Assembly: GCA_023823795.1 (NCBI GenBank)
Contig: CP085710.1
Span: 3,498,001 to 3,562,000, forward strand
From: Bacillus sp. F19
Lineage (GTDB): Bacteria > Bacillota > Bacilli > Bacillales > Bacillaceae
Direction of reading: 5' to 3'
DNA: 64,000 bases
The notes under the pieces were generated by a model. It saw nothing but the letters and a program-made list of their open reading frames with translations. It had not been told where the DNA came from and did not search any database. Positions 1-64,000 of this stretch are shown piece after piece. The translations under genes and the position numbers were made by a program. Position 1 is the first letter of the stretch. Every line of letters begins with the position of its first letter.

Positions 1-1
1 A

Positions 2-116
2 GGATCCGCCGTAAAAGTCCGGGTTTGACTTTTGCGGCGGATCCGTTCTGGCCGAGGAGTTAGGCGGTGGAGCTGGACACCACTGAAATGCGGAACCGCC
101 CCCAAGACTTCGGCAG
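2..116 (-). repeat. Structured intergenic repeat (partial)
   Basis: Positions 2-19 and 27-44 form an 18-bp inverted repeat with one G-T wobble and a 7-nt loop; each arm contains GGATCCGCC. Further pairings follow, such as GGCGGT at 63-68 with ACCGCC at 95-100. On the minus strand the core reads GTGTCCAGCTCC, then CGCCTA, then CTCCTCGG. This resembles a short intergenic repeat family that I recall from many Bacillus and Geobacillus genomes, often just after genes. It lies directly downstream of meaB and may act as its transcript end. Family assignment is from memory, and the element may continue beyond the window edge. Confidence 0.5.
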
Positions 117-126
117 AAAAAAACAC

Positions 127-1146
127 TTATCTGCCTAAAAAAGCAGATATCAGCTCTTTCACACTGCCTGAAACCGGCCGCTTTCCTTCCATCACGTCTT
201 TTTCATAGTTCAGCATATTGCCTTTTATATAGGTATGCTGAAAAAAGTGATGCTTCAGCTGTTCCTGAATCATTTCATAGAGCCATTCCTTCTGCTGAAG
301 TTTCCTTCTGCCTTCAAATGTTCCGTTTTCTTTCGTTTTATATGCGAAAATGGATATTGTCTCCCATATTTCGCGTATTCCTGTTTCATGGAGGGCAGAA
401 GCGGTCACTGCTTTGGTTTCCCATCCTTGTGTATAGGATTTTAGAAAATGAAGAATATGATTGTACTCATGTTCAGCTTTTTTTGCATTTTTAAGGTTAT
501 CTCCATCTGCTTTGTTGACAACCACAAGATCGGGAAGCTCCATAATTCCTTTTTTCATCGTCTGCAGCTCGTCTCCGGCACCGGTCAATACTAATAGGAG
601 GAAAAAATCAACCATGCCCCTTATTGCAAACTCCCCCTGCCCGACACCCACCGTTTCAACGAGAATCACATCATACCCTGCTGCCTCGCAGACAATAATG
701 GATTCCCTTGTTTTTCTCGTTACCCCTCCAAGTGTTCCGCTTGATGGAGAAGGTCTGATAAATGCATCAGGATTACGGGAGAGCCTCTCCATTCTCGTTT
801 TATCACCCAATATACTTCCTTTTGAAACCTGGCTGCTTGGGTCGACAGCGAGCACAGCAACCTTATGTCCGAGACTGCACAAATACGTCCCGAAAGAATC
901 AATGAACGTACTCTTTCCTGCACCCGGAACCCCTGTTATCCCAATTCTTACGGAAGAGGTCTCTTTTTGCTGAAGCTCTTCAATCATTTGCTGCGCTTTT
1001 TCAAAATGCTTTTCGGCGTTGCTTTCCACTAGAGTAATAGCCTGCGCAACAGCAACTCTCTCGCCATTCAGTACACCCTCAATATATTGCTCTGCACTCT
1101 TTTCAATGCTTCCCGCTTTTTTACGCTTTTGAGGACTTCCTGTCAT
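127..1146 (-). CDS. meaB: MeaB/ArgK-family GTPase, methylmalonyl-CoA mutase chaperone
   Basis: A 339-residue G3E-type GTPase that loads and protects adenosylcobalamin on methylmalonyl-CoA mutase. Walker A is GVPGAGKS at about residue 72, the switch/Walker B segment is ETVGVGQGE, and the base-specificity motif is NKAD near residue 212. Length matches the family. Its ATG overlaps the mutB stop by 4 bp (ATGA), so it is translationally coupled to the mutase it serves and is the last gene of the mutA-mutB-meaB operon. The protein is cytosolic. Confidence 0.95.
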
Positions 1147-3305
1147 TCTTCTGCATCCTCATAGCCAAGTCTTTCGTAGATCTTCTCGAGCATCACCTTC
1201 GCTGCATTCGGAATAACGGTACCGGGTCCAAAAATAGCAGATGCCCCGCTGTTTAATAAAAATTCATAATCCTGATAAGGAATAACGCCCCCAACTATTA
1301 CGACAATATCTTCTCTGCCGAGCGCCTTCAGTTCTTTTATTAATTGAGGAAGAAGAGTTTTGTGGCCGGCAGCAAGAGAACTCATGCCGACAATATGAAC
1401 ATCATTTTCAACTGCCTGGGCAGCAGTCTCCTCCGGTGTTTGAAATAAAGGACCGATATCCACATCAAAACCAAGATCTGCATAAGCCGTTGCCACAACC
1501 TTTGCACCGCGGTCATGACCATCCTGGCCCATCTTGGCAATTAAGATGCGGGGTCTTCTGCCTTCCATCTCGGAAAATTCATCCGTCATTCTTCTTACAC
1601 TTTCGATTTCTTCTTCATTTGAAAATTCGGAGCTGTACACACCGCTGATGGAACGGATCACTGCCTGATGCCGTTTGGATGCCTTCTCAACCGAATCGGA
1701 AATTTCGCCTAAAGTTGCTCTTGCTCTTGCTGCCTCTACAGCAAGCTCAAGCAGATTGCCTTCTCCGCTTCTAACAGCTTCTGTTAACGCTTCAAGGGTT
1801 TGGTCTACCTTGACCTGATCTCGTGTATCCTTCAAAGTCTGAAGTCTTTCAATCTGTTTTCTTCTTACTTCTGTGTTATCAATATTTAAAATTTCAATTG
1901 GGTCCTCTTCCTCCACTTGAAATTTATTGACGCCAATTATGGTTTCCGTTCCGGAATCTATTTTAGCCTGGCGCTTGGCTGCTGCTTCTTCGATTTTCAT
2001 TTTAGGCAGTCCTGTTTCAATTGCCTTTGCCATTCCGCCAAGGTTTTCAACCTCTTCAATATGCGCCCAGGCCTTGTCCATCAGCTGTTTTGTAAGAGAT
2101 TCTACATAATAAGAACCGCCCCATGGATCGATCACATCACATATTCCTGTTTCCTGCTGCAAATAAAGCTGAGTGTTTCTGGCAATACGTGCTGAGAAAT
2201 CAGTTGGAAGAGCGATGGCTTCATCCAGAGCATTTGTATGAAGTGATTGTGTATGGCCCATAACGGCAGCATGGGCTTCAATGCATGTTCTGACAACATT
2301 GTTAAACGGATCCTGTGCCGTCAAACTCCATCCTGAAGTTTGTGAATGCGTTCTGAGGGCCAGTGACTTAGGGTTTTTAGGATCAAATCCCTTCACAATT
2401 TTTGCCCACATTAATCTGGCAGCCCTCATTTTTGCCACTTCCATAAAATAATTCATGCCGATTGCCCAGAAAAAAGACAGTCTCGGAGCAAATTGATCAA
2501 TATCCAGTCCTGCTTTTAACCCTGTCCGAATATATTCAAGCCCGTCGGCCAAGGTATATGCGAGCTCAATATCCGCTGTGGCCCCCGCTTCCTGCATATG
2601 GTACCCGGAAATACTTATGCTATTGAACTTAGGCATATACTTCGCCGTATACTCAAAAATATCCCCTATTATCCTCATCGATGTATCTGGAGGATAAATG
2701 TATGTATTTCGGACCATATATTCTTTTAATATGTCATTTTGAATGGTGCCTGCAAGTTTCTCCTTTGAAACACCCTGTTCCTCAGCTGTCACAATATAAA
2801 ATGCCATAATGGGCAGGACAGCTCCATTCATCGTCATCGATACAGACATTTGATCCAATGGAATTTCATCAAAAAGGATTTTCATATCAAGAATGGAGTC
2901 AATAGCTACGCCTGCTTTACCCACATCCCCTTCGACCCGCGGGTGATCTGAATCGTATCCTCTGTGCGTCGCGAGATCAAAAGCGACTGATAAACCCTTT
3001 TGTCCCATTGCTAAATTCCGGCGGTAGAAAGCATTGCTGTCTTCTGCGGTTGAAAAACCGGCATACTGTCTGATCGTCCACGGTCTGTTCACATACATGG
3101 TTGAATAAGGACCTCTTAAAAATGGCGCAATACCCGGATAACTGTCCAAATAAGGCATATTTTTCCGGTCTTCTGAAGTATAAGCAGCTTTTAAAGGAAT
3201 CCCTTCATTCGATTTAAAAGGTTCTGCAGCTTGTCCGTTCTCCTGATTTTTTTCAGCAAAACTATCGCTGATCAATTCTACATTTGCAAAATTAATTCGA
3301 GCCAT
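1143..3305 (-). CDS. mutB: Methylmalonyl-CoA mutase, large (catalytic) subunit
   Basis: 720 residues. It isomerises (R)-methylmalonyl-CoA to succinyl-CoA using adenosylcobalamin. An N-terminal TIM-barrel domain (to about residue 560) is followed by a C-terminal B12-binding domain from about 590. That domain carries the cobalt-ligand motif DGHDRG and the later SSLAAGH and GG elements of the DxHxxG...S...GG signature. It starts one base after the mutA stop, with a GGGGG ribosome site inside the end of mutA. With mutA it forms the heterodimer that drains propionyl-CoA carbon from Val, Ile and odd-chain acids into the TCA cycle. Confidence 0.97.
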
Positions 3306-3306
3306 A

Positions 3307-5199
3307 TTACGATACCCCCAATTGAAACTGCAATTTTTTCAAGAAGGCATAAACATCCATCCCCAGATAGATGCATTCATGAATGCCGCACTGCTCAAGT
3401 TGATCTTTATTAAGACGGCCCGCTGCGTAAACATTGGCGCCTTGCGTTGCCTGTGTGAAATCAAACGATTCGTATGCCTCATCTTTCCCGCATACGATCA
3501 GAGGCTTGTCCCCTGAAAAGCTTTCAGGCTGATCATGCTTCAAGATCACAGCCTCTATTCCTCCTGCAGAGAGCATACCTGTAACAAAATCAAGTCTTGG
3601 TTTATAGTCGAGCAGCTTTCCGAGCACCATGATATGAACGTTCGGATAATGGCCAAACCTGCTTTTGTATTTAATGGAATCAGCCCTTAGTCCTTCGAAT
3701 TGTTCAGCGAGCCTCATTGTTGACAGAGGTTTCACTTCAGCCATTGACTGATCACTTAATATTCCCGCATTTATTTCACTTGCTTTAACCGTTTTTGCTG
3801 CTATCATCCAATCTTTCAACCTCTTACCCCGGTCATTTTCAACAGCTTCTGTAATATGGATATACGCTTCAGCTTTTTGGATTTCTCTTTCAGGCTCCTG
3901 CAAATTCGCGTAATGGTTCGTTCCAATTAGCTGTACCTTGCGTTTATTGACATCTTCCAGCCTTTGCGCAAGAAGTTCCCTCAATTTGTCCTGAATATAA
4001 TTTTGCTTTGCTGCCTGCACGAATCCGCCCATGGTTTCGATAGACTGAATTTCCTTCCAGGCAAGATCTGCAAGCTCTGCTGTGAGCTCTTCAATGTACC
4101 ATGAGCCGCCTGCAGGATCAGCGACTTTAGACAGCAGACTTTCTTCTTTTAAAATAAAATGAGTATTTCTTGCAATCCTGTCACCTGTTTTACTAACTTC
4201 TCCAAGCACTTCATCAAAAGATGCAACCGTTATGCTGTTCACTCCGCCGATAGCGGCTGAAAATGCTTCTGTAGTTGCTCTCAGCATATTCACGTGCAAA
4301 TCATGCTTTGTTTTGTTAAAAGAAGATGCCGCAGCATGTAAAACGATTGGATGACGCTCGGGACTTGTCCCGAATGCTGCCAAAATGGTTGCCCATATTT
4401 TTTTTGCCGCTCTGAACTTGGCAATCTCCATAAAAAAATGAGATCCGGCAGAGAAAGAAAAGCCGACCCTGTCAGCAAGTTTATCGATGGTAAAGCCGCG
4501 TTCTTTTAATCCATTAATAAGCTCAATTGCATTGGAAAACGTATATGCCAGCTCTTCTCTTGCAGATCCCCCCGCATTATGGAAAATTTCACCGCCGAAT
4601 AAAACAGCTCTTACATTAGGCAAATTCTCCTCATCCAGAATAGTGATCATCTCGGCAAGCATTTCAATCTTCTTTGCCGGTGAAAGCAGATCCGTTCCGC
4701 CAATCCATTCTCCATATGGATCAAAAGCGAATGTTCCTCTACATTTCTTGTTTTTCAAATAAGTAATAAATAATGGAAAAAATCCGATATTGCCCTGCAG
4801 TGAAAGATGGAACTCCTTTTGTTCAAAATCAAGTCCATCAAATGCTGTGCAAATGTCCTGATAGGTTTCCAAATAGCCAATGTTTTCTAAGTGAATGATA
4901 TCCTGTCCCCGCTTCAAAGCTTCCTGGATTTCTTCTTTTAACTGAGCAGGCGTATTTGAACGCTGAAGCTTTTGGCTGACAGACCATTCATTTTTCTGCT
5001 GGGCTTTCATACCCAGTTTTTCTCCGCTGAATTGCGTATTGTGCTGAGTATATAATGGAATTAAAGAAATACCTTCATATGTTTCTTTTGAAAGACTTTG
5101 AATGCTTTTCCCCTTTAAAGCTTTCTCAGCCTCTTCCACCCACATTTGTTCGGATGCTTTTTCAAAATCATTTATTTCGTGATTGATTCTTTGCTTCAT
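3307..5199 (-). CDS. mutA: Methylmalonyl-CoA mutase, small subunit
   Basis: 630 residues, first gene of the mut operon. It has the same fold as MutB, but its C-terminal domain (from about residue 520) lacks the DxHxxG cobalt-binding motif, as expected for the non-catalytic subunit of the heterodimeric enzyme. The ATG is preceded by AGGAG. Transcription probably starts near 5286 from the promoter at 5293-5322, and a cre-like site lies in the leader. Propionyl-CoA carboxylase and the epimerase are not in this window. Confidence 0.95.
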
Positions 5200-5241
5200 A
5201 CTCCTGCTTCCCGGTTAGGAAGCCCACCCCCTTGACGCAAA

Positions 5242-5255
5242 AGAATGCGTTTACA
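5242..5255 (-). promoter_or_regulatory. cre-like site in mutA leader
   Basis: On the minus strand the site reads TGTAAACGCATTCT, 13 of 14 matches to TGWAARCGYTWNCW, the CcpA target consensus. It lies about 30-45 nt downstream of the predicted mut start, where CcpA could act as a roadblock. Carbon catabolite repression of propionate and branched-chain breakdown fits. The role is inferred from the sequence match and position. Confidence 0.5.
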
Positions 5256-5292
5256 TTTTTGAAAATAGTAAAAACTTAATCTATTTCATTTT

Positions 5293-5322
5293 ATTATATC
5301 TTTAGGAAATCAGCAATTCCAA
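5293..5322 (-). promoter_or_regulatory. Putative sigma-A promoter of mutA-mutB-meaB
   Basis: Minus-strand TTGGAA (5322-5317), an 18-bp spacer and a perfect TATAAT (5298-5293). The -35 box is a 4/6 match and the spacer is one base long, so this is a good candidate rather than certain. It lies about 95 bp upstream of the mutA start. Confidence 0.45.
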
Positions 5323-5402
5323 TCATATTGAAACCTTAAAACTCAGTGACGCGTATTTATCTAAAAAATGTTTCAATTATATAAAGAGAGGTTAATTTAA
5401 AG

Positions 5403-5516
5403 ATGAAGAGAAAATTCGGAGAAAAAAAGAAACGGAAAAAACGGGGGAAATGGGTAATCGACACTTTACTGGAGTGTATTGACTTCACTAGAATTTCTTA
5501 TTCTCCTTCCGATTAG
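5403..5516 (+). CDS. Possible 37-residue basic peptide, unknown
   Basis: ATG at 5403 preceded by GAGAGG 11 nt upstream; the reading frame is 37 codons. The N-terminal half is very basic (KKKRKKRGK), and the rest is mixed with one cysteine. I do not recognise it. It lies in the 398-bp gap between the divergent mutA and the BmrU-like gene, where the remainder is AT-rich promoter sequence. The AT-rich, lysine-rich composition makes chance likely. Confidence 0.25.
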   Translation: MKRKFGEKKKRKKRGKWVIDTLLECIDFTRISYSPSD

Positions 5517-5597
5517 AATTCTTATCTCTACTATAAGGTTCATTATCAATTTACTAAATTTCTAAACCTATTCTGTAAGCTCATAAGGGGTTTTTAT

Positions 5598-6497
5598 ATG
5601 GCAAAATATAAAAAAGGCATGCTGATATATAATGGTAATGCCGGCCAGAAAGATGCGGAAAAGACGCTTGGCATCTGCGTTCCGATTATTTCCCTGCATG
5701 TGGAGCAGCTTTTGCTGCTTCAAACTTCAAAACCTCTCGATGCACAGGAATACTGCATGAAGCACAGTGAAGACATGGAAATCGGAATTATTCTGGGTGG
5801 GGATGGCACGGTACATGAGTGTATAAACGGACTTGGCGGATTAATTCAAAGGCCGGTAATCGCCATTTTGCCCGGCGGTACATGCAATGACTTTTCAAGA
5901 ACGCTTGGCATTCCGCAAAATTTAAAGAAAGCTGCTGAAGCATTATTTACAGGCGAAATTCGGGGTATGGATGCTGCAGAAACAAGCGGGGGATACTTTC
6001 TCAATTTTTGGGGCATCGGCCTTGTTGCTGAAACATCAGAAAATATTAATGACACCGAAAAAGCTCTGCTCGGAAAAGTCAGCTATTTTCTGAGTGCCTT
6101 TCGGACGATCAAAAGCATGAAGCCATTTCACTTCAAACTGAAGCTAGATGACACCTGGATTGAGGAGGAAGCCATCCTGGTGCTGATCGCCAACGGCAAA
6201 ATCATCGGCACAAATGTGCTGCCATATCCCGATATAAAAATTGACGACGGCCTTGCCGATATTTTTATAATCAAAGAAGCCAGTTTTTCTCTTATTAAAG
6301 AAGTATTAACGATGAATGATAACATTGACTGGAATCATATTAATTCTCAGCTGATGCACTATCAGGCAAGCAGCATGCACATTGAAACAAAAGAAGAAAT
6401 GAGCGTCGATACAGACGGTGAGGTTTATTCAAAAACACCTGAAACCATCACGATTTTACATAATCATTTTCAAATGCTCGCTCCTAAAGATGAATGA
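5598..6497 (+). CDS. bmrU: YegS/BmrU-family diacylglycerol/lipid kinase
   Basis: 299 residues of the diacylglycerol kinase catalytic family, which phosphorylates a lipid alcohol such as diacylglycerol using ATP. The nucleotide-binding motif GGDGTVHE is near residue 73 and PGGTCNDFSRTL is near 95. The ATG at 5598 follows an AAGGGG ribosome site. In B. subtilis bmrU sits beside the bkd operon with the Bmr efflux pump and BmrR. Here neither bmr nor bmrR follows; a terminator and convergent bkdB come next. The family is clear, while the exact substrate is not. Confidence 0.85.
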   Translation: MAKYKKGMLIYNGNAGQKDAEKTLGICVPIISLHVEQLLLLQTSKPLDAQEYCMKHSEDMEIGIILGGDGTVHECINGLGGLIQRPVIAILPGGTCNDFSRTLGIPQNLKKAAEALFTGEIRGMDAAETSGGYFLNFWGIGLVAETSENINDTEKALLGKVSYFLSAFRTIKSMKPFHFKLKLDDTWIEEEAILVLIANGKIIGTNVLPYPDIKIDDGLADIFIIKEASFSLIKEVLTMNDNIDWNHINSQLMHYQASSMHIETKEEMSVDTDGEVYSKTPETITILHNHFQMLAPKDE

Positions 6498-6578
6498 TAA
6501 GGAACGTAATGGATTCGCCCTGACCGGGGGGAGTTCGTTCAGATACACACTGCTGATTTAATCTTTCATTAAACAATG

Positions 6579-6612
6579 AAAGCCATCACATGCCAAAATG
6601 TGATGGCTTTTC
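6579..6612. terminator. Bidirectional terminator between bmrU-like gene and bkdB
   Basis: AAAGCCATCACAT (6579-6591) pairs perfectly with ATGTGATGGCTTT (6598-6610) across a 6-nt loop, with T-rich sequence on both sides. It lies between two convergent genes and ends just before the bkdB stop. Confidence 0.85.
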
Positions 6613-6614
6613 TA

Positions 6615-7922
6615 TTAATAAACTGAAGTCGTGTCTATAGACGTATTCTCTAAAATTTCTTTTACTCTGGCCAGGAACCTGCCGCACACTAATCCGTCAA
6701 GCACACGATGATCAAGCGACATGCACAGATTCACCATATCTCGCACTGCAATCATGCCGTTGTTCATTACAACAGGACGTTTTACGATTGATTCCACCTG
6801 AAGAATGGCAGCCTGCGGATAGTTGATGATTCCCATAGACTGCACAGATCCAAATGAACCTGTATTGTTTACAGTAAAGGTGCCGCCTTTCATTTCATCT
6901 GCAGTTAATTTACCTGCACGGACCTTGCCTGCAAGTTCAGAAATTTCACGGGCTATGCCTTTAATTGTCTTCTCATCTGCATGCTTAATCACCGGCACAA
7001 ACAGAGCATCATCTGTTGCAACCGCGATTGAGATATTGATGTCTTTCTTCTGAATAATGCTCTCGCCAGCCCACATAGAATTGATTTGCGGAAATTCTTT
7101 TAAAGCTTGAGCGACAGCTTTGACGAAGAACGCAAAGAAAGTAAGATTAAATCCTTCTTTTTGCTTGAATTCATTCTTGATAGAATTGCGGTATTCAACC
7201 AGATTGGTTGCATCCACTTCGATCATCGTCCAGGCATGAGGTGCCTCGTGCTTGCTTCGAAGCATGTTAGAGGCGATCGCTTTACGGATGCCAGTAACAG
7301 GAATTTCAATATCTCCCGGCTGTGCCGAAACAGAAGCTGCAGTTGGTTGTGCAGCTTTCTGAGGTGCAGCTGCCGGTACATTTTGCTTTGCTTCAGCTTT
7401 AGCTGGCGCTTCTTGAACAACTGCATTTCCCTTGTTTCCTGATGACGGGATATTTCCGCTCTCAATGATTTGCTGCAGGTCTTTTCTTGTGATTCTTCCT
7501 CCGGCGCCTGTACCGCTAACCTGTTCAAGATCAATGTCGTTTTCCTGGGCCAAGCGCAGGACAGCAGGAGAATATCGTTTCTTATTTGACTGATCCGTTT
7601 GCTGTTTTGGCTGCTCTTTTATTGTTGCCTCAGAAGCAGACGTGTCGGGTTCATTTTCTGCTGGATCCCCTTCGCTTCCTCCGCCGACTTCGACTTTACA
7701 AATGATTTCGCCGACAGCAAGCGTGTCGCCCTCATCTGCAACCAATTCTTTGATTACACCTGTAAATGAAGATGGAACCTCTGCATTTACTTTATCTGTC
7801 ATAACCTCAGCAATCGGATCGTATTTGTTTACTGTATCACCCACTGATACAAGCCATTTACTGATGGTGCCTTCCGTTACACTTTCCCCAAGCTGGGGCA
7901 TGGTCATCTGTTCAACTGCCAT
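6615..7922 (-). CDS. bkdB: Branched-chain 2-oxoacid dehydrogenase E2 (lipoamide acyltransferase)
   Basis: 435 residues. An N-terminal lipoyl domain carries the lipoylated lysine in MTDKVNAE near residue 44. A charged/Ala-Pro linker leads to a peripheral-subunit binding domain at about 115-150 (SPAVLRLA ... GAGGRITRKDL). The C-terminal acyltransferase core ends in the DHRVLDG active-site motif. It transfers the branched acyl group to CoA and forms the core of the complex. Last gene of the bkd operon. Confidence 0.96.
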   Translation of the reverse strand: MAVEQMTMPQLGESVTEGTISKWLVSVGDTVNKYDPIAEVMTDKVNAEVPSSFTGVIKELVADEGDTLAVGEIICKVEVGGGSEGDPAENEPDTSASEATIKEQPKQQTDQSNKKRYSPAVLRLAQENDIDLEQVSGTGAGGRITRKDLQQIIESGNIPSSGNKGNAVVQEAPAKAEAKQNVPAAAPQKAAQPTAASVSAQPGDIEIPVTGIRKAIASNMLRSKHEAPHAWTMIEVDATNLVEYRNSIKNEFKQKEGFNLTFFAFFVKAVAQALKEFPQINSMWAGESIIQKKDINISIAVATDDALFVPVIKHADEKTIKGIAREISELAGKVRAGKLTADEMKGGTFTVNNTGSFGSVQSMGIINYPQAAILQVESIVKRPVVMNNGMIAVRDMVNLCMSLDHRVLDGLVCGRFLARVKEILENTSIDTTSVY

Positions 7923-7952
7923 GTCTGTTCCCTCCTCAAATGAAAATCTTAT

Positions 7953-8936
7953 TTAAAATTCAGCAAGCTTCCGCATAGCCGCTTCTACTTTATCTGGATT
8001 GATCATAAAATGTTTTTCCATTGTTGGAGCATATGGCATTGCCGGCACATCAGGACCTGCAAGACGCATGATTGGGGCATCCAAATCAAATAGGCAGTTT
8101 TCAGCGATGATGGCTGACACTTCGCTCATGATGCTGCCTTCTTTGTTATCTTCCGTCAGCAAAAGCACTTTTCCTGTTTTAGATGCAGCTTCAATAATCG
8201 CTTCTTTATCAAGCGGATAAACTGTGCGCAAATCAAGAATATGCGCTGAAATCCCATCTTGCGCAAGCTTTTCTGCAGCTTGGAGAGCAAAATGAACGCA
8301 CAGGCCGTAAGTGATGATTGTAAGATCTTCACCTTCACGCTTTACATCAGCTTTTCCGATTGGCAGCACATAATCATCATCCGGAACCTCGCCTTTGATG
8401 AGACGGTAAGCTCTTTTATGCTCAAAGAACAGAACTGGATCATTGTCTCTAATTGCAGCCTTTAACAATCCTTTTACATCATAAGGAGTTGAAGGCATCA
8501 CAATTTTAAGACCCGGCTGATTGGCAAATAAAGCTTCGACTGATTGAGAGTGATAGAGAGCGCCATGTACGCCTCCGCCATAAGGAGCGCGAATCGTAAT
8601 CGGGCAATTCCAATCATTGTTTGAACGATAGCGGATTTTGGCTGCCTCTGAAACGATTTGATTGACTGCAGGCATGATAAAGTCTGCAAATTGCATTTCT
8701 GCGATTGGTCTCATACCGTACATGGCTGCGCCAATTCCTACACCTGCAATTGCTGATTCTGCAAGCGGAGTATCAATGACACGCTCTTCTCCAAACTTGT
8801 CGTACAATCCAGCTGTTGCTTTGAAAACTCCGCCTTTTTTGCCTACATCTTCCCCAAGCACGAAAACTTTTGGATCACGTTCCATCTCTTCACGAATCGC
8901 CATCGTGACAGCATCTATATAAGAAATGACTGGCAT
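7953..8936 (-). CDS. bkdAB: Branched-chain 2-oxoacid dehydrogenase E1 beta
   Basis: 327 residues of the transketolase pyrimidine-domain/C-terminal type, full length for E1 beta. It pairs with BkdAA to decarboxylate the 2-oxoacids of Val, Leu and Ile on thiamine diphosphate. Visible family segments are VLGEDVGKKGG near residue 28 and the C-terminal LLLTEDNKEG. It starts 12 bp after bkdAA behind a purine-rich ribosome site and is followed 30 bp later by bkdB. Confidence 0.95.
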   Translation of the reverse strand: MPVISYIDAVTMAIREEMERDPKVFVLGEDVGKKGGVFKATAGLYDKFGEERVIDTPLAESAIAGVGIGAAMYGMRPIAEMQFADFIMPAVNQIVSEAAKIRYRSNNDWNCPITIRAPYGGGVHGALYHSQSVEALFANQPGLKIVMPSTPYDVKGLLKAAIRDNDPVLFFEHKRAYRLIKGEVPDDDYVLPIGKADVKREGEDLTIITYGLCVHFALQAAEKLAQDGISAHILDLRTVYPLDKEAIIEAASKTGKVLLLTEDNKEGSIMSEVSAIIAENCLFDLDAPIMRLAGPDVPAMPYAPTMEKHFMINPDKVEAAMRKLAEF

Positions 8937-8948
8937 TGTTCTTCCCCC

Positions 8949-9944
8949 TTACTCTGCGTATACGTAATTAAGTGCCGATTCTGCATCTGCATATGGAGCA
9001 CTTTCAGCGTAATCTGTTGCTTCGTTTACAACCTTCATGATCTCGTCATGAATTTCTTTTTCCTTCTCATCCGTCATGACGCCAGTCTCTTTTAAATAAG
9101 AGGCAAATGTTAAGATCGGATCATTCTTCTTAGCTTCTGAGACTTCTTCCTGTCCGCGGTATGAACGATCATCGTCATCACTTGAGTGAGGAGTTAAACG
9201 GTATGAGATTGCTTCTATCAGTGTAGGGCCCTCTCCGCGGCGCCCTCTGTCTGCAGCTTCTTTTACAGCCTGATACACTTCAAGAGGATCATTTCCATCC
9301 ACCGTATAGCCAGGCATTCCGTAGCCAATCGCGCGGTCTGAGATTTTCTCACATGCAACTTGCTTCTCGTATGGAACACTGATTGCATATTTATTGTTTT
9401 CGCACATAAAAATGACAGGAAGCTTATGCACTCCGGCAAAGTTTGCTCCTTCATGGAAGTCTCCCTGGTTTGATGATCCTTCGCCGAACGTGACAAACGT
9501 AACAAGATCCTTCTTCTCCATTTTGCCGGCAAGAGCAATTCCAACCGCATGAGGCACTTGAGTTGTAACCGGTGATGAGCCCGTAACAATGCGGTTTTCT
9601 TTTTGTCCAAAGTGACCGGGCATTTGGCGTCCGCCTGAGCTTGGATCTTCTGCTTTTGCAAATCCCGAAAGCATCAATTGCTTTGCAGTCATGCCAAACG
9701 CAAGAACGACACCCATATCCCGGTAGTAAGGAAGTGCATAGTCTTTTTTGCGGTCAAGTGCAAACGCAGCACCAACCTGAGCCGCTTCCTGTCCCTGACA
9801 TGAAATAACGAATGGAATTTTTCCTGAACGGTTCAACAGCCACATGCGTTCATCAATTTTGCGCGCCATGACCATTGTTTCATACATTTCAAGAACATCT
9901 TGATCAGATAAACCAAGTGTTTTATGACGATTCTCAGCCATCAT
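8949..9944 (-). CDS. bkdAA: Branched-chain 2-oxoacid dehydrogenase E1 alpha
   Basis: 331 residues. The thiamine-diphosphate binding signature runs from GEGSSNQGDFHEG (about residue 155) to ENNKYAISVP (about 183). The phosphorylation-loop-like segment YRLTPHSSDDDDRSY is present. With BkdAB it forms the E1 heterotetramer whose product acyl group goes to the BkdB lipoyl arm. The pathway feeds isobutyryl-, isovaleryl- and 2-methylbutyryl-CoA to energy metabolism and to branched-chain fatty-acid priming. Confidence 0.95.
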   Translation of the reverse strand: MMAENRHKTLGLSDQDVLEMYETMVMARKIDERMWLLNRSGKIPFVISCQGQEAAQVGAAFALDRKKDYALPYYRDMGVVLAFGMTAKQLMLSGFAKAEDPSSGGRQMPGHFGQKENRIVTGSSPVTTQVPHAVGIALAGKMEKKDLVTFVTFGEGSSNQGDFHEGANFAGVHKLPVIFMCENNKYAISVPYEKQVACEKISDRAIGYGMPGYTVDGNDPLEVYQAVKEAADRGRRGEGPTLIEAISYRLTPHSSDDDDRSYRGQEEVSEAKKNDPILTFASYLKETGVMTDEKEKEIHDEIMKVVNEATDYAESAPYADAESALNYVYAE

Positions 9945-9986
9945 TTTGCCTCCTTAAAAATCAGTATGTAAAGGGACATGATCCCT

Positions 9987-11408
9987 TTAAGAGTGGATTG
10001 CTTTCCCATCAACTGCAAGTGCCGCTTCACCTATTGCTTCAGAGAGCGTCGGATGAGGATGAATGGTTTGTCCAATTTCCCAAGGAGTTGCATCAAGCAC
10101 CATTGCAAGCCCTGCTTCAGATATCATATCTGTCACATGCGGTCCAATCATATGAACACCAAGGAGATCATCTGTTTTTGCATCGGCTATTAATTTGACA
10201 AACCCATCAGATTCCCCAAAAACAAGCGCTTTGCCGATTGCACGGAATGAAAATTTGCCTGTTTTCACTTCAAAACCCGCTTTTTTCGCTTCATCTTCTG
10301 TATACCCGACGCTTGCAATTTCAGGTGTACTGTATACACATCTTGAAACTTTTTTATAATCAATTGCAGAAGGCGTATGTCCGGCAATATGCTCAACAGC
10401 TGTAATGCCCTCATGTGAAGCAACATGCGCAAGCTGAAGACCGCCTACAACGTCGCCAATCGCATAAATATGTGATTCTTTAGTCTGCATAAATTGATTC
10501 GTTTTAATAAAGCCATTTTCAAGCTGAATATCTGTATTTTCAATGCCGATGCCTTCAACATTTGCCTGACGTCCCACTGAAACAAGAATTTTTTCAGCAG
10601 AGAAGGTTTTCACATCACCTTTATGTTCAGCACTGATAGAAACAGCTTTTCCTTTTTCAAGAGTTTCAGACAGCACTTTAGCACCTGTTACAAGGTTAAT
10701 GCCTTTTTTCTTAAGCAAGCGCTGCATTTCTTTCGATATTTCAGCATCTTCAGTAGGCAGGATACGATCTGCATACTCAAGTACAGTAACTTCCAGTCCA
10801 AAATCAGAGAGCATAGAAGCCCACTCTATTCCAATTACCCCTCCGCCGACAATAATGATTGATTTAGGCAGTGATTCAAGCGCAAGTGCTTCATCAGACG
10901 TTAAAACAGATTCACCGTCAATTTCTAAACCTGGCAGACTGCGGGGTCTTGAGCCTGTAGAGACAATCACATTTTTCGGAATAAGCATTTCATTTTCCTC
11001 GCCGTTATTCATCTCAACAGAAATTGTTCCGGGCATTGGAGAGAAAATAGAAGGACCCAAAATACGGCCAATTCCTTCATAAACATCAATTTTCCCTTGC
11101 TTCATTAAATGCTGAACGCCTTTATGAAGCGTATCAATAATCGATTGTTTCCGTTCCTGAACCTTCGAGAAATCGAGCTCAACTCCTGAAGTGATGACGC
11201 CAAACTCTTCGCTTCTTTTTGCAGTTGCAAAAACTTCTGCACTTCTAAGCAGTGCTTTGCTTGGAATACATCCCGCATGAAGACAAGTGCCTCCAAGTTT
11301 TCCTTTTTCAACAATGGCTGTTTTTAAGCCAAGCTGGCTTGCGCGAATTGCGGCTACATATCCGCCTGTTCCGCCGCCTACAATGACGAGATCATAATCT
11401 GTTGCCAT
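9987..11408 (-). CDS. lpdV: Dihydrolipoyl dehydrogenase of the bkd complex (E3)
   Basis: 473 residues of the pyridine nucleotide-disulphide oxidoreductase family. It has an FAD-binding GGGTGGYVAA at the N terminus, a redox-active disulphide in GGTCLHAGCIPSKA near residue 40, a second dinucleotide fold GGGVIGIEWASM, and the C-terminal His-Glu dyad in HPHPTLSEA. It reoxidises the E2 lipoyl group with NAD. It starts 17 bp downstream of buk. Confidence 0.96.
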   Translation of the reverse strand: MATDYDLVIVGGGTGGYVAAIRASQLGLKTAIVEKGKLGGTCLHAGCIPSKALLRSAEVFATAKRSEEFGVITSGVELDFSKVQERKQSIIDTLHKGVQHLMKQGKIDVYEGIGRILGPSIFSPMPGTISVEMNNGEENEMLIPKNVIVSTGSRPRSLPGLEIDGESVLTSDEALALESLPKSIIIVGGGVIGIEWASMLSDFGLEVTVLEYADRILPTEDAEISKEMQRLLKKKGINLVTGAKVLSETLEKGKAVSISAEHKGDVKTFSAEKILVSVGRQANVEGIGIENTDIQLENGFIKTNQFMQTKESHIYAIGDVVGGLQLAHVASHEGITAVEHIAGHTPSAIDYKKVSRCVYSTPEIASVGYTEDEAKKAGFEVKTGKFSFRAIGKALVFGESDGFVKLIADAKTDDLLGVHMIGPHVTDMISEAGLAMVLDATPWEIGQTIHPHPTLSEAIGEAALAVDGKAIHS

Positions 11409-11425
11409 ACTGATGCTCCTCTCTA

Positions 11426-12541
11426 TTAAACCTGGTTGTAGATCTTAGAGTTCACTTTTTTATTCGGATATTCTTTCGCCTCTTCTTCACCTCTGAGAAC
11501 GCGAAGAGCTCCTTCCGTTAATGCCTGAAGTTCATTTTCACCGGGAAATACATTTACATCTGCGATCCAGTCTATGTAGGAAGAGATTTCTTTAACGAAT
11601 TTTTTCCCGTAGGCAAGACCGCCTGTTAGAATAATCGCATCCACTGTCCCTTTTAAAACAGCGCTTGCTGCACCTATTTCTTTGCCGATTTGATAGGCCA
11701 TTGCATCAAATATCAGTTTAGCCTTTTGATTTCCTTCAGCAATCATGCGTTCTACCTTCTGGCCATCATTGGTGCCAAGATAACCTACAAGCCCGCCATT
11801 GCCGACAAGCATTTTCATAACTTCCTCGCGATAATAGTCACCTGAATAGCATAGATTCACCAGATCCCCAGCAGGAACTGTACCTGCACGTTCAGGACTG
11901 AATGGTCCATCGCCATGAAGGCCATTGTTGACATCAATTACTTTCCCGAGCTTGTGAACTCCGACCGTTATCCCGCCGCCCATATGAGCCACAATCAAGT
12001 TCATTTCGCTGTATTTTTTTCCGTACTGCTGAGCAACTTTTCTTGCAACCGATTTTTGGTTTAAGGCATGAAAAATACTCTTTCGTTCGATAGATGGAAC
12101 TCCGGATACTTTCGCGATCGTTTCCATTTCATCTACAACGACCGGATCCACAATGAAAGAGGGAATATTTAACCCGCCGGCTATTTCAAATGCGATGATG
12201 CCTCCCAAATTTGAAGCGTGCTGGCCTGCAAAACCGATGCGAAGATCGTGAAGCATTTGTTCATTCACATGATAAGTTCCGCCTTCTATTGGACGAAGCA
12301 GTCCGCCTCTTCCGCATACTGCGCTTAATTTAGAGATATTAATGCCTTCTTCATCCAGCGTTTCAAGTATCGTCTGTTTTCGGAATTCATATTGATCAAT
12401 GATGCTGTTAAAGGCATTTATTATATCCGCATCATGCCGGATTGTTTTTTCAAAAATAGATCGTTCATTATCAAATACACCAATTTTCGTCGAGGTTGAA
12501 CCGGGATTTATGACGAGAATCCGATATTCTTTTTCTTGCAA
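11426..12541 (-). CDS. buk: Butyrate / branched-chain fatty-acid kinase
   Basis: 371 residues of the acetokinase (ASKHA) family. The N-terminal NPGSTSTK phosphate loop, the VAHMGGGIT segment near residue 190 and the C-terminal LTGGLAYGK motif are present. It converts (iso)butyryl phosphate plus ADP to the acid and ATP, following Ptb, so branched acyl-CoA oxidation yields ATP. It lies between bcd and lpdV, in the same order as in B. subtilis. Confidence 0.95.
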
Positions 12542-12622
12542 CTTCTAAAACCTCCAAATATGAGAAAGATCAGACAGCGCTCTGACACACTGCCTTCGTA
12601 TCTCATCTCAAAAAATTGCCTA

Positions 12623-13717
12623 TTAGCGTCGGCTTAAAATGTGATTGCCATTTTGCAGAAACTGGCTGCGGGAATTTCTCATTCTTTCGATGCGCTCTTC
12701 AGCCAGGCGATCAGCAGCCGCATACGTAGGGATGCCGTCGCGTTTTGCAATTTCAAATACTCGTTCAATATTTTGATAAATGCCCTCTACTTTTTTCATT
12801 GCTCTTTCGCTGTTGTACCCAAGCAGCTCATCAGCTACGTTTATCACGCCGCCTGCATTAATGACATAGTCTGGCGCGTATGCAATTCCCATTTCATGAA
12901 TCGTATCGCCATGACGAGTTTCTTTTAACTGGTTATTTGCAGCACCTGCAATGACCTTAGCTTTGATTTGGGGAATTGTATCGTCATTAATAATAGCCCC
13001 AAGCGCACACGGTGCATAAATATCGCAGTCCACTCCGTAAATTTCATCAGGATTTACTGCTTTGGCACCGAAAGCTTCAACAGCTCTTTGAACAGCTTCT
13101 TTATTAATATCCGTCACAATCAGCTGTGCGCCTTCTTCGTGCAAATGTCTGCAGAGGTTGAAAGCAACGTTGCCTACACCTTGAACTGCAACAGTCTTGC
13201 CTTCCAATGAATCTGTTCCAAATGCAGCTTTTGCAGCAGCTTTCATTCCGCGGTATACGCCGAATGCCGTTACAGGTGAAGGGTTTCCTGAAGATCCGAA
13301 AGCAGGTGAAATACCCGTTACAAAATCTGTTTCTTCGTGGATCAAGTCCATATCTTCAACAGTAGTGCCTACATCTTCAGCAGTAATATAACGGCCATTT
13401 AGTCCTTGAATGTAACGGCCGAAAGCGCGGAACATTTCTTCATTTTTATCTTTGCGCGGATCTCCGATGATGACTGTTTTTCCTCCCCCAAGGTTTAACC
13501 CTGCAGCTGCATTCTTGTAAGTCATACCTTTAGCCAAACGAAGAGCATCTTCAATAGCATCGGCTTCTGAAGCGTATGTCCACATGCGCGTTCCGCCAAG
13601 TGCAGGTCCTAAAGTTGTATCATGAATAGCGATAATAGCTTTTAAACCTGATTGTTTATCTTGGCAAAAAACCAATTGCTCATAATCATATTGTTCCATA
13701 TATTTGAAAATTTCCAT
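12623..13717 (-). CDS. bcd: Leucine (branched-chain amino acid) dehydrogenase
   Basis: 364 residues, the usual length. It is a Glu/Leu/Phe/Val dehydrogenase: [10 protein letters not shown] and the catalytic-lysine region [19 protein letters not shown] near residue 80 precede a Rossmann domain with VQGVGNVAF near 180. It deaminates Leu, Val and Ile to the 2-oxoacids used by the Bkd complex, with NAD. About 81 bp separate it from buk, but all genes lie on one strand and probably share the sigma-54 transcript. Confidence 0.96.
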
Positions 13718-13767
13718 GTGTAAATCCTCCTAATGTCTTTTCGAATTCTTAAGCTTAGCATTTCCTC

Positions 13768-14658
13768 TTAACTTGAACATATCGCCAAAGCGAGTGAATA
13801 AAGTTTGCTTTCGGCTGAATCAGCACGGCTTGTTAAAACAATCGGCGCTTTTGCCCCTGCAATGATGGCTCCTACTTTTGCATTTGCAAAATACATGAGC
13901 GATTTATATAAAACATTTCCAACTTCAATGGTTGGTACTAAAAGGATATCAGACTGTCCTGCCACTTCGCTTTTGATGCCTTTATGCTCTGCAGCTTCAA
14001 ATGAAACTGCATTATCAAGTGCTAGGGGACCATCGACGATACAATCTTTAATCTGGCCTCTTTTGTTCATTTGCGTTAGAGCAGCAGCATCAATCGTTGC
14101 CTGCATGGAAGGATTAATAACTTCAACAGCTGCAAGCGGAGCTACCTTGGGCATGTCTATCCCAATCTTCTTTGCAACCATGACAGAATTTGCAAGAATT
14201 TGCTTTTTTTGGTCTAGATCTGGTGCAAGATTCATTGCTGCATCCGTTACAATTGTATATCTGTCGTAGCCGGGCACTTCAAAAACAGCGACATGAGAAA
14301 GAATTTTGCCTGTTCGAAGTCCGTATTCCTTGTTTAAAACAGCCTTTAAAATAACGGCAGTTGGAATATTTCCTTTCATTAAAACATCAGCTTCATTTTG
14401 AAAGACAGCTTTAACAGCAAATTCTGCAGCCTGTTCAACGGATACTGCATGCTTAATTGAAAACTTTTTTACATCAGCACTTCTTTCTTGAAGCATGATT
14501 TCGAGTTCCTCTTTATTTCCGAACAAAATAAAATCGGCAAGCCCCCGCTCTGAAGCCTCAATAACCGCTTCAAGTACTTCTGCATCTGCTGCAGATGCAA
14601 CTGCTACCGTTTTGTTCTTAAGCTGGGCTGCTTTTTCTAGCAGATCTTCTAAGTTCAT
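13768..14658 (-). CDS. ptb: Phosphate butyryltransferase
   Basis: 296 residues of the phosphate acetyl/butyryltransferase family. It exchanges CoA for phosphate on butyryl- or branched acyl-CoA, feeding Buk. Family segments include VLMKGNIPTAV near residue 90 and the C-terminal LVPTIEVGNVLYKSLMYF. It is the first gene of the bkd operon, and the sigma-54 promoter lies 50 bp upstream of its ATG. Confidence 0.95.
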   Translation of the reverse strand: MNLEDLLEKAAQLKNKTVAVASAADAEVLEAVIEASERGLADFILFGNKEELEIMLQERSADVKKFSIKHAVSVEQAAEFAVKAVFQNEADVLMKGNIPTAVILKAVLNKEYGLRTGKILSHVAVFEVPGYDRYTIVTDAAMNLAPDLDQKKQILANSVMVAKKIGIDMPKVAPLAAVEVINPSMQATIDAAALTQMNKRGQIKDCIVDGPLALDNAVSFEAAEHKGIKSEVAGQSDILLVPTIEVGNVLYKSLMYFANAKVGAIIAGAKAPIVLTSRADSAESKLYSLALAICSS

Positions 14659-14707
14659 TGTGTTTTCAACCCCTTCAAGATGTATTCACAGCACCCGTTA
14701 TTTTATA

Positions 14708-14724
14708 ATGCAAGAAGCGTGCCA
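14708..14724 (-). promoter_or_regulatory. Sigma-54 (SigL) promoter of the bkd operon
   Basis: On the minus strand the sequence is TGGCAC-N5-TTGCAT, an exact match to the -24/-12 consensus. It sits 50 bp upstream of ptb and downstream of the gene for the sigma-54 activator BkdR. In B. subtilis the bkd operon is SigL- and BkdR-dependent, so the assignment is strong. Confidence 0.93.
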
Positions 14725-14735
14725 ACATAAAAACT

Positions 14736-14749
14736 TGTAAACGCTTCAT
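14736..14749 (-). promoter_or_regulatory. cre-like site upstream of the sigma-54 promoter
   Basis: On the plus strand it reads TGTAAACGCTTCAT, 13 of 14 to TGWAARCGYTWNCW. It lies between the -24 box and the putative activator sites. CcpA bound here could block contact between BkdR and the sigma-54 holoenzyme. The regulatory role is inferred. Confidence 0.45.
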
Positions 14750-14783
14750 TTTTCGCTGCAGAAAACATGCATTTTTTTTCATA

Positions 14784-14817
14784 CCTTGCAATTAATTGCA
14801 TGCATCACTTTGCAAGG
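14784..14817. promoter_or_regulatory. Putative BkdR upstream activating sites
   Basis: CCTTGCAA (14784-14791) and TTGCAAGG (14810-14817) are exact inverted repeats, and TGCAATTAATTGCA (14787-14800) is itself a perfect palindrome. They lie 60-100 bp upstream of the -24 box and run into the last codons of bkdR, the usual distance for an enhancer-type sigma-54 activator. Binding by BkdR is inferred from position and symmetry. Confidence 0.5.
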
Positions 14818-16865
14818 TTGTATTTTTCTATTTTATAATACAGGTTTCTAAGCGAAATACCTAATGAAAGGGCCGTTTTTGTCCGATTAAAGTTATGCTT
14901 GACCAGCGCTTCCCTTATGAGCACTTCTTCAAGCTGTTCTACGGATTCTGCAAGAGTTTGATTGCCTGCACTTTCTCTAGGATAGGCTTGTCCGCCTGAC
15001 TTTTTTTCATCATCCTGCGCGAGTTCCGGCAAATGCTGAGCGGCAATTTCCGTTTCATTGTATTTCATAAAAATCATGGCTCTACCAAGGACATTCTCAA
15101 GTTCTCTTACATTACCGGGCCAGCTGTGCGCAACGAGCCTGTCCAAAGCTGATTCTTCAATTCCTTCAATGCTTCTGCCATAGTCCTGATTTAGTTTCCT
15201 GATAAGGTGCTCAGCAAGCATTGGGATATCGCTTTTTCTGTTCCTGAGCGGAGGAATCGAAATTGGGTAGCGATTTAATCTGTAATACAAATCTTCACGG
15301 AAAGTGCCTTCTGCCATAGCTTTTTCGATATTAATATTTGTTGCGGCAATGACTCTCACATTGATTGGAATGGACTTTGTTGAACCGACCCTGACAATTT
15401 CTTTTTCCTGCAGCACCCGAAGCAGTTTTGCCTGTACATTCGCTGAAAGTTCCCCAATTTCATCCAGAAAAATGCTCCCTTTATTGGCTTCTTCAAAAAA
15501 TCCTCTTTTTCCGCCCCGTTTCGCTCCTGAGAATGCCCCTTCCTCGTAGCCAAACAGTTCACTCTCCAGCAAAGTTTCTGAAATAGCCGCACAATTCACA
15601 CGGATAAACTTGTTGTATTTCCTGTCACTTGCGTTATGTATCGCATGGGCAAATAATTCTTTTCCTGTCCCTGATTCCCCTCTCAGAAGAACAGTCGCAG
15701 GTGTCTTAGCTCCAAGCTTGGCCTGCTCAATCGCAAGTTTGATTTCTTCGCTTTCTCCGATGATATCTTCAAAGGCATACTTCGCTTCAAGTGTTCTGAT
15801 AATTTGTCTGGCCCTGTTCAATTCTGTTGTTAAAGTCTGTATCTCGGACATATCATGAATAATGCCCACACTTCCTTTAAGTTTCCCATCTACAATGATT
15901 GGGGCTACATTTACAATGACATCTTTCTTCCCCGGACCAACCTTCATCCGCACGCCTCTTACAGGTCTTCTCGTTTCAAGAACCTTCATATGCATACTTT
16001 CACCTTCAGAGATGTCAGCTGTTGCAGGCATTCCCAGCACTTGTTCTTCTGTTAGGCCAGTCATCCTGGAATAGGCAGGATTAATTAGAATCCCTCTTCC
16101 TTCTTCATCTACAACAGTAATGGCTTCGTCAGATGATTGTATGATGGCTTGAAGAAGCGTTTGAATCTCCTTTAAGTTCGTCATCTCTTCTGCCAGGTTC
16201 ACAATATCGGTGATATCTTTAAACAAAGAAAGAGCACCGAGCAGTATTCCCGAGTCATCAAAGATCGGGATTCTTGTCGTAATGATTTTAAGTCCATTTT
16301 CAAAAACTTGTTCCTGATTCATTTCGACTTCTTTTGTTTTCAGGATTCTTGGAAGCTTGCTTGAAGGAATCATCTCTTCGATAAGACGGCCTATAACATC
16401 TCCCTTTTTTAATCCTGTCATCCGCTCTGCTGTTTTATTAAATAGTATAACCCGTTCCTTATCATCAATGACAATCATGCCATCATTCGTTGAATCAAAA
16501 ATGGTTTCATGCTTATGTGTGATATCTTTTAAAGCTGTAATCAAATTTTCTTTCTGATTGATAAGATTGGAAATGATGTGAGCGACAGTGCCCGGAATAA
16601 TAACCGTATTCCTGCTTCTGCATTTAAGCAGGTCCTCAAACACCTCATTGCTGCCAGTTGCCTCTACTACTATATTGATCTGATCGGATAAAAGCGGCTT
16701 CCATTCAGAACTTGTCAAGATTCCCAGCTTTTTTGCAAGCTGTATGCCTGGTGCTTCCGGCTTAATATCCACAACCGCCATGATTTCCATAGCTTTTATT
16801 TCCAAAAGCATTTTGAGCAGTGCTGTCCCGCCTTGTCCCGCCCCCACCAGCAAGACCTTTTGCAT
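14805..16865 (-). CDS. bkdR: Sigma-54-dependent transcriptional activator BkdR
   Basis: 686 residues. An N-terminal Rossmann-like segment ([14 protein letters not shown]) is followed by two PAS domains (about 115-230 and 240-350). The AAA+ domain has Walker A GESGTGKE near residue 400, a GAFSGA loop (GAFTGA variant that contacts sigma-54) and Walker [12 protein letters not shown]-terminal Fis-type helix-turn-helix ends at [11 protein letters not shown]. It activates the adjacent ptb-bkdB operon, presumably on sensing a branched-chain metabolite. Confidence 0.95.
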
Positions 16866-17017
16866 AATGATTACCCCTTACCGTTTTTATGTAAAATATA
16901 TATAAAAATGATTTTGCAAAATTTTGCACAGTTTCATCATATCACTTTTTGTTCACTTGACAAATTTTTTTTTTCGTTGAACAATTTAAACAGACGAAGG
17001 GGAAAGGATTATAAAAA

Positions 17018-17272
17018 ATGATACGAATTTTCGCTCTATTAATAATGGTGATTCCTGGAGTTTTGGCGGGCTACGGCATTAAATTAATGCGTGACATGCT
17101 CTTTGGTATTCTTCAGGCGCCTTTTCCAAACCTATGGCTGCAATTCATTGCCGGGCTGCTTTTATTTGCCGGAGGATTAAGTTTTGTAGCAGGATTTATT
17201 TTTTACCGTGACCGCAAACGAAATAAAGTGCAGAAAAAATTTCAGAAAAACAAAAGAACCCCGTTAGTTTGA
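17018..17272 (+). CDS. yqzF: YqzF-like small membrane protein (DUF2627)
   Basis: 84 residues with two hydrophobic segments (about 4-22 and 40-62) and a basic C-terminal tail, so an integral membrane protein with the tail probably cytoplasmic. It matches the DUF2627/YqzF family in sequence and in place beside bkdR. The ATG at 17018 follows AGGGGAAAGG. Function unknown. It is divergent from bkdR, and the 152-bp gap holds both promoters. Confidence 0.8.
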   Translation: MIRIFALLIMVIPGVLAGYGIKLMRDMLFGILQAPFPNLWLQFIAGLLLFAGGLSFVAGFIFYRDRKRNKVQKKFQKNKRTPLV

Positions 17273-17284
17273 GATAAACGGGGG
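17258..17284 (-). terminator. Terminator of yqiK, overlapping the yqzF end
   Basis: CCCCGTTA (17259-17266) pairs with TAAACGGGG (17275-17283) with one bulge. On the minus strand it is followed by TTCTTTTGTTTTT, so it ends yqiK. It may also stop yqzF weakly. Confidence 0.65.
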
Positions 17285-17288
17285 CAAA

Positions 17289-18011
17289 TTATTTCTTTTT
17301 TAACGATAAAGCTTTTTCGGGATAATCCGTGAAAAATCCTGCACACTGTGCTTTATAAAGGAATTGAATTGTCGGCTCATCATTGACAGTAAAAGGACGA
17401 ACTTGGATTCCGTTAGCCTGAGAATGGAAGATGACATGCGGGTCAGCAGCATAATGAACAGGATGGATTGCTCTTGCTGAAAGTGTCTTAGCATAATTCC
17501 ACGGTTCAAACAGCCTTTCGCTTAAAAGAGCTGCCGTTTCCAGTTCATTTGAGATTCTATGACACAGCATCAGGCTTTCATGATTAAAAGATGAGAGAAT
17601 GACTCGATTTTGCATCTTGTGAGTGAAAATCTGCTGTATCACCTTTTCTTCAAGCTCCTGATATTGAATCCGGTCATTTTTAAGTTCAATATTCAGGAGA
17701 AAATCTGAAGAACTGCTCCATGCCAGCACTTCTTCAAGTGATGGGATAAATGCTTTTCCTGAGTGCTCAGGAAAAAGATAGCTTGCATCCAGGCTTTTAA
17801 GCTGCGAAAAGGTTAAGTCCTTTACAAAACCTTTGCCATTTGTTGTACGGTCAACCGATTCATCATGAATGACAACAGGAACTCCGTCCTTTGAGAGGTG
17901 AACATCTAATTCAATTCCATCTGCACCTGATTCAATCGCTGCTTTAAAAGAAGGCATCGTATTTTCAGGACAAGTACCTGCAGCACCACGGTGTCCAAAT
18001 ATTTTGGTCAA
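17289..18011 (-). CDS. yqiK: Glycerophosphodiester phosphodiesterase (YqiK/UgpQ-like)
   Basis: 240 residues from a TTG start at 18011. The GDPD signature is complete: [13 protein letters not shown] at the N terminus, [17 protein letters not shown] near 40 and ELK near 125. It hydrolyses glycerophosphodiesters to glycerol-3-phosphate and an alcohol. TTG is chosen because AAAGGTGAT lies 4-5 nt upstream and the product then begins directly at the conserved block, as in B. subtilis YqiK. Upstream ATGs lack a ribosome site. No signal peptide, so probably cytosolic. Confidence 0.88.
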
Positions 18012-18057
18012 AAACATCACCTTTTTCATTATTTTTAGAAAGGAGCATAAAAGACCT

Positions 18058-18204
18058 ATGAGACCACTTCCAATTTCCGCTGAAACAGCGATAAAGCTTG
18101 CTGAGGAACTAAACGTGCCGATTGAACAAATTATGCATATGCCCAAGCATATCCTACTTGCTAAGCTCTCTGAAATGCAGAATAAGAAAGACAATAAAGA
18201 GTAA
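18058..18204 (+). CDS. YycC-family small protein
   Basis: 48 residues starting [20 protein letters not shown], with the distinctive [16 protein letters not shown] core ([17 protein letters not shown]). It resembles B. subtilis YycC, which lies elsewhere in that genome. The ATG at 18058 follows AAAGGAG 12 nt upstream. An upstream in-frame start would overlap yqiK and has no ribosome site. It is helical and cytosolic; function unknown. A strong terminator follows. Confidence 0.75.
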
Positions 18205-18210
18205 AAAGGC

Positions 18211-18245
18211 AAAGAACCCAATTTCAGTTGATTGGGTTCTTTTTT
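18211..18245 (+). terminator. Terminator of the YycC-like gene
   Basis: AAAGAACCCAAT (18211-18222) and ATTGGGTTCTTTTTT (18231-18245) form a 12-bp stem with an 8-nt loop and T-tract. It lies between convergent genes and can also serve spo0A on the minus strand. Confidence 0.9.
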
Positions 18246-18274
18246 ATTATCCAGCTTCTAAGATTCTATCGCTC

Positions 18275-19066
18275 TCAAGAAGCTTTATGCTCTAAACGCA
18301 ATTTGTCAGCGACCATTGCGATGAATTCAGAATTAGTCGGTTTAGCTTTAGACATGCTTACTGTATACCCGAATAAAGAGGAAATGGATTCAATATTCCC
18401 GCGGCTCCATGCTACTTCAATTGCATGACGGATAGCACGCTCTACACGGCTTGCTGTCGTATTATATTTTTTGGCGATATCAGGGTACAGTACTTTTGTT
18501 ATAGAACCGAGCAGTTCGATATCATTATAAACCATCGAAATGGCCTCTCTTAAATATAAATAGCCTTTAATGTGAGCAGGAACACCAATTTCGTGAATAA
18601 TGCTTGTAATGTTCGCATCAAGGTTTCTTCCTTTATTTTCTGACTGGGATCGGAGAGAGGAGTTCGATCTTGAAAGAATCGGTGCTGCTGATTTTCCGCT
18701 GACTTGACGAATATGATTGACCAGGTTTTCCATATCAAAAGGTTTTAAGATGAAATAAGAGGCACCAAGGTCAACTGCTTTCTTTGTAACATCTTCCTGT
18801 CCAAAGGCTGTCAGCATAATGACATTAGGCTGTTTGGATTTTTCCATCTCCCTCACTTTTTCTAAAACAGCAAGTCCGTCCAGGTGAGGCATGATAATAT
18901 CCAAAACAAGCACATCAGGGTCTTTATCCTTTAACATATTCAGACACTCTTGTCCGTTATATGCAATGCCAAGCACTTCCATGTCTTCCTGACTTGAAAT
19001 AAATTCATCCAAAAGCCCCACTAACTCCCGATTATCATCAACGATACACACTTTTATTTTTTTCAA
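18275..19066 (-). CDS. spo0A: Sporulation master response regulator Spo0A
   Basis: 263 residues. The receiver domain (1-125) has the acidic pair D10/D11, phospho-acceptor D56 in [11 protein letters not shown] and the conserved K in ILKPFD. The C-terminal effector domain (from about 150) carries the Spo0A helix-turn-helix, which binds 0A boxes (TGTCGAA). It is the terminal regulator of the phosphorelay and controls sporulation and, at low phosphorylation, matrix genes through sinI. It follows spoIVB, as in other bacilli, with its own promoter. Confidence 0.98.
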
Positions 19067-19137
19067 TTAAGCTTCCTCCTCAGTCTTCATTTCCCGCCTA
19101 AATCGATAGTATCTCTATACATCATTCTAAATGAGAA

Positions 19138-19164
19138 TTTCGACAATGCAACAAAAATTCCTCT
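19138..19164 (-). promoter_or_regulatory. Sigma-H promoter of spo0A with 0A box
   Basis: The minus strand reads AGAGGAATT, an 11-bp spacer and GTCGAAA, fitting the sigma-H consensus RnAGGAWWW-N11/12-RnnGAAT with one mismatch. The -10 region overlaps TTGTCGAA (19146-19139), an exact 0A box. Further 0A-like boxes lie upstream: TTTCGACG at 19226-19233 (one mismatch) and plus-strand TTGTCGAA at 19269-19276. This matches known spo0A autoregulation. The remaining 301-bp gap is AT-rich. Confidence 0.8.
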
Positions 19165-19324
19165 TATTATTTTAAAAAATACCAAAAAAATGAAATAACT
19201 AAATTTTCCTTCAATTTCCTCACGATTTCGACGTTTTGCGCTATTAAACGTTTACAAGGTTAAACAGTTTTGTCGAAAAATCTTCTTTCACTTATTTTAT
19301 CTAATTATGAACGATAAATAAAGC

Positions 19325-19362
19325 CAAAAAAATAGCTGTTAAGAAACTTGTCTCAACAGCTA
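19325..19362 (-). terminator. Terminator of spoIVB
   Basis: TAGCTGTT (19333-19340) and AACAGCTA (19355-19362) pair. On the minus strand the stem is followed by TTTTTTTGG, immediately after the spoIVB stop. Confidence 0.8.
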
Positions 19363-19367
19363 ATTCA

Positions 19368-20657
19368 TCAGCTCGATTTTTTTGTATCTTTATGATAAAT
19401 ATCAATTCCCGCTTCGCTCAGCATCCACTCGATATGAACGCCATAACCTGAAGTTGGGTCATTTACAAATACATGTGTGACAGCTCCTATCACTTTTCCA
19501 TTTTGAATAATCGGGCTGCCGCTCATCCCTTGAACAATTCCGCCTGATTTCGCTAAAAGCACCGGGTCGGTAATCTTTATAACCATCCCTTTTATAGCAG
19601 GAAACTTTTGAGGAGTTGAATTGACAATTTCCACATCAAATTCTTCTACTTTGTCCTGATCGACAACCGTCAAAATGTGAGCCGGACCTTCCTTTACTTC
19701 GTTGGATAACGCGATTGGCATTGGCTTATCATAAAGACCATTTGACATGTCCTCATTCAGCTTGCCAAATATTCCGAATGGGCTGTTGCGGGTAATATTG
19801 CCGATCACTTGACGGTCGCTTGAAAACCTTGCCAGTTTTTCACCTGGATTTCCGTTGCTTCCTTTTTCAATCGATGTCACTGTAGATCTTACAACTTGGC
19901 CATCCTGAACGACTATCGGCTTTTTCGTATCCATATCGGAAATCACATGGCCTAGAGCCCCATATTTTTTTGAATTAGGATCATAAAAAGTCATGGTCCC
20001 TATTCCGGCTGCAGAGTCACGTATATATAAACCAATTCGATACGCACGTTCATTTTCATCTTTAAGAGGAACTAATTTCGTTTCAATTTCTTTATTTTCT
20101 CTAGAGATGACTAAATCCAAAGGCTTGCCTGTTTTTCCAGCATCCTGAATAAAAGGTGTTACATCACTCATGTTTTCAACTGTAGAGCCATTTATCTTTT
20201 TAATTATATCTCCGACTTGGACACCTGCAATTTCGCCAGGTGATTTTTTACCTTCGGCAGTTTTTATTTGATGATGACCTACAACCAGAACACCAAGCGT
20301 ATTCAGTTTTACACCAATTGATTGGCCGCCTGGTATGATTTTAAAATCTTCAAGCACTTTTACATTCACTTTTTTAATCGGAATTCCGGCTAGATCAAAT
20401 ACTATTTCACCAACTCCGCTTTGCTTGCCTTCAATCTGAAGGGATTCAGCGCCAGTTTTAATAGAAAAAACATGTTCTGAATCGCCGGTATTTGCACCAG
20501 CCTGCAGAGATGTTTCCATTGATAATTGCTGATTTTCAAATACAGTTAAAGAATTTGGCAATTGAATGTATTCTTTAACAGGTTTTACAAATCCTAAACT
20601 CATTAAAGAAACAAGGAGAATACAACCAATTATTTTTCTAATTTTATCAAAGCTCAA
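19368..20657 (-). CDS. spoIVB: SpoIVB serine peptidase, sigma-K checkpoint signal
   Basis: 429 residues from a TTG start at 20657 that follows GAGGAG by 9 nt; upstream ATGs lack such a site, and family length is about 425. One N-terminal membrane segment ([16 protein letters not shown]) is followed by a PDZ domain (about 110-200) and an S55 peptidase domain with His in GALGHVISD and Ser in [10 protein letters not shown]. Secreted by the forespore into the intermembrane space, it cleaves SpoIVFA to trigger pro-sigma-K processing. Confidence 0.94.
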
Positions 20658-20852
20658 ATATACACACTCTCCTCGCTCCTGACACCACACCAATACATTG
20701 GCTACATTCATTAATTTTGCCTTCTGAAGGCGCATTTATAACTGATATAAAAAGAAAATGTTGCTGATTTAATGTATAACGTGCTTTATGCACAGAAAAG
20801 CGGAAGGGATTGAATACATTATCCGGATAATCCGGTCTGTATAACCGACATA

Positions 20853-20883
20853 CAAAAAAAATACTGCCGATGATGGCAGTATT
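20853..20883 (-). terminator. Terminator of recN
   Basis: AATACTGCC (20860-20868) and GGCAGTATT (20875-20883) form a perfect 9-bp stem. On the minus strand it is followed by TTTTTTTG. It abuts the recN stop. Confidence 0.9.
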
Positions 20884-22607
20884 TACAGGCTCTTGACCGT
20901 ATCAGCAAGAGCGAGCAGTTCTTTTGCATGCTGTTTTGTTAAATCCGTTACTTCAACGCCGGCAATCATCCTGCCGACTTCCTTTATTTTTTCCTCTTCC
21001 AAAAGAGGTTTTACGCTTGTTTTGGTTCTTCCTTTAACCGTTTCTTTTGAAATGAAAAGGTGTGTATCGGCCATTGCAGCAACTTGCGGAAGATGTGTAA
21101 TACAAAGCACTTGCGAACCGACAGAAACTTTATAGATTTTTTCTGCAATTGCCTGGGCGACACGTCCGCTGACACCTGTGTCCACTTCATCAAAAATAAT
21201 CGAGGTGACACCCTGATGCTTTGAAAAGATGCTTTTCATTGCAAGCATGATTCTTGAAAGCTCTCCGCCCGAAGCAATTTTAGAAAGCGGCTTTAATGGT
21301 TCTCCAGGATTTGTCGATAAGTAAAACTCCGTTTCATCTACACCATTTTCTCCAAATTTAGCAGGGACACTATCGATTTGAGGGGCATCCTTGCTACCTT
21401 CCCTAACGCCAAAAACAACTTCAAATTTTGTTTTTTCCATATATAATTCTTTCAGCTCCCGCTGAATTTGCTTCGTCAGCTCGGCGGCACTTTTTTTCCG
21501 GACAGCTGTCACGTTCTTTGCTTCAACGATAAGATCTTTCACAAGGCTGTCTAACTCGTTTTTCAGCTTGAACAAATGACTGTCACGGTTTTGGATCGTA
21601 TCGATTTCCTCTTCAATTGCTGCTGCATATTCAAGGATTTCTTCAACATCCTGTCCGTATTTTCTTTTGAGATGCGTAATTTCGCCAAGTCTTGTTTCAA
21701 TTTCATTCAAACGCTCCGGATCAAATTCCAATTGATCGAGCTCATTTCGAATCTGAAAGGATAAATCCTCAAGCATGTAATAGCAGTTCGAAATGGTTTC
21801 GGACATTTCTTTCAGCGAGTCATTAATAGCTGATACCTCTTCTAATTGACTCATGGAATGTCCAATATAATCGAGCCCTCTTTGCTCGCCGTGCAAAGCA
21901 TTATAGCTGTTTTGAAGTGATTCAAATATTTTTTCAAAGTTGGATATTTGGCTTTTTTCCTCCATAAGCCGCTCATCTTCTTTGATTTTCAAATCTGCCT
22001 TTTCTATTTCTTCAAGCTGAAATTGAATTAAGTCAAGCCTGTGAGCCATTTCCTGTTCATTTTCAGACAGCTGTTTTATTTTTTTTACGAGCTTAGCATA
22101 TGTATTGTAAATTTCTCTGTATGAAGCAAGAGCATGATTAATTTTTCCGGAGCCGAACTGATCGAGAAGCTTCCAGTGATTTTCTTCGTTCATAAGCTCC
22201 TGATTGTCATGCTGTCCATGAATATCAATAATCATTTGTCCGATTTCCCTAAGAATTCCAATGGTTACAAGCTTCCCGTTAATACGGCAGATGCTTTTTC
22301 CCGAGGATGAAATGTCGCGTCTTAAAACAATCATGCCGTCGCTGATGTCGATTCCAAAATCATTGCATTTGTCTATACATGGATGTTTTTCATCATCAAG
22401 TAAAAAAAGACCCTCCAATTCAGCACGTTTCTCCCCGTAACGAACAAATTCAGATGAGCCTCTTCCGCCGACAAGTAAATGGACGGCATCAATGATAATT
22501 GATTTCCCTGCTCCGGTTTCTCCAGTCAGTACTGTCAGCCCTTTCTCAAAGGAGACAGTCAATGATTCAATGATTGCAAAGTTTTTTATTGAAAGTTCCG
22601 CTAACAC
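20883..22607 (-). CDS. recN: DNA repair protein RecN
   Basis: 574 residues, an SMC-like ATPase that tethers broken DNA ends in double-strand break repair. Walker A GETGAGKSIIID is near residue 29, the ABC signature IASGGELSRIMLA near 425 and Walker B TSIIFDEVDTG near 455, separated by a long coiled coil with a central hinge. It starts 31 bp after argR in the conserved tlyA-argR-recN neighbourhood. Confidence 0.97.
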   Translation of the reverse strand: MLAELSIKNFAIIESLTVSFEKGLTVLTGETGAGKSIIIDAVHLLVGGRGSSEFVRYGEKRAELEGLFLLDDEKHPCIDKCNDFGIDISDGMIVLRRDISSSGKSICRINGKLVTIGILREIGQMIIDIHGQHDNQELMNEENHWKLLDQFGSGKINHALASYREIYNTYAKLVKKIKQLSENEQEMAHRLDLIQFQLEEIEKADLKIKEDERLMEEKSQISNFEKIFESLQNSYNALHGEQRGLDYIGHSMSQLEEVSAINDSLKEMSETISNCYYMLEDLSFQIRNELDQLEFDPERLNEIETRLGEITHLKRKYGQDVEEILEYAAAIEEEIDTIQNRDSHLFKLKNELDSLVKDLIVEAKNVTAVRKKSAAELTKQIQRELKELYMEKTKFEVVFGVREGSKDAPQIDSVPAKFGENGVDETEFYLSTNPGEPLKPLSKIASGGELSRIMLAMKSIFSKHQGVTSIIFDEVDTGVSGRVAQAIAEKIYKVSVGSQVLCITHLPQVAAMADTHLFISKETVKGRTKTSVKPLLEEEKIKEVGRMIAGVEVTDLTKQHAKELLALADTVKSL

Positions 22608-22638
22608 AGCGCCGGATCCCCCCTCAAATGTTTCATTA

Positions 22639-23088
22639 TTACAGCATATCTAGAAAACGCTTGGAAATAGTCGCAGTATCCTCTGGCGTACGGCAAATGA
22701 TGAGAATCGTATCATCTCCGCATATGGTGCCCAAGATCTCATTCCAATCAAGATTATCAATTAATGCCCCAATGGCGTTTGCGTTGCCCGGCAATGTTTT
22801 CATGACAATGTTATGCCCTGCTGAATCAATTTTTACGAAGGCATCCATTAAAGACCGCTTCAGTTTTTGCAGCGGATTAAAACGCTGATCTGCCGGAAGG
22901 CTGTATTTGTATCTTCCGTCTAGCATAGGCACTTTAACTAGATGAAGCTCTTTTATATCCCTTGAAACAGTGGCCTGTGTCACGTTGAAGGCAGCTTCCT
23001 TAAGCATGTCCACTAACTCATCCTGAGTTTCAACTTCATTATGAGTAATCAGCTCGCGGATTTTTATGTGTCTTTGACCTTTATTCAT
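22639..23088 (-). CDS. argR: Arginine repressor ArgR/AhrC
   Basis: 149 residues. An N-terminal winged helix (1-70) includes the recognition segment [13 protein letters not shown]. The C-terminal hexamerisation and arginine-binding domain has [10 protein letters not shown] and [13 protein letters not shown]. It represses arginine biosynthesis and activates catabolism when arginine is high. It lies between tlyA and recN, as in B. subtilis (ahrC). Confidence 0.96.
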
Positions 23089-23193
23089 TAGGCACCCCTT
23101 GTTAACTGTATGTTTATACTGAATATGTTATATGATATCTGCAAAAAAGTACACGTTTTTGTCAAAGTGTGTGTTCTTATTTTAATCAAAACA

Positions 23194-23226
23194 AACAGGA
23201 ATAATAGCTGCTCTATTATTCCTGTT
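23194..23226 (-). terminator. Terminator overlapping the tlyA 3' end
   Basis: AACAGGAATAATAG (23194-23207) and CTATTATTCCTGTT (23213-23226) form a perfect 14-bp stem with a 5-nt loop. On the minus strand a T-rich tail (TGTTTTGATT) follows. The stem includes the tlyA stop, so tlyA appears to end its transcript here and argR-recN must have their own promoter within the 127-bp gap. Confidence 0.8.
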
Positions 23227-24058
23227 CCGATTTTTTGCTCTTTAGTTCATCATGGGCTTTTTCAACTACACTGTCGATTGTATTTGGCAGCCTCATTGTC
23301 CCAGACTCGTCTGTCCCATTCCATCGCATATGCAGCAGGAATTCAATGTTGCCGTCTCCTCCTGTTATGGGAGAAAAAGACAGGTTACAGCAGTCATATC
23401 CTTCTTTTAACGCGAAATCAGTAATATATTCCAAAACCATTCTATGCGTTTTTGGTTCTCTGACAATCCCTTTCTTGCCCACCAGTTCCCTTCCTGCTTC
23501 AAACTGAGGTTTAACAAGAGCGATACAGTCACCGCCGGCAATAAGAATTTTTTTAAGTGCAGGCAAAATTAATTTCAGAGAGATAAACGAAACATCTATG
23601 GAAGCTATTTCAGGCAGTCCTTCCGTAAAATCAGCAGGAGTGGAATATCTGAAATTTGTCCGTTCCATCACAACAACCCGTTCATCCTGACGGAGTTTCC
23701 ACGCAAGCTGATTATAGCCAACATCAAGGGCATATGACAGCTTGGCCCCATTTTGCAGGGCACAATCTGTAAATCCGCCAGTTGAAGAACCAATATCAAG
23801 GAGTATTTTATTTTCTACGGTAAGATCAAATTCCTTTAATGCTTTTTCAAGCTTCAATCCGCCCCGGCTTACATACGGCAGCATATTGCCTTTAATGGTA
23901 AGATTCAGGGCCGGATCCACTTTCTCGCCCGGCTTTTCAACTCTTTCTTCATTTGCATAAACAAGCCCTGCCATAATGGCGCGCTTAGCTTTCTCTCTCG
24001 TTTCAATCAGCCCTCTTTCAACGAGGAGAATATCAATTCTTTCTTTTTTCGAACTCAT
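23216..24058 (-). CDS. yqxC: TlyA-family rRNA (cytidine-2'-O)-methyltransferase
   Basis: 280 residues. An N-terminal S4 RNA-binding domain (RIDILLVERGLIETREKAKR) is followed by an FtsJ-like methyltransferase domain with the SAM motif DIGSSTGGFTDCALQNGA near residue 88 and the ALVKPQFEAG motif near 190. Family members methylate 16S/23S rRNA or have haemolysin-related annotations. It starts 3 bp after the dxs stop, so the two are co-transcribed. Confidence 0.92.
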   Translation of the reverse strand: MSSKKERIDILLVERGLIETREKAKRAIMAGLVYANEERVEKPGEKVDPALNLTIKGNMLPYVSRGGLKLEKALKEFDLTVENKILLDIGSSTGGFTDCALQNGAKLSYALDVGYNQLAWKLRQDERVVVMERTNFRYSTPADFTEGLPEIASIDVSFISLKLILPALKKILIAGGDCIALVKPQFEAGRELVGKKGIVREPKTHRMVLEYITDFALKEGYDCCNLSFSPITGGDGNIEFLLHMRWNGTDESGTMRLPNTIDSVVEKAHDELKSKKSEQE

Positions 24059-24061
24059 TCA

Positions 24062-25963
24062 TTAAACCCTTTTCTCTTTCGCTATTGATATGCTTAATAT
24101 CCGTTCCTCTGCGTGAGAAGCTGTTAAACCTATTTCATCCAACAGTTTACTTACGCTGCCATGTTCAATGAAACGGTCAGGAATACCCATTCGGTCTATA
24201 ACGGCATCAGAATGGTTTTGCTCTTGAGCAAACTCAAGCACTGCACTTCCAAATCCACCTTGCAGAACAGCCTCTTCGATTGTCAGCACCGGCAATTTTT
24301 CAGAAAAGATTTGTGAAAGCATGGCATCATCAAGAGGTTTGATAAACCTTGCATTGACAACACGGACTGAAATATCTTTTTCAGCCAGGCTTTCTGCAGC
24401 CTGCATAGCCATTTCAATCGTTGTGCCAAATGTCAGAATAACAGCATCTGTACCCTCTCTGATTACTTCCCAAGTTCCAATAGGAATTTCTTTTAACTGA
24501 TCATCCATTTTCACGCCAATTCCATTTCCTCTTGGATAACGAAGCGCTATTGGCCCATCATTGTATTTCAGCGCGGTATAGACTAAATGCTGTCCTTCAT
24601 TTTCATCTTTAGGCATCATGACTACCATGTTCGGCAAATGTCTCAAGAACGCGATGTCAAAGACACCCTGATGCGTCTCTCCATCAGCTCCAACTAATCC
24701 CGATCGGTCAATTCCTATGAATACATTCAGATTTTGACGGCAAATATCATGAACAACCTGATCATAAGCACGCTGAAGGAAGGTTGAATAAATGGCCAAA
24801 AACGGTTTCATATCTTGTGTTGCAAGACCTGCTGCTACAGTTGTTGCATGCTGTTCAGCTATTCCTACGTCAAACATTCGGTCAGGAAACTCGCTTGCAA
24901 AGCCCTCAAGCTTTGAACCGACAGGCATAGCCGGTGTAATAGCAACGATACGATCGTCTTCCCGCGCCATTCTTCTAACTGTCTCACTGACAAGACTGCT
25001 CCATGCAGGACCTGCTGTTTCACCCTTTACAAAATCGCCCGTTTCAATTTTATATGGGCCAGTTCCATGCCATGTTCCAATTTTATCTGTTTCTGCAGGC
25101 TGATAACCCTTGCCTTTTTTTGTAATGATATGCAAAAGTACAGGTCCTTTTGTTTTCTTAGCATACTGCAGATTCTCAAAAAGATCATCATAATTATGTC
25201 CATCCACAGGACCAAGATATGTAATTCCAAGCTCCTCGAAAAAGATGCCTGATACAAGCATATATTTTAAGCTGTCTTTTACTCGCTCGGCAGTAGCTGC
25301 AAGCTTTCCGCCAACTGCAGGGATTTTCTTGAGAATATATTCAAGCTCATCTTTCACCCATTGATATTTGCCGGCAGTTCTTAACTTTCCAAGCACATTA
25401 TGAAGAGCACCGACATTTGGTGCGATAGACATCTCATTATCATTTAAAATAATGATCATATCTTTTTGTTCATGTCCGATATGATTAAGCGCTTCGAGAG
25501 CCATTCCGCCGGTCAGGGCGCCGTCCCCGATAATCGGCACGATATGATCTTTCGTTCCCTTTAAATCTCTTGCAATGGCCATTCCCATTGCTGCAGATAA
25601 AGAAGTGGAGCTGTGTCCTGTTTCCCAAACATCGTGTTCACTTTCGTTGCGTTTAGGAAATCCGCACAGACCCTGATATTGTCTGATTGTCTCAAATTCG
25701 CATGCCCGTCCAGTCAATATTTTGTGAACATACGATTGATGCCCGACATCCCACAGGAATTTATCATTTGGACTGTCAAATATTTTATGCAAAGCAATTG
25801 TCAGTTCAACAACTCCTAGGTTAGGACCGATATGTCCGCCGCTGACAGAGAGCTTCTCAATTAAAAATTTACGGATTTCAGCACTCAATTGTTCGAGTTC
25901 ATTATTTGATAGCTTTTTAAGGAATGAAGGGTCTTTAATGGATAACAGATCCAAATGGATCAC
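24062..25963 (-). CDS. dxs: 1-deoxy-D-xylulose-5-phosphate synthase
   Basis: 633 residues. It condenses pyruvate and glyceraldehyde-3-phosphate, the first step of the MEP isoprenoid pathway. The thiamine diphosphate motif [16 protein letters not shown] is near residue 147, and the pyrimidine-domain segment [15 protein letters not shown] is near 420. It lies downstream of ispA, so precursor and prenyl chain synthesis are clustered. A 297-bp leader with a hairpin separates it from ispA. Confidence 0.97.
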
Positions 25964-26007
25964 TCACTTTCAGTTCATTTTCTACTTGGTTCTTTTAGTT
26001 TAAAATA

Positions 26008-26033
26008 GCCGTTCACACAGCTGTGATAACGGC
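26008..26033. other. Hairpin in the dxs leader
   Basis: GCCGTT (26008-26013) pairs with AACGGC (26028-26033) and encloses the palindrome CACAGCTGTG (26016-26025). It lies 45-70 bp upstream of the dxs start. It could be an operator or a weak attenuator; no family is recognised. The rest of 25964-26227 shows no gene. Confidence 0.4.
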
Positions 26034-26227
26034 GACATTTGCAGCATTTCATGAAATTCTTTATTCATCCTGATATCCCGCGCTGTTTGGAAGAGATGTG
26101 TATAAAATATGGTGTAAGTATAACATACCGTTATAAAAACCTCAATTTGACGGTGTACTACAACAGATTGAAGAGATATTCATGCAGTTGGAGAAGCGGA
26201 ATGGAGGAAAAAAAACCGTTTAAAACC

Positions 26228-26257
26228 AAAAACGTGACAATCAGCTGTCACGTTTTT
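26228..26257 (-). terminator. Terminator of ispA
   Basis: AAAAACGTGACA (26228-26239) and TGTCACGTTTTT (26246-26257) form a perfect 12-bp stem with a 6-nt loop, directly after the ispA stop. It implies dxs has a separate promoter or partial read-through. Confidence 0.88.
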
Positions 26258-26260
26258 GAA

Positions 26261-27145
26261 TTAATGATCTCTTGAAGCAATTAGATCGCATAATTCTTCA
26301 AGTAAGCCCGATTGGATATTTATATTTGCCAAAATGGCTTTAGCATGGTTGATGTGATCTTCGAGCTTCTGTTTTGCACCCTGTAAAGTCAGCAGTGATG
26401 GATAGGTTGTTTTTTTATTTGTTTCATCCGATCCGACAGGTTTTCCTATTTTAGACTGCTGGCCTTCAATGTCTAAAATATCATCCTGAATTTGAAAAGC
26501 AATTCCAATGTGATAGGCAAACTCACGCAGCTTTGCGATTTCATCATTGGATGCTTCAGCTAAGATTGCTCCTGCGATAATGCTAAAAGCCAATAGTTTT
26601 GCCGTTTTGTGTTCATGAATAAACTCTAATTCTGAAAGCGGCAGGTTTTTTGCTTCTCCCTGCATGTCTGCCACCTGACCGCCGACCATTCCTTCAATGC
26701 CTGAAGCTTTTACTAATTCACTGATCAATGCAAGGCGTTTCTCTGCAGAGATTTCCTGCTGATCGGCAATAAGGCCAAAACTGTGGGTCAGCAGCCCGTC
26801 TCCTGAAAGAATAGCAAGCGCTTCTCCGTATACTTTATGATTTGTTGGTTTTCCCCTTCTCAAATCATCATCATCCATTGAGGGAAGATCATCATGAATG
26901 AGAGAATATGTATGAATCATCTCCACTGCACAAGCAGCAGGAATACCAATCTCTTCACGCTTTCCAAAAGCATTCAGTACAGCTAATACCAGAGCTGGAC
27001 GAATCCTTTTGCCTCCGGCGCTCAGTGAATAAATCATCGCTTCCTTTATAGAAGAAGGAGCTATTAGGCCGCTGACGTATAAAGGCAGTTTTCCCTCAAT
27101 TAATTCTTTTCTGGAAGTAAGAAAATCTTCTAGAGACAGCGTCAT
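26261..27145 (-). CDS. ispA: Geranylgeranyl/farnesyl diphosphate synthase
   Basis: 294 residues of the trans-isoprenyl diphosphate synthase family. The first Asp-rich motif is DDLPSMDDDD near residue 84, the second is FQIQDDILD near 215, and GGKRIRP is at about 45. It makes farnesyl diphosphate from DMAPP and IPP. Its ATG overlaps the last base of the xseB stop, so it is coupled to xseB. Confidence 0.95.
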   Translation of the reverse strand: MTLSLEDFLTSRKELIEGKLPLYVSGLIAPSSIKEAMIYSLSAGGKRIRPALVLAVLNAFGKREEIGIPAACAVEMIHTYSLIHDDLPSMDDDDLRRGKPTNHKVYGEALAILSGDGLLTHSFGLIADQQEISAEKRLALISELVKASGIEGMVGGQVADMQGEAKNLPLSELEFIHEHKTAKLLAFSIIAGAILAEASNDEIAKLREFAYHIGIAFQIQDDILDIEGQQSKIGKPVGSDETNKKTTYPSLLTLQGAKQKLEDHINHAKAILANINIQSGLLEELCDLIASRDH

Positions 27146-27378
27146 TACTCTTCCTCCTGCAGATCAAAAGGAGCAAGCTCTCCGTCCTCGCGGAGAATCT
27201 GATCCATTTGCTTTTCAACCGTCTGCAGCTTATCATGGCAAAGTTTTGAAAGCTTCATCCCGTCTTGAAAATAAGCAATTGCTTTCTCTAAAGGCACATC
27301 GCCCTCTTCAAGCTTTTCAACTATTTGTTCGAGCTCTTCCATAGCTTGTTCAAAAGTAGCTTCTTTTTTCTCACTCAT
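27145..27378 (-). CDS. xseB: Exodeoxyribonuclease VII small subunit
   Basis: 77 residues, [20 protein letters not shown] onward, with the family core [19 protein letters not shown]. The start at 27378 is chosen over an in-frame upstream ATG because it follows GGAGG and gives the usual length. The ATG lies 8 bp inside the end of xseA (translational coupling). It forms a complex with XseA that degrades single-stranded DNA. Confidence 0.94.
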
Positions 27379-28723
27379 AAGCTTTTCTTTCCTCCACTCC
27401 TGTAACTTGGCAATTAACCTGCCCGTCCTGCATTTGAATGTGAAGTTTATCACCGGTTTTGACTTGTAAGATGCTTTTCACGAGATTTTTGTCCTGATAA
27501 GCAATGCTGTATCCGCGCTCCATTATTTTCAGCGGGCTCAATGCGTTCAGACTTGCGGCCATTGACTGAAATTCAGCCTGTTTTTGACGCAGCAGAACGG
27601 ACATGTCTCTAGTCATTTTCTTAATTAATTGCTGATGCTTCTCTTTTTCGCGATGAATTTGTTCACGGGGATGCAGACGGTATAACCGGTTTTTTAATTG
27701 ATCATATTTGTCCTTTTTCAGCTGAATGGACCTGAGGCTTTCTTTTTGCAGTGACTCTACTAAATCATCGAGCTGCTGTTCCTTTTGCTGATACAGCTGC
27801 TTCGGATATTTAAAGGCATACGACTTTTGGTAGTAGGCCAATTGCTCTTTTTTCGCAGAAATCTTTTCCTGCATTGCACGCAGCAAACGTGTTTGCCTAT
27901 TGGTTGTCCTCTCCAGCAGCTCTGCAAAATGCGGCACTGCAAGTTCTGCTGCCCCCGTTGGAGTAGGCGCCCTTAAATCTGCAACAAAATCTGCAATTGT
28001 ATAATCCGTTTCATGCCCGACGGCTGAGATGACCGGAATACTGGAATTAAATATCTCTCTTGCAACCATTTCTTCATTAAAAGCCCATAATTCTTCTATG
28101 GAACCACCGCCGCGGCCGACAATCAGCACATCCAGATAGCCTAATGCATTTGCCTGTTTAATTGCTTTGACAACAGATGGGCCTGCATGAATTCCCTGCA
28201 CAAGCGCAGGCAGAATGATGACTTTTGCAGAAGGATAACGGCGCTTGATTGTAATTAAAATGTCCCGGATTGCTGCTCCAGTAGGCGAAGTAATAACACC
28301 AACTGAGGAAGGATATTTAGGAATCGGCTGTTTGTGCTTTTGATCGAAAAGCCCTTCTTGCTCAAGTTTTTTTTTCAGTTCCTCATATGCCAGATACAGG
28401 CTTCCAATTCCGTCAGGCTGCATTTCTTTCACATACATCTGATAGTTGCCGCTTGGTTCATAAACAGAAATTTCGCAGCGCAGCAGCACTTTCATGCCAT
28501 TTTCAGGCTTGAATTTAAGCGATGAATTTTGACCGGCAAACATAACGGCTGCAATTCGCGCCCCTTCATCCTTTAATGTGAAATACATATGGCCCCGGCT
28601 GTGCATTTTAAAATTCGAAAGTTCACCCTTCACCCAGATATCCTTCAGGTGGGGATCGACATCAAACTTCCGTTTAATATACTTTGTTAATGCCGTAACT
28701 GTCACATGCTTGATTTCACTCAT
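27371..28723 (-). CDS. xseA: Exodeoxyribonuclease VII large subunit
   Basis: 450 residues. An N-terminal OB-fold (about 5-100) is followed by the catalytic domain with [14 protein letters not shown] near 140, [15 protein letters not shown] near 205 and [23 protein letters not shown]-type sequence near 240, then a long coiled coil. It starts 14 bp after folD. Confidence 0.96.
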
Positions 28724-28737
28724 TGGGCAGGACTCCT

Positions 28738-29613
28738 TTAAAGCTTTTTACTTCCCTGCAGTTTAACAGCTGAAATTCTTGCTGATTTTACTACATTGTG
28801 AGCAAGCATTGTAATTGTCATCGGACCTACTCCGCCCGGAACTGGCGTAATGTGACTCGCTATTTGCTTCGCATCTTCAAACACGACATCTCCGCACAGC
28901 TTCCCTGTCTCAAGTCTGTTCACACCAACATCGATAACTACAGCATTCTTTTTGATGTGCTCGCCTGTTATGAAATTAGCTCTGCCCACAGCTACAACCA
29001 GAATATCGGCTTGCTTAGTTACTTCCTTTAAATTTGGCGTTCTTGAATGACAGTAGGTAACTGTTGCATGCTCATTCAAAAGAAGAATGCCTACTGGTTT
29101 TCCGACGATATTACTGCGTCCTACTACTACAACATGTTTACCGGCAATTTCAATGTCTGAAGATTTTATCATTTCTACGATTCCTGCAGGTGTACACGGC
29201 AAAAATGTATCTTCACCGATCATCATTTGTCCGATATTCAGAGGATGAAATCCATCTACATCTTTTGCAGGAGAAATTTTTTCAATGACTGCTTTTTCAT
29301 GAATATGATCCGGCAATGGAAGCTGTACAAGAATTCCGTGGCAGCTTTCATCAAGGTTATATTTCTCAATCACATCCAGAAGTTCATTTTCTTTCATTGT
29401 TTCAGGAAAATGTTCAAGCGTGAATGCCACGCCAATTTCTTCTGACGCTTTCTGTTTTCCTTTAATATAAGAAATAGAGGCTGGATGATCGCCTACTAAA
29501 ATTACGACAAGTCCCGGCACGACACCTTGCTCTTTTAATTCTTTTACTTCTTGTGCAAGCTGTTTGCGTTTTTCCTGTGCTAATTCTTTTCCGCTGATAA
29601 TTGATGCTGTCAT
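28738..29613 (-). CDS. folD: Methylenetetrahydrofolate dehydrogenase/cyclohydrolase
   Basis: 291 residues. It interconverts 5,10-methylene- and 10-formyl-THF with NADP. Visible motifs are the catalytic Tyr/Lys in [12 protein letters not shown], the dinucleotide-binding [12 protein letters not shown] near 165 and the signature [12 protein letters not shown] near 268. It supplies one-carbon units, as does the glycine-cleavage system further along the window. Confidence 0.97.
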
Positions 29614-29641
29614 TGTTTTGTTCCTCCTCTAATGCAATTGG

Positions 29642-30034
29642 TTATTTTTCAATCGTTTGTTTAATGTTCGAGAGGACACCATTAATAAACTTCGGTGATT
29701 GATCATCTCCAAAAGTTTTTGCGAGTTCAATTGCTTCATCAAGAGTTACATTGACTGGAATTTCTTCAATGTACATCATTTCGTATACCGCCAGTCGCAA
29801 TACAGATCGATCTACATTTGCAAGTCTCTCTAGCTTCCATTTCACTAAATGAGGTTTAATTTGTTCATCAATCTCTGACATATGCTCAATTGTTCCAAGA
29901 ACAAGAGCTGTCATGAACTCATCCAGTTCTTCCCCGTCAAGCGCATGAGACATCGCTTCTTTTGGTTCAATATCACTTACATCTATTTGAAAGAGTGCCT
30001 GCAGCGCTTTTTCCCTTGCTAATCTTCGTTTCAT
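29642..30034 (-). CDS. nusB: Transcription antitermination factor NusB
   Basis: 130 residues from the ATG at 30034, which has GGAG 9 nt upstream; an in-frame upstream ATG would add 19 non-family residues. The all-helical NusB fold begins [20 protein letters not shown] and ends with the conserved [10 protein letters not shown]. It binds boxA RNA with NusE/S10 in rRNA antitermination. Confidence 0.95.
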
Positions 30035-30202
30035 TTGTTCTTGCTCCTTTATGTACAAAAATGTCGAAATGTCATAAAAAGATAATACCATATTTCACAG
30101 ACAGAAGCACATCGTTAATAACGTTTTCTGGTGAAATACCGAATAAAAAACTTCACATACATTTTATTATTCGTAGTTAATCAAATGTTCAATCTATTTA
30201 AG

Positions 30203-30236
30203 CAAAAAAAAACCAAAGGAAGATCTCCTCTGGCTT
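30203..30236 (-). terminator. Terminator of accB-accC-yqhY
   Basis: On the minus strand AAAGCCAGAGGA pairs with TCCTTTGGTTT (one bulge, one mismatch) and is followed by TTTTTTTT. It immediately follows the yqhY stop. Confidence 0.75.
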
Positions 30237-30643
30237 TACATTTCCTGGTCAATTTCAATTTCCTGAGACTTTGTTTCAAACTGAATTCCAACTACATGGA
30301 TGTTGATTTCATTGACTTCAAGTGCTGTCATATTGTATAAAGCTTGTCGCGTATTATCCTGAATGCGCTGAGCAACTGAAGGAATTGAAACTCCGAACAT
30401 CATGACACAATATACATCAATCGTAATTCCTTCTTCTGAAAGATCAACTTTTACACCTTTACCGTGATTCTTTTTCCCTAAACGCTCAACTACGCCAGAT
30501 GCGAAGTTGCCGCGCATTTGGGCAACGCCTTCTACTTCGGAAGCTGCAATCCCGGCAATAACCTCAATGACCTCAGGAGCAATTTCAACTTTGCCAAGAC
30601 CATTTTCTTCATGAGTCATTTCAAGTAATTTGTTTTCTTTCAA
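30236..30643 (-). CDS. yqhY: Asp23/Gls24-family envelope stress protein YqhY
   Basis: 135 residues with the Asp23 core GKVEIAPEVIEVIAGIAASE and DVYCVMMFGVSIPSVAQ. In B. subtilis YqhY is co-transcribed with accB-accC and is linked to control of acetyl-CoA carboxylase; the same order holds here, 22 bp after accC. Cytosolic, no membrane segment. Confidence 0.92.
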   Translation of the reverse strand: MKENKLLEMTHEENGLGKVEIAPEVIEVIAGIAASEVEGVAQMRGNFASGVVERLGKKNHGKGVKVDLSEEGITIDVYCVMMFGVSIPSVAQRIQDNTRQALYNMTALEVNEINIHVVGIQFETKSQEIEIDQEM

Positions 30644-30665
30644 GAATCAGCACCTCCAATAATTT

Positions 30666-32018
30666 TCAAGATTCCATTACTTTATGGATTTCTAAAAATT
30701 TCGTATTAAACTCTCCTGAAACAAACGTTTCATGCTCAAGCAGCTTTTGATGAAAAGGAATCGTTGTTGAAATTCCTTCAATCACAAATTCACCCAGGGC
30801 GCGTTTCATTCTCGCGATTGCTTCCTCACGCGTTGCACCATACGTAATCAGTTTCGCAATCATCGAATCATAGTATGGCGGAATTGAATAGCCAGGGTAC
30901 ACTGCTGAATCTACTCTAACACCCAGTCCACCGGGCGGCAAGTACATTTCTATCTTACCAGGTGACGGCATAAAATTCTTCTCCGGATTCTCTGCGTTGA
31001 TCCGGCATTCGATGGACCAGCCATTGAAGACCACATCTTCCTGTTTAACTGACAGGGCAGATCCTGATGCTACTTTAATCTGTTCTTTGATCAAATCAAT
31101 GCCGGTTACCATTTCAGTCACGGGATGCTCTACTTGAATACGTGTATTCATTTCCATGAAATAAAACTTATTTTCAAGATAATCAAAAATAAATTCTACC
31201 GTTCCCGCTCCTGTGTAGTTTACAGCCTCTGCTGCTTTAACAGCGGCTCTCCCCATGATCTCGCGCATTTCCACCGACAAAGCAGGAGAAGGTGTTTCTT
31301 CCAGCAATTTTTGCAGCCGGCGCTGAATTGTGCAATCTCTTTCACCTAAATGAATGACATTGCCAAGCGAATCTGCCATAACCTGAATTTCCACATGTCT
31401 GAAGTCCTCAATGTATTTTTCAATATAGACTCCAGGATTTCCAAAAGCAGTTGCTGCTTCCTGCTGAGTAATTTGAATGCCTTTAATCAGCTCTTGTTCC
31501 GTTTTTGCAACGCGGATTCCTTTTCCGCCGCCGCCTGCTGTTGCTTTGATTATAACAGGATACCCGATATCATTCGCAAGCGAAACAGCGTCGCCTGAAT
31601 CTTTAATAATTCCCTGTGAACCTGGAACAATAGGCACTCCCGCTTTTCTCATCGTTTCCCTTGCAACATCCTTGGTTCCCATTTTTGAAATCGCGTCTGC
31701 GCTTGGTCCTACAAAGATTATGTTGCATTCCTGACATAGCTCTGCAAAGTCAGCATTTTCAGCTAAAAACCCGTAGCCCGGATGGATTGCATCACTGCCT
31801 GTCAGTGTTGCAACACTAATAATGTTCGTGAAATTCAAATAGCTGTCTTTTGACGCTGTCGGTCCGACACAAAATGCTTCATCAGCCAGCTGAACATGCA
31901 AAGAGTCTCTGTCTGCTTCTGAAAAGACTGCAACCGTCTCTATTCCAAGTTCTTTGCATGCCCGAATAATCCGAACCGCAATTTCTCCTCTGTTTGCTAT
32001 AAGCAATTTCTTAATCAT
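30666..32018 (-). CDS. accC: Acetyl-CoA carboxylase, biotin carboxylase subunit
   Basis: 450 residues of the ATP-grasp biotin carboxylase. The N-terminal [15 protein letters not shown], the ATP loop [12 protein letters not shown] near 160 and the catalytic [19 protein letters not shown] near 285 are all intact. It carboxylates biotin on AccB for malonyl-CoA synthesis. It lies 11 bp after accB. Confidence 0.97.
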
Positions 32019-32029
32019 AGTTTCTCTCC

Positions 32030-32527
32030 TTACTCTGGTCTGACAAGGAATAATGGCTGACCGTATTCAACAAGCTGACCATTTCCAGCTAAAATCTCAA
32101 CAATTTCCCCTTTTACTTCTGCTTCAATTTCATTAAATAATTTCATTGCTTCTACGATACAGACAACTGAATCAGAAGTAATTTTAGATCCTACTTTTAC
32201 ATAGTCGTCTGTTTCAGGTGAAGATGCAGCATAAAACGTTCCTACCATTGGAGACGTGATTTTATGTAATGATTCTTCCTTAACAGGGGCCTCGGCTTCT
32301 TTCTTAGGCTCTTCTTTTATTTCCTGCAGTGCTGCCACAGCTTGCGGAGCAGGGTTTGGGATCTGTTCAACTGCTGCAACTGATGTAATCCGATTTGCAG
32401 GTTTCTCTAATTCATCTAAACGTTTTTTTAATTTGATTTTTGACCCTTCATGTTCATACGCAAATTCATCAATAGTAGACTGGTCAATGAGTTTGATCAG
32501 TTCTCTGATTTCTTGTATCTTCAACAT
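32030..32527 (-). CDS. accB: Acetyl-CoA carboxylase biotin carboxyl carrier protein
   Basis: 165 residues. An N-terminal helical region and an Ala/Pro/Glu-rich linker (about 50-95) lead to a C-terminal biotinyl domain whose biotinylated lysine is in [11 protein letters not shown] near 128. First gene of accB-accC-yqhY. The gap upstream (32528-32747) holds a -10-like element and a possible FapR site. Confidence 0.96.
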
Positions 32528-32583
32528 CTGCTGGCACCCCTATTCAAATTCTTGATGATTTAGACCATCTTTTTCATTATATA

Positions 32584-32604
32584 ATCTAGTACTAAAACTT
32601 AGTC
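32584..32604. promoter_or_regulatory. Possible FapR-like operator upstream of accB
   Basis: CTAGTAC and CTTAG half-sites (32585-32601) give about 11 of 17 matches to the B. subtilis fapR operator as I remember it. The site sits just upstream of a minus-strand TATAAT (32581-32576), where a repressor would block initiation. Control of accB by the malonyl-CoA sensor FapR would make sense, but the match is imperfect. Confidence 0.25.
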
Positions 32605-32747
32605 CTATTATATATCTTACGACAGGTGAGTCATGGAATTCAATATTAATTCTTTCCTAAGGAAAAGGACCTTAAAATGTAAGACTACTTTAAATTATAA
32701 GTTAAATTTCAAAAAAATGAAACGGTTACACCAATTAAATAGAAAAT

Positions 32748-32770
32748 CCCCGTGTGGCAGACACACGGGG
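32748..32770 (-). terminator. Terminator of the spoIIIA operon
   Basis: CCCCGTGTG (32748-32756) and CACACGGGG (32762-32770) form a perfect 9-bp stem with a 5-nt loop. The minus strand continues ATTTTCTATTT. It lies 12 bp after the spoIIIAH stop. Confidence 0.88.
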
Positions 32771-32781
32771 AAGTCGCTATT

Positions 32782-33369
32782 TTATTGATTGGAAGGCTCC
32801 AATGTAACCGCTACATCTTCCATGCCTTTCATTTCACTGCTTACTAGCTGAATAATTTTATTGGCTTCAGATGCTGAGCTCTCTTTCGCTTTCACGGTTA
32901 CTTTCACTTTCTCTCCTTCAATGCGGACTAGAGCATCGTCATAGCCATTTGATTTGATGAACGTTTCAAGAATTTCCTCATTTGCAACCGCTTCATCAAT
33001 TGCATTCATTTCATCTCTTGCTGCACTTTTTTCAGCGGCTGTTACATCTTTGCTTGCCACGATATCCTCTAAGCTTTCTTTTCTTGCACTTCTCGTATCT
33101 TCAAGCTGCATGCGCATTGTAGCAAACAGCTCATCATTTGAGACCGATACAACAGTTCCATCTTCTGCTTCTTCGATTGTTACTTCCCCTTTATCGCTTT
33201 CTTTTTCTGTTGCTTTATCAGCGTCAGCTTTTTCATCTTTTTCAGCCTCTGCCCCAGTCAATGCTACATCGTTTTTCACTTCATCAGGAGTTGTAATATA
33301 GTAAACAGACAAAACTACAACCAAACTTAACATTGTTAATAACCAAACCGTTTGTTTTTTAAGCATCAT
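32782..33369 (-). CDS. spoIIIAH: Stage III sporulation protein AH
   Basis: 195 residues. One N-terminal membrane helix (VWLLTMLSLVVVLSVYYIT) is followed by an acidic Lys/Glu/Asp-rich linker and a C-terminal YscJ/FliF-like ring-building domain. The mother-cell protein binds forespore SpoIIQ across the intermembrane space in the A-Q feeding-tube channel. Somewhat shorter than the B. subtilis protein. The ATG follows AAAGGAGG. Confidence 0.93.
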   Translation of the reverse strand: MMLKKQTVWLLTMLSLVVVLSVYYITTPDEVKNDVALTGAEAEKDEKADADKATEKESDKGEVTIEEAEDGTVVSVSNDELFATMRMQLEDTRSARKESLEDIVASKDVTAAEKSAARDEMNAIDEAVANEEILETFIKSNGYDDALVRIEGEKVKVTVKAKESSASEANKIIQLVSSEMKGMEDVAVTLEPSNQ

Positions 33370-33383
33370 TCGTGAATCCTCCT

Positions 33384-34037
33384 TTATTTCCCTTTTTTAG
33401 CTGCAACTGCAACGCGGTGGCTCGGTACCCCAAGCACTCTTGTTACAGCTTCAACAATTGATTTTTTTATTTGAATGTTATCAGCACCCGCAGCAACAAC
33501 AAGCACTCCCCTGATTTCCGGTTTTTTAGTCTGAAGGATGATTGGGGTTTCCTGCTCTCCCTTTCGGATAATGACAACGGATTCTTCAGTTGATCCATCT
33601 TCGACCGTCCTCTTTCCTCCTTGAGGATCCGTCTCTTCTGTCGTCTGGCTTTGCGACACGCTGTTTTTTTCAAGAATTTGCTCTGATGTGGCATCTACAT
33701 TTACGACTACAAGTGCATTCTCAATTCCGATCATTGAATCGAGCGCTTCTTTTAATTGATTCTCATATTCCTGTTCGTATTTATCGATAGACCCTGATCC
33801 CCCGCTTTCATCAGAGGGTTTAAAGACATCGGCATCTTTTTCTGTTGATGATGTTAGTCCTGATACTTGCGACACCTTCGGCAAACTTGCCTCGTTAGTA
33901 AACAGATTACTGACAAGCATAAAACCTATGCCAAGTGCCAAAACGATTAAAACATAGTGATATTTAGTCGGTTTTTTGCCGTTTTCTGCGTTTAGCATGC
34001 TTTTTAGCTTCTCTAATAAATTCTTTGGATTACTCAT
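33384..34037 (-). CDS. spoIIIAG: Stage III sporulation protein AG
   Basis: 217 residues. One N-terminal membrane helix (YHYVLIVLALGIGFMLVSNL) is followed by a periplasm-side ring-building domain ending in EAVTRVLGVPSHRVAVAAKK. It forms a large ring in the channel. The start overlaps spoIIIAF by 8 bp. Confidence 0.93.
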   Translation of the reverse strand: MSNPKNLLEKLKSMLNAENGKKPTKYHYVLIVLALGIGFMLVSNLFTNEASLPKVSQVSGLTSSTEKDADVFKPSDESGGSGSIDKYEQEYENQLKEALDSMIGIENALVVVNVDATSEQILEKNSVSQSQTTEETDPQGGKRTVEDGSTEESVVIIRKGEQETPIILQTKKPEIRGVLVVAAGADNIQIKKSIVEAVTRVLGVPSHRVAVAAKKGK

Positions 34038-34662
34038 CGGTGCTGCCCTCCCCTCCTTCCATTTTCAAGGAAATCTTCTCAGGGTCAACTTCCCAGATAC
34101 TTGCAAGATATGCTTTAATCTCTGATGCCCGCCTGATTTGATTTTCTTTTTCAGTCTCTGCTGTTTCTGCTGCACCTAGAACGACTTGCTGAATGGTTTC
34201 AACTGCTTCGGATCCTGCTTCCTCTGTTTCGAGTGTTACCTCTATGCCCTGCAAACTATTTTGAATTTCTTCAAATGGTTCATCTACAGAAAGAGAGATT
34301 TGTTTAATCGTTACATCATAGCTTTGCACCAGCTCCTCTTTTGCCTGTGATTTTAATTGGACAGCCATGTTTTCTAAAATATATGCATCATTAGAAGCTT
34401 GTATTTCTTTTTTCTGCAAATCGATCATTTTTTTTATTTCTTCTTCTTTTGCAGGGGATTCCATTTGTATATCTGATACAAGCGTATTGATGTCTGCTGA
34501 CAATAATTTGAAGACCGGCGAGAGAATGATGACGATAAGCAGAAGACTGATGACCATCTTAGCGTACTTTTGCATAGCTGAATTGGGCAGCAGCAAATCA
34601 AGGATGACAGCAAGCATAATAAATAGAATGATATTCGCTATCCATTCTGTTAAAAAAGACAT
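34030..34662 (-). CDS. spoIIIAF: Stage III sporulation protein AF
   Basis: 210 residues with two N-terminal membrane helices (about 8-25 and 34-52) and a soluble C-terminal domain predicted to face the intermembrane space. It is a component of the SpoIIIA transporter. It lies between spoIIIAE (12-bp gap) and spoIIIAG (8-bp overlap). Confidence 0.93.
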   Translation of the reverse strand: MSFLTEWIANIILFIMLAVILDLLLPNSAMQKYAKMVISLLLIVIILSPVFKLLSADINTLVSDIQMESPAKEEEIKKMIDLQKKEIQASNDAYILENMAVQLKSQAKEELVQSYDVTIKQISLSVDEPFEEIQNSLQGIEVTLETEEAGSEAVETIQQVVLGAAETAETEKENQIRRASEIKAYLASIWEVDPEKISLKMEGGEGSTDE

Positions 34663-34674
34663 GCCCCCATCCTC

Positions 34675-35853
34675 CTATCGCACCATCATGGTAATGTTTC
34701 CAGCTGCAATAATGACCGTAATACTTAAGAAAAACATTAATGAAACAATGGCAAGTGCTGCAAAAATATAAATCACGCTTTTGCTGATGATATCGAGGCA
34801 TTTAATAATCGGGCCTCCGCCAAGCGGCTGCAGCAGAGCAGCCGTAAATTTATAGATAAAGGCAAGTGTCAGTACCTTTATTGCAGGAAATGCAGCGATA
34901 AAAAGCAGGATCGCAACACCGATAATTCCAACCGTATTTTTAAGAAGGACTGAAGCACTTATGACTGTATCCGTTGCATCGGTAAACATTCTGCCAAGCA
35001 CCGGAATAAAGTTGCCTGTGACAAACTTAGCTGTTCGAATTGCCATTCCGTCAGATACGGCTGCAGATGCCCCCTGAACAGAGATGACACCGAGAAAGAC
35101 TGTTAAAAAAGTCCCAAGAAGCCCAATACTGATATTGCGCAGCAGCTGTGCAAGCTGGGTCACTTTATATTGATCTGTCAATGTGCTTACGATGCTTAAC
35201 AGAGCTGATAGGAATAACAGCGGCAGAACGAGCTTTTCAATCAAAACCCCGCTTGTGTTCATAAGGAAGAGGATGACTGGATGGAAAAACGCTGCTGAGA
35301 TAAGTCCTCCAGAAGCCGCCATGAGCGCGAGAAGCAGCGGAATCAGCGCCAGGATAAAGTTTGTCATCGTTTGGATGGCTTCCACTGTGTATTCGATCGC
35401 TATATGAAAACTATTAAGAGCGATGATCATCAGCACCATATATACAAGCGCATATGCTACTTTGCTTACAGTGCTTTGGCTGAATGCTTCCTGAAGCAGC
35501 TGAAGAAGCATGCTGAAAATCGTCAGCAGAATAAGAGTCCCGAGCAGTTTGCCGTTTGCAATAATTTCATGAAAAATGTATTTCAAAAACGCTTTTGACC
35601 ATTCCTGGAAGGACAATTCCTTTTCTCCATTTAGAAATTGAAGCAAGCTTCCCTTTTGACTCTCTGGAAGATACCCTCCATACTCTGTCATAATGTCATC
35701 CCAGAATTTTTTGATTTCCTGAATTCCGAGCTTGTCTATTTGCTGATCTATTAAATCCTGCTGCGGTGGAGGGGGTGAAGCTTGTACAATGACAGGAAAA
35801 GAAAAAAAGAATAAAAAGAAGATGGCGATCATTCCTTTTTTCATTTTACTCAC
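34675..35853 (-). CDS. spoIIIAE: Stage III sporulation protein AE
   Basis: 392 residues. An N-terminal signal-like segment (GMIAIFFLFFFSFPVIVQA) precedes a soluble stretch and six or more membrane helices from about residue 105 onward. It is the polytopic membrane component of the SpoIIIA complex. Length and order match B. subtilis. Confidence 0.93.
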   Translation of the reverse strand: MSKMKKGMIAIFFLFFFSFPVIVQASPPPPQQDLIDQQIDKLGIQEIKKFWDDIMTEYGGYLPESQKGSLLQFLNGEKELSFQEWSKAFLKYIFHEIIANGKLLGTLILLTIFSMLLQLLQEAFSQSTVSKVAYALVYMVLMIIALNSFHIAIEYTVEAIQTMTNFILALIPLLLALMAASGGLISAAFFHPVILFLMNTSGVLIEKLVLPLLFLSALLSIVSTLTDQYKVTQLAQLLRNISIGLLGTFLTVFLGVISVQGASAAVSDGMAIRTAKFVTGNFIPVLGRMFTDATDTVISASVLLKNTVGIIGVAILLFIAAFPAIKVLTLAFIYKFTAALLQPLGGGPIIKCLDIISKSVIYIFAALAIVSLMFFLSITVIIAAGNITMMVR

Positions 35854-35870
35854 CCCTTATAGCCTCGCTA

Positions 35871-36260
35871 TTATGCCGGTATTAATCCGATAATTGTTTC
35901 AATAATGACAGTTAAAATAGGAACAGCCATGGACAGAATCAAGATTTTTCCGCCAAGCTCAATTTTTGAGGCAATGGCGCCTTGTCCGGCATCTTTTGTC
36001 ATTTGGGCTCCAAACTCTGCTATATATGCAATTCCGATTATTTTTAAAATGGTTTCTACATACATCATGTTTATATTTGCATTCAGCGCAATTTTTTCAA
36101 TCATCGTAATAATTTGGGAAACCTGATCAACCAGAAATAAAAAGATGACACAGCCGACAAATACGACAAGCATAAAAGCATATGTCGGCTTTTGTTCTTT
36201 TACGATTAACGCGAGAAAGGTTGCAACTAAACCAAGTCCGACAATCTGGATAATTTCAAT
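35871..36260 (-). CDS. spoIIIAD: Stage III sporulation protein AD, apparent ATT start
   Basis: 129 residues if translation starts at the ATT at 36260; the protein then begins IEIIQIVGLG, which matches the family N terminus, where ATG is normal. The first in-frame ATG lies 29 codons in and would delete the first membrane helix. GGGGGG sits 7 nt before the ATT, and the in-frame TAG of spoIIIAC lies 12 nt upstream. No ATG, GTG or TTG occurs in that frame between the stop and the ATT. Four hydrophobic helices; a membrane part of the A-Q channel. Confidence 0.85.
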   Translation of the reverse strand: MEIIQIVGLGLVATFLALIVKEQKPTYAFMLVVFVGCVIFLFLVDQVSQIITMIEKIALNANINMMYVETILKIIGIAYIAEFGAQMTKDAGQGAIASKIELGGKILILSMAVPILTVIIETIIGLIPA

Positions 36261-36272
36261 CGCAGAGCCCCC

Positions 36273-36479
36273 CTAACCCTGAAAGAGGAAGACTGATTTT
36301 ATTTTTTGGAACAGATCCTCAACAATGGAAGCTACCATAAACAGAATGTAGATAAACCCAAGCAATGTGACCCATTGTGCATACTCTTTCTTTCCCATTT
36401 GATCAAGTATCGTATGAAGAAATGCTACAACAATTCCAATTCCCGCTATCTGAAAAATGATATTCACATCTACTCCCAT
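36273..36479 (-). CDS. spoIIIAC: Stage III sporulation protein AC
   Basis: 68 residues, exactly the family length, with two membrane helices (IIFQIAGIGIVVAFLHTIL and WVTLLGFIYILFMVASIV). It probably forms the platform with SpoIIIAD. It ends with TAG in the same frame as spoIIIAD, 12 nt before that gene's start. Confidence 0.93.
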   Translation of the reverse strand: MGVDVNIIFQIAGIGIVVAFLHTILDQMGKKEYAQWVTLLGFIYILFMVASIVEDLFQKIKSVFLFQG

Positions 36480-36500
36480 TGCATATAATCCTCCTGACTG

Positions 36501-37016
36501 CTACATCAATAAAATAACGAGCAATAATCCAGATAAAAAACCTAAGCTTTTCAGCATTGTTTCATAGCGGCTTTGTTTATCAAGAGCGTCGGCTTCCTCT
36601 CTTTCAAGATGGGTTAAGGTCAGACGAATATGTTTTTGCTGCGATATAATGTCGTGCTGTCCCAGCGTCTCGCCAAATTGCTTTAAAATTTCATATTCCC
36701 CCTGCTTTAAAGCCGTCATCCGCCAAACTTCCTGCAGGCTATTCTCCCAAGCTGCTTTGACGCTCGTATGCCCGGCGGACAGCCGTTTGGAGAAGTCCTC
36801 AAAAAACCATGAGAGAGGCTTAGGCATCTGCTTTGATAAAGTAGCTGCCGCTTCCCTGAGGGGGGTGTGGGCATACATAATTTCTGCCTCGAGGGCCTGC
36901 AGAGCAACCTTAAGCTGCCTCAGCTGCCGCGGCCGCTCACTGATATGCTTCGCTACTTCAAACCCTGTCCAGGTTGTAGCAAGCAAAATAAATACAGCTC
37001 CAAGTATTTTAATCAT
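36501..37016 (-). CDS. spoIIIAB: Stage III sporulation protein AB
   Basis: 171 residues from the ATG at 37016 (MIKILGAVFILLATTWTGFE), the same length as the B. subtilis protein and overlapping the spoIIIAA end by 8 bp. An upstream in-frame ATG at 37034 would add six residues and neither has a strong ribosome site. Membrane helices lie at both ends. Distantly related to type II secretion F proteins. Confidence 0.92.
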   Translation of the reverse strand: MIKILGAVFILLATTWTGFEVAKHISERPRQLRQLKVALQALEAEIMYAHTPLREAAATLSKQMPKPLSWFFEDFSKRLSAGHTSVKAAWENSLQEVWRMTALKQGEYEILKQFGETLGQHDIISQQKHIRLTLTHLEREEADALDKQSRYETMLKSLGFLSGLLLVILLM

Positions 37017-37932
37017 GAGAGGATACCCGATCATTTCGAATCAGCTGTCTATCAGCATCCAGTATTCTTTGAACCGTACCAGGACCTCTTGTTCTTGAGA
37101 GCTCTATATATCTTCTAAAAATGCCATGCTCAACCAAAGGCCTGATCGACGGGCGTGAAATGACGTCATCAAGCGAATAGCCGTGAACAGAAATGAAAAG
37201 CCCGACCCCTGCATGAACGGCCTCTAATATAGCTTCAGTATCTTCCGTTCTGCCTGCCTCATCCACAACCAGCACATCAGGGCTCATTGACCTGATCATC
37301 ATCATCATTCCCTCTGCTTTCGGACATGCATCAAGCACGTCCACTCTTTCGCCGAATTCATGCTGGGGAATTCCATTGATGCAGCCTGCAATTTCTGATC
37401 GCTCATCCACAATCCCTACTTTTACGGAAGGAATATTGCCTATTCCCGTACTCATAACCCTTGCAAAATCACGGAGCAGAGTTGTTTTCCCTGTTTGAGG
37501 AGGACCGATAATCATTGTATTCATCCAGGCTTTATGATAGATGCTGGATATAAAGGGTTCAGCGATGCCCTTTTTCTGTTTTGCCACACGAATATTAAAG
37601 GATGTTACGTTACGAATCGCTTTAACAGCACCATTTTCAGTAATCACACGTCCGGACAGCCCCACGCGGTGTCCGCCCTGAATGGTAATAAAGCCTCGCT
37701 TCAGCTCCTCTTCAAGTGTATAGATGGAGTATTGGCTCAGCTCATTTAATAGAGTTATTCCGTCTTGATAAGTAGCCTCGCAAGGCAAGAACAAAGGGTC
37801 GCCTGCTACTACAATTTCAACTCTTTTCAAAATCCTTATGCGGATCTCTTCCATTTTTTCAAGCGCTTCCCGGGGCAGGTTCAGCACGTGTTTTCTTATT
37901 GTTTCAGGAAGCATCTCTGTAATCTCGTTCAA
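37009..37932 (-). CDS. spoIIIAA: Stage III sporulation protein AA, AAA ATPase
   Basis: 307 residues from a TTG at 37932 with GGAGG 7 nt upstream, matching the length known for B. subtilis; an in-frame ATG 24 nt upstream has no such site. Walker A is GPPQTGKTTLLRD near 145 and Walker B is VLVVDEAGR near 215, as in secretion-type ATPases. It energises the mother-cell-to-forespore channel. First gene of the operon. Confidence 0.94.
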   Translation of the reverse strand: MNEITEMLPETIRKHVLNLPREALEKMEEIRIRILKRVEIVVAGDPLFLPCEATYQDGITLLNELSQYSIYTLEEELKRGFITIQGGHRVGLSGRVITENGAVKAIRNVTSFNIRVAKQKKGIAEPFISSIYHKAWMNTMIIGPPQTGKTTLLRDFARVMSTGIGNIPSVKVGIVDERSEIAGCINGIPQHEFGERVDVLDACPKAEGMMMMIRSMSPDVLVVDEAGRTEDTEAILEAVHAGVGLFISVHGYSLDDVISRPSIRPLVEHGIFRRYIELSRTRGPGTVQRILDADRQLIRNDRVSSHD

Positions 37933-37967
37933 TTGGCTTCCTCCTTGCATAGTCACTTGATACTCTA

Positions 37968-37997
37968 ATGTTTATGCAGGCTTGGACACAATATGAC
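37968..37997 (-). promoter_or_regulatory. Sigma-E-type promoter of spoIIIAA
   Basis: The minus strand reads GTCATATT (37997-37990), 13 bp, then CATAAACAT (37976-37968). This fits the sigma-E pattern (a KMATATT-like -35, 13-15 bp, CATACAnT) with one -10 mismatch. spoIIIA is a sigma-E operon in B. subtilis. Confidence 0.65.
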
Positions 37998-38004
37998 TTC
38001 TATG

Positions 38005-38286
38005 TTACTTATAGACTCCAATTAATATAAAAGACACTCCGATTGCGATAAAAATCAGTTTTGCGTAAGAAAGCTGCTCTGCAATCTGAAAGATTCCTAT
38101 TGTCATGGTTAAAATAAAAATGATCGGACCGACTATGGCCAGTAAGGAATTAATTAATACAGCTTTGCGCACATCGTTGAAAACGAGCATCAATATAGCT
38201 GCCGTCATTTCAATACTTGCAGATAAAAATCTTAAGAGAGCCATTGATCTTACTGCCGGATCTAAATTAGCGAGGTAGTGTTTCAT
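38005..38286 (-). CDS. yqhV: YqhV-like membrane protein (DUF2619)
   Basis: 93 residues from the ATG at 38286, which follows GGAGGAGG; five codons upstream another ATG lies inside the ribosome site and is rejected. Three hydrophobic helices are visible. The DUF2619/YqhV family lies next to spoIIIAA in many spore formers; its function is unknown. Confidence 0.85.
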   Translation of the reverse strand: MKHYLANLDPAVRSMALLRFLSASIEMTAAILMLVFNDVRKAVLINSLLAIVGPIIFILTMTIGIFQIAEQLSYAKLIFIAIGVSFILIGVYK

Positions 38287-38352
38287 CTTGTCCTCCTCCA
38301 TGGTTATTATTAAAACCTATGAGAAATGAAGGATGTTTAGACAAAAGAATTC

Positions 38353-38380
38353 TTGACAGAATTTTCAGATTTAATAATAA
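38353..38380 (+). promoter_or_regulatory. Sigma-A promoter for the 58-residue membrane ORF
   Basis: TTGACA (38353-38358), a 16-bp spacer and TAATAA (38375-38380). The spacer contains AATTTTCAGA, which matches the first ten bases of the CodY box AATTTTCWGAAAATT; the rest does not match. The start would leave a short leader before the GGGGG ribosome site. Confidence 0.6.
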
Positions 38381-38402
38381 TAAGTAAAAAGGGGGATGTG
38401 TC

Positions 38403-38579
38403 ATGGGATTCGAAGTGGAAGCTTATGAATTATATAACTATTTACAATGGTTCATTGGAATGATGATTTATATTTTCATACCGGCAGCACTTCTTTTCAG
38501 AGCGGGTAAAAAGAAAGAGGATAAGGTAAAAGTCTTTCAGACGCAGCCAATATTAGAGGATACAAAAAACTCCATCTGA
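38403..38579 (+). CDS. Small single-pass membrane protein, unknown
   Basis: 58 residues. The ATG at 38403 has AAGGGGG 7 nt upstream, a consensus promoter and a strong terminator, so it is a complete transcription unit. A mixed N terminus (MGFEVEAYELYNYLQ) leads to one hydrophobic segment (about 16-33, WFIGMMIYIFIPAALLF), then a charged tail starting RAGKKKED. I do not recognise it. It lies on the plus strand between the minus-strand genes yqhV and efp. Confidence 0.72.
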   Translation: MGFEVEAYELYNYLQWFIGMMIYIFIPAALLFRAGKKKEDKVKVFQTQPILEDTKNSI

Positions 38580-38594
38580 AAAGATGGAGTTTTT
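38564..38594. terminator. Bidirectional terminator between the small ORF and efp
   Basis: ACTCCATCT (38569-38577) pairs with AGATGGAGT (38582-38590) across a GAAA loop. T's follow on the plus strand and A's precede, so it works both ways. It overlaps the last codons of the small membrane ORF. Confidence 0.9.
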
Positions 38595-38599
38595 GATGG

Positions 38600-39157
38600 C
38601 TACGCTCTTGATACGTAAGAGCTGTCAGTAGTATTAATAATAAGAACGTCTCCTTCATTTACGAAGAAAGGAACGTTGACAATCAGGCCAGTCTGTACTT
38701 TTGCAGGTTTCGTTCCGCCTGAAGCAGTATCGCCTTTGATGCCTGGCTCCGTTTCAATAACTTCAAGCTCAACTGTGTTTGGAAGTTCAACTCCAAGTGT
38801 TTCGCTTCCGAACATCATGATAGAAACTTCCATGTTTTCTTTTAAGAATTTCAATTCATATTCTATAGTTGCTTCTGGAAGTTCTACTTGATCGTATGAT
38901 TCATTATCCATGAATACATGCTGATCACCATTAGCATACAAATATTGCATTTTGCGGTTTTCGATTTGAGCTTTCGCAACCTTTTCACCAGCGCGGAATG
39001 TTTTTTCCTGTACGGCTCCTGTACGCAGATTGCGAAGTTTAGAGCGGACAAATGCTGCTCCTTTACCTGGCTTTACGTGCTGGAAATCCATTACGCGCCA
39101 TATGCCATTATCTACTTCAATCGTTAAGCCTGTACGAAAATCATTAACTGAAATCAT
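38600..39157 (-). CDS. efp: Translation elongation factor P
   Basis: 185 residues: a KOW-like N domain and two OB domains ending in [17 protein letters not shown]. Lys32, in [12 protein letters not shown], is the residue modified in B. subtilis EF-P. It rescues ribosomes stalled at polyproline. It lies 50 bp after the Xaa-Pro peptidase gene, as in other bacilli. Confidence 0.97.
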
Positions 39158-39207
39158 GTGTGTTCCTCCTATGTAAATGTTGCTTTTTTAACGTTTGGAA
39201 GCTTTTA

Positions 39208-40269
39208 TTATAAAATAATAAGCTCTTTTGGGGAATGGGTAAGCGACTCATTACCGCCCTCTTTAACAACTGTGTCATCCTCGATGCGCACTCCGCCAAG
39301 CTTTGGTATATAGATGCCAGGCTCGACAGTTACGATCATGCCTGGTTCAAGAACTGTTTCAGATTTGACAGATAGTGACGGCCCCTCATGAACTTCCATA
39401 CCTAGACCATGACCTGTTGAATGGCCAAAATATTGACCATAGCCATTTTCGGAAATGTAGTCTCTTGTTAGAGCATCTGCTTCTTTTCCCGTCATGCCGG
39501 CTTTTATCCCATTCATTCCCCGCATCTGTGCTTCGAGTACAATGGAATAAATCTTCTTCAGCTCATCACTTGGATCTCCCACTGCTATCGTTCTTGTAAT
39601 ATCTGAACAATATCCTTTGTAGTATGCGCCAAAATCAAGTGTTACAAAATCGCCTTTTTCAATTTCTTTTTCACTCGCTACACCGTGAGGCAGTGCAGAG
39701 CGATATCCTGATGCAGCAATAATATCGAATGAAGAAGAAACAGCGCCTTGTTTTCGCATGAAAAATTCAAGTTCATTTGCGACTTCAATTTCCTTCATTC
39801 CTGGACGAATGAATGTCAAAATGTGCTTAAATGCAGCATCTGCAATCTCCGCAGCTTCCTTTAATATCTTAATCTCTGCTGCAGACTTAATCAAGCGTAA
39901 CTTTTCTACCGCTTCCGAGACAGGAACAAACTCAATCTCTTTTAATTCAGCCTTATAAGCTGAGTAAGCTGCGAAGGATATATCATCCTGTTCAAAACCT
40001 AGACGTTTAATCGATAGCTTAGCGGCTTGGGCTGCTACCTCTTCAAGAATCGGTCCTTTATGCTGGACGATCTCAAAGCCTTCAATTTGTTTTGCTGCCT
40101 GTTCTGTGTATCTGAAATCTGTAATAAATACAGCATGCGAATCAGAAATGACCGCAACACCCGACGTGCCAGTAAAGCCAGTCATATAACGGCGGTTGTA
40201 GCTGCTCGTAATAAGAATTGCATCAACATCCAGTTCTTTTAATCTGTTTCTCATTTTCTCAAGCTTCAT
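39208..40269 (-). CDS. papA: Xaa-Pro aminopeptidase family (M24B), YqhT
   Basis: 353 residues from the ATG at 40269, which follows GGGGGAG by 7 nt; a longer upstream frame is unsupported. The pita-bread metallopeptidase domain has metal ligands in TLDFGAYYKGYCSDITRT, GHSTGHGLGMEVHEGP and VTVEPGIY. It removes N-terminal residues preceding proline; gene symbol by position and length (B. subtilis yqhT/papA). Confidence 0.92.
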   Translation of the reverse strand: MKLEKMRNRLKELDVDAILITSSYNRRYMTGFTGTSGVAVISDSHAVFITDFRYTEQAAKQIEGFEIVQHKGPILEEVAAQAAKLSIKRLGFEQDDISFAAYSAYKAELKEIEFVPVSEAVEKLRLIKSAAEIKILKEAAEIADAAFKHILTFIRPGMKEIEVANELEFFMRKQGAVSSSFDIIAASGYRSALPHGVASEKEIEKGDFVTLDFGAYYKGYCSDITRTIAVGDPSDELKKIYSIVLEAQMRGMNGIKAGMTGKEADALTRDYISENGYGQYFGHSTGHGLGMEVHEGPSLSVKSETVLEPGMIVTVEPGIYIPKLGGVRIEDDTVVKEGGNESLTHSPKELIIL

Positions 40270-40285
40270 CTTATTTCTCCCCCAT

Positions 40286-40714
40286 CTATTTATGTAATGC
40301 GAGTAACGCATATTGGTACCCCTCGAAACCAAGGCCGATAATTTGCCCTGCTGTAACTGGCGCCGTTACAGACTGGTGTCTGAATGGTTCGCGACTATGT
40401 ACATTAGATATATGAACCTCGATGACTGGAAGGGAAACGCTTGCAATCGCATCTCTTATTGCGTAGCTGTAATGAGTAAATGCACCGGGATTAAGCACAA
40501 TTCCATCATACTGCTCGTCTGCCTCATGAATCGCATCAATCAAGTCTCCTTCATGATTTGATTGAAAGCAGGTTATCTGGAATCCCTGTTTCTCTGCAAA
40601 AAGCATTAATTCACGTTCCAGGTCTGTAAGTGTTTTGCTGCCATACACATCAGGCTCCCGCAAACCAAGACGGTTGAGATTTGGACCATTAATGATCAAG
40701 AAATGTCTCATCAT
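40286..40714 (-). CDS. aroQ: Type II 3-dehydroquinate dehydratase
   Basis: 142 residues. NGPNLNRLGLREPDVYG at the N terminus (with the catalytic Arg/Tyr loop), NPGAFTHYSYAIRDA and EVHISNVHSREPFRHQS are all type II DHQase motifs. It makes 3-dehydroshikimate in the shikimate pathway. AAGGAG lies 5 nt before the first of two adjacent ATGs, so either may be used. yqhS in B. subtilis. Confidence 0.95.
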   Translation of the reverse strand: MMRHFLIINGPNLNRLGLREPDVYGSKTLTDLERELMLFAEKQGFQITCFQSNHEGDLIDAIHEADEQYDGIVLNPGAFTHYSYAIRDAIASVSLPVIEVHISNVHSREPFRHQSVTAPVTAGQIIGLGFEGYQYALLALHK

Positions 40715-40737
40715 AAAAACTCCTTGCTTAAATAAGC

Positions 40738-40773
40738 TAAAAAAAATAGAATGTTCAATTTATGAACATTCTA
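40738..40773 (-). terminator. Terminator of yqhR
   Basis: TAGAATGTTCA (40747-40757) and TGAACATTCTA (40763-40773) form a perfect 11-bp stem with a 5-nt loop. On the minus strand it is followed by TTTTTTTTAG, ahead of aroQ. Confidence 0.88.
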
Positions 40774-40795
40774 CCATAATCGCCGATTAGTTTCC

Positions 40796-41341
40796 TTAAT
40801 GTTGAGGGGATGCCTGTGCATTTTTTTTGCTTTTTTTGCTTAAGAGTTCATTATGTTCAAACGAAATGGTATAGCCGACAAATACTCCATATAAAATATA
40901 GAGACATATAGTCGTAACGGTAGTCAGCCTTTCAAGTTCAAATACTGATTTTAAATTAGGAAAAATTGGATTTAAAAGGAAGAACACGAGCGCCCATAAG
41001 GCCAGGCCAAAAGCAAGGCCGACAAACATGGATGAGAATCTCTTCAGGACAAGATAATATAGAAGAGCCGTTCCAATGGAAAGAAAACCAATGCAGAATA
41101 CAGCAACAAAGTTGCCCAATACACCATTTTTCCATTCCCCTAAAATAAAGGGCTGAAGCAATAAATTCGGACTTATTTCTGTTAAGTTCAGAACATATGC
41201 TAAATAACCAAGTAAACTCCAAATCACTCCGCCTGTAAAACCTGTAATCATAACTCTTCCTATAAAAGGAATTGATTCACCCGGCTTATCAGGATCATTT
41301 CTCTGTTCATCAGCAGAATTTGATTGAAAATCATCTGTCAT
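40796..41341 (-). CDS. yqhR: YqhR-like membrane protein
   Basis: 181 residues with four hydrophobic helices after a charged 25-residue N terminus (PFIGRVMITGFTGGVIWSLLG onward). YqhR family by sequence and place; function unknown. Divergent from yqhQ. The 298-bp gap (41342-41639) holds AT-rich promoter sequence and no gene I can support. Confidence 0.82.
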   Translation of the reverse strand: MTDDFQSNSADEQRNDPDKPGESIPFIGRVMITGFTGGVIWSLLGYLAYVLNLTEISPNLLLQPFILGEWKNGVLGNFVAVFCIGFLSIGTALLYYLVLKRFSSMFVGLAFGLALWALVFFLLNPIFPNLKSVFELERLTTVTTICLYILYGVFVGYTISFEHNELLSKKSKKNAQASPQH

Positions 41342-41639
41342 ATGTACACCTCCTGTTTCTTAGTATGTGCAAAATTTCTGCTGCATCATGCAAAAAGGAT
41401 GCAAACAGATGTCTAGCAAAGGGATGTGAGGTTATACTACTAAGAAAGTTGAATCGCTTGTTCAGCACTGACAGGAAGAAGCATCCTGATCTTTTTCTAA
41501 AAATATGACAGATTAAAAAGAATTAAATACAACTGCCTAGAGGTTTATCCTGTTTTTATGTAGAATATAAACATAACATTCTCTGCAGCTTTGTTTAAAA
41601 TCAGTCCAAAAAGAGAATAGATAGGTAGGTTGGTGAAAA

Positions 41640-42587
41640 ATGTCAAAGCAGAATAAGCCTGCATATGGCGGGCAAGCAGTGGTAGAGGGCGTCATGTTCG
41701 GCGGAAAGCATCATTATGTGACAGCCATCAGGCGCAAAAACAAAGAAATCGACTATTTTCGGTTACCGCGAAAATCAAGCAGTTTGATGACTGGCCTTAA
41801 AAAGATTCCATTTATTCGCGGCATCGCAGCTATTATAGAAGCAAGCGCAAATGGAACGAAGCACCTGAACTTTTCAACGGACAGGTACGATCTGGATCCT
41901 GAGGAAGATGAAATACTCAATCAGCATAAAAAAGAATCAAAATTGACCATGATTCTCGGAGTTGCAGCAATAGGTGTCCTTTCCTTTCTCTTCGGGAAAT
42001 TCATTTTCACTTTAGTGCCTCTATTTTTGGCTGAGCTGACAAGGCCCATTTTCCCGTCAGATCTTGCACAAATTTTAATTGAAGGGCTCTTCAAGTTAAT
42101 TCTTCTTTTAGTCTATATTTATGCGATATCATTCACTCCGCTGATCAAGCGTGTCTTTCAATATCACGGTGCAGAGCATAAAGTGATTAATTGCTATGAA
42201 AATGCTCTGCCGCTGACGATAGAAAATGTTCAGAAGCAAAGCCGTCTTCACTATCGCTGCGGAAGCAGTTTTCTGTTATTTACTGTACTTGTCGGGGTAT
42301 TTGTCTATATGCTCGTTCCAACAGAACCGCTTTATGTGCGCGTCCTGAACAGACTGGCGTTAATTCCTGTGGTGATTGGCATTTCTTTTGAGGTCCTTCA
42401 GTTTACAAATAAACTTAGAGACGTACCTGTTTTAAAATGGCTAGGATATCCCGGCTTAAGTCTTCAGCTGCTGACAACGAAAGAACCTGACAATGAACAG
42501 GTGGAAGTTGCCATCGCAAGCTTTAATGAATTGCTGCGGATGGAAAAGGAAACTGTAGAAGGTATAAAAACAGAACAAATTGTATAA
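41640..42587 (+). CDS. yqhQ: DUF1385 membrane protein YqhQ
   Basis: 315 residues. The DUF1385 signature GGQAVVEGVMFGGK at the N terminus and FQYHGAEHKVINCYE near 175 are present, with about four membrane helices. The family is conserved in Firmicutes; B. subtilis YqhQ has no settled biochemical function. Start at ATG 41640 behind a GGTTGG-type weak site. Confidence 0.9.
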   Translation: MSKQNKPAYGGQAVVEGVMFGGKHHYVTAIRRKNKEIDYFRLPRKSSSLMTGLKKIPFIRGIAAIIEASANGTKHLNFSTDRYDLDPEEDEILNQHKKESKLTMILGVAAIGVLSFLFGKFIFTLVPLFLAELTRPIFPSDLAQILIEGLFKLILLLVYIYAISFTPLIKRVFQYHGAEHKVINCYENALPLTIENVQKQSRLHYRCGSSFLLFTVLVGVFVYMLVPTEPLYVRVLNRLALIPVVIGISFEVLQFTNKLRDVPVLKWLGYPGLSLQLLTTKEPDNEQVEVAIASFNELLRMEKETVEGIKTEQIV

Positions 42588-42629
42588 GCTGAACTTCATT
42601 AATTCATTTTCATCTTGGGAGGTGGACTC

Positions 42630-43007
42630 ATGAAAAATCGTGTGAATCCATTTGTGATGATTGTGTTAGCTCTTGGAGGCATCGGATTCCTGGTTACTCT
42701 ATTAACCAGACCAGGATTCCTCTTTAGAGAAATGCTGATCTTCGTTATTGTTCTAGCCATCATCTATTTTGTTGTCCGTTACTTTACTAAACAAAAAATG
42801 GGAAAAGACTCTTCCTCTTACTCTAAAGCTGTTAAACAATCTAAAAAACGTTTCAGTGACCGCAATCAGAGCAGCTCCCATTTGAAAAGCGTTTCAACGC
42901 AAAAAAAGAGCAGCAAAACATCTACTGCCCTTAAAAAGAAGCAAGCCTCTCATTTAACAGTGATTGAAGGCAAAAAAGGCAAAAAGAAAAGCAGGGCATT
43001 TTTTTAA
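42630..43007 (+). CDS. yqhP: SA1362/YqhP-family small membrane protein
   Basis: 125 residues from the ATG at 42630, which follows GGGAGGTGG. Two hydrophobic segments (about 5-23 and 30-48) are followed by a very basic, Ser/Lys-rich tail. SA1362-family proteins share this layout; function unknown. It is 42 bp after yqhQ and probably in its operon. Confidence 0.83.
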   Translation: MKNRVNPFVMIVLALGGIGFLVTLLTRPGFLFREMLIFVIVLAIIYFVVRYFTKQKMGKDSSSYSKAVKQSKKRFSDRNQSSSHLKSVSTQKKSSKTSTALKKKQASHLTVIEGKKGKKKSRAFF

Positions 43008-43014
43008 CCTGCTG

Positions 43015-43899
43015 TTAATACGTCCATTTTTTCAAAAATAGTTCAGTGCGGTTTCTTCCTAGCTCAATTAGAGCTAGTTTTTTTTGTTCTGTTAAGTCAA
43101 ATTCAGTCGTTAAAATACTTTCAACGGGCAGAAAAATAATATTCTTTTCATGCCTGCTGGATATATGTCTGGCATCATGAGCATCTTTCATTGTTTCAAA
43201 AAGAGCACCATACATTTCTATCGCATTACGAATATTGTTCCTCGGCCTCTCCTCATCACTAGGACTCAATTTTATACCAAGAACCGGCCGAGCTTGTATT
43301 GTTTTCTTTTCTTTAAATAGCCAAATTGGAAAGTTGCTTAAAACTCCCCCGTCTACAACAATATTGGTTCCTTCGGCAGATGTCAGTTTGACCGGTTCAA
43401 AAAAATACGGAAGGCTGCAGCTCATAAGAACAGCTCTCGCAACAGAAAAACGTTCTGGTACAAGTCCATACCTTGGGAGGTCATCCGGCAGCACGAGAAT
43501 TCTGCCATTGGTCAGGTCAGATGCAACGATTTTAAGGGAGCCGTGCCTTAAATCACCAAAGGTTGATACCCCTCTTTCCTTCAGTTTGCCTGCTATCCAT
43601 TCTTCAAGCTTGCCGCCTTTATAAAGACCAAGCCGCCAATAAATATTCAGCCATTTCATAAATTTAAATGGCAGGATGGATGGATTTCGTTCCAAAAATT
43701 TCCTAAGATCCATGTCATCCATCATGGTAATAATTTCACCACTCCGATATCCCGCAGCAATAAAAGCGGCAATAATGGAACCTGCACTGGTTCCTGCTAC
43801 CCTTACAAATTGCAGGCCTCTCTGCTCGATAGCCTGATAAGATCCAATTAGAGCAAACCCTTTAATTCCCCCTCCAGAGAAGACGCCATCAATATACAT
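43015..43899 (-). CDS. yqhO: Patatin-like phospholipase YqhO
   Basis: 294 residues. The oxyanion-hole motif GGGIKGFALIG is at residues 9-19, the nucleophile is in GTSAGS near 38 and the dyad Asp is in DGG near 190. A putative lipid acyl hydrolase, no signal peptide. It is convergent with yqhP, whose stop is only 7 bp away. Confidence 0.9.
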   Translation of the reverse strand: MYIDGVFSGGGIKGFALIGSYQAIEQRGLQFVRVAGTSAGSIIAAFIAAGYRSGEIITMMDDMDLRKFLERNPSILPFKFMKWLNIYWRLGLYKGGKLEEWIAGKLKERGVSTFGDLRHGSLKIVASDLTNGRILVLPDDLPRYGLVPERFSVARAVLMSCSLPYFFEPVKLTSAEGTNIVVDGGVLSNFPIWLFKEKKTIQARPVLGIKLSPSDEERPRNNIRNAIEMYGALFETMKDAHDARHISSRHEKNIIFLPVESILTTEFDLTEQKKLALIELGRNRTELFLKKWTY

Positions 43900-44049
43900 A
43901 GAAGTTCCTCCCCTCTCATCCCATCCTTACATTGTAGGTTGCAGTGGCGGGAAATAGACCTTTTCTGCATGTTAATGGCAGCACCCTTTCAATGTTCCTT
44001 TACGTATCAGCTTATGCTTCAGCAGCCGTATATCAAATTTACGCAGAAA

Positions 44050-44079
44050 AAAAGACGGAAGCATTCGCTTCTGTCTTTT
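44050..44079 (-). terminator. Terminator of mntR
   Basis: AAAAGACGGAAGC (44050-44062) and GCTTCTGTCTTTT (44067-44079) pair with one G-U and a 4-nt loop; T's follow on the minus strand. It overlaps the mntR stop. Confidence 0.85.
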
Positions 44080-44510
44080 TATGAGTCGCTGTCCTGTTCG
44101 TTCTGTTTTTGTATAGCACGCAGCGTTTCTACGCGAGTTTCATCACCTTCAAAGAATTGAACAAGATCGCCGATGCGGTCAATTGCGTTCCAGCTGAGAT
44201 GATGCTCGATGCCTTCAACATCATTGTAAATTTTTTCTTCATCCACGCCGATCAGCCTCATGAACTGCTCCAAAAGTTCATGACGGTAAACAAGACGCTT
44301 TCCAATTTTTTTGCCTTTTGGCGTTAGTATGAGTCCACGGTATTTTTCATATATGAGATATTCATCTTTGTCTAGTTTTTGGACCATTTTTGTTACTGAG
44401 GAGGGATGAACGGATAGTGCTTCCGCAATATCTGAAACGCGGGCATATCCCTTTTCTTCTATTAATATATAAATTTGTTCGATATAATCTTCCATACTCG
44501 GTGTTGGCAT
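44079..44510 (-). CDS. mntR: Manganese-responsive repressor MntR
   Basis: 143 residues from the ATG at 44510, which follows GGAGGGG; the frame continues upstream but without family sequence. DtxR-family winged helix with metal ligands visible in MEDYIEQIY (D8, E11), YRHELLEQF (H77) and VEGIEHHLS (E99, E102, H103). It represses Mn uptake genes when Mn is high. The IS element begins 115 bp upstream of its start. Confidence 0.96.
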
Positions 44511-44660
44511 GTGGTCCCCTCCAAAAAAACGTTCAAAACATAGGAAATCATTACAAGTGTACACTAGTTTAAGGGTGATGACAAGGAAGCATTGATTCTT
44601 ATCGCGAAAAGAAAAGAGCTGGAAATGAAGTGAACCCAAAAAGTTAGACACTTTATTTAC

Positions 44661-45446
44661 TTAGGCAGCCTTGAGGGCATGAATCCGGTAATCAACCGGG
44701 CTCATGCCTTTTAATTTTATCTTGATTCGTTGATGATTGTAGTAATGGATATATTCTTCTAGTTCTTGTTTGAAATGCTCCATGCTTTTAAATTCTTGAA
44801 GATAGAGTAATTCGGATTTTAATAAGCCAAAGAAGTTTTCAATGACCGCATTATCGAGACAATTTCCTTTGCGTGACATGCTTTGTGTAATGTTATGTTT
44901 TTTCAAATCATGCGAGTATTGTTTCATCTGATAATGCCAGCCCTGATCTGAATGGAGAATGGGTGAATCTTTCGATTCCAAGCGATCAAAGGCTTTATCC
45001 AGCATTTTGGAAACGAGCGGATAAACAGGCCGAGATTCGATATTATAGGCGATGATTTCTTCATTAAACAGGTCAAGAATGGCCGATAAGTATAGTTTCT
45101 CCCCAGCTATATGGAATTCTGTGACGTCTGTCACCCATTTTTCATTGGACTTTGCCGCCTTGAAATCACGTGCTAGAATGTTGGGCGCAATCTTGCCGAT
45201 TTTCCCTTTGTACGAACGGTATTTCTTCATGCAAACCAATGACTTCAATCCTAATTCATTCATCAATCTGAGAACTGTTTTATGATTGATGCGAGCACCT
45301 CGATTACGTAATTCTAGGGTGATACGCCGATACCCATAACGCCCTTTATGCGTATGGAAAATCTCTTTGATAAGGGATTTAATTTCTGTGTATTTATCCT
45401 CACGCCCGAAGGCGTTTACCCAATAATAGTACGCACTCCGTGCCAT
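44661..45446 (-). CDS. IS3-family transposase OrfB (DDE integrase)
   Basis: 261 residues from its own ATG. An HTH_21 segment (HKGRYGYRRITLELRNRG) precedes an rve integrase core with the DDE acids in TDVTEFH, HSDQGWHYQ and NAVIENFFG. The frame is open upstream to the slippery A_AAA_AAG at 45515-45521, so the active form is probably an OrfAB fusion by -1 frameshifting. It looks intact. Confidence 0.93.
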   Translation of the reverse strand: MARSAYYYWVNAFGREDKYTEIKSLIKEIFHTHKGRYGYRRITLELRNRGARINHKTVLRLMNELGLKSLVCMKKYRSYKGKIGKIAPNILARDFKAAKSNEKWVTDVTEFHIAGEKLYLSAILDLFNEEIIAYNIESRPVYPLVSKMLDKAFDRLESKDSPILHSDQGWHYQMKQYSHDLKKHNITQSMSRKGNCLDNAVIENFFGLLKSELLYLQEFKSMEHFKQELEEYIHYYNHQRIKIKLKGMSPVDYRIHALKAA

Positions 45447-45499
45447 TTTAGAAATGGATAGAAGCAGATTTAAATCAAATTGTTTCCTTAGTTCATGGA

Positions 45500-46009
45500 C
45501 TACTTTCGCTTTTTCTTTTTTTGTAAGGCATCCTTTTCTTGAACTAAGGCATTCAACTTTTTTAGATAGGCATTCTCTGCACGTAAGTATTCTAATTCGG
45601 CAAGAAGTGCTTCTTGAGAGCCATTAGCTGGCGATTTTTTCTTAGTTTCTTTTTTCATGGATAGACGCCCCTTTTTCTTTGGTTTAAGGGCGTCTATACC
45701 TCCTTCCTTAAACTGATTTGCCCAATTCAAAAGTGTAGAATCGGAAGGAAGGTTATAGTGTACAGCGGTCTCGTTGATCGATGCCCCATATTCGTTCATA
45801 TATTTAAGTACCTCTAGTTTAAAGGGCAGAGTGTAATTTGTATAGGATGAAACAAGTCCTTCCATCCCATGTTTTAGATAGCGAGCGACCCATCTTTTCA
45901 GAGGGGATAAACCTACATTTCTTTCTTGAGCAATGGATTTATAGGATTTTTCCCCTTCTAAGTACTCTAAAACTGCATGTGATTTTTCGTCTATCGTATA
46001 TTTAGTCAA
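45500..46009 (-). CDS. IS3-family transposase OrfA
   Basis: 169 residues from a TTG at 46009, preceded by GGAGGTG; the frame runs further but outside the element's inverted repeat. Two helix-turn-helix units (GEKSYKSIAQERNVGLSPLK; NETAVHYNLPSDSTLLNWAN) and a C-terminal leucine-zipper-like coil (LLAELEYLRAENAYLKKLN). The end contains the A7G slippery run used for OrfAB. Confidence 0.9.
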   Translation of the reverse strand: MTKYTIDEKSHAVLEYLEGEKSYKSIAQERNVGLSPLKRWVARYLKHGMEGLVSSYTNYTLPFKLEVLKYMNEYGASINETAVHYNLPSDSTLLNWANQFKEGGIDALKPKKKGRLSMKKETKKKSPANGSQEALLAELEYLRAENAYLKKLNALVQEKDALQKKKKRK

Positions 46010-46012
46010 AAA

Positions 46013-46060
46013 AACTGCACCTCCAATTGTTAGATGTTGTCTAACAATTGGGGTGCAGTT
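46013..46060 (-). other. Long hairpin enclosing the transposase ribosome site
   Basis: In a minus-strand RNA entering from nrdJ, 46060-46040 pairs with 46034-46013 over 21 bp with a single bulged base and a 5-nt loop. The 3' arm contains GGAGGTG, the ribosome site of orfA. The 5' arm is the terminal inverted repeat itself, so only transcripts that start outside the element can form it. This is a known protective design in other IS elements (IS10, IS50). Confidence 0.65.
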
Positions 46061-46079
46061 CAAAATCCAGCTCTTTATC

Positions 46080-48638
46080 TTATAAACCACACTTTAATTG
46101 TGCTCCGCAGCTAGTGCATGTATTACAGCCGCCTATGTCCTCAACGGTACCCTCGCGGCATACCGGGCATGTATTTCCTACTTCATTGCCGATCGTGACA
46201 TTTGTAGATCTTAAAGCCTGTATTGTATCAACAAGCACAACTTTTCCTTTTTCTTTAGCTGGTGCATCTTCACTCTCAGAGAATGTGTTTTCTTCTGCTT
46301 TTAACGTCAGAACCTGCGTGTCACGGCTGCCGTCAACGTAAACCGTGCCGCCTTTAGCTCCGCCTTTATATAAGCGTTCATATACTTTTTGAACTTGATC
46401 AACCGTATATCCTCTAGGTGCATTGACTGTTTTGCTGATTGAACTGTCAATCCAGCGCTGAATCACACACTGTGCATCCGCGTGAGCTTCTGCGCTGAGC
46501 TCCATTGCTGAAATAAACCATTTAGGCAGATTGTCAGGATCTGCTTCTGGATGCTGGTCCAGATATTCCTGCACGATATCCGCTTTAACTTCAATAAACT
46601 TTCCTAATCTTCCGCTTCTGTAGTAAGAGAAAGAGAAGTAAGGCTCTAAACCAGTGGAGACGCCAACCATTGTCCCTGTGCTGCCTGTAGGAGCAACAGT
46701 CAATAAATGTGAGTTTCGAATCCCGTATTCTTTAATGTCGTCTAAAAGGTCAGCCGGCATTTTGCTCATAAAACCCGTCTTTGTGAATGCTTCACGCAAA
46801 CAGTTTGTTTCTTTTTCTGTTTCACCAGTCAAGAATGGGAAACTTCCTTTTTCTTTTGCAAGCTCAACAGAAGCTTTATAAGCAGTTGTTGCGATGGTTT
46901 CAAAAACTTGGTCAATTAACTGATTGCCTTCTTCTGAACCATACTCTGTTTCACAGTAGATCAGCAGATCATGCAAGCCCATTACGCCAAGGCCTACACG
47001 GCGTTCGCCTAATGCCTGCTTCTTATTATCTTCTAAGAAGTAAGGTGTTGCATCGATGACGTTATCCTGCATGCGGACACCGACTTCAACCGTTGTTTTC
47101 AGCTTTTCAAAGTTCACTGTTTTGCTTTCTTTGTCTGCCATTTCAGCAAGATTGACTGCTGCAAGATTGCAGACAGAATAAGGTGCGAGAGGCTGCTCGC
47201 CGCATGGATTTGTTGCTACAACCTTTTGTCCATAAGCTTTAGCATTCGTCATATCGTTTGCATTATCAATAAAGAAGATGCCAGGCTCTGCTGAATATGT
47301 CGCACAAATATTGATTAAGTTCCATAGTTCTTTAGCTTTAATTGTGCGGTATGTGCGGACTTTGTAGCCAAGCTTTTCCCATTCGCGGACATCACCATGA
47401 TTGTGCCACTCTTCGTTATAGGCTTTCATTTGATCTGCATTATAGCTTTCCACATCAGGGAAGCGAAGCTCGTAATCTGCATCGCTCTCAACAGCATCCA
47501 TGAAATCCTTCGTTAACGTAACTGAAATGTTCGCGCCTGTAAGGAATTCAGAATTATGAACGCTGTATGTTCCTTCTGTAACCAGCTTCAGTTCTGCATC
47601 TTTAATGATTTTTTCGTTAAATCCGCCGAAGCCAGGAATTTGCTTATAGTTCACAATGCTCTGATACATCGCTTTTTCATCCTCTGTTAGAGGCTTGAAC
47701 TTTAGTTTTTCCTGCGCATATTTCTTAATTGACTCGTCATTCGTATTTTCAATTAAGTAGCGTAAAATACGAGGGTTTTGCATTTTTGAAATGATAAATT
47801 CGATAATGTCAGGATGCCAGTCGGCAAGCATGATCATTTGAGCTCCCCTGCGCGATCCACCTTGCTCAACTAAGTGCGTCAGCTTCGCAATATCATCAAG
47901 CCATGATACAGAACCTGACGATTTGCCGTTCACACCGCGTGCGAGTGTATTTCTTGGGCGCAGTGTTGAACCGTTTGTTCCAACTCCGCCGCCTCTGCTC
48001 ATGATCTCCATTACCTGCTTCCGGTGCTCGGATATGCCTTCGCGGGAATCCTGTACAAATGGCATGACGTAGCAATTGAAGTAAGTAACGTCCGTACCTG
48101 CTCCAGCTCCGTACAATACACGTCCTGCCGGTACAAAGTTCAATCCGACTAATTCCTTGTAGAACTTCTGGAACCACTCATTTCGCTTCTCTTCTGTCTT
48201 TTCAACAGAGGCAAGTCCTGTTGCATTTCGTTTTGCGATTTGCTCATAAAATACTTCAAGCGGCTTTTCAATGACATCAAGCGAGCGATAAATCACACCC
48301 GTTTCAACCTCTTCAGGCTTTTCAAGAGAATGGCGGTACTCTTCTTCGACCTGTACACTTGCCATTTTCGTCTGCCAGTCTATTTCTAATATATAGCCTA
48401 GTCCTCTTGCAGGGAATTTAGGATCCTCTTTAATCGTCAGAACAACGAAGTCCCCGTTAGACAGCGTCAGCTTTTCGGTGTCTTTAAATGTGTATCGGTC
48501 AAGCATGACTAAACGGGATACACCTTTGTGAGTCAATTTCATATCATCAGTTATTGGGTGAACTTGGGGAAACAAAGAAATATCGTGATTCAGCTTGTCC
48601 ACATCAAGTTTTAAATTTTCATTAAGTGCAACGGTCAT
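46080..48638 (-). CDS. nrdJ: Adenosylcobalamin-dependent ribonucleotide reductase (class II)
   Basis: 852 residues from the ATG at 48638, which follows GGGGAG; a longer upstream frame has no family sequence. The reductase barrel contains GRGGGVGTN-like MSRGGGVGTNGSTLR, NPCGEQPLAPYSVCNLAAVNLA and APTGSTGTMVGVSTG. The C-terminal tail has a CPVC...CNTCTSCG zinc-ribbon-like cluster. It makes deoxyribonucleotides using B12 and needs no oxygen, which fits a cobalamin-using strain that also has MutAB. Absent from this position in B. subtilis. Confidence 0.95.
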   Translation of the reverse strand: MTVALNENLKLDVDKLNHDISLFPQVHPITDDMKLTHKGVSRLVMLDRYTFKDTEKLTLSNGDFVVLTIKEDPKFPARGLGYILEIDWQTKMASVQVEEEYRHSLEKPEEVETGVIYRSLDVIEKPLEVFYEQIAKRNATGLASVEKTEEKRNEWFQKFYKELVGLNFVPAGRVLYGAGAGTDVTYFNCYVMPFVQDSREGISEHRKQVMEIMSRGGGVGTNGSTLRPRNTLARGVNGKSSGSVSWLDDIAKLTHLVEQGGSRRGAQMIMLADWHPDIIEFIISKMQNPRILRYLIENTNDESIKKYAQEKLKFKPLTEDEKAMYQSIVNYKQIPGFGGFNEKIIKDAELKLVTEGTYSVHNSEFLTGANISVTLTKDFMDAVESDADYELRFPDVESYNADQMKAYNEEWHNHGDVREWEKLGYKVRTYRTIKAKELWNLINICATYSAEPGIFFIDNANDMTNAKAYGQKVVATNPCGEQPLAPYSVCNLAAVNLAEMADKESKTVNFEKLKTTVEVGVRMQDNVIDATPYFLEDNKKQALGERRVGLGVMGLHDLLIYCETEYGSEEGNQLIDQVFETIATTAYKASVELAKEKGSFPFLTGETEKETNCLREAFTKTGFMSKMPADLLDDIKEYGIRNSHLLTVAPTGSTGTMVGVSTGLEPYFSFSYYRSGRLGKFIEVKADIVQEYLDQHPEADPDNLPKWFISAMELSAEAHADAQCVIQRWIDSSISKTVNAPRGYTVDQVQKVYERLYKGGAKGGTVYVDGSRDTQVLTLKAEENTFSESEDAPAKEKGKVVLVDTIQALRSTNVTIGNEVGNTCPVCREGTVEDIGGCNTCTSCGAQLKCGL

Positions 48639-48695
48639 TAAAACAACTCCCCTATCATCTTGTACTTGATTTAATTTATCACAAAGCCACCTTTT

Positions 48696-48744
48696 AATCA
48701 ATATATAGTATTATATTTTCGTTCGACAATACTATATATGGATA
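48696..48744. promoter_or_regulatory. Paired NrdR boxes upstream of nrdJ
   Basis: Box 1 at 48696-48711 reads ATACTATATATTGATT on the minus strand, 13/16 to acaCwAtATaTwgtgt. Box 2 at 48729-48744 reads ATACTATATATGGATA on the plus strand, 11/16. Their centres are 33 bp apart, about three helical turns, as is typical for NrdR. The gap 48639-48962 otherwise holds the lipM terminator and no cobalamin riboswitch that I can see. Confidence 0.75.
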
Positions 48745-48940
48745 AACAGGCAAATCTATTTTATTTTGTCAAATTAAAAACTGCATAAACGAAGCAGAAA
48801 TAATGAGAAAAAAGAAGATAGGAACTTCATAATCACTTTTTTTGAAGAATTTTGTCGCTTGCAAATTCCGAAGAGAACACGAAGTTAGTAAAAAAAGGAA
48901 TGATTTGAAATAATTAGAAATTTCCAGAAAAAATAAACAA

Positions 48941-48964
48941 AAGCGACTAAGGTTCAAGTCGCTT
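48941..48964 (-). terminator. Terminator of lipM
   Basis: AAGCGAC (48941-48947) and GTCGCTT (48958-48964) form a 7-bp stem with a 10-nt loop, followed on the minus strand by TTGTTTATTTTTT. It overlaps the lipM stop. Confidence 0.75.
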
Positions 48965-49799
48965 ATCGTTTATAATTCCAATCATCGGTATTATACTTTC
49001 CCATTGCAATTTTCTCTACAAAAGCATGTTCTTCAGCTGTCAAAGTATAAGGTTCGAGTGAGATATTCAGACCTATCTCAAAGCCCTTTTTAAACGCATT
49101 CTTTGCTTCCTCTACTGTAACAGGATTCTTGCGCAAAGCATTGACAGCAACTGCCTTATTTTTGAAATTTTTCTGCATTCGTTCTTTTACCCGCTCGCTT
49201 GGGTACTTAAACAGATTAAAAAGCATTTCTTCATCTATATCGAGCAAAATGGAACCGTGCTGAAGAATGACTCCTTTTTGGCGCGTTTGTGCGCTCCCGG
49301 CCACCTTGCGTCCTTCTACAACAAGTTCATACCATGATGGTGCGTCAAAACAAACGGCAGACCGCGGATTCTTAAGCCCCTGTTTCTCTTCCTCCGTTCT
49401 CGGTACGGCGAAATATGCACCTAGCCCCAGTTCTCTGAAACCCTGAAGAATACCTTCTGAAATGACTCTATATGCTTCGGTTACTGTCTTCGGCATTTCA
49501 GGATGATCTTCTGACACTATGACGCTGTATGTCAGCTCCTTATCATGCAGAACACCTCTGCCTCCTGTCGGTCTGCGCACAAAGCCCAGCCCATACTTTT
49601 TAACAGCCTCAAGATCAATTTCTTTTTCGACCTTCTGAAAGTATCCTACTGAAAGAGTGGCCGGGTCCCATCCATAAAAGCGGATTACCGGCGGGAAGAT
49701 CCCCTGACTGTTCCACTCAAGCAGGGCTTCATCTAACGCCATATTATAGGACGGGGAACAATTCCCTGAATCAATAAATCTCCAAGTTTCCTTTGCCAT
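48963..49799 (-). CDS. lipM: Octanoyltransferase LipM
   Basis: 278 residues from the ATG at 49799, 7 nt after GGGG; an ATG two codons upstream is too close to that site. The BPL/LplA/LipB fold has the [18 protein letters not shown] motif near 75, the nucleophilic Cys in [12 protein letters not shown] near 150 and KVAGSAQTR near 168. It loads octanoate on GcvH for lipoate synthesis, which the Bkd and Gcv systems here require. Confidence 0.94.
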
Positions 49800-50006
49800 C
49801 TTCATACCCCATTTTCCATGATAAGTATGTATTTCATTTTCTGTGCCTTACCTAGTCTATCAAAAAGAAGGCCAGGTTGAAAATAATTATGTCTTATTCA
49901 TAGATGACAATTTGATCCTGCTCTTATATAATAGTATTTGTCCAATATTAATAAAGTTCATTTGAACTTGTCTTAGAAAAGTTGCTTATAAAGGAGTCGG
50001 GTCAGC

Positions 50007-50390
50007 TTGACAACATGGATTTTTTTATTGATTCTATTAGGTGCACTAGCAGCCTACACGATTTACTCTTATTTTTATCAGCGTAAAATCATGAAAACAT
50101 TAACGGAAGAAGAATTCCGTGCAGGATACAGAAAAGCTCAGTTAATTGATGTCCGTGAGCCAAATGAATTTGACGGCGGACATATACTTGGTGCAAGAAA
50201 TATTCCTTTATCCCAAATGAGACAAAGACATAAGGAAATCCGCAAAGATCAGCCTGTCTACATTTACTGTCAAAACACTGTCAGAAGCGGACGCACAGCT
50301 CAAATGCTGAAAAGAAAAGGCTATAATGATCTTTACACGCTAAAAGGCGGCTTTAAGGGCTGGGGCGGTAAAATAAAAGCAAAGAAATAA
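50007..50390 (+). CDS. yqhL: Membrane-anchored rhodanese-like protein YqhL
   Basis: 127 residues from a TTG at 50007 behind AAAGGAG. One N-terminal membrane helix (WIFLLILLGALAAYTIYSY) is followed by a rhodanese domain with LIDVREPNEFDGGHI and the active-site loop YCQNTVRSGRT. Probably a sulphur-transfer or sensor domain; substrate unknown. Confidence 0.9.
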   Translation: MTTWIFLLILLGALAAYTIYSYFYQRKIMKTLTEEEFRAGYRKAQLIDVREPNEFDGGHILGARNIPLSQMRQRHKEIRKDQPVYIYCQNTVRSGRTAQMLKRKGYNDLYTLKGGFKGWGGKIKAKK

Positions 50391-50394
50391 GAGG

Positions 50395-50424
50395 AAGTCT
50401 GCAGTCTGTTCTGCAGACTTTTTT
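50395..50424 (+). terminator. Terminator of yqhL
   Basis: AAGTCTGCAG (50395-50404) and CTGCAGACTT (50411-50420) form a perfect 10-bp stem followed by TTTT. Confidence 0.9.
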
Positions 50425-50434
50425 ATGCATAAAT

Positions 50435-50467
50435 AAAAAGGATCCGCATGAAATGCGAATCCTTTTT
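50435..50467 (-). terminator. Terminator of the gcv operon
   Basis: AAAAAGGAT-CGCAT and ATGCG-ATCCTTTTT arms (50435-50450 and 50453-50467) pair with one mismatch. T's follow on the minus strand. It sits 10 bp after the gcvPB stop. Confidence 0.8.
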
Positions 50468-50476
50468 GTGTGCCTT

Positions 50477-51943
50477 TTATTGCTTTTGATAACGCAAGAT
50501 CGGTTTTCTTGCTGCTGTAGTCTCATCTAAGCGGCTGACAACTGTCGTATGCGGTGCTTCCTGTACAATTTCAGGATTTTCTTCTGCTTCTTTTGCGATC
50601 TGAAGCATTGCGTCAATAAATGAATCCAGCGTTTCTTTTGATTCTGTTTCAGTCGGTTCAATCATGATGCATTCTTCCACGTTTAATGGGAAGTAGATGG
50701 TAGGCGGATGATAGCCGAAATCAAGCAGCCTTTTTGCGATGTCCAGCGTACGCACCCCTAATTTTTTCTGACGCTTGCCCGAAAGAACAAATTCATGCTT
50801 GCAGTGCCTGTCAAATGGAAGATCATAGGCATCTGAAAGTCTTCTCATCATGTAGTTTGCATTTAAAACGGCATACTCTGTCACCGCTTTTAACCCATCA
50901 GGTCCCATTGTCCGAATATACGTATAAGCACGGACGTTAATTCCGAAGTTTCCATAGAATGGCTTCACTCGGCCGATGGACTGCGGACGATCATAATCAA
51001 ACGTATATTTATTATCTCTTTTAACTAATACAGGTTTTGGAAGGTACGGAATCAGATCAGCTTTAACTCCAACTGGGCCTGATCCAGGGCCTCCGCCTCC
51101 GTGAGGACCGGTAAATGTTTTATGAAGATTTAAATGAACGACATCAAATCCCATATCGCCTGGACGGGCCTTGCTTAATACGGCATTTAAATTTGCACCG
51201 TCGTAATAAAGCTTGCCTCCTGCGTCATGTACGATTTTCGCCATTTCTAAAATATTTTCTTCAAAAAGTCCAAGGGTATTAGGATTCGTCAGCATAAGAG
51301 CAGCTGTATCTTCCCCTACCACACGTTTTAAATCTTCAAGATCTACAAGGCCCTGTTCGTTTGATTTAACCGTAACTGTTTCAAATCCCGCTACAGTAGC
51401 TGAAGCTGGATTTGTGCCATGAGCTGAGTCAGGAACAATCACTTTTGTCCGGTTAAAATCGTTGTTGGCTTCGTGATAAGCACGGATCATCATTAGTCCG
51501 GTCCATTCGCCATGAGCACCTGCTGCAGGCTGCAGCGTAACCTCATCCATTCCGGTAATTTCAATGAGATGCTCCTGGAGATCATACATTAGCTCCAGGG
51601 CACCCTGAACAGTGCTTTCATCCTGCAGCGGATGGATATGGGCTAAACCTGCCATACGCGCTACATTTTCATTGATTTTAGGATTGTATTTCATCGTACA
51701 GGATCCAAGTGGATAAAACCCGGAATCTACTCCATGGTTCCTCTTGGAAAGAGCTGTATAATGTCTCATGATATCAAGTTCAGAGACTTCCGGCAGTTCA
51801 GCTTCATCAGCACGCAAATATTCACTTTGAATTAATTCATCTGCAGCGATTTCAGGGATATCCAATGAAGGCAAACTGTAGCCTGTTCGTCCTGGTTTTG
51901 TCAGTTCAAATATTAATGGCTGATCCTGCTTATTCATGTCCAT
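50477..51943 (-). CDS. gcvPB: Glycine dehydrogenase (decarboxylating) subunit 2
   Basis: 488 residues. The PLP-binding lysine lies in [20 protein letters not shown] near 272. Together with GcvPA it forms the P-protein that decarboxylates glycine and passes aminomethyl to lipoyl-GcvH (not in this window). Its start overlaps gcvPA by 14 bp. Confidence 0.97.
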
Positions 51944-53276
51944 CCCCCAATTCCTTTACAAATAGGTCAATTTCTTCTTTTGTGCGCAATTCAGTTACAG
52001 CTACAAGCATGTGGTTTTCAAGCTCCGGGTATACACTGCCTAAATCGAAACCGCCAATGATGCCCTGTTGAATAAGCTTTGCATTTACCTCTTTAATCGA
52101 TTTGTTTAGTTTAATGACAAATTCGTTAAAAATAGCCCCTTCAAATGGAACCTCAATCCCGTTTGCAGCAAATGCTTTTTTAGCGTAGTTTGCTTTTTGG
52201 ATATTTTGAAATGCCATCTCTTTTACGCCTTTTTTCCCGAGTGCCGTCATGGCAACTGAGGCTGCCAAGGCATTTAACGCCTGATTTGAACATATATTAG
52301 AAGTCGCTTTGTCACGTCTAATATGCTGTTCACGCGCCTGCAGTGTTAATACAAACCCGCGTCGTCCTTGCTCGTCTGTTGTTTGCCCGACTAATCTGCC
52401 GGGTACTTTGCGCAGCAATTTTTGTGTTACTGCAAAATAACCGCAGTGAGGTCCGCCAAAAGCTGTTGGAATACCAAATGGCTGAGCATCGCCTGCAACT
52501 ATGTCTGCACCAAATTTCCCAGGAGGTGTTAAAGCTCCAAGTGCAAGGGGATTGGAAGATACGATAAACATGCTTTTTCCTGTATGGGCAATTGGTTCAA
52601 TCTCTTTCAGCGGCTCGATTTGCCCGAAAAAGTTTGGATATTGCACAACGACAGCCGCAACATCGTCTGACATTTCCGCCTTTAAAGCTTCAAGATCTGT
52701 GACGCCATTTTTCACAGGCACTTCTACTACTTCAATGTACTGTCCTTTAGCATATGTTTTCAGAACATCTCTGCTTTCCGGATGAACTGCTTTTGAAACA
52801 ATGACTTTTTTCTTTTTTGTTTGACCTGCTGCAAGCATCGCGGCCTCAGCTAATGAAGTGCCGCCGTCATACATTGAAGAGTTTGCTGCATCCATGCCCG
52901 TAAGCTCAGCAATCATTGTTTGAAATTCAAAGATGGCCTGAAGCTCGCCCTGAGAAATTTCCGGCTGATACGGAGTGTAAGCTGTATAAAATTCTGAGCG
53001 CGAAATGACATGATCTACTAAGATCGGCATGTAATGATCGTATACACCTGCACCAAGGAAAGAAGCATTGCTTCTTAAATCCTTGTTTTTAGAAGCAAGC
53101 TCACTCAGCTCCTTCACAAGTTCCGTTTCAGATTTTGCTTTCTTGATCTTATATTCCCCTTGAAAACGCACGCTCTCGGGAATGTCTGAGAAAAGCTCAT
53201 CTATATGAGATACTCCGACAGCATCAAGCATTTCCTGCTGATCTTGTTCTGTCATCGGCAAATAACGATGTTTCAT
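51930..53276 (-). CDS. gcvPA: Glycine dehydrogenase (decarboxylating) subunit 1
   Basis: 448 residues of the split P-protein. Family segments include [20 protein letters not shown] near 75, [19 protein letters not shown] near 128 and [20 protein letters not shown] near 260. It lies 25 bp after gcvT and is translationally coupled to gcvPB. Confidence 0.97.
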
Positions 53277-53301
53277 GGATGTGTTCCCCTTTCAAACTAG
53301 T

Positions 53302-54405
53302 TCATTTTTTTGGTCGTTTATAAAAAGGTGTTGAAACTGCAATTGCTTTTAAGCGTTTCTTGCGCACTTGCACAATCACTTCAGTGCCCGGTTCTGCAAA
53401 TTCCTTTTTCAGCAGAGCCCAGCCTATATTTTTCTTTAATGTAGGAGATTGTGTGCCAGTCGTTACTTCGCCGATTTGTTCGTCTCCATGGTATACTTCA
53501 TAACCATGTCGGGGTATTCCCTTGTCAATCATCTCAAGACCGACAAGCTTTCTTGCTGTTCCATTTTCTTTTTGTTCTTTTAAAATATCTTTTCCGATGA
53601 AGTCTGCCTCTTTATTCGGTTTTACAGCAAAGCCGATTCCCGCTTCAATCGGAGTAATTTCTTTTGTAAGTTCCTGACCATATAAAGGCAGATTTGCTTC
53701 AAAGCGCAAGGTGTCGCGTGCGCCTAAACCGCACGGAAGAATTCCTTCATTTTTGCCTGCTTCTAAAATCGCTTTCCAAAGGGAAGGCGCTTCTGAAGAT
53801 GGGCAATAGATTTCAAAGCCGTCTTCGCCTGTATAGCCTGTTCTGGAGACAAGAGCCTTTACATCATCGATTACAACGTCATCTTTAAATTTAAAAAACT
53901 TGATTCCACTTAAATCTGTTTCAGTTAATTTTTGAAGGATCGATTCAGCTTGTGGCCCCTGAATGGCCAGTTGTGCAACATCTGATGAAATATTATGCAG
54001 CTCTGTGTTTCCGAATTTGTGCGAGATGAGCCAATCATAATCTTTTTCAATATTTGAAGCATTCACGACTAATAAATAGTGAATATCTGATTTTTTATAA
54101 ATTAATAAATCGTCTACTGTTCCGCCATCTTCATAGCACATCGCCGTGTACTGGGCTCCGCCGTCTTTCAAAAGGGAAACATCATTCGTCATCGTCTTTT
54201 GAAGAAATGCAAGACTGTCTGTACCTGTCACTTCAATTTCACCCATATGCGAAACATCGAATAAGCCAGCTCTTTCCCGAACTGCCTCGTGTTCCTCTTT
54301 AATAGATGAAAATTGAACGGGAAGATCCCAACCGCCAAAATCAATTGTCTTTGCACCATGCTCTTTATAAACATCAAATAATGATGTTCGCTTTAAATCC
54401 GCCAT
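53302..54405 (-). CDS. gcvT: Aminomethyltransferase (glycine cleavage T protein)
   Basis: 367 residues from the ATG at 54405, 10 nt after GGGGAGG; a longer in-frame reading would extend into the riboswitch and is rejected. Family motifs: [22 protein letters not shown]-type N terminus, [13 protein letters not shown] and [11 protein letters not shown] near 200. It releases methylene-THF and ammonia. First gene of the glycine-induced operon. Confidence 0.96.
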
Positions 54406-54432
54406 AATCAAATCGCCTCCCCAAAAAAGTAT

Positions 54433-54687
54433 AAAAAAAGGACAGAGACCCCCCTTTATGTAAAAAGGAAGTCTCTGTCCCTGCACCTGAAAGTTTACCT
54501 TGCCAAAAATAAGCAAAGCTTTCCCCTTTGGTGGTTTGCTGCTTTCACAAACTCTCTCCAGAGTTGCGTCAAACAAGAGTTCTTTTGCCTGAGAGATTCA
54601 CAGATGTTTGCTCCTTCGGCGCTGCTTTTGCGGTTTCATTTATTAGAACCGCCGGCAGTCTCTCCCCTTGCTCTCATTCGCTCATAT
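54433..54687 (-). promoter_or_regulatory. Tandem glycine riboswitch with terminator
   Basis: On the minus strand, aptamer 1 contains GGAGAGACUGCC, CGCCGAAGGAGCAAA and AUCUCUCAGGCAAAAG. Aptamer 2 contains CUGGAGAGAG, CACCAAAGGGGAAA and ACUUUCAGGUGCAGGGACAG. The expression platform is a 10-bp stem (54440-54449 with 54471-54480) plus T-tract. Glycine binding should disrupt the terminator and turn on gcvT-gcvPA-gcvPB, as known for B. subtilis. Confidence 0.96.
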
Positions 54688-54982
54688 TTTCTGTAAAACT
54701 GGTCATACTAAGAGATAACATTCTTTGACATTTTGACATTTTTGACAAAAGAAGCATGCTAACCGAAAAGTAAGTATGTTAGCAACTTTCTTACTTATTA
54801 ACATCCTACCATTATGAACAGCATTCATCAATCTATTTTTACACAAATATTAAACATATATTTTAATTTAATGTTCGTGTTTAACTTGATTTATTTGTAT
54901 TTCATCATAATTAACTACCAATTCACGCCTTAAAGTGAACGATTCACCATAACTATACCTTTGCTTGAAAGGGCTGTCATTT

Positions 54983-56665
54983 ATGAATGTAAAAATCAAC
55001 TTTGATTCATCCTGGCAAGATACTTTTTTTAAAAAACTGGAAAATGATGGACCTTGGGCGAATTGGGAAAATTACAAACTCGCCTGTGAAGTACAAAAAC
55101 ATTTAATTGTTCCTTCGTTTGAAGGCTTGCAGGCTCCAAATCATCTGACAGACTTTACCCCCCTGCCGCACCAATTAGAGGTTGCAAGACAGGTAGTTGA
55201 GCATATGAACGGCAAAGCGATACTAGCAGATGAAGTGGGCCTTGGAAAAACGATTGAAGCCGGACTGATTGTAAAAGAATACATGATCCGCTGCCTTGCC
55301 AAAAAGATCTTAATTCTCGTACCGGCCTCTCTAGTTTCACAATGGGCAAGAGAACTGCATGAAAAATTTTATATACCTGCTGTTGAGCAGAAGAAAAGCT
55401 ACGTTTGGGAAGCATGTGATGTGGTAGTTTCTTCAATAGACACCGCAAAACGAAGCCCTCACAGAGAAATAGTCCTTGCCCAGCAATATGATTTAGTCAT
55501 TATCGATGAAGCTCATAAACTCAAAAATAATAAAACAAAAAACTATGAATTTGTTCAGAGCCTGAAAAAAAAATACTGCCTTCTTCTGACAGCAACTCCG
55601 ATCCAAAATCGTGTTGAAGAGATTTTCAATCTTGTCTCTCTTCTAAAACCCGGTCATCTTGGAAACGAAGCTTATTTTTCAGAAGTTTTCTCAGCAAAAA
55701 ATCGATCTCTTGAACATCATGAGCATCTGCAGGAGCTTGTCAACAAAGTAATGATCCGAAACCGCCGCGGCGATACTGGTATTGACTGGCCAAAACGCCA
55801 TGTTGAAACGGTCCCGATAGAACTCTCTCCAACAGAACGAAATCTGTACACAGCTATATCAAGACTTAAATCATTCGGAACGGCCGCTGCAAGCATGTTT
55901 TCCATTATGACGCTTCAAAGAGAAGCATGCTCAAGCAGGGAAGCCGTTTATATGACACTAAAAAAAATGATCGATCGGCCTGCAGGTGAAGCCTCCCCTC
56001 TGCCTGAGCCAATCATCAGGGAATTGATGCAGTGCATTGATGAGGTTGACGGAAACACGAAAGCTCAAAAAGCAGTGGAACTTATTAAAAGAATTGATGA
56101 TAAAGTGATTATCTTTACTGAATATCGCGCCACTCAATTTTATCTGCAATGGTTTTTGCAGCAGCACGGTATTTCTTCTGTCCCTTTCCGGGGAGGATTT
56201 AAACGGGGAAAAAAAGATTGGATGAAAGATTTATTTAAAAACCGTGTTCAAGTGCTGATTGCAACAGAAGCTGGGGGCGAAGGCATAAACCTGCAATTTT
56301 GCAATCACATCATCAATTATGACCTGCCCTGGAATCCGATGCGGCTTGAACAAAGAATCGGCCGGATTCATCGCCTCGGCCAGGAAAAAGACGTTTATAT
56401 TTACAATATGGCTACAAAAAATACTGTTGAAGAGCATATTTTAAAATTGCTTTATGAAAAAATTAATCTATTCGAAAAAGTAATCGGTGAGCTTGATGAA
56501 ATTTTAACCAGATTGGATATTTCAAATTTTGAAGATCATTTGCAGGATATTCTCTTTCAATCAAAAAGTGAAGGCGAAATGAAAATCAAAATGGAAAACT
56601 TAACATCCATCCTTCATTTTGCCGAGCAGGAACACTCTGAAAAAAAAGCAGCGAATGGAAAATAA
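54983..56665 (+). CDS. yqhH: SNF2-type DEAD/DEAH helicase YqhH
   Basis: 560 residues from the ATG at 54983 (AAAGGG 9 nt upstream; an in-frame TTG six codons earlier is less likely). Walker A is ADEVGLGKTIEAG near 85, the DEAH box is IIDEAHKLKNN near 172 and motif VI is RIGRIHRLGQEKDV near 460. RapA/HepA-like Swi2/Snf2 ATPase; its nucleic-acid target is not known. The 295-bp gap upstream holds its promoter and the gcv promoter. Confidence 0.93.
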   Translation: MNVKINFDSSWQDTFFKKLENDGPWANWENYKLACEVQKHLIVPSFEGLQAPNHLTDFTPLPHQLEVARQVVEHMNGKAILADEVGLGKTIEAGLIVKEYMIRCLAKKILILVPASLVSQWARELHEKFYIPAVEQKKSYVWEACDVVVSSIDTAKRSPHREIVLAQQYDLVIIDEAHKLKNNKTKNYEFVQSLKKKYCLLLTATPIQNRVEEIFNLVSLLKPGHLGNEAYFSEVFSAKNRSLEHHEHLQELVNKVMIRNRRGDTGIDWPKRHVETVPIELSPTERNLYTAISRLKSFGTAAASMFSIMTLQREACSSREAVYMTLKKMIDRPAGEASPLPEPIIRELMQCIDEVDGNTKAQKAVELIKRIDDKVIIFTEYRATQFYLQWFLQQHGISSVPFRGGFKRGKKDWMKDLFKNRVQVLIATEAGGEGINLQFCNHIINYDLPWNPMRLEQRIGRIHRLGQEKDVYIYNMATKNTVEEHILKLLYEKINLFEKVIGELDEILTRLDISNFEDHLQDILFQSKSEGEMKIKMENLTSILHFAEQEHSEKKAANGK

Positions 56666-56690
56666 GGATTGATAAGGAGGCTAGAGAGAG

Positions 56691-57485
56691 ATGCTGCAGC
56701 AAGAGATCAGTCAATTCTTAGAAAGTTTTTTCACAGCAAATTCGTGTCAAATCATTGATAAACACCCAGGATATATGACTGTGCAGTTAACAATCGAAAT
56801 GGATAAAGAGCTGATGAACCGCCCTTTTTACTGGACCTATCTTGAAAAAACCGGCGGTGTTCCAAATCCCATGCAGGTGACATTTCTTACAGATGCCAAA
56901 CAGGCTCCTGAAGATTTAAAAGGAGAGATTATGCATTTCGGGGCACCAAGACTTCATCAGATTTACCAGGCGAGCAAAAAGCTTGGAAGTCACATCCGCC
57001 TTTATGAAAACTCTCCGAATAATGGAAGCTCGCAATCACTTCACCCATGGCTCGGAGTAAATGTCATGGTATCTTATCAGAGCGACAAAAAGAAGGACCA
57101 TTTATATTCAATCGGTCTTCATTTGATCAGTGGAGCAATCATCGAAAATTTCCAGGATCATTTAGAAAAAATGACCTTAACTCCGCGAATTCCTGATCTT
57201 TGCTTTACAACATCCCCAATGATTAAGGAACAAAGCGGGTTAAATCGCATTCAGAACTATATTCAATCTATTATTGAGAAGGATGACCACTCATGGGCAG
57301 ACAATGCAAGACAGCGCTGGAACTCTGATATGATGCTGCTCAGTCATTTTTATGAAGACCTTGATGAGAAACCGGAAGCCTACCAATTAGAAAAAGCAGC
57401 ATTGAAAGAATTATATGATCCGCAAATAAATGTTTCGATTGTAAATGGCGGAATTTTTTATTTGTCGCAAAATGCGTTCTATTAA
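56691..57485 (+). CDS. yqhG: YqhG-like protein, unknown function
   Basis: 264 residues, no signal peptide or membrane segment. Family resemblance and place 25 bp after yqhH identify it as YqhG, with AAGGAGG before the ATG. It is rich in aromatic residues (RPFYWTYLEKTGGVPNPM). The constant pairing with yqhH suggests a shared task; the function is unknown. Confidence 0.88.
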   Translation: MLQQEISQFLESFFTANSCQIIDKHPGYMTVQLTIEMDKELMNRPFYWTYLEKTGGVPNPMQVTFLTDAKQAPEDLKGEIMHFGAPRLHQIYQASKKLGSHIRLYENSPNNGSSQSLHPWLGVNVMVSYQSDKKKDHLYSIGLHLISGAIIENFQDHLEKMTLTPRIPDLCFTTSPMIKEQSGLNRIQNYIQSIIEKDDHSWADNARQRWNSDMMLLSHFYEDLDEKPEAYQLEKAALKELYDPQINVSIVNGGIFYLSQNAFY

Positions 57486-57491
57486 TGTCGA

Positions 57492-57545
57492 AAACTGCAA
57501 AATCTTATTTTCAAACGAGAAAATAAGATTTTGCAGTTTGTTTTT
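57492..57545 (+). terminator. Terminator of yqhH-yqhG
   Basis: A perfect 21-bp stem (57492-57512 with 57519-57539) with loop AAACGA, followed by GTTTTTATT. It isolates yqhG from the sin locus. Confidence 0.92.
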
Positions 57546-57660
57546 ATTCGTAAAATTTTCTGTCGTTTCATAAAATTAAAGCCCATCAAAATGCCTATAA
57601 TAAAGGAAGTTAAACCCAATTAATTCTATTATTTTCAAAAAAATGAAAAAATATTTTGCA

Positions 57661-57704
57661 ATCGACACATTTCAGCACAAAAAGTAAAAACCATTTTTTA
57701 TAAT
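57661..57704 (+). promoter_or_regulatory. Putative Spo0A-dependent promoter of sinI
   Basis: TATAAT at 57699-57704 has no -35 box at the right distance. Instead, minus-strand TGTCGAT (57667-57661, one mismatch to TGTCGAA) and TGCTGAA (57677-57671, two mismatches) lie exactly 10 bp apart, at about -50 and -40. Spo0A-activated sigma-A promoters have this arrangement, and B. subtilis sinI is one. Activation by Spo0A~P here is inferred. Confidence 0.5.
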
Positions 57705-57787
57705 AGTAGTAAATAAGATATATATACCTTAAGGACTAAAGAAACAATTTTTGATTTTTGCAGACTGTACTATTGCACATAATCAGA

Positions 57788-57869
57788 CAAAGGCAAACTT
57801 GCTGAAAAGCAAGGACGCAAAGTCACAGATCTAAGGTTCTTAATAACTATGATGGCTGGACTGCCTGAA
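57788..57869 (+). promoter_or_regulatory. Cyclic-di-GMP-I (GEMM) riboswitch before sinI
   Basis: P1 is closed by AGGC (57791) and GCCT (57863-57866). P2 is CTTGCT-GAAA-AGCAAG (57798-57813) with the GNRA tetraloop, followed by the invariant GACGCAAAG (57814-57822). P3 has CAG...CTAAGG and ends ATGATGGCTG, the expected tetraloop receptor and stem. All landmarks of the c-di-GMP-I class are present in order. Downstream, AAATAC-N6-GTATTT abuts the AGGAGG ribosome site, and no T-tract is seen, so control is probably translational. Confidence 0.9.
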
Positions 57870-57899
57870 ATACAGAGACGTATTTTAGGAGGAGAAAAA

Positions 57900-58031
57900 A
57901 TGGAGATGTTAATGAAGGAAGTAGAAAAGATGGATCAGGAATGGAAAGATTTAATACTGACAGCTTTGAAAATGGGAATCAGCAAAGAAGAAATAAGAGA
58001 ATTTTTGAAAACGCAAACACTTAAAAATTGA
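57900..58031 (+). CDS. sinI: SinI-like anti-repressor
   Basis: 43 residues from the ATG at 57900, 7 nt after AGGAGG. The SinI/SinR dimerisation domain fills it: KMDQEWKDLILTALKMGISK then EEIREFLKTQ. B. subtilis SinI binds SinR through this domain and frees matrix genes. An in-frame ATG at 57849 lies inside the riboswitch P3 stem and is not a start. It lacks the longer C-terminal tail of B. subtilis SinI. Confidence 0.88.
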   Translation: MEMLMKEVEKMDQEWKDLILTALKMGISKEEIREFLKTQTLKN

Positions 58032-58099
58032 CAAACAGAAATTGTACATATTTTTTTTTGCAAAAATCGTTCTATATATATAACACCACCTTCGTTATA

Positions 58100-58108
58100 T
58101 GCTATAAT
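58100..58108 (+). promoter_or_regulatory. Extended -10 promoter of sinR
   Basis: TGCTATAAT is an exact extended -10 element 21 bp upstream of the sinR ATG. The -35 region is poor, which is normal for this class. GTTCTAT at 58069-58075 resembles a SinR half-site (GTTCTYT) with one mismatch, so weak autoregulation is possible. Confidence 0.65.
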
Positions 58109-58128
58109 GGCTCTGGGAAGGTGATCAT

Positions 58129-58464
58129 ATGATTGGTGAACGCATCCGTAAATACCGCAAAGAACGAGGACTTTCTCTATCAGAGCTTGCCGATCGCGCT
58201 GGTGTTGCTAAATCATATTTAAGTTCAATTGAACGGAATCTGCAGTCTAATCCTTCTGTTCAATTTCTTGAAAAAGTCTCATCCGTACTGGGAGTATCCA
58301 TGAATACCCTAATTTTAGACGAACCAATTTATGAGACAAAAAAAGATAATCTTGATAATGAATGGGCAAACCTCGTGAGAGAAGCGATGGATTCTGGTGT
58401 AACGAAGGATCAATTTCGTGAATTTCTTGAATTTAACCGGTGGAAAATGAACCAAGATAAATAA
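58129..58464 (+). CDS. sinR: Biofilm/motility master repressor SinR
   Basis: 111 residues, full family length. An N-terminal Xre-type helix-turn-helix (MIGERIRKYRKERGLSLSEL ... GVAKSYLSSIERNLQSNPSV) and a C-terminal SinI-like dimerisation hook (NEWANLVREAMDSGVTKDQF) are both intact. It represses matrix operons and is antagonised by SinI. Its own promoter lies between sinI and sinR, as in B. subtilis. AAGGTGAT precedes the ATG. Confidence 0.94.
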   Translation: MIGERIRKYRKERGLSLSELADRAGVAKSYLSSIERNLQSNPSVQFLEKVSSVLGVSMNTLILDEPIYETKKDNLDNEWANLVREAMDSGVTKDQFREFLEFNRWKMNQDK

Positions 58465-58465
58465 T

Positions 58466-58509
58466 GAAAGCTTGTACCTTGTGTAATGCTATTAATAAGG
58501 TGCTTTTTT
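58466..58509 (+). terminator. Terminator of sinR
   Basis: AAAGC...ACCTT (58467-58480) pairs with AAGGTGCTTT (58496-58505), with a 4-nt bulge, followed by TTTTTT. A second plus-strand hairpin, GCGTTCTGG with CCCAGAGCG (58563-58586) followed by TTTTTAT, acts as back-up. Confidence 0.6.
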
Positions 58510-58592
58510 CATGCTGCAATTCTTATTTGATTGTTAAGATAACTAATCAATCTATTAGACAGGCGTTCTGGCACATTCCCAGAGCGTTTTTA

Positions 58593-58793
58593 TTATGCGT
58601 ATTTATTAAAATGGTTGGTTAATTTTATTTCATTCTTTGAAAAATACTTTTCCTGATTAAAAATAGGCAAATGCACGGCTCGAATTGCTCTTATTTTTGT
58701 TAGATCATTTGTGCAGATTGGACATATCCATCGATCTGCCGGGCAGCTGCTGAATGATGGCTGATAACAGCGATTACAAAGTTTTTTATACAT
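58593..58793 (-). CDS. Small zinc-ribbon-like protein, unknown
   Basis: 66 residues. The ATG at 58793 follows GGGGGA by 7 nt. Cysteines in the pattern CNRC...C...CPIC within the first 30 residues suggest a zinc knuckle; the rest is basic. I do not recognise the family. It lies 16 bp after the end of the DUF5658-like frame and is probably co-transcribed with it. Confidence 0.55.
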   Translation of the reverse strand: MYKKLCNRCYQPSFSSCPADRWICPICTNDLTKIRAIRAVHLPIFNQEKYFSKNEIKLTNHFNKYA

Positions 58794-58809
58794 AAGACTG
58801 TCCCCCGCT

Positions 58810-59108
58810 TTATATGAAAATTAAGTAAATCCAATAAACATGCATCGCTAAAACAATCCCATAAGCAAAAAATGCCGTAAAAGCAATGAATTTTACTGCC
58901 GATGACGACGGCGAGCACCTGAAATAAATAAATAAATACAAGAAAATGGAAAAAATAGTTTAAAACCTGAAAATAGCAGGGGATGTATCTCATAAAGCGA
59001 CTCCATAAATGGATTAGCTTCAGCTATTAAATTGTAGTGAAGACCAATAACAGTAAGCCCTGCAACTAATGCATTGACAACAGCCAAGAATATGAAAGCC
59101 TGTCTCAA
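58810..59108 (-). pseudogene. DUF5658-like membrane protein, apparent frameshift
   Basis: The first frame (TTG start at 59108, after AGAGG) gives RQAFIFLAVVNALVAGLTVI, then EANPFM and a second helix, typical of DUF5658, and stops at 58893-58895 after RRRHRQ. The next frame downstream, without a start, reads FTAFFAYGIVLAMHVYWIYL and ends at 58810, which is the expected last helix of this family. One missing base near 58905 (in GTCGTCATCG) would join them into about 99 residues. It could instead be a real short protein or a sequencing error. Confidence 0.5.
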
Positions 59109-59353
59109 GGGAGCCATCCTCTTTATGGTTTACCGAAGGGTATTCTTTATTAAGAACATTTCAGCAGTAATTAAGAAAAATCTATTACATAATTAGCTTT
59201 CGAGAAGTATTTAATAAATGGATCTATTAAATTATATGCCGTTAAAGGCAATTAATATATCATCAAAAACCGTCATTCTTTTCGTTTTAAAGAACATTTT
59301 TCAAGGATTATCTGTTATTTACTCTCTTTCTCTTACTTTTTATCACTTTATAA

Positions 59354-59375
59354 AGAACAATTTGTTCTATATAAT
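59354..59375 (+). promoter_or_regulatory. Promoter with SinR-type operator before mini-sinR
   Basis: TATAAT lies at 59370-59375. Immediately upstream AGAACAATTTGTTCT (59354-59368) is a perfect palindrome. Extended, it reads AAAGAAC (exact SinR half-site GTTCTTT on the minus strand) and GTTCTAT (one mismatch to GTTCTYT). Another AAAGAAC is at 59289-59295. A repressor here would cover the spacer. The rest of 59118-59353 is AT-rich with no gene. Confidence 0.6.
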
Positions 59376-59407
59376 GAAATCAGACTGATAATTAAGGAGC
59401 CTTTTGG

Positions 59408-59542
59408 ATGATTGGGGAAAGGATTAAATATTTACGTCAACAGAAAGGAAATTCCCATCTTATTTCAGAGGCCATTGACCAGGGATTGACCAGGGATGAT
59501 TTTCGTACGTTTCAGGATTTAATAAAATTTAAACGATATTAA
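59408..59542 (+). CDS. Mini-SinR: SinR paralogue lacking the DNA-binding domain
   Basis: 44 residues. The ATG at 59408 follows AAGGAG by 8 nt. It begins MIGERIKYLRQQKG, close to the SinR start MIGERIRKYRKERG, then jumps to SEAIDQGLTRDDFRTF, close to the SinR tail REAMDSGVTKDQFREF. About 60-70 residues (the whole helix-turn-helix) are missing. The product is therefore a SinI-sized dimerisation peptide that might bind SinR. An 11-bp tandem repeat ATTGACCAGGG occurs at 59474-59495. Not a known named gene. Confidence 0.65.
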   Translation: MIGERIKYLRQQKGNSHLISEAIDQGLTRDDFRTFQDLIKFKRY

Positions 59543-59574
59543 GAAAAGGAATGAACAAGAGGTCGGTGACTGAA

Positions 59575-59683
59575 ATGAAAGCTTAATCTTGACTCAGAAT
59601 GGCTTTCACTTATAGAGGAAGCGAGAGTGTCAGGTTTAACAATAGAACAGATCTCTTCCTTTCTCCGTAAAAATAAAAAAAGA
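59575..59683 (+). pseudogene. Second sinI-like gene, broken by +1 shift
   Basis: ATG AAA GCT at 59575 (GGTGA 5 nt upstream) runs straight into TAA. If one T at 59583-59584 is skipped, the frame continues NLDSEWLSLIEEARVSGLTI then EQISSFLRKNKK, a clear SinI/SinR hook similar to SinR NLDNEWANLVREAMDSG. There is no start codon in that frame before the motif. It also lacks a clean stop and runs into the opposite gene. Probably a decayed paralogue; programmed +1 shifting is a remote alternative. Confidence 0.55.
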
Positions 59684-59685
59684 AT

Positions 59686-59707
59686 AAAGCCGCTCTTTAA
59701 CGGCTTT
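59686..59707 (-). terminator. Terminator of the Gly-rich membrane protein gene
   Basis: AAAGCCG (59686-59692) and CGGCTTT (59701-59707) form a 7-bp stem with an 8-nt loop. On the minus strand it continues ATTCTTTTTTTATTTTT. Confidence 0.75.
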
Positions 59708-59714
59708 ACTCCAG

Positions 59715-59939
59715 TTAATCTCCTCCGCCCCCTCCACCGCCGTCACCGCCGCATGAATCTCCTCCGCCTCCCCAGTCAAAGAAGCCAGAGTCCGAGTGAT
59801 GACGGTCATCTGAATCTGATCCGGCAAAAGGATATAAAGCTGAGGAATCAGTGCCTTTGTTTCTTTTTTTACTTCTATACCCGTCTGTAACAATTGCAGC
59901 AATAAATAAAATAAAAAAGAAAATAATCACGAATACCAT
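59715..59939 (-). CDS. Small membrane protein with Gly/Asp-rich tail
   Basis: 74 residues. The ATG at 59939 follows AAGGGGG by 7 nt. One N-terminal membrane helix (VFVIIFFFILFIAAIVTDGY), a short basic stretch, then an acidic and His-containing region and a tail of Gly/Asp (FDWGGGGDSCGGDGGGGG). Such tails occur on many small Bacillus membrane proteins. Function unknown. Confidence 0.6.
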   Translation of the reverse strand: MVFVIIFFFILFIAAIVTDGYRSKKRNKGTDSSALYPFAGSDSDDRHHSDSGFFDWGGGGDSCGGDGGGGGGGD

Positions 59940-60023
59940 TTTATTGCCCCCTTCAGATAATAAACCCTTTTTGAATAACGACTCCTTTTTTGGTAAAAAT
60001 AACTAAAAAGGAAGGTGATACGT

Positions 60024-60347
60024 TTGAAAAAATCGATTGTTTTATTGCTTCTTCTCTTTATATACGGTTTTACTCCCTCAATGGTTTCAATTTCCAGTAC
60101 AGTTTCAGCCGCACAGCACACAGATTGGAAAGACTTTGCTGTCAAAGAGACGAAAAAGCGTTATCCATTGTCACAGGTTCTATTTGCACAGAAGATTTGG
60201 GATAATACCAAAAAGAATCAAACAGTAAAACAATATAAGGTTACTGTACGTGAAGGAATGAAGGACATTGGTGTTTTTGTAACGATCTCTTACGATGCCA
60301 AAACAGAAAAAGTGAAAAAAATTCAAGTGTTAGAAGAGGCAGATTAG
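60024..60347 (+). CDS. yqzG: YqzG-like secreted protein (DUF3889)
   Basis: 107 residues from a TTG at 60024 after AAGGAAGGTGA. A signal peptide is visible (KKSIVLLLLLFIYGFTPSMV, cleavage near VSA-AQH), and the mature part, WKDFAVKETKKRYPLSQVLF onward, matches DUF3889. In B. subtilis yqzG follows tapA; here it is next to the sin remnants. Function unknown. Confidence 0.85.
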   Translation: MKKSIVLLLLLFIYGFTPSMVSISSTVSAAQHTDWKDFAVKETKKRYPLSQVLFAQKIWDNTKKNQTVKQYKVTVREGMKDIGVFVTISYDAKTEKVKKIQVLEEAD

Positions 60348-60403
60348 AGCATACAGGAATAATTTGACCGAACAGTAACAAACGGCTCGAACGTCCTAAT
60401 AAA

Positions 60404-60440
60404 AATCAGAAAAGGTACCCATTGGGTACCTTTTCTGATT
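60404..60440. terminator. Bidirectional terminator after yqzG
   Basis: AATCAGAAAAGGTACC (60404-60419) and GGTACCTTTTCTGATT (60425-60440) form a perfect 16-bp stem with a 5-nt loop, between yqzG and the convergent phosphatase remnant. Confidence 0.85.
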
Positions 60441-60478
60441 AATCAAGCAGATTTTATTTTAGCCTTTTCTATATGATC

Positions 60479-60690
60479 CTAATTAATCCCGCAAACCATT
60501 TCAGCATAATTTTCAATCGTTCCGTACTTTTTCAAGATTTCCTCAAACACTTCAAGCAAATATTCCCGTCTCACTTCTAATACAGGCTTTAATTGTTCAG
60601 CCGACACACGGAACAAGGTAAAGTATCTAATAAAACGCTCAATCTTTTTCATGCGCGCCCCAATAAACTCGTTTGATATAATAAAGCACT
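60479..60690 (-). pseudogene. C-terminal remnant of a tyrosine phosphatase (Y_phosphatase3)
   Basis: The frame reads IISNEFIGARMKKIERFIRY, then LKPVLEVRREYLLEVFEEI and KKYGTIENYAEMVCGIN. This is the usual C-terminal end of IphP/Y_phosphatase3 protein tyrosine phosphatases (LLSN..., V..EYL..., YGSIENYL... GI). The catalytic CxxGxxR part is absent. The homologous sequence stops where yqzE ends, so the 5' part was lost. A short ATG-initiated peptide (from MKKIERF) is possible but would have no catalytic domain. Confidence 0.65.
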
Positions 60691-60870
60691 TTACCTTTTC
60701 TTCTTCATGAAAAACATGACAGCAAATGGCAAAATTCCGAACCATTTGTTTGCAAAAGGAGTCCGTTCCGTTTTGCGGATTGACTTTTTTGCTTTTCGTA
60801 CTTCCTTTGGTGTATCCATGTAACGAACTAATTGCTGGGTTATATATTTTACATAATCATTTGTAGACAA
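60691..60870 (-). CDS. yqzE: YqzE-like small protein
   Basis: 59 residues from a TTG at 60870 with GAGGTG 6 nt upstream, beginning STNDYVKYITQQLVRYMDTP. This start matches B. subtilis YqzE, which likewise follows the comG operon. A basic central part and a hydrophobic C terminus (FGILPFAVMFFMKKK) suggest membrane association. Function unknown. Confidence 0.85.
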   Translation of the reverse strand: MSTNDYVKYITQQLVRYMDTPKEVRKAKKSIRKTERTPFANKWFGILPFAVMFFMKKKR

Positions 60871-60894
60871 AACAAACACCTCATGCACACTTTT

Positions 60895-61413
60895 TTATTC
60901 AGTATTGCCAGTGTCTTGTCTTTCTAGTCTCCCAATAATTTCTTCAGTAACTTCATTAATTGACTTTCCTGTCGTATTGATCATAAATGAACAATCTTCA
61001 TAAGCTTTTTTGCGGGATAAATACAATTCAGTAAGATCATCTTTTGAAGCATGTAATGCAAGCGGCCGATTTTCATCCTGCTTTAGCCGTTCAAAAATGA
61101 CATCCAGATCAGTATGCAAAAAAACAACTGTTCCATTCTCCTTCATATACTTTCGGTTTTCTGTGCGGACAGGAAGCCCGCCTCCAGTTGTAATGACAAC
61201 ATCCTCCACAGGGAGCATCTGAATGGATTTTGTTTCCAGATCTCTGAATACTCCCTCTCCCTGTTCTTTAAAGATCGTCTTCACTTGTTTTCCAGTCTTT
61301 TCTTCAATGAATTCATCAATATCATAAACCGTAAATTTCAGCTTATCAGCCAATGCTTTTCCGATTGTGGTTTTTCCAGCTCCCATAAATCCTGTTAAAA
61401 AAATAGCCTTCAC
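60895..61413 (-). CDS. aroK: Shikimate kinase
   Basis: 172 residues from a GTG at 61413, 9 nt after GGAG; a GTG two codons earlier is too close to that site. Walker A GFMGAGKTT is at residues 8-16, followed by DIDEFIEEKTG, TTGGGLPVR and ENRPLA. It phosphorylates shikimate and works in the same pathway as aroQ at 40.3 kb. It lies downstream of comGG. Confidence 0.94.
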   Translation of the reverse strand: MKAIFLTGFMGAGKTTIGKALADKLKFTVYDIDEFIEEKTGKQVKTIFKEQGEGVFRDLETKSIQMLPVEDVVITTGGGLPVRTENRKYMKENGTVVFLHTDLDVIFERLKQDENRPLALHASKDDLTELYLSRKKAYEDCSFMINTTGKSINEVTEEIIGRLERQDTGNTE

Positions 61414-61488
61414 AAACACTCACTCCGTATTTTTTTCATAACTTTAACACAGATTCGCTCATAATGGGAGATGATTTTCATCTATCCT

Positions 61489-61863
61489 TTAATACGCAGA
61501 CCAATAAACAATTTCCTTTTGGATTAAACTGTATTTATAATTAGCTGAAGTGAAGTTCTTGTTTTCTGTTTCGCAGGATAGTTCTACAAGAATATGTTCT
61601 GGATCATTTTTCGAGACAGTATATACAATTGTCCCGTTTTTTAATTTTATGAGCTGCTGTGCTGTATGTTCTTCTTCAGTAATCTGATTTAAGGAGTGCT
61701 TAACCCCATACAGCATAAGATTTTCTAATAAAACGGTCTGGCTCCTTTCATGGTAGAACTTTTTTTCTGTTAAATATAAAGCGGTATGATGAAAGATAAC
61801 CATAAGGAAAAATAGAGCCAATATCGATACGGAAGGCAGAATATACCCATTTTCGTTTTTCAT
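61489..61863 (-). CDS. comGG: Competence pseudopilin ComGG
   Basis: 124 residues. A short N-terminal leader (KNENGYILPSVSILALFFLMV) gives the pseudopilin-like hydrophobic helix; the rest is a soluble domain. Last gene of comG, overlapping comGF by 4 bp (ATGA). It is part of the DNA-uptake pseudopilus. Identified mainly by order. Confidence 0.88.
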   Translation of the reverse strand: MKNENGYILPSVSILALFFLMVIFHHTALYLTEKKFYHERSQTVLLENLMLYGVKHSLNQITEEEHTAQQLIKLKNGTIVYTVSKNDPEHILVELSCETENKNFTSANYKYSLIQKEIVYWSAY

Positions 61864-62327
61864 TTCATGACCTTCAGTTCATGAAAACTTCTGAGGCTGC
61901 TGCGGTATTCATTATCCGTCATGCTGGTAACCGTAAGGGAGGCACCGCCTGCAATTGGCTCAAATCTTATATTTTTGACATTTCTGAGACAGATGATATG
62001 GCCAGTTCCATTCACTTGTCTGCGAATAAGATAGCCGTATTTTTCATATTCAATGATTCTTCCTGATTTTGATGTGAAAGAAATTCTTTGAGGCTCAACA
62101 CTCAAATTCGTTCCTTCCCGCATTTCAATAACTGTCTGCTGCAGAAAAACCTCCCATTCAAGAAGATTCAAATCATTTTTCCTGTCAGATATTTCATAAA
62201 TGTAAGGGATAAGGAAGGCCGAAGAAGAAACAATAATGATGACTACGCTTAAAGAGAACAGCATATTAAGAAATGTAAATCCTTTATTCTCTAAAAGAAT
62301 ACATGCATTCCTCCTTTGCAGCATCAT
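61860..62327 (-). CDS. comGF: Competence pseudopilin ComGF
   Basis: 155 residues from the ATG at 62327 (MMLQRR), with a prepilin-like ENKGFTFLNMLFSLSVVIII segment. The start is uncertain: an upstream ATG at 62357 is in frame, while the only strong ribosome site (AAAGGAGG) lies 9 nt before an in-frame ATT at 62300. It overlaps the comGE end. Confidence 0.85.
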   Translation of the reverse strand: MMLQRRNACILLENKGFTFLNMLFSLSVVIIIVSSSAFLIPYIYEISDRKNDLNLLEWEVFLQQTVIEMREGTNLSVEPQRISFTSKSGRIIEYEKYGYLIRRQVNGTGHIICLRNVKNIRFEPIAGGASLTVTSMTDNEYRSSLRSFHELKVMK

Positions 62328-62616
62328 GGCTTTCCCAATTGATGCAAGCTTGATCAATGTCTTCCTCCTTGCTCCATGTTATCTTAAACTCTTGATCTTT
62401 AATGAAAAGATTAACGTTCTCTTTTTCAAGATTTTCAAAATTCAGGGATTCAATGTGTTCTTTAAGCAGAACCAAGGCTTCATGGTGAATCTTGATTTCT
62501 TCCCGCTCTTTTTTTAAGTATACCGATGCCGGAAGCAATATAAGAGAAATCATCGACCAAATACTAAAGGCCATAAGTGTTTCAGCCATAGTAAAACCTT
62601 TACTGTCCTTCAACAT
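62284..62616 (-). CDS. comGE: Competence pseudopilin ComGE
   Basis: 110 residues with prepilin-type leader DSKGFTMAETLMAFSIWSMI (cleavage after the Gly by ComC). It overlaps comGD by 17 bp and comGF by at least 17 bp. A minor component of the uptake pilus. Confidence 0.9.
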   Translation of the reverse strand: MLKDSKGFTMAETLMAFSIWSMISLILLPASVYLKKEREEIKIHHEALVLLKEHIESLNFENLEKENVNLFIKDQEFKITWSKEEDIDQACINWESHDAAKEECMYSFRE

Positions 62617-63061
62617 TCATTCTCCCCATTCCCATATAAAAGATCATCCTGTACTTCTTATTGCGAAAGGTAACACTCATCGATCCGCTTGATAATATTC
62701 CGCCTTCACTATTAAATTGGACGCGGGCATCCATTGTTAAAGGAGTCATTTGAATCCCCGAATCATATTTAACAGTAAATAACCTTTTCGCTGGTATACC
62801 TCCTTCTACGCCGAAGTACTGATTTTTTGTTGTGTCAAAGAGAATCATCACACTTATTTTATTTGAGATTGCATGCTGCTGAGCATATAGGACATCTCTT
62901 TCGAGCGCTTCAAAAAACAAGTCAGCTGTTTTTTGACTTTGAAAAGGCTGAACAATAAGCATCGTTATCACCATCAGAACAGACACAATGCTCATCACCA
63001 TAATTGTTTCTAACAGTGTATAGCCTGATTCATTCTTCTGTCTTTTCAGCAACCTTTCCAT
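62600..63061 (-). CDS. comGD: Competence pseudopilin ComGD
   Basis: 153 residues from the ATG at 63061 (MERLLKRQKNESGYTLLETI). The type IV leader ESG-YTLLE precedes the hydrophobic helix VMSIVSVLMVITMLIV. Two in-frame ATGs at 63067 and 63070 are alternatives; no start has a clear ribosome site, and it overlaps comGC by 32 bp, suggesting coupling. Confidence 0.9.
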   Translation of the reverse strand: MERLLKRQKNESGYTLLETIMVMSIVSVLMVITMLIVQPFQSQKTADLFFEALERDVLYAQQHAISNKISVMILFDTTKNQYFGVEGGIPAKRLFTVKYDSGIQMTPLTMDARVQFNSEGGILSSGSMSVTFRNKKYRMIFYMGMGRMNVEGQ

Positions 63062-63338
63062 CGCCATCAATAATCAGCTCAGTTCCATTCGGGCAAACAG
63101 GGGATTCCTCAATATACTTCTCAGTCTTAAGATCCTCCATTGTGGGTACTGCTTTGAGTTCAATTTGATAGGCAGTTGACTGGGCCTGTACAGTATTTTT
63201 CAGCCCTTCGCATCCTTTTGCCTGAATATTCGAATGATGCTTCGTAATGTTCGGAATGGTAATCAAAAGCAGGACAGAAATCACAAGCAATACGATCAGC
63301 ATTTCTATTAAAGTAAAACCTTTCTCATTTTTAACCAT
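63030..63338 (-). CDS. comGC: Major competence pseudopilin ComGC
   Basis: 102 residues from the ATG at 63338 after AGGGGG; the longer upstream frame lies in comGB and is rejected. The leader KNEKGFTLIEM and helix LIVLLVISVLLLITIP are typical, with a Cys pair (AKGCEGL and SPVCPNG) as in B. subtilis ComGC, where it forms a disulphide. Main subunit of the DNA-uptake pseudopilus. Confidence 0.95.
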   Translation of the reverse strand: MVKNEKGFTLIEMLIVLLVISVLLLITIPNITKHHSNIQAKGCEGLKNTVQAQSTAYQIELKAVPTMEDLKTEKYIEESPVCPNGTELIIDGDGKVAEKTEE

Positions 63339-63376
63339 GGTGTTCCCCCTCTTTATTAAATTTATTTTGACTGATT

Positions 63377-64000
63377 TTATAAAGCTTCCATCATATGATA
63401 CATTGGCAAAATCATTGATAAATACATCATTAAGACCGTCATGCCGACTGCAAAATAAGCTGCGGGCTGTATCAGCATAATCCACTTCATTAATTTGTTC
63501 TCAAGCCGTTCTAGAACAAATTGACTGTAAGTATAGAGCTCCCTCGCTAAATGCCCATTTGCTTGTCCATGCCCGATTACCTGAGTCAGTTCCTTCTCAT
63601 AAAATAAGTTTCGTGCAACTAAACCTTCAAAACGCTCTCCTTTCTTTAGATGATCAATAAACCAGGAAGCTTCATCCCTGTAGAATGGGAGCAAGTTTTG
63701 ATTTTCAAAGACTGTCAGGCTTTCATATATAGATAATCCGCCTTGCAATAAATTGCTTAACTGCAACGAAAAGTAATAACTGTTAATGAGGATCACAAAT
63801 TTCTTCCAGAGCGGAATTTTTATTGCAATTCTCATTTTTTCCTGCGGCAGAAGCTTTTTAAAATAGCTAATGTAAAAAATGCTGCCGAGAACAAAAAGCA
63901 TGAGGATAAAAATGAGGAATAACTTAGTGCCTTGAAAGATTATAAAAAGAATTTCAGTTAGTATACTTGGCTTAATATTCATTGAATGATAGATTTGCTG
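63377..64000 (-). CDS. comGB: Competence platform protein ComGB (partial, 5' end outside window)
   Basis: The last 207 codons are visible, and the frame is open to the window edge. It has GspF/PilC-type membrane helices, the family segment LSNLLQGGLSIYESLTVFEN, a GHGQANGHLARELYTYSQF segment and the C-terminal helix YFAVGMTVLMMYLSMILPMY. Inner-membrane platform of the pseudopilus. The upstream part and comGA lie outside. Confidence 0.93.
   Translation of the reverse strand, partial: QQIYHSMNIKPSILTEILFIIFQGTKLFLIFILMLFVLGSIFYISYFKKLLPQEKMRIAIKIPLWKKFVILINSYYFSLQLSNLLQGGLSIYESLTVFENQNLLPFYRDEASWFIDHLKKGERFEGLVARNLFYEKELTQVIGHGQANGHLARELYTYSQFVLERLENKLMKWIMLIQPAAYFAVGMTVLMMYLSMILPMYHMMEAL

Follow-up and report, generated by a model that had tools for sequence, protein, structure and literature searches.

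For Bacillus methanolicus MGA3, the available text of a 2015 RNA-seq study places putative c-di-GMP riboswitches ahead of sinI among others, and its Table 4 carries an entry '(c-di-GMP)-sinI' (BMMGA3_08510) under biofilm formation control (PMC4342826). The association between riboswitch and sinI is therefore not wholly new, being in print for one species. Bc1 of Bacillus thuringiensis binds c-di-GMP and, in the accessible part of its report, its genes show no c-di-GMP-linked change of expression (PMC11218506). For Paenibacillus, an antisense c-di-GMP-I riboswitch near a SinR-like XRE regulator is described in the portion of the source at hand (PMC9943018). In B. subtilis, DgrA and the yda operon mediate the action of c-di-GMP (PMC7064775, PMC5422440); within the available excerpts, the first of these papers mentions no riboswitch, SinR or SinI, and the second names riboswitches once, in general terms, with SinR absent.

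The sin locus of Bacillus sp. F19 and its aptamer

We analysed a 64,000-nt stretch of Bacillus sp. F19 DNA, referred to here as the window. The original prediction had placed a c-di-GMP-I aptamer directly upstream of a sinI-like gene, and both parts hold: RF01051 matches over model positions 1-87 of 87, well above its gathering score, and the downstream open reading frame is a PF08671 SinI (Table 1). The sinI product scores below the NCBIfam NF046031 equivalog cut-off (37.8 vs 80 bits). A gap of 31 nt separates the aptamer end from the sinI start. This is the sole RF01051 match in the 5.59 Mb genome (E 3.9e-17 in the whole-genome search), and it is one of two Rfam matches at threshold in the window. 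The other is a glycine riboswitch aptamer at 54567-54677 (-) before gcvT (66.1 bits), present as one aptamer at threshold here versus tandem pairs in several relatives.

Table 1. Coordinates of the features at the sin locus, numbered from the first letter of the window.
Feature	Position	Strand	Basis or remark
yqhG, syntenic neighbour and survey anchor	56691-57485	+	PF11079, 398.9 bits
Spo0A-box-like ATCGACA	57661-57667	+	38 nt before the -10-like TATAAT
TATAAT, sinI -10 candidate	57699-57704	+	sequence
c-di-GMP class I riboswitch aptamer	57782-57868	+	RF01051, 85.4 bits (gathering score 35), E 1.9e-15 in the search over the whole window
P1 5' strand UCAG	57783-57786	+	pairs with CUGA at 57865-57868
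Hairpin 5' arm CCUGAAAUAC	57864-57873	+	57865-57868 doubles as P1 3' strand
Hairpin 3' arm GUAUUUUAGG	57880-57889	+	takes in the first AGG of the ribosome site
Ribosome-binding site AGGAGG	57887-57892	+	sequence; 7 nt before the start codon
sinI, 43-aa anti-repressor	57900-58031	+	PF08671, 49.8 bits (cut-off 31.4)
sinR, 111-aa repressor	58129-58464	+	PF01381 (HTH_3), 63.9 bits; PF08671, 51.9 bits

The order yqhG-sinI-sinR marks this as a true sin locus. An SNF2-type helicase gene also lies upstream of sinI, at the yqhH position. In B. subtilis, the tapA-sipW-tasA operon follows sinR. No such operon was seen at 58465-60015, between sinR and a DUF3889 gene at 60015, and the genome has no PF12389 match for a TasA-type matrix protein. 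This interval does hold a 44-aa open reading frame (59408-59542, +) with a SinR-like start (MIGERIKYLRQQKGN) running into a SinI-type tail, which looks like a second sinR-like gene that has lost its middle; at two other loci (L011, L012), a 116-aa SinR-like gene lies some 960-970 nt after sinR.

The TATAAT at 57699-57704 is the likely -10 element of the sinI promoter, from which the RNA would begin about 70 nt before the aptamer. Upstream of it lies ATCGACA, which resembles a Spo0A box. Among the 13 leaders shown, nine (the window, L190, L155, L158, L120, L156, L021, L015 and L082) have a TCGACA-type box at a distance of 37-38 nt from a downstream TATAAT, and in the remaining L157, L033, L042 and L014 none was found at this place. 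Because sinR has a TATAAT upstream, it probably has a promoter of its own.

The GGC, CGCAAA and CC core of the aptamer is invariant in 13 leaders chosen by Rfam only, namely the window and 12 others. It is likewise unchanged in 33/33 leaders of a larger alignment (A2), where letter conservation is partly built in, since 32 of these leaders entered by a pattern requiring GGCAAAC and a GTATTTT- or GTATAAT-type 3' arm. These 33 distinct leaders come from the window's genus and other genera, with L033 added by hand. In some more distant leaders (L256, L257, L258, L265 and L272) the GGCAAA core is broken. We take GGC, CGCAAA and CC to contain the ligand-contacting residues, after the Vc2 structure; the mapping of the Vc2 contacts G20, A47 and C92 onto the window aptamer is our own. 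A G at Vc2 position 20 argues for c-di-GMP over cGAMP as ligand. We considered cGAMP and disfavour it, as all 13 Rfam-chosen leaders, and also the five core-deviating ones, have a G ahead of CAAA.

Pairing in the aptamer is also conserved. Across the 33 leaders, 14 pairs of the aptamer, P1 included, have changed on both sides, 96.5% of cells are paired, and 0/500 shuffles equal this. P1 itself is a helix of 3-4 bp, with 4/4 pairs in 55 and at least three in 82 of 87 leaders, a set made up of the 33 and model-found leaders of other families that were exempt from the selection pattern. Both P1 strands have changed together in just three of the 87 (L033, L209 and L243). In 42% of combinations a foreign P1 strand finds full pairing with the flanks, and pairing therefore says little for P1 taken by itself. 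Judged from sequence, the window holds a true c-di-GMP-I riboswitch at sinI, and a strongly conserved one.

The genome encodes one GGDEF match, a 588-aa protein with a GAF domain and a GGEEF motif, together with one nearly full-length and two partial EAL matches. A supply of c-di-GMP therefore exists. GGDEF matches number 3 to 6 in seven relatives within the genus (G001-G007) versus the one in this genome (G000). No PilZ domain was found in the genome. A c-di-GMP-II search gave no match, but its control search likewise gave no match in any genome, so this negative carries no weight. Among the GGDEF, EAL, PilZ and c-di-GMP-I searches, the sinI leader would thus be the only c-di-GMP receptor recognised in this genome.

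A hairpin overlapping P1 and the ribosome-binding site

Directly after the aptamer, the sequence CCUGAAAUAC-AGAGAC-GUAUUUUAGG (57864-57889) can form a 10-bp hairpin that ends inside AGGAGG and takes up its first three bases. The original prediction had described a hairpin AAATAC-N6-GTATTT; that stem is real, and it is merely the upper part of the longer one (57864-57873/57880-57889). The 5' arm and P1 have the four bases CUGA in common, so that formation of either P1 or the lower hairpin half excludes the other. Neither P2 nor P3 shares bases with the hairpin.

This hairpin is conserved in the alignment of 33 leaders: its pairing holds in 99.7% of 330 cells, and at two of its pairs both sides have changed, a covariation that 1/500 shuffles reached. 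When the partner strand is slid by 1 to 3 columns, pairing falls to 33-50%. In minimum-energy folds, CC is closed with GG of the ribosome site in 84/87 leaders; the exceptions are L269, L271 and L247, the last owing to a wrongly picked C. The arms are identical in 46 of the 87, and there are 22 arm pairs overall (one, in L247, misassigned), several of them changed nearly throughout, such as CCUAAGGC/GCUUUAGG, CCUGUCAG/CUGAUAGG and CCUGUGC/GCAUAGG. Within genomes, the hairpin pattern is close to unique: it occurs once per genome in 8/9 genomes searched, five of them of the B. subtilis-type genus (g2), and every match lies in a sinI leader. In G043, for example, the single match at 2552408 precedes a SinI match at 2552476. 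The ninth genome (G054) has a variant arm, and a reversed control pattern gave 0 matches in this search. We rejected a chance hairpin on the strength of the covariation, the 84/87 closure and these near-unique matches; the arrangement is kept across many genera and is therefore not chance.

We compared the two states with ViennaRNA. Without ligand, the state with the full hairpin has a computed energy of -28.6 kcal/mol vs -20.7 kcal/mol for the state with P1 and a short upper stem, so the default state is predicted to be closed, with ligand energy needed to open it. The modelled unpaired probability of UUUUAGG is 0 to 0.01, and that of the adjoining AGGAG is 0.28-0.69, that is, partly open. 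Because the hairpin spans just the first half of AGGAGG and the adjoining bases are partly open, repression may be partial or leaky.

These features suggest a c-di-GMP riboswitch that sets sinI translation and is turned on by its ligand, a reading to which we give a probability of roughly 0.68. Without ligand, the 10-bp hairpin would join CCUGA, at the 3' end of the aptamer, to the UUAGG of the ribosome site; few ribosomes would then start on sinI, and SinR would stay free to repress. Binding of c-di-GMP would stabilise P1 (UCAG/CUGA) at the expense of the lower half of the hairpin, leaving a weak 5-bp stem and a free AGGAGG. SinI would then be made and bind SinR, and SinR-repressed genes would come on. 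Since sinR apparently has its own promoter, outside the control of the aptamer, the switch would change the ratio of SinI to SinR.

The original prediction had held that ON could not be told from OFF. We find that ON can be predicted, because the 3' strand of P1 overlaps the 5' arm that pairs with the ribosome site. Under the opposite sign, c-di-GMP would promote a closed ribosome site and lower SinI, and SinR would stay active. Such an arrangement is compatible with the freedom of P2 and P3 from the hairpin, and with the folding of a 156-nt piece without constraints, whose minimum-energy structure (-33.0) keeps P2 and the hairpin, though not P3, and so retains the hairpin beside part of the aptamer. 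However, ligand binding stabilises P1 of the c-di-GMP-I aptamer, and the shared strand is exactly that of P1. Competition between P1 and the anti-site arm is the most sensible reading of their conserved overlap, and we regard an OFF switch as unlikely.

Translational control, which the original prediction had suggested, holds as a sequence feature of this platform: the hairpin runs into AGGAGG and no U-run follows it, on which ground we rejected a terminator. Many c-di-GMP-I switches of Firmicutes do act through terminators. Control of transcription at sinI, whether by a terminator or by Rho, would have a further precedent in the two terminators of Bc1, to go by the available text of that study (PMC11218506), but here the hairpin runs straight into the ribosome site, and the hairpin-bearing leaders printed from other genomes lack a U-run as well. 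We consider such control highly improbable.

Spread of the sinI riboswitch

All 8/8 genomes of the window's genus have an RF01051 match, each with the aptamer followed by a SinI gene. Second RF01051 matches occur within the genus at L009 (G005, 71.1 bits) and L010 (G006, 42.4 bits). Relatives of the locus fall in RF01051 or in its sister model RF03167 (c-di-GMP-I-GGC).

The original prediction had proposed a survey of sinI leaders in related Bacillaceae, and the surveys given here find the link between riboswitch and sinI kept across many genera. With yqhG as anchor, we scanned the best 80 of 85 loci, all 80 of them with Rfam. In this set, 13/80 loci carry sinI-sinR after yqhG, and RF01051 or RF03167 precedes sinI in 12/13 of these; none of the 67 yqhG loci without sinI has the aptamer. 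The one sinI without it is that of Metabacillus fastidiosus (L020, the same leader as L111 and L199, from G055), which lacks an aptamer by Rfam and such a hairpin by eye. We then considered the GTDB family, a set of 81 genomes of which 44 belong to g2 and 37 to other genera. Outside the B. subtilis-type genus, pattern search and inspection by eye place the riboswitch at sinI in 34/37 genomes; it was not found in G055, G072 and G061, the SinI places of G061 having been left out of the viewing.

R1, a covariance model that combines aptamer and hairpin, has matches in 345/397 genomes of the order at E <= 0.001, many of which may be ordinary c-di-GMP-I aptamers. Among the matches listed, we examined 65: 25 returned loci, those beyond the first five, which were of the window's genus, and 40 high-scoring matches picked by hand to spread families. 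Two of the 65 (L221 and L208) duplicate leaders used in building R1. SinI lies directly downstream in 57/65 of these loci, which span 22 GTDB families. A SinR-like protein is encoded within 900 nt in just 25 of the 57, so many of these are lone SinI genes. L218, L220, L222-L224, L228, L231 and others have such a lone SinI under the riboswitch, with SinR not found within 900 nt. In the other 8/65 (L250, L254 and L259-L264), the profile recognised no SinI directly downstream. Two of these, L250 and L264 (family f40), show a c-di-GMP-I-type aptamer with a similar anti-site hairpin.

Leaders of the B. subtilis type and known systems

SinI-domain matches are present in 44/44 genomes of g2. The original prediction had held that no riboswitch is known at sinI of B. 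subtilis, and the searches agree: RF01051 matches in 0/14 well-known control genomes, B. subtilis among them, and 18 B. subtilis-type sinI leaders gave no c-di-GMP hit in a search of all Rfam families with E up to 10. Just before sinI, 42/44 g2 genomes nonetheless keep a hairpin of the form UGAAAUAC-N-GUAUUUURGG or like it. Of the other two, G037 has a variant of this hairpin, and G015 showed no sinI next to sinR.

That these leaders retain the hairpin without the aptamer means that the hairpin has some value alone. It also bears on whether the aptamer matters at all: c-di-GMP might bind and hardly alter sinI in cells, or the hairpin might mainly protect the mRNA or constitutively damp translation. 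Bc1, as described in the accessible portion of its report, is a precedent for binding with little effect (PMC11218506). Against this, aptamer and hairpin stand together at sinI in 34/37 of the family's genomes once the B. subtilis-type genus is set aside, and at the SinI genes of 22 families, and we think it improbable that the pair has so slight a role.

Pieces of the aptamer may also persist beside the g2 hairpin, and they differ between clades. Beside the hairpin, 17 subtilis/licheniformis-type leaders have AUGGCCGGACUGG or a near form vs AUGGCUGGACUGC in the window aptamer. At its anchored place, this 3' strand piece, found in 17 of 42 leaders, is equalled by at most 1/500 shuffles; no 5' piece is seen in the same types (8 to 161 of 200 shuffles as good). 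In 17 pumilus-type leaders, two of which are alike over the compared stretch, GAUCAGUCAAAAGCAAA or a near form lies about 105 nt upstream vs AAUCAGACAAAGGCAAA in the window. For this 5' piece, at most 6/200 shuffles are as good in 16/17 leaders, and the 3' strand is not seen in the pumilus types, where 23 to 111 of 500 shuffles do equally well. In the remaining 8 leaders, the anchored score beat most shuffles for some (L119, 0/500) at absolute scores of about -14, and with scores so low we claim no aptamer trace there.

An nhmmer profile of the aptamer only matched 9/42 remnant leaders, all of the pumilus type, and 0 of the 17 subtilis/licheniformis-type leaders. Position-anchored scoring is more sensitive than nhmmer and was chosen after the nhmmer result. 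R1 matches many g2 leaders at 11.6-33.7 bits, scores that are not an independent test of a remnant because R1 includes the hairpin. Given the 9/42, the case for a remnant rests on the hairpin, the anchored scoring and the shared promoter layout.

On this evidence, the sinI leader of B. subtilis looks like the remnant of a riboswitch. The simplest history would be that an ancestral riboswitch decayed differently in two clades, with the 3' strand retained in the subtilis/licheniformis types and the 5' piece in the pumilus types; that the aptamer was gained late, ahead of this same hairpin, across more than twenty families is much less likely. We hold it probable that c-di-GMP control of SinI translation is old and general across the order, and that B. 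subtilis and its close relatives lost it as their leaders decayed.

By eye, pumilus-type leaders (L157, L163, L165, L170, L174-L181, L185, L189 and L195-L197) show traces of UCAG..AGCAAA, of GACGCAA and of the platform. Their P2 loop is long and altered, and GACGCA/UGCGUU may form a new stem. Such leaders may represent a functional RNA of some other sort and not plain decay. In the four subtilis/licheniformis-type leaders that were translated (L190, L155, L158 and L164), an identical 12-codon open reading frame, MAGLAEIHKQVF, ends in a UAG that overlaps the sinI ribosome site. We rejected a leader peptide as the cause of hairpin conservation: the pumilus types have no start and, viewed by eye, the frame varies among riboswitch leaders. 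The MAGLAEIHKQVF peptide may still have a role within the subtilis/licheniformis clades.

A riboswitch of this kind would join c-di-GMP, a general settling signal, to the matrix-or-motility switch of bacilli at one short gene. If the control is general, biofilm work in Bacillaceae beyond B. subtilis should start from c-di-GMP; if the loss reading is true, the textbook Sin switch, which works without c-di-GMP, is a derived exception. The B. subtilis leader would then be a case of a riboswitch that has lost its sensor and kept its output hairpin, and it raises a testable question on c-di-GMP and sinI.

To a specialist, the kind of element is already known, and what is new is its breadth, its proposed mechanism and the apparent B. 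subtilis remnant. In the open-licence PMC literature, as far as its available text extends, we found no description of the platform, sign, spread or B. subtilis remnant. The closest system, (c-di-GMP)-sinI of B. methanolicus, is like the window in having a putative c-di-GMP riboswitch before sinI. Compared by description, the accessible text on it amounts to a sentence and a table row, without structure, platform, sign, survey or a link to B. subtilis (PMC4342826). Bc1 shares a c-di-GMP-I aptamer and belongs to the B. cereus group, with dual regulation of transcription and translation; it differs, in the excerpts at hand, by its two terminators, its long platform and downstream genes that do not respond to c-di-GMP (PMC11218506). 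The Paenibacillus case likewise ties c-di-GMP-I to a SinR relative, but there the riboswitch is, in the available part of the paper, predicted to be antisense to the regulator gene and does not lie in a sinI leader (PMC9943018). Relative to the RF01051/RF03167 class as a whole, the window aptamer is an ordinary member in being full-length and above threshold; it differs in that it would control a SinI anti-repressor, through a compact platform that uses the P1 3' strand itself as the arm pairing with the ribosome site.
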